A DNA stretch of 20,072 nucleotides. It comes from a virus. Every line of letters begins with the position of its first letter. The stretch's first letter is position 1. The stretch covers positions 1-20,072 of IMG/VR virus record IMGVR_UViG_3300021962_000846, one strand, 5' to 3'. Both the position numbers and the translations under genes were made by a program. Below the pieces are notes generated by a model. That model was not told the origin of the DNA. It worked only from the letters and a program-made list of their open reading frames with translations, and searched no databases. Shown here one piece after another: positions 1-20,072 of this stretch.

Positions 1-92
1 TTAGACAAAATATGATTAGTGTTCAGGAGCAATATGCTCAGAAAGCTAGTATTTCTACTGAGTTAAAATATAGAGCAGATTTATTCGTATGA
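1..92 (+). CDS. C-terminus of head-tail connector protein (partial)
   Basis: An open frame runs in from the left edge (first full codon at 3) and stops with TGA at 90-92. About 29 residues are visible, ending in a short helical stretch (ISVQEQYAQKAS...RADLFV). The next gene's ATG at 89 overlaps this stop (ATGA), so the two are probably translationally coupled. The position directly before a head-tail adaptor suggests a gp6/gp15-type DNA-packaging connector, but this is inferred from gene order only; the visible residues carry no diagnostic motif. Confidence 0.5.
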   Translation, partial: RQNMISVQEQYAQKASISTELKYRADLFV

Positions 93-415
93 TAAATTTT
101 GGAAAATACGACCAGAAGGTTGAGTTTGTAACTTATTTCCCAGTATCAGACGGAGCTGGAGGAACTGTTGTATCAGCAGGAACGTCTTTGGCTACGTTTG
201 CATCTGTAAAGCAAACTAATGGGAAGAGTGACAATGAATCTGGAGAAATGGTATTACCAAACACATATACTGTAGCAATTCAGTATCGAGTTTCTTTTAT
301 CCCGAGCGAGAATTACCAGATATATTATCGCAACCGATATTACAAAATTATTGGTGTTCAACTAGACGATCAGAGAATGCACAAAGAATACATAATTCAA
401 ATGGTAGGAGTATAA
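89..415 (+). CDS. Head-tail adaptor (SPP1 gp16 / HK97 gp9-like head closure)
   Basis: The 108-aa protein has the length and pattern of the Phage_H_T_join family. It opens with a short N-terminal beta strand (GKYDQKVEFVTY), then a D-GAGG turn, a strand ending in ASVKQ and a C-terminal beta hairpin (YRNRYYKIIGVQ ... EYIIQMVGV). Such proteins close the head after DNA packaging and form the docking surface for the tail. It sits between the connector end and a gp10-like neck gene, the standard order in siphoviruses. The ATG overlaps the upstream stop (ATGA), and its own stop overlaps the next ATG (TAATG). The family call rests on pattern, size and order. Confidence 0.75.
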   Translation: MINFGKYDQKVEFVTYFPVSDGAGGTVVSAGTSLATFASVKQTNGKSDNESGEMVLPNTYTVAIQYRVSFIPSENYQIYYRNRYYKIIGVQLDDQRMHKEYIIQMVGV

Positions 416-879
416 TGGCAGTAACTTTTAAAGGATTAGATGAGGCTTTGGCTTATGTCAAACAAAAAGAAAATGCAATGATTGAAGCTGTGAAGGATGT
501 TTTAGCTAATACAGCATCAGATGTAGAAAGACAAGCAATTGCATCCGCTCCAAGTCAATGGGAAGGAATTCCGTTAAATATTAAGCAAAAAATTGATAAA
601 AAATCTTTTAACAATGGATTACTCTGGAAAGTCGGTTTGGATGTCCCAAGTACTGGTGAACAATTTGAGGCCTGGATGGAATTTGGTACTGGTTTAAGTG
701 CTAGAGAAATTTTATCAAATCCACAATATTCTCAAGAGGTTAGAACTCTTGCTAGAACATATTACAGAAATGGTCAAGGCCGTATTATTGGTCAACCTTA
801 CTTAATGCCAGCATTTTTTAGGAATACAGATAATTTAGTAACTGAAATGGTAAGTGAAATAAATAAGGTTTTAAAATGA
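415..879 (+). CDS. HK97 gp10-like neck/tail completion protein
   Basis: The 154-aa protein shows the usual features of the HK97-gp10_like family. An N-terminal helix (GLDEALAYVKQKENAMIEAVKDVLANTASDVERQA, roughly residues 8-43) is followed by APS, a central EFGTG motif near residue 89, and a C-terminal GQPYLMPAF segment before a final helix. The family acts at the head-tail joint or in tail completion. The start ATG overlaps the preceding stop as TAATG, and the end overlaps the next gene as ATGA at 876. Nothing is odd about length or composition. Confidence 0.8.
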   Translation: MAVTFKGLDEALAYVKQKENAMIEAVKDVLANTASDVERQAIASAPSQWEGIPLNIKQKIDKKSFNNGLLWKVGLDVPSTGEQFEAWMEFGTGLSAREILSNPQYSQEVRTLARTYYRNGQGRIIGQPYLMPAFFRNTDNLVTEMVSEINKVLK

Positions 880-1325
880 GAGATATAGCTACTGATATAC
901 GCGTTGCTATAATAAACGCAATTTCGCCTTTAACTCTTAGCGGAGTTACTTTGCCAGTTTATGATTCCGAGTTACCGCCTACAATTAATCCTGCTAATTA
1001 TCAGAATTCAGCTGCATATGTTTTAATTACCGATCAGAATGAAACGGAAACAACTAACAATGATTGCACAATTAGGCAGAACGCAACTTTTCAGATAAGC
1101 ATTATAACAAAGTTTCCACAAGGTAGTGGAGGCAAGAAATTATCTGAGAATATTTCAAATGCTATTCAGCAAAAAATGAATTTGACCGATATTGTTTTGC
1201 CAATCGATTTACAAGCTATTAACATCCGCAAAAACTTTTCTCGAGTTCAAATTGAGCAAGGATCTAGTCAAATAGCTTACCAAAAAATATTATCCTATAC
1301 CTTAGATATTTTCTTCGTATCTTGA
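876..1325 (+). CDS. Tail terminator / tail completion protein
   Basis: This 149-aa protein fits the tail-terminator slot (SPP1 gp17 / DUF3168-type). It has an N-terminal helix (DIATDIRVAIINAI), a segment with VYDSELPP, an AYVLITDQ strand, an alternating strand (ATFQISIITKF), a helix (KKLSENISNAIQQKM) and a C-terminal strand reading YTLDIFFV. This alpha/beta order is typical of proteins that cap the tail tube and set the joint to the head. Gene order (after gp10-like, before the major tail protein) supports the call; residue-level similarity is weak, so this is mainly a fold and context assignment. It starts by ATGA overlap at 876. Confidence 0.6.
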   Translation: MRDIATDIRVAIINAISPLTLSGVTLPVYDSELPPTINPANYQNSAAYVLITDQNETETTNNDCTIRQNATFQISIITKFPQGSGGKKLSENISNAIQQKMNLTDIVLPIDLQAINIRKNFSRVQIEQGSSQIAYQKILSYTLDIFFVS

Positions 1326-1349
1326 TAATTAAAATTTTATGTATATTTG
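1321..1349 (+). promoter_or_regulatory. Putative Bacteroidota-type promoter for the major tail protein
   Basis: The gap before the major tail gene contains TATATTTG at 1342-1349, an exact match to the Bacteroidota -7 box TAnnTTTG. CTTG at 1321-1324 is near the -33 TTTG box, with a 17-nt spacer (about 19 is usual). Transcription would start about 10 nt before the ATG at 1366. This is one of the few true intergenic gaps in the structural module, and the product is needed in high copy number. Confidence 0.45.
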
Positions 1350-1365
1350 TTAAAACGAATAAGCA

Positions 1366-1782
1366 ATGGCAACATATCAATTAGGCAACTTCTTTACATT
1401 CGAGTGGAATTCTCTTCCAGTCGTTTGCAAAACTTCCGCTTCTGTTTCTATTTCAAATGAATCCGTAACAGTTAGAAACGATTGCACGGGCGATTATGGA
1501 GTAAGACTTGAAGGTGGAGACAAATCAGGATCTTTCTCTTTCTCTGGAGACCTAGATTTTGCATCTACTGGAGTATCTAACCTTTCAGCTTTTGACTTGA
1601 TGGAAGACATCGGTAAAGTATTTGAATTGGTTTTTGGAGGTACTGAATCAGGTGACAAAATCATTACTGTGGACGCTCAGTTAAACTCTGTTGAGATTAC
1701 AGCTGAAAGAAACTCTCAAGTTTCATTCTCTGGTACTTTCGACTTTGCTGGAGCACCAGTTATCAGCGTAATACCAACCTAA
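1366..1782 (+). CDS. Major tail tube protein
   Basis: The 138-aa protein is rich in alternating Ser/Thr/hydrophobic beta strands (SVSISNESVTV, GSFSFSGDLDF, VSFSGTFDF) and ends in a small loop with GAPVISVIPT. This is the usual make-up of siphovirus tail tube proteins of the TP901-1 (Phage_tail_2) type, which stack as hexameric rings around the tape measure. It lies between the tail terminator and the tail chaperones. The start lies in an A-rich leader (GAATAAGCA) with no Shine-Dalgarno, as expected for Bacteroidota, and a promoter-like box lies just upstream. The role is well supported by fold pattern and order. Confidence 0.8.
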   Translation: MATYQLGNFFTFEWNSLPVVCKTSASVSISNESVTVRNDCTGDYGVRLEGGDKSGSFSFSGDLDFASTGVSNLSAFDLMEDIGKVFELVFGGTESGDKIITVDAQLNSVEITAERNSQVSFSGTFDFAGAPVISVIPT

Positions 1783-1791
1783 ACAAAATAT

Positions 1792-2121
1792 ATGGCTAAG
1801 TACCATTCAGCTCCTTTTAAAGAAGGGGAGATTTTCTTTTATCCAAATTTGGGCGCTTTGGCGAACTTTGAGGATTTTACAGGGCAAGGAATTGCACAAG
1901 CATTTAGCGGAAAATCAATACCTAAACTAGATGATATTTATGCTTTATTACATGAATGCCACAAAGTTGCTTGTATTCGCAAATCAACTCAGCCAGTAGA
2001 AATTAACGAATTAAAAATTTGGATTGATGGTAGAGAAGTAATGAAACTTTTCAATGAAGTTTTAGCTGACCTTTTATTGGAACTTGGCATTGGCAATCCT
2101 ACTGAAGAAAAAAAAAGGTAA
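1792..2121 (+). CDS. Tail assembly chaperone (gpG-like, pre-frameshift product)
   Basis: The 109-aa protein occupies the gpG slot between the major tail protein and the tape measure. It is mostly helical after residue 25, with an acidic and Lys-rich end (GNPTEEKKR). The gene stops with TAA at 2119-2121 just after a run of nine A residues (2108-2116). In lambda-like phages gpG and the frameshifted gpGT bind the tape measure before tube assembly. Here the second frame begins exactly at the A run, so most ribosomes should make this short form and a minority the extended one. The chaperone role is inferred from position and from the frameshift architecture. Confidence 0.75.
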   Translation: MAKYHSAPFKEGEIFFYPNLGALANFEDFTGQGIAQAFSGKSIPKLDDIYALLHECHKVACIRKSTQPVEINELKIWIDGREVMKLFNEVLADLLLELGIGNPTEEKKR

Positions 2122-2474
2122 GTGAGGAAGAGCAGACAACTGCTCGCGAATATTTGATGCTGCTTGTAGGACGTACTAAAGTGCCCTATGAGCAGCTTTT
2201 TTCTTTAAACATAAAAGAGATTAACGCTTTGCTTAAAGGGCACGAGATTGATTATAAAGATCTAGTAGAAAGTCTTAGAGTACACGCTTTAATTGGATTG
2301 CAACCTCATTTAAAGAAAGGAGCAAATTTAATTCCATCTAAAATTTGGCCTTTGCCTTGGGATAATATTGTTAAACCATTGGAGTCAACTCATGAAGACT
2401 TTGCTAAAGCAAAGAAATTGTTGGAAATTGCAAGTAAACTAGAAAGAAATGTCAAATCCAAGAATAGAAGTTGA
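2106..2474 (+). CDS. gpT-like extension of tail chaperone, expressed by -1 frameshift
   Basis: This frame is open from 2106, directly after a TGA at 2103-2105, and runs to TGA at 2472-2474. It has no well-placed start of its own; the first candidates are TTG 2154 and ATG 2157, with no leader. A -1 slip on A-AAA-AAA (2109-2115) would join residue 108 of the upstream protein to AAG at 2115 and give a fusion of about 227 aa. The extension is helical and polar (VPYEQLFSLNIKEINALLKG, ending in KAKKLLEIASKLERN), as usual for gpT domains. It overlaps the tape measure start at 2449 by 26 nt. The slip is inferred from sequence and not shown. Confidence 0.75.
   Translation, partial: RKKKVSEEEQTTAREYLMLLVGRTKVPYEQLFSLNIKEINALLKGHEIDYKDLVESLRVHALIGLQPHLKKGANLIPSKIWPLPWDNIVKPLESTHEDFAKAKKLLEIASKLERNVKSKNRS
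2108..2145 (+). other. Programmed -1 ribosomal frameshift site with downstream hairpin
   Basis: Nine A residues (2108-2116) provide the slippery heptamer A-AAA-AAA in the zero frame at 2109-2115. A perfect 6-bp hairpin follows, GAGCAG (2130-2135) / CTGCTC (2140-2145), with an ACAA loop starting 14 nt after the slip site. The -1 frame is blocked by TGA at 2103-2105, just before the slip, and the zero frame stops at 2119-2121. This pinched window is the typical layout of G/GT tail chaperone frameshifting. The 14-nt spacing is longer than usual, so the hairpin's stimulatory role is less sure than the slip site. Confidence 0.75.
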
Positions 2475-4260
2475 CTTTGCAGTAAATGTTGCTGGCGTAG
2501 CAAGTGGAGTTAACACAGCCACATCGCAACTTGATAAATTAGGAAAAGCAGCTCAAACTACCGCCCCTAAAGTTGAGCAATTAGGAAAAGCTACTAGCCG
2601 ATATAATGGTATAGGTATTGACTTTGCTAGAGTAATTCAAGATGCTCCATTTGGTATAATTGGTGTTGGTAACAACATACAACAATTGGCCCAATCATTT
2701 TCAAGTTTAGGTAATGCTGGAGATTCAAATCTGTCAAAACTAAAAACAGCATTTGGTGCAATTTTTAGCTCAGGAAATCTTTTAGTTTTAGCTGTATCAG
2801 CTATAACTGCGGCGTGGACTTATTACGAAAAAAATGCTACAAAAGCTGAAAGTATTACTGATAAAACAAGTGAAGCTTTTAAAGAACTAAGCAACCAAAT
2901 TGAAAAAACTGCTACAACTTTAGGTACATTAGAATTTGTTGGTAAAATTGTAGAAGACCAGATTTTATTAAATAGGTCAACAGGTGAAACGACAAATATT
3001 TTTAGGGATTTTGGAAAAGCTACGCAAGAAGCATTTGAAAAATTAAATCCTGATCAATTATCAGCAATAAAGAAAACATTTGAAGAATTAGCTGGAGTTC
3101 AGATACAAAAACTTGGAAACCAATTAGGTTTCAATAGAAAACAAGTATTAGAATTTGTTGCTTCATTAAATAATAATCAAGCTGCATTTGAGAAATTAGA
3201 TCCAAATATTAGGGATTCAGTTCAATCATATAATAATCTTCAAGGTAAAGTAAAAATAGCAACTGAACAATTAGATTTTTTTAACACTAAAACTGAGAAA
3301 GTAAAAGGACAGACTGCATTAGAAAAATATTCTCAAACTTGGGATGATTTTAATTTAGGACAAGAAACTGCGAGGGAGTTACAGGAGAAATTAACAGTTA
3401 GCTCTGAAGAGTACGAAAAACAAATTATAAAAGTATTAAAAACAAGCAAACAACCATTTGAACCAATTATAACTGGTGATAATGCATGGGATCAATATAC
3501 ATTTTCAGTTTATCAGCTTGAAAAAGCTTCTTTTGAAGCAAATAAAGAAATTACCAAAACATCTCAAAATGCCTTAGAGTTTGGCGAAAGAATAAAAGGA
3601 CTTGAAGGAAAAGAAATTAAAATAAAAACAACAATTGAAGGTTTTGAGGATGAAAAAGCTGGTAAAGCTCCTTTTCAGATATTTCTTGATGATGTAGCAT
3701 TTCAACTTGATAAATTACCAAGCTTGCAAGAAAGAATTGCAAATTTCGCAAAGGCTACAAATGACCTGATAAAAGGCAATGTTACAGATGCTTTTGTTGA
3801 TTTAGGTTACACAATTGGAGAAACTTTAGCGACTGGAGGTAATCTTTTAACAGCCATTGGTGGATCTTTACTAAAATCATTTGGAAGATTCTTAGGTCAA
3901 TTTGGACAGCAGTTAATTGCTTATGGTGTTGCAGCTTCAGCATTTGGAAAGGTAAGTGCTGCTCTAGCAAATCCAGCTACTGCAATTATTGCCGCTCCTT
4001 TAGCCATTGCGGCTGGTATTGCCTTAACTGCAATCGCTGGAGCAATTGGAAGTATAGGTAAGAAAGGCCCAGGTGGTGGAGGTGGAGGCGGAGGAGCAGG
4101 TGCTGGTGGAGGTTCTGCTGCTGCTGGAACTTCTTTTGCAGGAGGTGGACAAGGTGGTTTATTTCAGCAGAATAGAGACTTAAACGGAGAGTTAGTAGTT
4201 CGTGGCCAAGACTTGGTTTATGTATTCTCACAAGCTAATAACAAGATAAATAAAGGATAA
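2449..4260 (+). CDS. Tail tape measure protein
   Basis: This 603-aa protein sets tail length and sits inside the tail tube. It shows the motif FARVIQDAPFGIIGVGNN (about residues 59-76), which I recognise from Bacteroidota phage tape measures. A hydrophobic segment follows near residues 105-126 (LLVLAVSAITAAWTYY). The centre is a long helical Lys/Glu-rich stretch. A second hydrophobic region (about 490-535, Ala/Ile-rich) precedes a Gly-rich linker near 540-560, and the end reads GQDLVYVFSQANN. At about 1.5 angstrom per residue it implies a tail of roughly 90 nm. It starts within the end of the chaperone extension and overlaps the next gene as TAATG. Confidence 0.9.
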   Translation: MSNPRIEVDFAVNVAGVASGVNTATSQLDKLGKAAQTTAPKVEQLGKATSRYNGIGIDFARVIQDAPFGIIGVGNNIQQLAQSFSSLGNAGDSNLSKLKTAFGAIFSSGNLLVLAVSAITAAWTYYEKNATKAESITDKTSEAFKELSNQIEKTATTLGTLEFVGKIVEDQILLNRSTGETTNIFRDFGKATQEAFEKLNPDQLSAIKKTFEELAGVQIQKLGNQLGFNRKQVLEFVASLNNNQAAFEKLDPNIRDSVQSYNNLQGKVKIATEQLDFFNTKTEKVKGQTALEKYSQTWDDFNLGQETARELQEKLTVSSEEYEKQIIKVLKTSKQPFEPIITGDNAWDQYTFSVYQLEKASFEANKEITKTSQNALEFGERIKGLEGKEIKIKTTIEGFEDEKAGKAPFQIFLDDVAFQLDKLPSLQERIANFAKATNDLIKGNVTDAFVDLGYTIGETLATGGNLLTAIGGSLLKSFGRFLGQFGQQLIAYGVAASAFGKVSAALANPATAIIAAPLAIAAGIALTAIAGAIGSIGKKGPGGGGGGGGAGAGGGSAAAGTSFAGGGQGGLFQQNRDLNGELVVRGQDLVYVFSQANNKINKG

Positions 4261-7200
4261 TGGCAGACTACAGATTTCAAGCAGCAGTACGAGAAGGACT
4301 TGGAACAATTACAGTAAATGGAGTTGCTCCTGTTCAATTTTATACTGAAGGAGATATTCTTACCATTGAAGTTGTTCCAAGCTCTGGATTTCATACTGCA
4401 TTGTGGTACACCAATCCAGGAAATACTTTCTTATCCTCTTCGCTTTCGTTTAATTTTACGATGCCAGCTGAAGATACAAAAATGTATGTTGTGTTAACTG
4501 GTCAAAACGTACCAGTAAACGATTACGGATTGAAATATCAGGGGGGGTATGCTACGAATTACGGCGGTAATGCTTGGGATTTGCAGATACAAAAACAAGG
4601 CTATTCTGGAGCCGTTACGCCTCTCCAAATTAACGACATAACTTACAACTGGGGTAATACTGGAAACGATCCCATAGAGACAATTATAGGCTCTTCTGTG
4701 GATTTTACAATCGCTGGAGAGACTGGAGATTTCAACGAGTTCCTAGTTGGAGGTAACCGTACTTGGAAAGTAGTTTTATCTCAGGTAAGTCCAAATAATG
4801 ACATTACAGATTTTAATTTATACCAAGTAGGATTTACTTTAAATTTTAGAAGTATTGCCTTTGGTAATGGAAAATTTGTTGCGGTTGATTTAACAAAATC
4901 TTACACCTCACTTGATGGAATAACTTGGACAAATACGGCAACCTTACCTTTTGGACAAGCTTTTAACGATGTAACTTTTGGAAATGGTCAATTTGTTGCG
5001 GTTGGATGGTCAATTGTTGGTACAACTGTCGGTCATGCATTTACCTCTCCAGATGGAATAACTTGGACTAGTAGAACGGTAGCCTCTAATCAAAGATGGG
5101 AGAGAGTAAGGTTTGGAAATGGACTTTACGTTGCGGTGGCAAACTATGAAAACTCTGGAGATACTGATTTAGTAATGTATTCTAGTGATGGAATTACTTG
5201 GACATCAACTACTATTATTTCAAGAAATTATACTGGAGTCGCTTATGGTAATGGTTTATGGGTTGCCGTAGCAAATACAATTGGAGCATCAACTAATCTT
5301 GCATCCTATTCTTATGATGGAATTACTTGGAATACAGTTGCTAGTAGTGGTTTTGGATCAGCTAATTTAATTTTTGCAGATGGTAAATTTACAAACGGAT
5401 CAGCATATAGCTCAGATGGTATAAACTGGTCTTTCTCTAGTGGTGGATTTGCTTTCCAAGGTTTAGCGTATGGTAATGGATATTTTGTTGGCGTTCGAAC
5501 TAATATTAACAATCTGTATTATTCAAGCGATGCTATTACCTGGTTAAACTTGCCAAATATTTTAGATAATGATGGATTTTATACTTTTGCTTTTGGCAAT
5601 AATTTATTTGTTGGTGGATCTCAAAATAGCAGCTCAATTGTCTGTAATTTTACATCGTTAATAACTTTCTTTACTGGCTTTATTGCGCCTGATTTTATTA
5701 CTAGTCCATATTCTAGCGGTAATAAGCTATTTGAATTTACTGCAATTGATGGCTTAAAAGGATTGGACTCAATTAGATCAGATTTTGCAACGTGGCCAGA
5801 TCCACGAACTGAAGCTCTTTCCGCAATTGTTGGAGCTTTAAATCAGAGCTTTGTGGACAAGAGAAATACTTTTGTAGGTGTTAACATCCACGAGACAAGG
5901 ATGGACGATAGTATTTCGCCATTCAGACAATTTAACGTCCCTCCAAACGCTATTTTTACCGATGGTGAAAGTGCTAAATTTACCAACGGAGTAAGGATAG
6001 AAAATGAGCAGTTGTATTTAAAGGAAACAATTGAGCGGATGGTAAATCCTTTCTTAGCAAGAGTTTTCTTGTGGAAAGATACCTTTTACGTTATCCGCCT
6101 AAATGAGTACAACCAATTAACTTATCAGGCCTTTACCTTTGATCCAAATCAGTCTCTTTTATTGAGCGAAACCATTGTAAATGGAGACGATATAAATGCG
6201 GATATCAACCGACCAGAGGAGACTGCTAGAAGAGTATTTACAGAGTTTAACGCTTTCCTAAATCTTGGAGTTTTAGATAGAGATTCGCAAGGCGGAGTTT
6301 TCGATGCCAAGTTTCTAAGTACTGAATGGAATTTAAATAGCGTTTCATCTCCTTATCCAAATACTTACCAGCTTTTGCTTTGGGGTTATCACAAGGCAAT
6401 TCCTAGTTTGCAACCATTTGGACAACCAAGTAATAATCCAGCTCTTGTGCAGTACGTCTCAGATTCTAGCGGAGAATATGTACAAATTTGGTCAACTACC
6501 ACAACGGCTGGAGTAAGTGATCCTAATATTAGCTACATATTTGCTAATACGAATAGTACCGGAGGGGCAATTACAATCGCTCAAGAAAATGCTAACACTA
6601 TTTCTCTAACTTTTGAGTATATGGTGGAAAGAATCGCACCAGCTTTTGCAGTTTCTCCACCAGGTGGAACTCATTCAGTTGGGTTGATGCTAAAGGTTGG
6701 GAATCAGTATTTATTTAGAGATACATCTACGACATTTGCTTGGACTCCTACTGTTACAGTAATGCAGTTTGCGGTAACTACTGGTAGCGTTTGGAATAGC
6801 ATTGCAATTAATAACGTAATTGTTCCAGTAGATGGCGAGGTGGAGATTAGACTTTATCAGCTGATTTGCAACGGCGGAACGGCAAACAGATATAGTATCC
6901 GATACGATAACATTTCGCTAAAGATTGAAAAAACTGCTGGATTATCGCTTTCTAAGTTAGGAGTAAAGGCACTTACCGGATCTCCTTATGCCAACATACA
7001 TCCAGATTACAATACCTACATTGGAGATGCAATTACGAGTAACTCAGCATCGGCTATGCAGTTGCTTACTGCTGGCAATCCAGTTACTGAAGAGTGGAGC
7101 AGAGATGGAGTAGAAGCTTTACCTTTGTTGGATATAATTGTGCAAGAGTTGGCTAACTTAAAAGGGCGAACTAATTACAGAGTTTTAGCAACTTTGGAAA

Positions 7201-7334
7201 GAAGAGAGATTGAGCCGTGGAGATCGTTTTTGTTTAACGGACGATATTGGGCATTGGTAAGTTATCAGCTAAATTGCAGAACGGGAACGGCACAGATTGA
7301 ACTTTACGATTTAGGAATTGAACCAACGACATAA
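4260..7334 (+). CDS. Large tail-tip protein with inserted beta-propeller
   Basis: The 1024-aa protein follows the tape measure, the slot of distal tail and baseplate hub proteins. The N-terminus (about 1-80) looks like a divergent InlB B-repeat (VVPSSGFHTALW). Residues about 195-467 hold a repeat with F/YGNGxFVAV strands (seven, some degenerate) and S-DGITW turns at residues 219, 265, 310, 353, 386 and 424, spaced 33-46 residues apart, the pattern of a six- or seven-bladed propeller. Residues about 490-720 (GVNIHETRMDD ... VNPFLARVFLWKDTFYVIRL) resemble the conserved tip core. Residues about 770-890 look like a beta-sandwich, possibly carbohydrate binding. The role in host recognition is inferred from position and domain types. 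It abuts the fibre gene with no gap. Confidence 0.75.
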   Translation: MADYRFQAAVREGLGTITVNGVAPVQFYTEGDILTIEVVPSSGFHTALWYTNPGNTFLSSSLSFNFTMPAEDTKMYVVLTGQNVPVNDYGLKYQGGYATNYGGNAWDLQIQKQGYSGAVTPLQINDITYNWGNTGNDPIETIIGSSVDFTIAGETGDFNEFLVGGNRTWKVVLSQVSPNNDITDFNLYQVGFTLNFRSIAFGNGKFVAVDLTKSYTSLDGITWTNTATLPFGQAFNDVTFGNGQFVAVGWSIVGTTVGHAFTSPDGITWTSRTVASNQRWERVRFGNGLYVAVANYENSGDTDLVMYSSDGITWTSTTIISRNYTGVAYGNGLWVAVANTIGASTNLASYSYDGITWNTVASSGFGSANLIFADGKFTNGSAYSSDGINWSFSSGGFAFQGLAYGNGYFVGVRTNINNLYYSSDAITWLNLPNILDNDGFYTFAFGNNLFVGGSQNSSSIVCNFTSLITFFTGFIAPDFITSPYSSGNKLFEFTAIDGLKGLDSIRSDFATWPDPRTEALSAIVGALNQSFVDKRNTFVGVNIHETRMDDSISPFRQFNVPPNAIFTDGESAKFTNGVRIENEQLYLKETIERMVNPFLARVFLWKDTFYVIRLNEYNQLTYQAFTFDPNQSLLLSETIVNGDDINADINRPEETARRVFTEFNAFLNLGVLDRDSQGGVFDAKFLSTEWNLNSVSSPYPNTYQLLLWGYHKAIPSLQPFGQPSNNPALVQYVSDSSGEYVQIWSTTTTAGVSDPNISYIFANTNSTGGAITIAQENANTISLTFEYMVERIAPAFAVSPPGGTHSVGLMLKVGNQYLFRDTSTTFAWTPTVTVMQFAVTTGSVWNSIAINNVIVPVDGEVEIRLYQLICNGGTANRYSIRYDNISLKIEKTAGLSLSKLGVKALTGSPYANIHPDYNTYIGDAITSNSASAMQLLTAGNPVTEEWSRDGVEALPLLDIIVQELANLKGRTNYRVLATLERREIEPWRSFLFNGRYWALVSYQLNCRTGTAQIELYDLGIEPTT

Positions 7335-10100
7335 ATGGCAGACGTAGATATTAACAAATTTCGAGCAAGTGTTGTAAGAGATGGCAGTAAACCATCATCT
7401 CCTGGCTTTATTGTTTCTGAGGGACAAGATCCAGTTAATCCTCCAGGCACTAATAATTATGTGCCTTATTCTGGAGCGACTGCAAATGTAGAGCTTGGAG
7501 AGTATGGTGTTGAAGCTGGATTTATTACGTTAGATACTACTCCAACAAATACTCCAACTGATCAAGGAACTATTTTCTGGGATGCGGACGATGAGACTGT
7601 CGACATTGTATTGAACGGCTACACGATGAAGATTGGCGAGGATTTGTTTTATCCAGTCAAAAATCAAACTGGCAGCACGATTGCGAAAGGTGTAGCGGTA
7701 AGGTTTAACGGAACTTTAGGAGCATCTGGAAGGCTTTTAATTGCGCCATTTATTGCAAACGGCTCTGTGCCGTCTAGCCGATTTATGGGCGTTACTGCTG
7801 AGGAAATTTTAAACGGAGAAGATGGCAAGGTTTTATACTTTGGACGTGTTCGAGGGATAAATACCAACTCATTTAACGAGGGAGATATTCTTTACGCAAG
7901 TACAACGAGTGCGGGCGGTTACCAGACTGCGATTCCAGTTGCACCAAATAATATTGTGCAAGTGGCTGCGGTTGTTACTAAGTCGGAAACGGTTGGAACT
8001 ATCTTCGTTAGACCTACTTTAGGTAGCAATATAAATAAGGACGAAGGGGTTAAAATTGTAAGCGTTGCAGATAAAAACTTGCTGCAATACCAAAGCGGAA
8101 CAAGCTTATGGGAGAATAAGAGTTTGTCTCAAGTTCTTGGCGGAACATCTGCTCAGTTTGTTAAAGGAGATGGTTCGTTAGACTCGACTAGCTACCAACC
8201 ATTATTAACTAATCCAGTAACTGGAACTGGCACAACTAACTACTTGCCAAAGTTTACGGGAAGTACTACGATTGGAAATAGTATTGTTCAAGATAACGGC
8301 TCAACAATTACGGTTGGTGGGAGCGTTAATTTAACTGCATCAACTAGTTTCCCAACAGTTGGTTTTTTAAATAGAACCTCTGATAGTACTTTGTATATAG
8401 TTAGTCCTACAAGTGGTTTTGCAATTACTGATAATTCGTTAAATACAATTTATAACGGTACTCCAACGGCTCACAATTGGAATATTAGCAATGCCTTAAA
8501 GATGACACTATCCTCTAGCGGCAACCTCCTAGTCGGCACAACCACAGACAACGGTGCGAGGCTGCAAGTTAGTGGGACGGCTAGAATTAACGGAAATCTT
8601 ACATTAGAAACAAGTAGTTTAATTCTTGGATTAGGAAATGGTGGAAGTAACGAAGCTGTTTATTTTAACTACAATAGTAATGCGGCATCAAGGTCTTGGC
8701 GTATAATCAAAGATTGGACTGCATTTGGAGATTTTCAGATTCAACAATCTACAACACAAACGGGTACAACTTATGCGGATATATTAAGATTTTCTCCAGC
8801 TGGCGCAGCGACCTTTAGCAGTAGCGTGACCTCTTCTTTTGGCAGTTCTGGAGCAAACTTTAATAGTAATGCAGCGACAACAGGTTCAGTAAATGCATAT
8901 AGAGCAAGTAATTCCGTTGGCGTTGGTTCTTATGGAATTGAGGCAAATTCTGGTAATAATTTAATGACTGGAGGTTTAGCAAATGCTACGTTATTACAAT
9001 CCGTTTCTAATACTGCATTGCAATTTGGAACTAACCAAACCGCAAGATTAACAATAACCTCAGGCGGCAACGTTGGGATTGGCACGGCTAGTCCTACAAG
9101 TAAGTTAGAAGTATTTGGCCCATCACCTACTAGTGTTTTTGAAGCGCAATTAACAATTCAGAGTTCAGAAACTAGTGGAGCAATTGATACTGGTGGTGCT
9201 TTGCAATTTGGCACTAACGATGGAGTAGGTAATAATAGAATAGTAACATCTATTAGAGGATTTAAAGAAAATGGAACTGCTGGAAACTTTGCTGGTTACC
9301 TTGCATTTTCTACTCGTGCAAATGGTGCAAATCCAATTGAACGAATGCGCATAACCTCAGGCGGCAACGTCTTGATTGGAACGACAAATGATAATGGGGC
9401 GAAGTTGCAAGTGAATGGGACGGCTACTATTAACGGAGCGGCTAATACTACCACATTTAACGTAAAAGCTTCTGGTGCAAACGGTATATTGTTAGATGAA
9501 AATGCAGCTGATTCAGCATCAAGTACAAGAATATTCTTTAAAATGAATACTCAGACTTATGCAATGTTGGCGGATACAAATGGTTTAAATTTTATGACTG
9601 GGGCGGGTGCTGGTTCTACATCTGGCACTCCAAGAGTAACGATAACCTCCAGCGGTCAAATAGTAATGGGCAGAACAACCGCAAGTGGCTCTGGAAGGCT
9701 TACAGTTGATGGAGATTTATATTTGCATAATATTACAAGCGGAGCTGGTCAATCGACTTTAAAATATAATTACACCTCAACGGGTTTAGTTACCTATGAT
9801 ACATCCTCAAGATTATTAAAAAAGAATATTGAAGATTTAAGCTATGGTTTAGATGATGTTTTAAAAATGTCGGCTAAAAAATACAACTGGAAAAGAGACG
9901 ATTCTATTGATTTAGGATTTATTGCCGATGAAATGGTTAAAATTATACCTGAAATAGTCTTTTTTTCTACTCAGATGACAAACCTAACTACTGGAGTTCC
10001 TATTGGTGAGCCTTTATCTATTAACTACGATAGATTAATTCCAGTACTAGTAAAAGCAATCCAAGAATTAAAACAAGAAATCGACACTTTAAAAAACTAA
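7335..10100 (+). CDS. Tail fibre/spike with C-terminal S74 intramolecular chaperone
   Basis: The 921-aa protein begins with a base domain (about 1-240) that should attach it to the tail tip. It continues as a repetitive beta-rich shaft with modules of the type LTITSGGNVLIGT--DNGAKLQVNGTATI (near residues 391, 574, 673 and 770). Residues 822-921 match Peptidase_S74: TSSRLLKKNIEDL, LGFIADEM, SINYDRLIPVLVKAIQEL and a final coiled helix. In this family the domain drives trimer folding and then cuts itself off. By alignment with S-D-x-x-L-K the likely dyad is S824 and K829, with cleavage just before S824, although the usual Asp after Ser is Ser here. It is probably the receptor-binding fibre. Confidence 0.88.
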   Translation: MADVDINKFRASVVRDGSKPSSPGFIVSEGQDPVNPPGTNNYVPYSGATANVELGEYGVEAGFITLDTTPTNTPTDQGTIFWDADDETVDIVLNGYTMKIGEDLFYPVKNQTGSTIAKGVAVRFNGTLGASGRLLIAPFIANGSVPSSRFMGVTAEEILNGEDGKVLYFGRVRGINTNSFNEGDILYASTTSAGGYQTAIPVAPNNIVQVAAVVTKSETVGTIFVRPTLGSNINKDEGVKIVSVADKNLLQYQSGTSLWENKSLSQVLGGTSAQFVKGDGSLDSTSYQPLLTNPVTGTGTTNYLPKFTGSTTIGNSIVQDNGSTITVGGSVNLTASTSFPTVGFLNRTSDSTLYIVSPTSGFAITDNSLNTIYNGTPTAHNWNISNALKMTLSSSGNLLVGTTTDNGARLQVSGTARINGNLTLETSSLILGLGNGGSNEAVYFNYNSNAASRSWRIIKDWTAFGDFQIQQSTTQTGTTYADILRFSPAGAATFSSSVTSSFGSSGANFNSNAATTGSVNAYRASNSVGVGSYGIEANSGNNLMTGGLANATLLQSVSNTALQFGTNQTARLTITSGGNVGIGTASPTSKLEVFGPSPTSVFEAQLTIQSSETSGAIDTGGALQFGTNDGVGNNRIVTSIRGFKENGTAGNFAGYLAFSTRANGANPIERMRITSGGNVLIGTTNDNGAKLQVNGTATINGAANTTTFNVKASGANGILLDENAADSASSTRIFFKMNTQTYAMLADTNGLNFMTGAGAGSTSGTPRVTITSSGQIVMGRTTASGSGRLTVDGDLYLHNITSGAGQSTLKYNYTSTGLVTYDTSSRLLKKNIEDLSYGLDDVLKMSAKKYNWKRDDSIDLGFIADEMVKIIPEIVFFSTQMTNLTTGVPIGEPLSINYDRLIPVLVKAIQELKQEIDTLKN
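9054..9370 (+). repeat. Direct repeats inside the fibre gene
   Basis: A 20-nt identical sequence beginning ATAACCTCAGGCGG occurs at 9054-9073 and 9351-9370. A diverged copy, ATAACCTCCAGCGG, starts at 9642, and a weaker one lies near 8505. The spacings of 297 and 291 nt are close to whole modules of 97-99 codons. The repeats encode the I-TSGGNV turn of the fibre shaft, and the DNA identity exceeds what the protein needs, suggesting recent duplication or recombination between modules. Confidence 0.7.
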
Positions 10101-10105
10101 TAAAT

Positions 10106-10396
10106 ATGAAATCAATCGAAGCAGTAACAATCTGGAAAAACGGCGAAAGCCAAGAGGCAAACTTACTAAACGCCTACATTATCAACGACAACCTAGCTAC
10201 CTCGTGCAGCTTTTACTACCAACTTTGCGCAAGCGGTGAAGGAACGGAAGCATATCCTTTGGTTATCGGTCAGACTTTAGCCGAAGGAAACGTAACAATG
10301 GACGGCGAAAAATACCTAGCTTGGGACGGCTCAAACGATTACGCCTTTTCCTATATTGCCGAAAAATTAAATCTAACACTAATCGAAACAACATGA
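10106..10396 (+). CDS. Small fibre-linked protein, function unknown
   Basis: The 96-aa protein (MKSIEAVTIWKNGESQEANLLNAYI...) is not a family I can name. It has a predicted beta-rich core (TSCSFYYQLCASGEG, LAEGNVTMDGEKYLAW) and no membrane segment. It starts five nt after the fibre stop, behind an A-rich leader, and ends by ATGA overlap with the next gene. Its steady place after the fibre suggests a tail or fibre accessory such as an assembly factor, but that is inference. The WDGSNDYAF segment is aromatic-rich, as in surface-exposed structural proteins. Confidence 0.65.
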   Translation: MKSIEAVTIWKNGESQEANLLNAYIINDNLATSCSFYYQLCASGEGTEAYPLVIGQTLAEGNVTMDGEKYLAWDGSNDYAFSYIAEKLNLTLIETT

Positions 10397-10680
10397 TTGT
10401 AAACCTTGCGATTGCCTTAACTGACATTGAAGGCAACAAAATTACAAATGAGAACGGCGAGTTTATGTACTTGTCTAAGATGGTCGGCAACGCCTTATTT
10501 GCAGCCGAGGAGAAAGACGACCCGATACGACTTTACGAGTTAGCTAAGAAAGTTTACTACTCTGAGGGCGATATGGAAATAAGCAAAAGCGATGCGGATT
10601 TGATTAAGGACAAGGTAAAGGCTAAAGGCTTTACTGTTCTTGTTTTAGGGCCGCTTTACGAGGCTTTAAAAGAAAAGTAG
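10393..10680 (+). CDS. Small late protein, function unknown
   Basis: The likely start is ATG 10393, which overlaps the preceding TGA (ATGA) and gives 95 aa beginning MIVNLAIALTDIEGNK; an upstream in-frame extension inside the previous gene lacks such support. The protein is mixed alpha/beta, with a central helix (DPIRLYELAKKVYY) and a C-terminal segment (KVKAKGFTVLVLGPLYEAL). I do not recognise a domain. It is the last gene before a strong terminator, so it belongs to the tail transcription unit and may work with the fibre or its neighbour. Confidence 0.65.
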   Translation: MIVNLAIALTDIEGNKITNENGEFMYLSKMVGNALFAAEEKDDPIRLYELAKKVYYSEGDMEISKSDADLIKDKVKAKGFTVLVLGPLYEALKEK

Positions 10681-10705
10681 TATTAAACCATTACCGACAA
10701 TTTAG

Positions 10706-10728
10706 AGGGCTAATTTTAGCCCTTTTTT
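10706..10728 (+). terminator. Rho-independent terminator ending the tail module
   Basis: A perfect 7-bp stem AGGGCTA (10706-10712) / TAGCCCT (10717-10723) with an ATTT loop is followed by a run of six T residues. It lies 26 nt after the stop at 10680, between fibre-linked genes and the lysis cassette, and should end or attenuate the structural transcript. Confidence 0.85.
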
Positions 10729-10754
10729 ATTTGCCTATAAATGAGTTATTTTTG
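10724..10754 (+). promoter_or_regulatory. Putative promoter for the lysis cassette
   Basis: TATTTTTG at 10747-10754 matches the Bacteroidota -7 box TAnnTTTG. Counting back 19 nt places the -33 box at TTTT (10724-10727), inside the terminator T run, one mismatch from TTTG; an exact TTTG at 10730-10733 is too close (13 nt). The start would fall near 10760, some 18 nt before the ATG at 10779. This favours that start over a TTG at 10731. Confidence 0.4.
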
Positions 10755-10778
10755 GTAAACGAAAAGCGATTAAATGAA

Positions 10779-10982
10779 ATGAATATTTTCCAAAAAGACG
10801 AAATAGGCTTACCCTCCACAGTTGCGGCAATCATTGCAAACGTGTTCCAAAGTCTGGATTTAATGAATGTAAATATTTTCCTAACGGTAATTATTTCTTG
10901 TCTTTCAATCGTTTGGTTAGTATTCAAAATCAAAAACGAGAAAGCATTATTTGAGCAGCGTAAGAATGAAAAAGGGAAGTAA
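10779..10982 (+). CDS. Small single-span membrane protein of the lysis cassette
   Basis: I take ATG 10779 as the start, giving 67 aa (MNIFQKDEIGLPSTVAAII...). The frame can be extended to TTG 10731, but a promoter-like box lies between. One clear membrane segment is visible (about residues 34-52, IFLTVIISCLSIVWLVFKI), followed by a charged tail (KNEKALFEQRKNEKGK). The size and layout could suit a holin, antiholin or other lysis accessory, and the neighbours (holin-like protein and M15 endolysin) support a lysis link. No specific family is recognised. The end overlaps the next small gene by 17 nt. Confidence 0.55.
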   Translation: MNIFQKDEIGLPSTVAAIIANVFQSLDLMNVNIFLTVIISCLSIVWLVFKIKNEKALFEQRKNEKGK

Positions 10983-11091
10983 CTCAAATCTAAAGCCAAC
11001 CTCTTTTGGCAAACGTAGAAACGGAAAAGCGAAAAAGGCTTATTCTAAGAGTGAGCAAAAACCAAAAACTTACAAAGGGCAAGGACGATGA
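10966..11091 (+). CDS. 41-aa Lys/Arg-rich protein
   Basis: A short frame with ATG 10966 encodes 41 residues, beginning MKKGSNSNLKPTSFGKRRNG and ending YKGQGR. It is strongly basic (about 14 Lys/Arg), with no membrane segment. Its ends are tightly packed: it starts within the preceding gene and its TGA overlaps the next ATG (ATGA at 11088), which fills the gap exactly and argues that it is real. A basic peptide could bind nucleic acid or a membrane surface, but no function can be assigned. It would be missed by a length cut-off. Confidence 0.55.
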   Translation: MKKGSNSNLKPTSFGKRRNGKAKKAYSKSEQKPKTYKGQGR

Positions 11092-11312
11092 AACGATTTT
11101 TTAGCTGGGCAAAAGGATTTTTAAGCGAAAGCGGCGAAGCATCTAGCAAACGACTTGTTGGAGTTATCAGCGCAATTGCCTTGTCTTATACTTTAATAAG
11201 AAATCAAAACGAGCCTTTAGTTTATTCGGTTGCTGCATTATCCGCCGCAGCTTTAGGAATAACCGCAGCTGAAAAGATATTTAAAAAGCCAAACAATGAA
11301 GATAAGTCCTAA
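11088..11312 (+). CDS. Holin-like membrane protein
   Basis: The 74-aa protein has a basic, partly amphipathic N-terminus (MKRFFSWAKGFLSESGEASSKR), a first hydrophobic span (LVGVISAIALSYTLI, about residues 23-37), a short polar turn (RNQNEP) and a second span (LVYSVAALSAAALGITAA, about 44-61), then a charged tail. Two close spans with a short loop and both ends charged are the usual form of class II holins. It lies immediately before, and overlaps, the M15 peptidase gene, the usual holin-endolysin pairing. The role is inferred from topology and context, as holins share little sequence. Confidence 0.65.
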   Translation: MKRFFSWAKGFLSESGEASSKRLVGVISAIALSYTLIRNQNEPLVYSVAALSAAALGITAAEKIFKKPNNEDKS

Positions 11313-11757
11313 CCTTAATCTTGCAGAAATTACGCGAAGCGATACGGCCAAACGTCATGGAATTGACAACACGCCAACCGCCGAGCATTTGGAGAATTTC
11401 AAGCTACTAGCTGATAAAGTATTCGAGCCAATACGAGAGCATTTTAAAACGCCAATTTTTATTTCTAGCGGTTACCGTTCTAAAGAGTTAAACGCTTTTA
11501 TTAAAGGCAGCTCTTCGTCTCAGCATTGTACCGGCCAAGCTATTGATATAGACATGGACGGGAGCAACGGAGAGGTAACTAACCGCATGGTTTTTGATTT
11601 CATTAAAAACAAGTTGGATTTTGACCAGCTAATCTGGGAATTTGGCACAGACTTTAACCCAGATTGGGTACACGTTTCTTATGTGAAGGGGAAAAACAGA
11701 AAGCAAAAGTTAAAGGCGATAAGAACAAGTGGAAAAACAACATATTTAGCTCTTTAA
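11296..11757 (+). CDS. M15 family peptidase endolysin
   Basis: The 153-aa protein is a zinc D-Ala-D-Ala carboxypeptidase/endopeptidase of the Peptidase_M15_3 type and should cut peptidoglycan stem peptides at lysis. The zinc ligands are visible: H77 and D84 in S-Q-H-C-T-G-Q-A-I-D, and H126 in WVHVS. The ISSGYRS motif near residue 56 is also typical. There is no signal peptide, so a holin is needed for export, and a holin-like gene overlaps its start by 17 nt. The basic C-terminal tail (KGKNRKQKLKAIR) may aid envelope binding. The stop overlaps the next ATG as TAATG. Confidence 0.92.
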   Translation: MKISPNLNLAEITRSDTAKRHGIDNTPTAEHLENFKLLADKVFEPIREHFKTPIFISSGYRSKELNAFIKGSSSSQHCTGQAIDIDMDGSNGEVTNRMVFDFIKNKLDFDQLIWEFGTDFNPDWVHVSYVKGKNRKQKLKAIRTSGKTTYLAL

Positions 11758-12479
11758 TGGAAGAATTTAGACCAAGATTAAACCGCGAAGAGTGGGAAAT
11801 TATTCGTGGTATTAGAAATTCAAATAGGGGGGGTGGGGTACTAGAAATTGGAGACTTGCACGAACCTTTTTGCCTTGATGATTATCTTGATTTTTGTATT
11901 GAGCAGAAGCAGAAATATAAAACTGAAAAGGTAGTATTTATTGGTGACATCATTGACAATCACTATGCATCATATCACGAGACAGATCCCGATGGTATGA
12001 GCGCATTAGATGAATTGACCTATGCTATAGAAAGAATAAAAAAGTGGCGCGATGCTTTTCCAGAGGCAACGGTTATAATTGGAAATCACGACCGATTAGT
12101 AATGAGAAAGGCTTTTTCTGCTGGCATATCTAAAAAGTGGATTAAGAGCTATAAAGAAGTTTTGGAGACTCCAGGATGGGAATTTACCGAAGAGTACATT
12201 TTAAACGATGTTTTGTACGTACACGGAGAGCAAGGAGGAGCAATTGCTAGAGCTAAAGCTGATTTAATTAGTACAGTACAAGGTCATCGACATACCGAGG
12301 CTTATACTAACTTTGTTGTAGGTAAAAACTTTAAAATATTTGGCAAACAAGTTGGTTGTGGAATTGACAAAGACAGTTATGCTATGGCTTACGCTAAGGC
12401 TGGAAGAAAGCCAGCTATTGGAGTAGGTATAACTTTAGATTATGGCAAATTGCCATTTAACGTAATGATGGATTTATGA
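11757..12479 (+). CDS. Calcineurin-like metallophosphoesterase
   Basis: ATG 11757 overlaps the endolysin stop (TAATG) and gives 240 aa; an in-frame extension upstream would lie wholly inside the endolysin gene. The five metal-binding motifs are present in order: GDLH (32-35), GDIID (63-67), GNHD (109-112), VHGE (155-158) and GHRH (176-179). The enzyme should be a two-metal phosphoesterase; the substrate (nucleotide, nucleic acid or phosphoprotein) cannot be told. Finding it between endolysin and spanin-like genes is unusual. Residues 24-27 (RGGG), just before the first motif, are encoded by a G7-T-G4 tract in which a slip would abolish the enzyme. Confidence 0.88.
   Translation: MEEFRPRLNREEWEIIRGIRNSNRGGGVLEIGDLHEPFCLDDYLDFCIEQKQKYKTEKVVFIGDIIDNHYASYHETDPDGMSALDELTYAIERIKKWRDAFPEATVIIGNHDRLVMRKAFSAGISKKWIKSYKEVLETPGWEFTEEYILNDVLYVHGEQGGAIARAKADLISTVQGHRHTEAYTNFVVGKNFKIFGKQVGCGIDKDSYAMAYAKAGRKPAIGVGITLDYGKLPFNVMMDL
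11825..11839 (+). repeat. G-tract motif copy 1 (TA-G7-T-G4-T)
   Basis: Seven G (11827-11833), T, then four G (11835-11838), flanked by TA and T. It lies near the 5' end of the phosphoesterase coding region. It shares a form with copies at 15587, 18595 and 19569, all on the plus strand. Confidence 0.75.
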
Positions 12480-12697
12480 AAGCAATACTAGAGTTTAATC
12501 TACCAGAAGACAATTACGAGTTTGCAAACGCAACTAATGGCTCAAAAATGCGCTCTGTGTTGTGGGAGTTAGACCAATGGATGCGAGCCAAGTTAAAGTT
12601 TGAGGAGTTACCGGATGGACAATACGATGCGATAAAACAGACTCGAGATCAATTACGCATTTTATTAAACGATGAAAATATAGATATCTACGAATGA
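12476..12697 (+). CDS. Small conserved-looking phage protein, function unknown
   Basis: The 73-aa protein starts by ATGA overlap with the phosphoesterase stop and ends by the same overlap with the next gene. It is predicted helical, with MRSVLWELDQWMRAKLKFEE followed by a second helix (QYDAIKQTRDQLRILLND). The sequence is acidic and has no membrane segment or metal motif. I recognise the general form from other phage genomes but cannot attach a named family. Tight coupling to both neighbours suggests co-translation with them. Confidence 0.65.
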   Translation: MKAILEFNLPEDNYEFANATNGSKMRSVLWELDQWMRAKLKFEELPDGQYDAIKQTRDQLRILLNDENIDIYE

Positions 12698-13245
12698 TGA
12701 AAGATTTACTAGACGATGAGCGCATCAAAATAGCGGTTTTAGCTTTTATCGCTGGAGTAATTTTAGCTTTTATTGTATTCCCAAAAAGGGAACTCGAAAC
12801 GGTTTACAAAACTACTATTGAGCGATTGACTGATACTCTATACATCACCTCCAGCGATACGGTTTACATTCCTAAAACAAAGATAAAAACGGAAGTTTTA
12901 AGGGATACGATACTAATGGATTTTAAGCCTAAAATTAGCCAGTTTAACGCATCCTTTCCTTTCGATCATGGAAGTACAAGCGTGAGCGGTGAAGTACTCG
13001 GAGAAGTCCTAAAAATGACCGCTATAAACGATTATAAATTGCCCGTGGTTACCAACACGATTATCGAGACCAAAACAGAAACAATAATAAAAAAGAGCAA
13101 AGGATTATATTTAGGTGCAAATGTCAATTCTGTGTTAAATCTAGGTGCATCTGCTTCCTATGTAGACCATAAATATATCTTTCAATACCAATACCAGCCT
13201 ATACAGAAAGTGCATCAGATTGGAGTAAGTAAAAAGTTATTTTAA
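12694..13245 (+). CDS. Membrane-anchored periplasmic protein, candidate spanin
   Basis: The 183-aa protein has an N-terminal membrane span (about residues 11-29, IKIAVLAFIAGVILAFIVF) after a short charged cytoplasmic end, so the rest should lie in the periplasm. The middle is Thr/Ile-rich (ERLTDTLYITSSDTVYIPKT, TNTIIETKTETIIKK). The last 48 residues look like two to four amphipathic beta strands and finish with Phe (VSKKLF), similar to the end of an outer-membrane barrel. Position at the end of the lysis cassette and the topology suggest a spanin that links inner and outer membranes. No lipobox partner gene is visible. The function is inference. Confidence 0.5.
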   Translation: MMKDLLDDERIKIAVLAFIAGVILAFIVFPKRELETVYKTTIERLTDTLYITSSDTVYIPKTKIKTEVLRDTILMDFKPKISQFNASFPFDHGSTSVSGEVLGEVLKMTAINDYKLPVVTNTIIETKTETIIKKSKGLYLGANVNSVLNLGASASYVDHKYIFQYQYQPIQKVHQIGVSKKLF

Positions 13246-13257
13246 TCTATAGGTATC

Positions 13258-13284
13258 GTAACAAATAGTATATGGATTTGTTAC
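13258..13284. repeat. Perfect 9-bp inverted repeat at the convergent junction
   Basis: GTAACAAAT (13258-13266) and ATTTGTTAC (13276-13284) flank a 9-nt spacer. There is no T run after it on either strand, so a terminator role is doubtful; a protein-binding site or an RNA hairpin at the end of the late transcript are alternatives. Confidence 0.7.
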
Positions 13285-13337
13285 AACTGTAGACAAACTG
13301 GCAACAATTCGGATAATTTCCGATAAGGTTAAAGATA

Positions 13338-13377
13338 TTTTACAAAATTGGCAGCTTTTGTAAAAAGTGCCGTTTTA
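13338..13377. terminator. Probable bidirectional terminator between convergent modules
   Basis: GGCA-G-CTTTT (13350-13358 plus one bulged G) pairs with AAAAGTGCC (13363-13371) around a 3-nt loop. It is followed by GTTTTAT on the plus strand and AATTTTG on the minus strand. It sits where the plus-strand lysis genes and minus-strand early genes meet. The same bases also form a second perfect pairing, TTTTACAAAA (13338-13347) / TTTTGTAAAA (13356-13365), with an 8-nt spacer. Some minus-strand coding bases (the stop) lie at its right edge. Confidence 0.5.
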
Positions 13378-13737
13378 TAGGCTATCCTTTAAATTGGCTT
13401 TCATGAGTTTAATCATGTCTTGCTTATCCTTTACACTTTTCCAATTGTGGGAGCCGTCAAGCTCATCAAAATTACTCTCTTGGTTTGCATGAATTTTTAA
13501 TAAAACTAGGTATCCGATTAGATCATTAATTACATCTTCGTCATCCTTGTCTAAAGAACCGTTTTTAATCCGCTTTAGCTTGTCATCAATTCGAACCAGT
13601 AGTCCTTGTTTTGCGGACAACTGACTGAATACACCAAGCGGCTCCAGAGCTGAGTTTCCATACTTCTCGTTCTTAGCAACAAGCATTTCTGTGATCTCGC
13701 TAAGGACTTTATAAACTTGCTCGTGGAATACTGCCAT
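13375..13737 (-). CDS. DUF1599/Nmad1 (MazG-like) nucleotide-related protein
   Basis: The 120-aa helical protein has the pattern of DUF1599, a relative of all-alpha NTP pyrophosphatases: EMLVAKNEKYGNSA (18-30), a helix with LLVRIDDKLKRIKNG (46-60) and DDEDVINDLIGYLVLL (65-80). The acidic residues in the last helix fit a metal site, as in MazG-type enzymes that hydrolyse (d)NTPs. DUF1599 members occur in phages near nucleotide modification or replication genes, in line with this operon. It is the last gene of the minus-strand module and overlaps its upstream neighbour by 29 nt. The enzymatic role is by family only. Confidence 0.7.
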   Translation of the reverse strand: MAVFHEQVYKVLSEITEMLVAKNEKYGNSALEPLGVFSQLSAKQGLLVRIDDKLKRIKNGSLDKDDEDVINDLIGYLVLLKIHANQESNFDELDGSHNWKSVKDKQDMIKLMKANLKDSL

Positions 13738-13975
13738 ATATCTTTCTAAATGATTGAAACTTTTCCCCTTTAATACACTGAGAAGTAGTAAGCTTGGATT
13801 TGCCTTTTTTGACTAGGAGGCCATCATCAAAAAGTACATAAAATTCATTTTCTGCTACTACTTCATTAAACTCTAGGTAGTCAATCCACCACTCACTAGG
13901 TTTTTTGTTTTCATCGATTACCTTTCTAGCAGTTAGGTATCCAAATGGATTCAGTACTTGAGTTTCTTCCATCAT
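13709..13975 (-). CDS. Small early protein, function unknown
   Basis: The 88-aa protein starts at ATG 13975 (an ATG follows directly, so 13972 is also possible) by ATGA overlap with the gene before it. It is beta-rich with a WWIDYLEF segment, NEFYVLFDDGLLVKKG and a basic end with FRKIYGSIPRASL. One Cys is present and no membrane segment. I do not recognise a domain. It overlaps the DUF1599 gene by 29 nt, so both are likely made together in early infection. Confidence 0.6.
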   Translation of the reverse strand: MMEETQVLNPFGYLTARKVIDENKKPSEWWIDYLEFNEVVAENEFYVLFDDGLLVKKGKSKLTTSQCIKGEKFQSFRKIYGSIPRASL

Positions 13976-14163
13976 TTAAAGAATCGTTTAATTACACTTT
14001 CCTTCTGTTCTCTGTGTAGGTATAGCTTCTGCCTAATAATCTCAATAAGCTCAATGGCTATGTGATTCTCTATCTTAGTAACATTCTCCGTGTAGTCAAT
14101 TACTAATTCTCCTGTTTCCGTATCGACATAGAAGTCGATTTCTTCGTATTTATATTTTATCAT
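13972..14163 (-). CDS. Small early protein, function unknown
   Basis: The 63-aa protein opens with two beta strands (YEEIDFYVDTETGELVIDYTE) and continues with a helix (IAIELIEIIRQKLYLHREQ) ending in basic residues. It is coupled by ATGA overlaps on both sides (ATG 14163, and the stop with ATG 13975). No known motif is seen. The strand-strand-helix form is common among small phage regulators and anti-host proteins, but nothing here proves such a role. Confidence 0.6.
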   Translation of the reverse strand: MIKYKYEEIDFYVDTETGELVIDYTENVTKIENHIAIELIEIIRQKLYLHREQKESVIKRFFK

Positions 14164-14390
14164 TTGTAGTTGTGTTTTAAGTGTCTAGTTATAAGTTCAA
14201 ATTTAATAACGTATCTAGGATTCTGTAGTAATTCGTTAAGTCTTGGTTCAGGAATACCGCAGAAATGATTGTATAAAATATCACCTGCATCTGGGTGATC
14301 CTCCATCTCCATGTCTACTATTATTCCTTTACCTTTACAGAATACGTTAGACCTAATTGCTCTTTTAATCTGTTCCTTTGAGTATTCCAT
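14160..14390 (-). CDS. Small early protein, function unknown
   Basis: I choose ATG 14390 (76 aa, MEYSKEQIKRAIRSN...); a TTG lies one codon upstream. The protein has an N-terminal helix, a strand with KGKGIIVDMEME, a HPDAGDILYNHFCGIPEPRL segment and a C-terminal helix. The two Cys and two His are not arranged as a clear zinc site. It begins inside the end of the 55-aa membrane protein gene and ends by ATGA overlap at 14163. No family is recognised. Confidence 0.6.
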   Translation of the reverse strand: MEYSKEQIKRAIRSNVFCKGKGIIVDMEMEDHPDAGDILYNHFCGIPEPRLNELLQNPRYVIKFELITRHLKHNYK

Positions 14391-14532
14391 CAATAATCAT
14401 GTTTAAGTAAGTAATAAAAAGAGCAAGTACTAATGCAAACATTCCTAGATACTTAGAAATTAAGTATAGGCAAGTCATAAAACCAAAAGCTACATTTATG
14501 AATTTAAGTAACTTTAAAATATTCCTTTTCAT
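14365..14532 (-). CDS. 55-aa two-span membrane protein
   Basis: A short frame from ATG 14532 to TAA 14365 encodes 55 residues beginning MKRNILKLLKFINVAFGFMT. The ATG overlaps the upstream stop (ATGA), and the frame fills an otherwise empty 135-nt gap, overlapping the next gene by 26 nt, which supports it being real. It is almost wholly hydrophobic, with two probable spans (about residues 11-26 and 30-47) and a basic N-terminus. A small membrane protein within a replication operon could act in superinfection exclusion or in anchoring replication, but no evidence separates these. Confidence 0.6.
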   Translation of the reverse strand: MKRNILKLLKFINVAFGFMTCLYLISKYLGMFALVLALFITYLNMIIDGILKGTD

Positions 14533-14789
14533 TTAGGTATGAATTTAATTGGTTCATTAGTTTCATTTCCATTGTAATCTAGAAGTTTACCGCCTTTTTC
14601 AAACCACACTTCAACGTGCTTGCTTCTATAGTTTTGTACTAAAACCTTAATCTTGTCCTGCACATCTTCTAGGGAGAGCCACTCCCCGTGACCGATGTCC
14701 TGCCACGGGGTGTACTCATTGAATTTGTTGATAAACCTACGTTTAAGCGTATAATCAGAACGGAAGGGCGTTGCTTTCCTCTTGGGCAT
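14529..14789 (-). CDS. Small basic early protein, function unknown
   Basis: The 86-aa protein is basic at the N-terminus (MPKRKATPFRSDYTLKRRF) and ends in a beta-like segment (HVEVWFEKGGKLLDYNGNE). The only ATG, at 14789, lies 35 nt inside the end of the SSB-like gene, a longer overlap than elsewhere in this operon, so a later non-ATG start is possible. No known motif is visible. The basic nature and place between an SSB-like gene and small unknowns could fit a DNA-associated role, which is inference only. Confidence 0.55.
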   Translation of the reverse strand: MPKRKATPFRSDYTLKRRFINKFNEYTPWQDIGHGEWLSLEDVQDKIKVLVQNYRSKHVEVWFEKGGKLLDYNGNETNEPIKFIPK

Positions 14790-15072
14790 ATTCTTTCTTA
14801 CTTACATGACCTTGTTCTTTCTTTTCAGCTAGTGTAGATGGCTTACCATCTGACCAAAATACCTTCCCTGATCCGGTGTAGAACTTAGGCTTCTTTGCTT
14901 CTCTGTCCTCTTTGGACTGAGATACATAAGAGTTTACATTCTGACCCCATTCGTTTGAGGTATCGTTCTGACTAATGGTGATAGATACACCTTTTAGATT
15001 CTTTGCCTTTACTGTGTTTAGTAAAGTTTCTAGTGTTTCCTGCTTTAGGAAGATCTCTGATAAATTTGCCAT
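14755..15072 (-). CDS. Candidate single-stranded DNA-binding protein
   Basis: The 105-aa protein has an N-terminal helix, a strand KGVSITISQ, an NEWGQNVNSYVSQSKEDREAKKP segment, a hairpin (KFYTGSGKVFWSDG) and a polar tail (about 80-105). The tail ends with EESNALPF, close to the acidic DxPF-type tip of bacterial SSB proteins that recruits replication partners. It lies in the replication operon next to a nuclease. The OB fold is not proven: the core is shorter than E. coli SSB and I cannot align it with confidence. An alternative is a recombination mediator or an unrelated DNA-binding protein. Confidence 0.4.
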   Translation of the reverse strand: MANLSEIFLKQETLETLLNTVKAKNLKGVSITISQNDTSNEWGQNVNSYVSQSKEDREAKKPKFYTGSGKVFWSDGKPSTLAEKKEQGHVSKKEYAQEESNALPF

Positions 15073-15102
15073 TGTTTTTGTTTTTTAGTTTGTAAAGTAA
15101 TA

Positions 15103-15585
15103 TTAATTGTTTGATTTTAAAGATTCTAGGAATTGGTCATATTTTTTCATGAAGTCATCAAAGTTTTTTACTATCCAATACTGACCTCCAGAACTTTCTA
15201 TGTTTGCTTGGTAGATTTTCTGATCTTCAGACTGCCTGTCTTTACCTATCTTGACTTCTATTTTTACCGACCTTCCTTGGATGGTTGCTGATATATCGGA
15301 AGAGCCTTTTGTTGCGGTTGACTTGCCCCAGGTCATTGTTCCGATTGTCTTGGTTCTTCCTAGCACATCTGTGACTTGCTTCCGGTTATCTATTGGTCTA
15401 CCCATCGTGTTGATTCGCTCTGCTTGGTGATTGCACAGCTGTAGGTAGTCAAGTATGCACTTTGTAAGTCCATTTGCAGTAGCATCAGTATACTTTGGTA
15501 GTGCAATTGCATATCTAGGTACATTTGGATGATCGCTAATACTAGAGTTTAGCTTGAGTTCTTTAAGTTTGTCTAGTGGTTTCAT
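15103..15585 (-). CDS. PD-(D/E)xK nuclease, VRR-NUC-like
   Basis: ATG 15585 gives 160 aa (MKPLDKLKELKLN...). A TTG 12 codons upstream would add a stretch encoded by a C-rich tract and is less likely. The C-terminal half carries the nuclease core: GSSDISATI (D97), KIEVKIG (E110, K112) and a helix with DRQSEDQKIYQANIESSGGQYW, in the order of VRR-NUC and other restriction-like folds. The N-terminal half (NGLTKCILDYLQLCNHQAERIN) is the helix-strand part of the same fold. Such enzymes in phages cut branched or flap DNA in replication and recombination. The C-rich leader three nt before the ATG is odd. Confidence 0.78.
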   Translation of the reverse strand: MKPLDKLKELKLNSSISDHPNVPRYAIALPKYTDATANGLTKCILDYLQLCNHQAERINTMGRPIDNRKQVTDVLGRTKTIGTMTWGKSTATKGSSDISATIQGRSVKIEVKIGKDRQSEDQKIYQANIESSGGQYWIVKNFDDFMKKYDQFLESLKSNN

Positions 15586-15586
15586 A

Positions 15587-15600
15587 TAGGGGGGTAGGGT
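15587..15600 (+). repeat. G-tract motif copy 2 (TA-G6-TA-G3-T)
   Basis: Six G (15589-15594), TA, three G (15597-15599), with TA before and T after. On the coding (minus) strand it is a C-rich tract filling the 19-nt gap between two genes, ending three nt before the nuclease ATG at 15585. Confidence 0.7.
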
Positions 15601-15604
15601 AGAT

Positions 15605-15826
15605 TTAAAAGGGAAGATCAAACTGTCTTAAATGCATCCAAGGTTCTTTAAAGTCGCTACCAAATCGGCATAGAAATTCAAATGCTAAAATCCTGTTATC
15701 TTCTCTCATTTTTAGCCAATATCCTTCTGCGGTGTAGCGGTCATAAATACCTGGACAAATGTCCATAAACTTATCCCAGAATACTTCAAATGGGATTTCT
15801 GTAATCTCATCTAGTGCTTCAATCAT
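15605..15826 (-). CDS. Small acidic early protein, function unknown
   Basis: The 73-aa protein starts by ATGA overlap with the HNH gene stop. It is rich in aromatic and acidic residues (FEVFWDKFMDICPGIYDRYTAEGYWLKM, ending HLRQFDLPF) and likely helical. The final LPF resembles the tip of SSB-type tails, but it is not preceded by an acidic run, so I give this little weight. It lies between two nucleases in the replication operon and may be a partner or inhibitor of one; that is inference. No named family is recognised. Confidence 0.6.
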   Translation of the reverse strand: MIEALDEITEIPFEVFWDKFMDICPGIYDRYTAEGYWLKMREDNRILAFEFLCRFGSDFKEPWMHLRQFDLPF

Positions 15827-16365
15827 TTTTTTAAGTTTTTTTGTTCTTCAATTTTTATGTGACATCGTTTACAAACAGATATTAATTCATAAAGTGGTTC
15901 ATCATAAATATTATTATAAGTTAAATGATGTACTTCTTGAGCTGGATTTGTAAGACAAGCTTGGCATAAGTAATTATCTCTTTCTAAAACCTTTTTTCTT
16001 TTATTATTCCATTTGTCTGAATTTAGGTATTCATTGTATCTGTCCCAAGCTTCATCATTTTTGATTCTGTGCAAATCCATAATAACCTTTTTATAGAATT
16101 CATCCTTTAGATATCTTAAATCCTTGTTAAATTCCTTTAAATCATCAAAGTTTTCTACCAATGATCTTTTTAAATCCATTGATAATTCTCCGCAACAGAA
16201 ACATTGTTTCCTTAAATTTTGAATGCCATCTTGCCTGGTAAACTTTACAAACTGCATATCATGAGATAAACATTCTATTTCAACTACTGCATACTTGTAT
16301 CCTTTATCACCTTTGTAATAATATTTTGCTATTACATTGTTCGATTTATGATTAATGTAATTCAT
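15823..16365 (-). CDS. HNH endonuclease
   Basis: The 180-aa protein ends in a clear HNH domain: YLNSDKWNNKRKKVLERDNYLCQAC is the entry, with C134 and C137 as the first zinc pair, then EVHHLTY (H146/H147) and LISVCKRCH with C165 and C168 as the second pair and H169. The N-terminal part contains a QCFCCGEL cluster (C55, C57, C58), which may hold another metal. It starts by ATGA overlap with the primase stop, so it is translated with the replication protein. Free-standing HNH genes in phages may be homing nucleases or processing enzymes; tight operon packing favours a working early gene over a recent insertion. Confidence 0.85.
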   Translation of the reverse strand: MNYINHKSNNVIAKYYYKGDKGYKYAVVEIECLSHDMQFVKFTRQDGIQNLRKQCFCCGELSMDLKRSLVENFDDLKEFNKDLRYLKDEFYKKVIMDLHRIKNDEAWDRYNEYLNSDKWNNKRKKVLERDNYLCQACLTNPAQEVHHLTYNNIYDEPLYELISVCKRCHIKIEEQKNLKK

Positions 16366-18569
16366 TTTTTTAAGTGTTTATAAATCGTTGTCCTACTCAC
16401 ATTTAGCATTTCAGCAAGCTCTGATCTATTGAAGTCAGGAACTGCTTCCTGTATCTGCTGTATTTTTCTTTCAATCGTCTCATTTTTCAATGAACGAACC
16501 AACTCACTCAATTCGCCTGTTTCCAATGAATTTACCTTAATCTTCTTTGACATTGCAATAAAGTAATTACTTAATTTCTCAGCCTTAAGCAAACTATCCT
16601 TGCTAATCCAATCAAATCCTTTGCCTTCGTTATAAGCAGTAATCGAGTTAATTATCAGCGCAAATCTAGGGATGTAAGCTTTCTGCTTACTCAACATTGA
16701 CTTCACATACTCAGAAATATCGTCTGAGTTCTGCATATCTGTGATGTTGTTAAAGATTCGCTCCCATTCTTTTTCAGCCTCAGAGTCAAACTTAATTATC
16801 CTAGACTCAATGTCTCCAAACTTATTCAACTGCAAGATTTCTTTTCGAATCAGGTTATAGAACTGAGACATATAAGCCTCGTACCAATCCAAAACCTCCT
16901 GCTCAATCGCATTTCTGTTGTAATGCTCAATCTCCTTATCAGGATAGCAAACTAGCAATCTGTCTAGAAATCCATTGTCCTTGTTTTCCAAAGTAGAAAT
17001 CTGAGAGAAGATTCCAGGTTGTATACCACCAAGTACAGGAATCAAAGGCGACTGAATAAAGCTACTCTTTGCAGTTTTTCTTGTTAGAATCGCTTGCTGA
17101 TTAGACCAACATGAGAGCCAGAATTCCAAGTCAGATCCAGGCTTGTACTTATTCATATCCTTAATCCATCCGTTCAGCTCATCCTTAAATACTGCAATGC
17201 CTACTTCGTTTTCCTCGTGGAGATCCGCCAACGCTTCGACCGTTACATCGTTAACAATAATCTGCTTTCTAATTGGCTCCTTAATTTCCTCTACATCCTT
17301 TTTATCCTTAGAACTTAGCTTCTCGTATTCTTTGTACTTCTTGTATTCGTTCTGGTAGTGCTTAATCTCAAAACTATTTTTCTTAGCTAATGGAAATATA
17401 ACCGCATTTATACTAGGGGTTTTTCCTAGACCTGCTTTGCCAATTAAACCTAGCCAAATGTTTACTGACTCCCTCCATCCAGTTTTTACCTCCACCTTGC
17501 AAGCATTTCCAATGCAAATTGAAATGTACCAAAGTAAACTGCAACCCATGTAGTCTATAGAATGGTTTAGAGTTTTTTGATTTAACAGAATATAATTCTG
17601 CAATGACTCAGGGAACACTTCAATCGGAAATATTAACTCCTCCTTTGGTATCTCAATTCGCTCAATCTCTACCTTTCTAATTTTTCGTTCTCCATAGCCA
17701 GCCTTGTATAATTCCTTTGCAGCTTCGGAGTAATTTCCACCAAAGAACTTCCAAGAGTAGATAGCAAACGGACTAAGCGGAGTCTCGTGAGGATAGATCG
17801 TAGCAGTGGTAAATATGTAGCATAATCCACTATCCTTGTAAATAAATCCGTGCAATGCATCCTTGCTTCCATTCTTGCGTAGAACTACGCGATCAGATAG
17901 GTGCTTAATGGCACTAAATTCGCCCTGTAAGAGGTCTATAGCCTTGTTCCTATAGTTGTAGTCATCCCAAGGTGTAAGACCGCTGTAATCGGCTTCTTTT
18001 GGCTTCGTTTCATCTACCTTCTCTTCGTAGTGAAAGTACTTGCATAGATTCATTAACAAATCGCGTTCTTCAACTGTGATTTCTTGAATTTCCTCATAAG
18101 ACAAATCGCTTACTTGGTGATCGTAGATGTAGATGTATCCGCCTGTGCCTCTAGTCTCAATCAGAGCTTGAGAATGTCCCTTCAGAGTAGCTAGCTTTCT
18201 GTTTCCTTCTACCTTTTCGCAACGGTAGATAATATGGTATCCAGAGTTTACTGTCTTGTAGATTACAAACTTCCTAGCAAAGTCATCGATGTAGTCAGAT
18301 ACAAATGCAATGAACTCATTCCAGAATTTCTTACCCTCTTGTACACTAGGAAAAACTTTTAGGTCTATGTCTATACATTCAGTACCATAAAATCCTGTAA
18401 TAATACCATAACCTTTAGTTTTAGACTCTAGCCTTTCTAACTCTGCTTTTTCTATCTTTTTTGTCTGGTATTCCTTCCATAAAATGAGCGGTTTTTTGCC
18501 TTCTGATATGGGCATTACGCTAAATCCAGCGTTAAGTAAATTGATTGCTCTTCCTAAAGTGACGTTCAT
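16362..18569 (-). CDS. Primase-polymerase / DUF3987 helicase-like replication protein
   Basis: The 735-aa protein combines two replication domains. Residues about 1-165 match the bifunctional Prim-Pol domain: IDID (D67, D69), SGYHIIYR (S109, H112) and ETRGTGGYIY (R140). Residues about 320-690 fit DUF3987, with Walker A GKAGLGKT at 377-384, followed by KDELNGW and a long helical part. The last 25 residues form an HTH (RSELAEMLNVSRTTIYKHLKK). It should prime and unwind DNA at the phage origin. ATG 18569 follows the 305-bp repeat region that is a candidate origin and promoter. The fusion of primase and helicase parts is usual for this group; the C-terminal HTH may bind the origin. Confidence 0.87.
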   Translation of the reverse strand: MNVTLGRAINLLNAGFSVMPISEGKKPLILWKEYQTKKIEKAELERLESKTKGYGIITGFYGTECIDIDLKVFPSVQEGKKFWNEFIAFVSDYIDDFARKFVIYKTVNSGYHIIYRCEKVEGNRKLATLKGHSQALIETRGTGGYIYIYDHQVSDLSYEEIQEITVEERDLLMNLCKYFHYEEKVDETKPKEADYSGLTPWDDYNYRNKAIDLLQGEFSAIKHLSDRVVLRKNGSKDALHGFIYKDSGLCYIFTTATIYPHETPLSPFAIYSWKFFGGNYSEAAKELYKAGYGERKIRKVEIERIEIPKEELIFPIEVFPESLQNYILLNQKTLNHSIDYMGCSLLWYISICIGNACKVEVKTGWRESVNIWLGLIGKAGLGKTPSINAVIFPLAKKNSFEIKHYQNEYKKYKEYEKLSSKDKKDVEEIKEPIRKQIIVNDVTVEALADLHEENEVGIAVFKDELNGWIKDMNKYKPGSDLEFWLSCWSNQQAILTRKTAKSSFIQSPLIPVLGGIQPGIFSQISTLENKDNGFLDRLLVCYPDKEIEHYNRNAIEQEVLDWYEAYMSQFYNLIRKEILQLNKFGDIESRIIKFDSEAEKEWERIFNNITDMQNSDDISEYVKSMLSKQKAYIPRFALIINSITAYNEGKGFDWISKDSLLKAEKLSNYFIAMSKKIKVNSLETGELSELVRSLKNETIERKIQQIQEAVPDFNRSELAEMLNVSRTTIYKHLKK

Positions 18570-18594
18570 GTGATTTTACAAAGTTTTGAAAAAT

Positions 18595-18611
18595 ATGGGG
18601 GGGGGAGGGGT
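18595..18611 (+). repeat. G-tract motif copy 3 (TAT-G9-A-G4-T)
   Basis: Nine G (18597-18605), A, four G (18607-18610), then T. It lies 28 nt before the primase ATG, in the leader of the minus-strand gene. It is the longest tract and deviates by A in place of T between the two G runs. Confidence 0.7.
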
Positions 18612-18624
18612 ATTTTTTGGCTAA

Positions 18625-18668
18625 AAGTGTACACTAAGTTTACACTAAGTTTACACTGAGTGTAAACC
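18625..18668. repeat. 11-bp repeat array 1 (four units)
   Basis: Units in exact 11-bp register: AAGTGTACACT (18625-18635), AAGTTTACACT (18636-18646), AAGTTTACACT (18647-18657) and a diverged GAGTGTAAACC (18658-18668). The core GTKTACAC is palindromic or nearly so. A period of 11 bp puts all sites on about the same face of the helix. Confidence 0.85.
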
Positions 18669-18722
18669 CCTAAAACCCTTCATACGTTATAATTTGACCG
18701 ATTTTTGGCACTTTTTTGGCTT

Positions 18723-18822
18723 AGGTTTACAAGTTTACACTTTTTTTCGTAATGTATTTTTTTTTACCTACTGAAAATTTATTTTTTTTCATTTTTACCA
18801 AAAAGTGTTCAAAGTGTTCACT
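18723..18822. repeat. Scattered repeat cores between the arrays
   Basis: GTTTACA occurs at 18725-18731 and again within AAGTTTACACT at 18731-18741. AAGTGTTCA (18803-18811) is followed by AAGTGTTCACT (18812-18822), a variant with TTCAC in place of TACAC. The cores sit on both sides of the T-tract segment. Confidence 0.65.
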
Positions 18823-18854
18823 TATTGCGTTTGGAGCCAATAGAGGCCGATTTT

Positions 18855-18895
18855 GGTTTACACTTAGTGTACACTTAGTGTACACTTGTGTACAC
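18855..18895. repeat. 11-bp repeat array 2 (four units)
   Basis: Cores GTTTACAC (18856-18863), GTGTACAC (18867-18874), GTGTACAC (18878-18885) and GTGTACAC (18888-18895), spaced 11, 11 and 10 bp. The last cores overlap the final codons of the three-HTH gene, where they encode VYTSVH. It mirrors array 1 about 190 bp away. Confidence 0.85.
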
Positions 18896-19330
18896 CCCTT
18901 CGCGCATCTTTCTTACCCAGTATTCGACCTGCCCATAATTTAAATCTAGCTTGTAAGAAATAGTAGCAATTCTACTTCCTTCTTCCCACAATCGTTGTAC
19001 TTCTCTAAGATTTTTTATTGTTATTCCTGGTCTTCTTCGGTAACTAGTAAGTTTTAGAATCTCACAAATCTGGTGCTTCTTTAAAGAAGTCCGTTCTCCG
19101 ATTGCTTTGTATGTTAGTCCGTTTTTATACATCTCAATTACCTCATCAGCTAATTTTAGGTGTGCTGCTGTATTTTTAGCTCGCTCATTAGTCTTTAGGT
19201 AATCTTTGTAGATGTAATTGTTTACAACATATTTAGATACACCTAGGATGGTCGCAATATTCTTATTAAGGATCTTTAGCTTGTAAAGTCTTATTACCTC
19301 TGTTTTTTGTTCTTGTGTTAGTGATGTCAT
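18875..19330 (-). CDS. Protein with three tandem helix-turn-helix units
   Basis: The 151-aa protein is built from three repeated units of about 50 residues, each of HTH form: TEVIRLYKLKILNKNIATILG (10-30), DEVIEMYKNGLTYKAIGERTS (62-82) and REVQRLWEEGSRIATISYKL (109-128). Each shows helix, turn and recognition-helix spacing as in resolvase/transposase-type HTHs. No nuclease or recombinase domain is present, so it looks like a pure DNA-binding protein. It ends inside repeat array 2 and lies directly before the candidate origin, so origin binding or control of the primase gene is likely. ATG 19330 overlaps the upstream stop (ATGA). Confidence 0.7.
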   Translation of the reverse strand: MTSLTQEQKTEVIRLYKLKILNKNIATILGVSKYVVNNYIYKDYLKTNERAKNTAAHLKLADEVIEMYKNGLTYKAIGERTSLKKHQICEILKLTSYRRRPGITIKNLREVQRLWEEGSRIATISYKLDLNYGQVEYWVRKMREGVYTSVH

Positions 19331-19521
19331 TGTCCGTATGTTTCTTTGTAGTATTGTTCTGAATTAATTTCACCAACATCTTCATGTTGTATATCTAAAT
19401 CAATTATTTTATAAGCCTCCTTAATCTGCTCCTTTTCAATCTGCTTGGCTTGTTTATATACTTCTTTAATATCTTTTGCTAAAATTCTTTGATAAAACCA
19501 ATCTACTGCTGTCTGTTTCAT
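19327..19521 (-). CDS. Small helical early protein, function unknown
   Basis: The 64-aa protein begins MKQTAVDWFYQRIL and contains KQAKQIEKEQIKEAYKIID, then an acidic end with QYYKETYGQ. I have seen this T-A-V-[DE]-W ... EKEQI--A form in many Bacteroidota phages and hosts, without a known function. It is fully helical, with no membrane part. It starts behind an A-rich leader in a 46-nt gap and is coupled to the three-HTH gene by ATGA overlap. Confidence 0.65.
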   Translation of the reverse strand: MKQTAVDWFYQRILAKDIKEVYKQAKQIEKEQIKEAYKIIDLDIQHEDVGEINSEQYYKETYGQ

Positions 19522-19567
19522 TTGTGTTATGTGTTTGATTTAAAATATTTTAATTTCCACTACTTTA

Positions 19568-19777
19568 CTAGGGGGGGGTGGGGTCTGTAATTTCCACTAT
19601 CTCTTTTAGTTGATTCCAAACTGATTCTGCATTCTCTCCCCAGTAATATTCGCACTTACCCTCTTTGATCGGTGCCGAAATAAAATAAGATTGATACTCA
19701 CATGGCTTCGCCGTAAACCGGTAGCAACTTTCTTTCTGGGAACAATCTGTCCCTGGGCACATCGTTATGTCTGGCAT
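19568..19777 (-). CDS. Cys-rich small protein B (tandem paralogue)
   Basis: The 69-aa protein has Cys at 7, 12, 18, 26 and 42 in MPDITMCPGTDCSQKESCYRF. It matches its upstream neighbour at C7, C12, C18, YRF, YFI, P and C42, so the two are tandem paralogues. The C-x4-C-x5-C plus a distant Cys could bind zinc or an Fe-S cluster. The C-terminus (TDPTPP and stop) is encoded by a G8/G4 tract on the plus strand; a change in tract length would alter the end of the protein. It starts 13 nt inside its neighbour. The function is unknown. Confidence 0.65.
   Translation of the reverse strand: MPDITMCPGTDCSQKESCYRFTAKPCEYQSYFISAPIKEGKCEYYWGENAESVWNQLKEIVEITDPTPP
19569..19584 (+). repeat. G-tract motif copy 4 (TA-G8-T-G4-T)
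   Basis: Eight G (19571-19578), T, four G (19580-19583), then T. On the minus strand it encodes the last Pro codons of the Cys-rich protein B and touches its TAG stop. It is the nearest match to copy 1 (one extra G). Confidence 0.75.
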
Positions 19778-19959
19778 TTTCTAAATTTTAGTTTAGTCAA
19801 ATCCATTTCTTCTTCATAGGATATAAACTTATCACAGTAATCATATGCAAAAGGTGTAATTATAAAATATGCTTGAAAATCATCATCAGGAACTAAAAAC
19901 CTGTAGCACTTATTTCGTATAGGACATTCAACACCTTCGCATTTATTTATATCGCTCAT
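19765..19959 (-). CDS. Cys-rich small protein A (tandem paralogue)
   Basis: The 64-aa protein has Cys at 7, 12, 18 and 42 (KCEGVECPIRNKCYRF ... YCDKF), plus a late C62. It shares spacing and key residues with the next gene (DI, C-G--C, CYRF, FQAYFI--P). Four Cys fit one metal site. The more acidic end (SYEEEMDLTKLKF) differs from the paralogue. It starts by ATGA overlap with the gene cut by the window edge and overlaps paralogue B by 13 nt. Early-operon position suggests a host-takeover or regulatory role, which is inference. Confidence 0.65.
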   Translation of the reverse strand: MSDINKCEGVECPIRNKCYRFLVPDDDFQAYFIITPFAYDYCDKFISYEEEMDLTKLKFRKCQT

Positions 19960-20072
19960 GACATCATTTCTTTAACAAATTCACGAGCTTCCAATACTTT
20001 CTCCTTGGCTTTTTCAATTACTTCAGGATTGTAATCGATGTCAAACTCCTTAATTCTGTACATATTTTCCAC
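19956..20072 (-). CDS. C-terminal part of an early gene (partial at edge)
   Basis: The frame is open from the right edge to TGA at 19956-19958 and shows at least 38 residues, ending in a helical charged segment (NPEVIEKAKEKVLEAREFVKEMMS). An ATG at 20063 could be the real start of a short 35-aa protein, but the frame stays open to the edge, so it may be longer. The stop overlaps the next ATG (ATGA). No function can be assigned. Confidence 0.5.
   Translation of the reverse strand: MENMYRIKEFDIDYNPEVIEKAKEKVLEAREFVKEMMS

Follow-up and report, generated by a model that had tools for sequence, protein, structure and literature searches.

A 269-bp region of clustered short repeats located beside the primase-helicase gene (positions 18627-18895) is very probably the replication origin of the phage studied here. 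Comparison of sequences across ~90 phages revealed that the repeats and the helix-turn-helix (HTH) tail of the primase-helicase change together, suggesting that the repeats are most likely what this protein reads to locate its own origin. The window analyzed is a complete IMG/VR record of 20,072 bp that probably represents a phage fragment, and all of the contigs with which it was compared are metagenomic, none with a known host.

Organization of the repeat region

Exact copies of the core sequence (GTGTACAC, GTGTAAAC/GTTTACAC) appear nine times in the 20-kb window, and all nine fall within these 269 bp. In dinucleotide shuffles of the window we found a mean of 0.73 exact cores per window (maximum 5), with at most two of them within 280 bp. 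These results confirm the two four-core arrays in 10-11 bp steps reported in a first-pass annotation of this DNA. The cores of array 1 start at 18627, 18638, 18649 and 18660, in steps of 11 bp, with the fourth core reversed (GTGTAAAC on the plus strand), and those of array 2 start at 18856, 18867, 18878 and 18888 (steps of 11, 11 and 10 bp). The additional cores that had been described around a central T-rich stretch were also recovered: an exact core at 18733-18740 and its one-mismatch neighbor at 18725-18732 lie on one side of this stretch (here 18741-18804), and two weaker cores, at 18805-18812 and at 18814-18821 (GTGAACAC), lie on the other. As was also noted then, array 2 extends into the three-HTH gene, whose 3' end contains the last two cores.

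Beyond what the first-pass annotation described, array 2 repeats array 1 in inverted orientation (91% complementary over 33 nt), and the whole element is approximately mirror-symmetric about its AT-rich center, with the site clusters following a 4-2-AT-2-4 order on the primase strand (Table 1). The region has the sequence layout of an iteron origin, with regular repeats beside a putative initiator gene and an AT-rich segment.

Table 1. Coordinates of the repeat region and its flanking genes in the window
Feature	Position	Strand	Description
Primase-helicase, 735 aa	16362..18569	-	Prim-Pol (9-148), DUF3987 AAA+ helicase-like (338-676), C-terminal HTH (702-735)
C-terminal HTH of primase-helicase	16365..16475	-	Residues 699-735; proposed iteron reader
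Recognition helix of this HTH	16368-16394	-	Residues 726-734
Proximal array B (array 1)	18627..18667		Four cores, 11-bp steps; just ahead of primase start
Inner tandem pair P2	18725..18740		GTGTAAAC / TTGTAAAC on primase-sense strand
AT-rich center	18741..18804		T-tracts on plus strand; putative strand-opening segment
Inner tandem pair P1	18805..18821		GTGAACAC / TTGAACAC on primase-sense strand; weak cores, kept in clade
Distal array A (array 2)	18856..18895		Four ~8-bp cores GTKTACAC, 10-11-bp steps; overlaps last codons of three-HTH gene
Three-HTH protein, 151 aa	18875..19330	-	Upstream of array; conserved clade neighbor, not likely the reader; possible regulator

Both genes flanking the arrays are encoded on the minus strand, and array B is separated from the start of the primase-helicase gene by 57 bp. 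The Pfam domains of the primase-helicase are Prim-Pol, DUF3987 (E = 2e-54) and, at the very C-terminus, HTH_11; both Pfam and the predicted fold place its primase in the Prim-Pol (AEP) type rather than the Toprim (DnaG-like) type. A search for solved structures related to the protein by sequence returned nothing significant. In AlphaFold2 models the Prim-Pol domain matched the Prim-Pol of pRN1 best (1rni, 3m1m), and the helicase part was poorly modelled, at low confidence. The C-terminal 151 residues, modelled alone, formed a confident tri-helical HTH (pLDDT 88), for which Foldseek retrieved only weak local matches to short HTHs (for example Lrp/AsnC and SETMAR).

A turn in GC skew near 18.7 kb, which the first-pass annotation had expected of an origin, was not observed: no turn was found at the arrays, either in the window or in four contigs of 36-39 kb. 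In all of these the skew tracks the coding strand, and it therefore says nothing either way about the origin. The turn in the window is at ~13.2 kb, where genes converge; the sign changes at 13245-13375, the boundary between the structural genes on the plus strand and the replication block on the minus strand.

Conservation of the arrays among related phages

Close relatives with the same primase had been named in advance as the place where the arrays should recur, and arrays were indeed present in every relative examined. In about 66 contigs with primases 81-100% identical, the same sites are kept at near-constant distances. Among 23 non-redundant regions, sequence entropy was 0.10 bits inside the 12 sites and 0.39 bits outside them (p = 1e-8). 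Each of the 10 records of 24-37 kb that were scanned, which as contigs may be incomplete, has the pattern just once. Across this clade the primase has practically the same recognition helix (SRTTIYKH), and the three-HTH proteins of its two subclades share just 52-61% identity.

More distant phages, with primases at 44-80% identity, also carry arrays, but these are built of other cores: TGTAAACC in L078 and L261, GTGTWACC in L259, GTGTAAAA in L083, TTGCAAAA in L204, L205 and L207, GTGTGCAA in L262, and GTGTAAAR in L263. Four clusters within ~240-300 bp were found in all 12 lineages checked, down to 44% identity, and in 11 of the 12 the most AT-rich 50 bp fall between clusters 2 and 3.

A scan with L262 added 80 loci to the comparison. 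A de novo search close to the primase gene, reaching a few hundred bases from it, detected arrays in 77 of 90 loci; the other 13 had none in the first search windows, including L205, whose array was already known. For each of the other 12 we predicted the core from the recognition helix and then scanned the locus, and all 12 contained a dense cluster of 7-15 copies in 300 bp. Mononucleotide shuffles of these loci reached maxima of 2-5 copies, the weakest case being L348 (7 versus 5). An array is therefore present in every locus examined.

Co-variation of the cores with the C-terminal HTH of the primase

The cores vary strongly between lineages, and they track the primase HTH rather than the body of the protein. 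The primases of L078 and L207, for example, are 82% identical over residues 1-670 and 42% identical over the HTH. In L078 both the HTH (64%) and the cores resemble those of the window, whereas the HTH of L207 resembles those of L204 and L205 (64-67%), with TTTTGCAA cores common to all three. Similarly, L262 combines the helix SRRTIQNY with GTGTGCAA, and L280, 88% identical to it overall, combines TRNTIQRY with GTGTAACA.

The lineages compared are related, and the tests that follow correct for kinship only in part. A partial Mantel test on eight lineages gave a modest p of 0.012. For each of 613 columns of the primase we computed a partial correlation between residue identity and register-free core similarity, with overall identity removed, in 44 lineages below 90% identity. 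Of the 10 best columns, six (727, 734, 731, 728, 726 and 716) fall within the HTH, which spans 31 columns (hypergeometric p = 1.9e-6), and the joint score of recognition-helix positions 726, 727, 728 and 731 was reached by none of 2000 permutations; no single HTH column passed the family-wise 0.05 threshold, with column 727 at 0.06. The column ranking first in this test is residue 418 (17316-17318, minus strand), a near-invariant Leu of the helicase domain, far from the HTH; a handful of aberrant lineages may have produced this rank artefactually.

Position 727 separates two classes of cores. All nine lineages with Arg727 have TG[AC][AC] cores, and 33 of the 35 without it have TA[AC][AC] cores (Fisher's exact test, p = 1.4e-8, with L295 counted as not-TG); the two exceptions are L302, in which Ser727 and a TG core break the rule, and L295, which is unclassed. 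On a tree of the protein body with the HTH left out, residue and core each require eight changes. In six independent pairs on supported branches nearly all changes went in the same direction and none in the opposite one (sign test, p = 0.03 to 0.06). Since the register of the cores is ambiguous between lineages, we do not claim a base-by-base code for all positions.

In a separate case, L316 and L321, the primase bodies are 99% identical, the HTHs are 68% identical, the cores are similar (GTGTAAC) and the array lies directly downstream; judged by these sequences, the C-terminal segment was replaced recently.

The C-terminal HTH of the Prim-Pol/DUF3987 primase-helicase is thus the best-supported candidate and most likely the reader of the cores. 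The three-HTH protein, proposed as the binder in the first-pass annotation, probably does not read the cores: a search of L083's 39-kb record detected no relative, no gene of its type lies beside the arrays of L262 and L263, and core sequence tracks the primase HTH instead. The earlier view of the region as an iteron origin beside a Prim-Pol/helicase gene hence finds good support in the comparison with relatives, whereas the skew turn and the three-HTH binder that had accompanied it do not.

It is also conceivable, though we regard it as unlikely, that another binder opens the origin, be it the three-HTH protein or some host factor, and that the primase joins later through protein contact. In this phage group HTH genes are indeed common near the primase, and L205 and L207 encode small stand-alone HTH proteins between array and primase (L205:2690-3004 and L207:4795-5004) whose recognition helices (SKRSVYYYIK and SRRTVYNYID) are almost like that of the primase on the same contig. 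However, neighboring HTH genes differ or are absent while the arrays persist, and it is the residues of the primase HTH that predict the cores. A host factor fits poorly with cores that differ among phages of one family, and as for DnaA, the window contains no exact DnaA-type box, with one-mismatch matches, some of them near the region, below the number expected by chance. The small HTH proteins of L205 and L207 are possibly competitors or regulators of the initiator.

We find it very unlikely that the arrays serve solely as an operator and have no function as an origin, with a phage regulator, either the three-HTH protein or the primase, controlling transcription of the primase gene from them. 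In the window such a role would agree with array B lying just ahead of the primase start, with the adjacent three-HTH gene, which is conserved in the clade, and with the 10-11 bp steps, which suit stacked regulators. Across the family, however, the position of the array relative to the primase varies, which argues against a simple primase operator: it is upstream in 34 of the 77 loci with de novo arrays and downstream in 43 (in L263 it overlaps the last codons of the gene), and the 12 clusters found with predicted cores lie anywhere from beside the primase start to ~1300 bp upstream. The pure operator that the first-pass annotation offered as its alternative is therefore weakened, since in many cases the array follows the primase gene or has other DNA between itself and the gene; the patchy occurrence of the three-HTH gene and the tracking of the primase HTH by the cores also speak against it.

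Proposed mechanism of origin recognition

We consider it highly likely that 18627-18895 is an origin that is bound, opened and primed by the adjacent primase-helicase via its C-terminal HTH. From the computed anatomy, conservation, uniqueness and co-variation of the arrays we infer physical binding, strand opening and initiation, as well as a two-sided assembly and autoregulation, as follows. The C-terminal HTH would bind the four iteron clusters, and the copies bound on either side of the AT-rich center would assemble into helicase rings that open the AT-rich DNA, after which the Prim-Pol domain of the same protein would lay the first primers. In the clade of the window, the location of array B just before the primase start suggests that the initiator probably represses its own gene.

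A more tentative reading, which we consider possible but somewhat less than even in likelihood, is that these primase-helicases are a widespread family that repeatedly re-targets its own origin. Helix and core would then change together, often among phages that are otherwise nearly identical, through exchange of HTH and array (as a contiguous cassette where the array is downstream) under pressure to differ from co-infecting relatives or parasites. If so, these phages would hold a natural, readable residue-to-base code for origin recognition, with Arg727, for example, specifying G.

For a large group of uncultured phages, whose helicase family (DUF3987) is so far a helicase by prediction only (PMC5862659), the primase-helicase and its arrays provide a proposed initiator and origin, and the related loci offer many natural pairs of initiator and origin that differ in specificity. 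The recognition code, incompatibility between co-infecting phages and the two-sided logic of the origin can all be tested with small proteins and short DNAs.

Comparison with known replication origins

The most economical reading of the region is an origin like that of P4 alpha or SaPI Rep, but of a separate variety. P4 alpha unites primase, helicase and winged helix in one polypeptide, with the winged helix binding the origin repeats (PMC4234260), and the phage protein likewise joins primase, helicase and a C-terminal DNA-binding HTH. The primase of P4 alpha is of the Toprim type (PMC4234260), whereas that of the phage is an archaeo-eukaryotic Prim-Pol coupled to a DUF3987 helicase. As to the SF3 helicase of the P4-alpha type, the phage protein shows a DUF3987 match, in a helicase part that is modelled at low confidence. 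P4 also has a second iteron locus, crr, unlike the single cluster seen in each of the 10 possibly incomplete records.

In SaPI Rep and SCCmec Cch2 the C-terminal domain of the helicase recognizes iterons beside its own gene, and the SaPI origin is downstream of that gene (PMC7581432). The phages studied here resemble SaPI in having a probable iteron origin near the helicase gene, in many relatives likewise downstream, and the strong core/HTH co-variation would fit recognition by the C-terminal domain as in SaPI Rep. SaPI Rep and Cch2 have no fused Prim-Pol, unlike the phage protein, and the SaPI origin lies directly downstream, whereas the arrays of the window are upstream and the family is mixed.

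Iterons that adjoin an AT-rich region and are served by a phage initiator also occur in lambdoid phages, in which the O protein acts on ori-lambda (PMC7466680). The lambda iterons, however, are located inside the O gene, and O is not known to have primase or helicase activity, unlike the fused protein described here. Lambda O is a separate initiator that loads the host DnaB, and lambdoid relatives have type-specific initiator-origin pairs. Iteron plasmid origins differ in carrying DnaA boxes, no exact copy of which is present in the window.

The ORF904 protein of pRN1 resembles the phage protein in fusing a Prim-Pol to a helicase and a C-terminal winged helix, but the origin proposed for pRN1 is a stem-loop of 100 nt that lacks iterons and follows the gene (PMC4234260), whereas iterons are present in all 12 lineages checked here. 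That the inverted arrays extrude a large stem-loop whose shape is recognized by the Prim-Pol/helicase, as in pRN1, is highly improbable. In its favor, the strand forms a much more stable fold than its shuffles do (z = -7.2), the two outer arrays are paired in 9 of the 12 lineages, and the Prim-Pol domain has its closest structural match in ORF904. Against it, the outer arrays are unpaired in the other three lineages, the folding is a trivial result of one motif in both orientations, and exact cores, 10-11-bp steps and helix co-variation better fit a reading of bases in duplex DNA. Large hairpins can form because the motif is present in both orientations, and a structural role of the element is possible.

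Other features of the locus and its relatives

Beside the arrays the full Bacteroidota-type promoter motif (TTG...TAnnTTTG) was not found, a sigma-70 promoter scan gave matches at chance level, and an Rfam search gave no match. Two scans of cellular genomes found no prophage relatives, no cultured relative with the same primase was found above ~31% identity, and the DUF3987 proteins of plasmids are distant. A Flavobacterium-like host is a weak guess, made because the best phage match of a tail protein is in Flavobacterium phage 11b (26% identity).

Long G-runs lie in or beside intergenic gaps at 18597-18610 (nine G followed by AGGGG) and 19571-19583 (eight G followed by TGGGG); on the primase strand the first reads as a run of C lying between array B and the start of the primase gene, and it occurs in some relatives but not in others. 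In two relatives the primase gene encodes a shorter product (L031, 683 aa) or has an early stop (L022, 487 aa), in loci that are otherwise normal.
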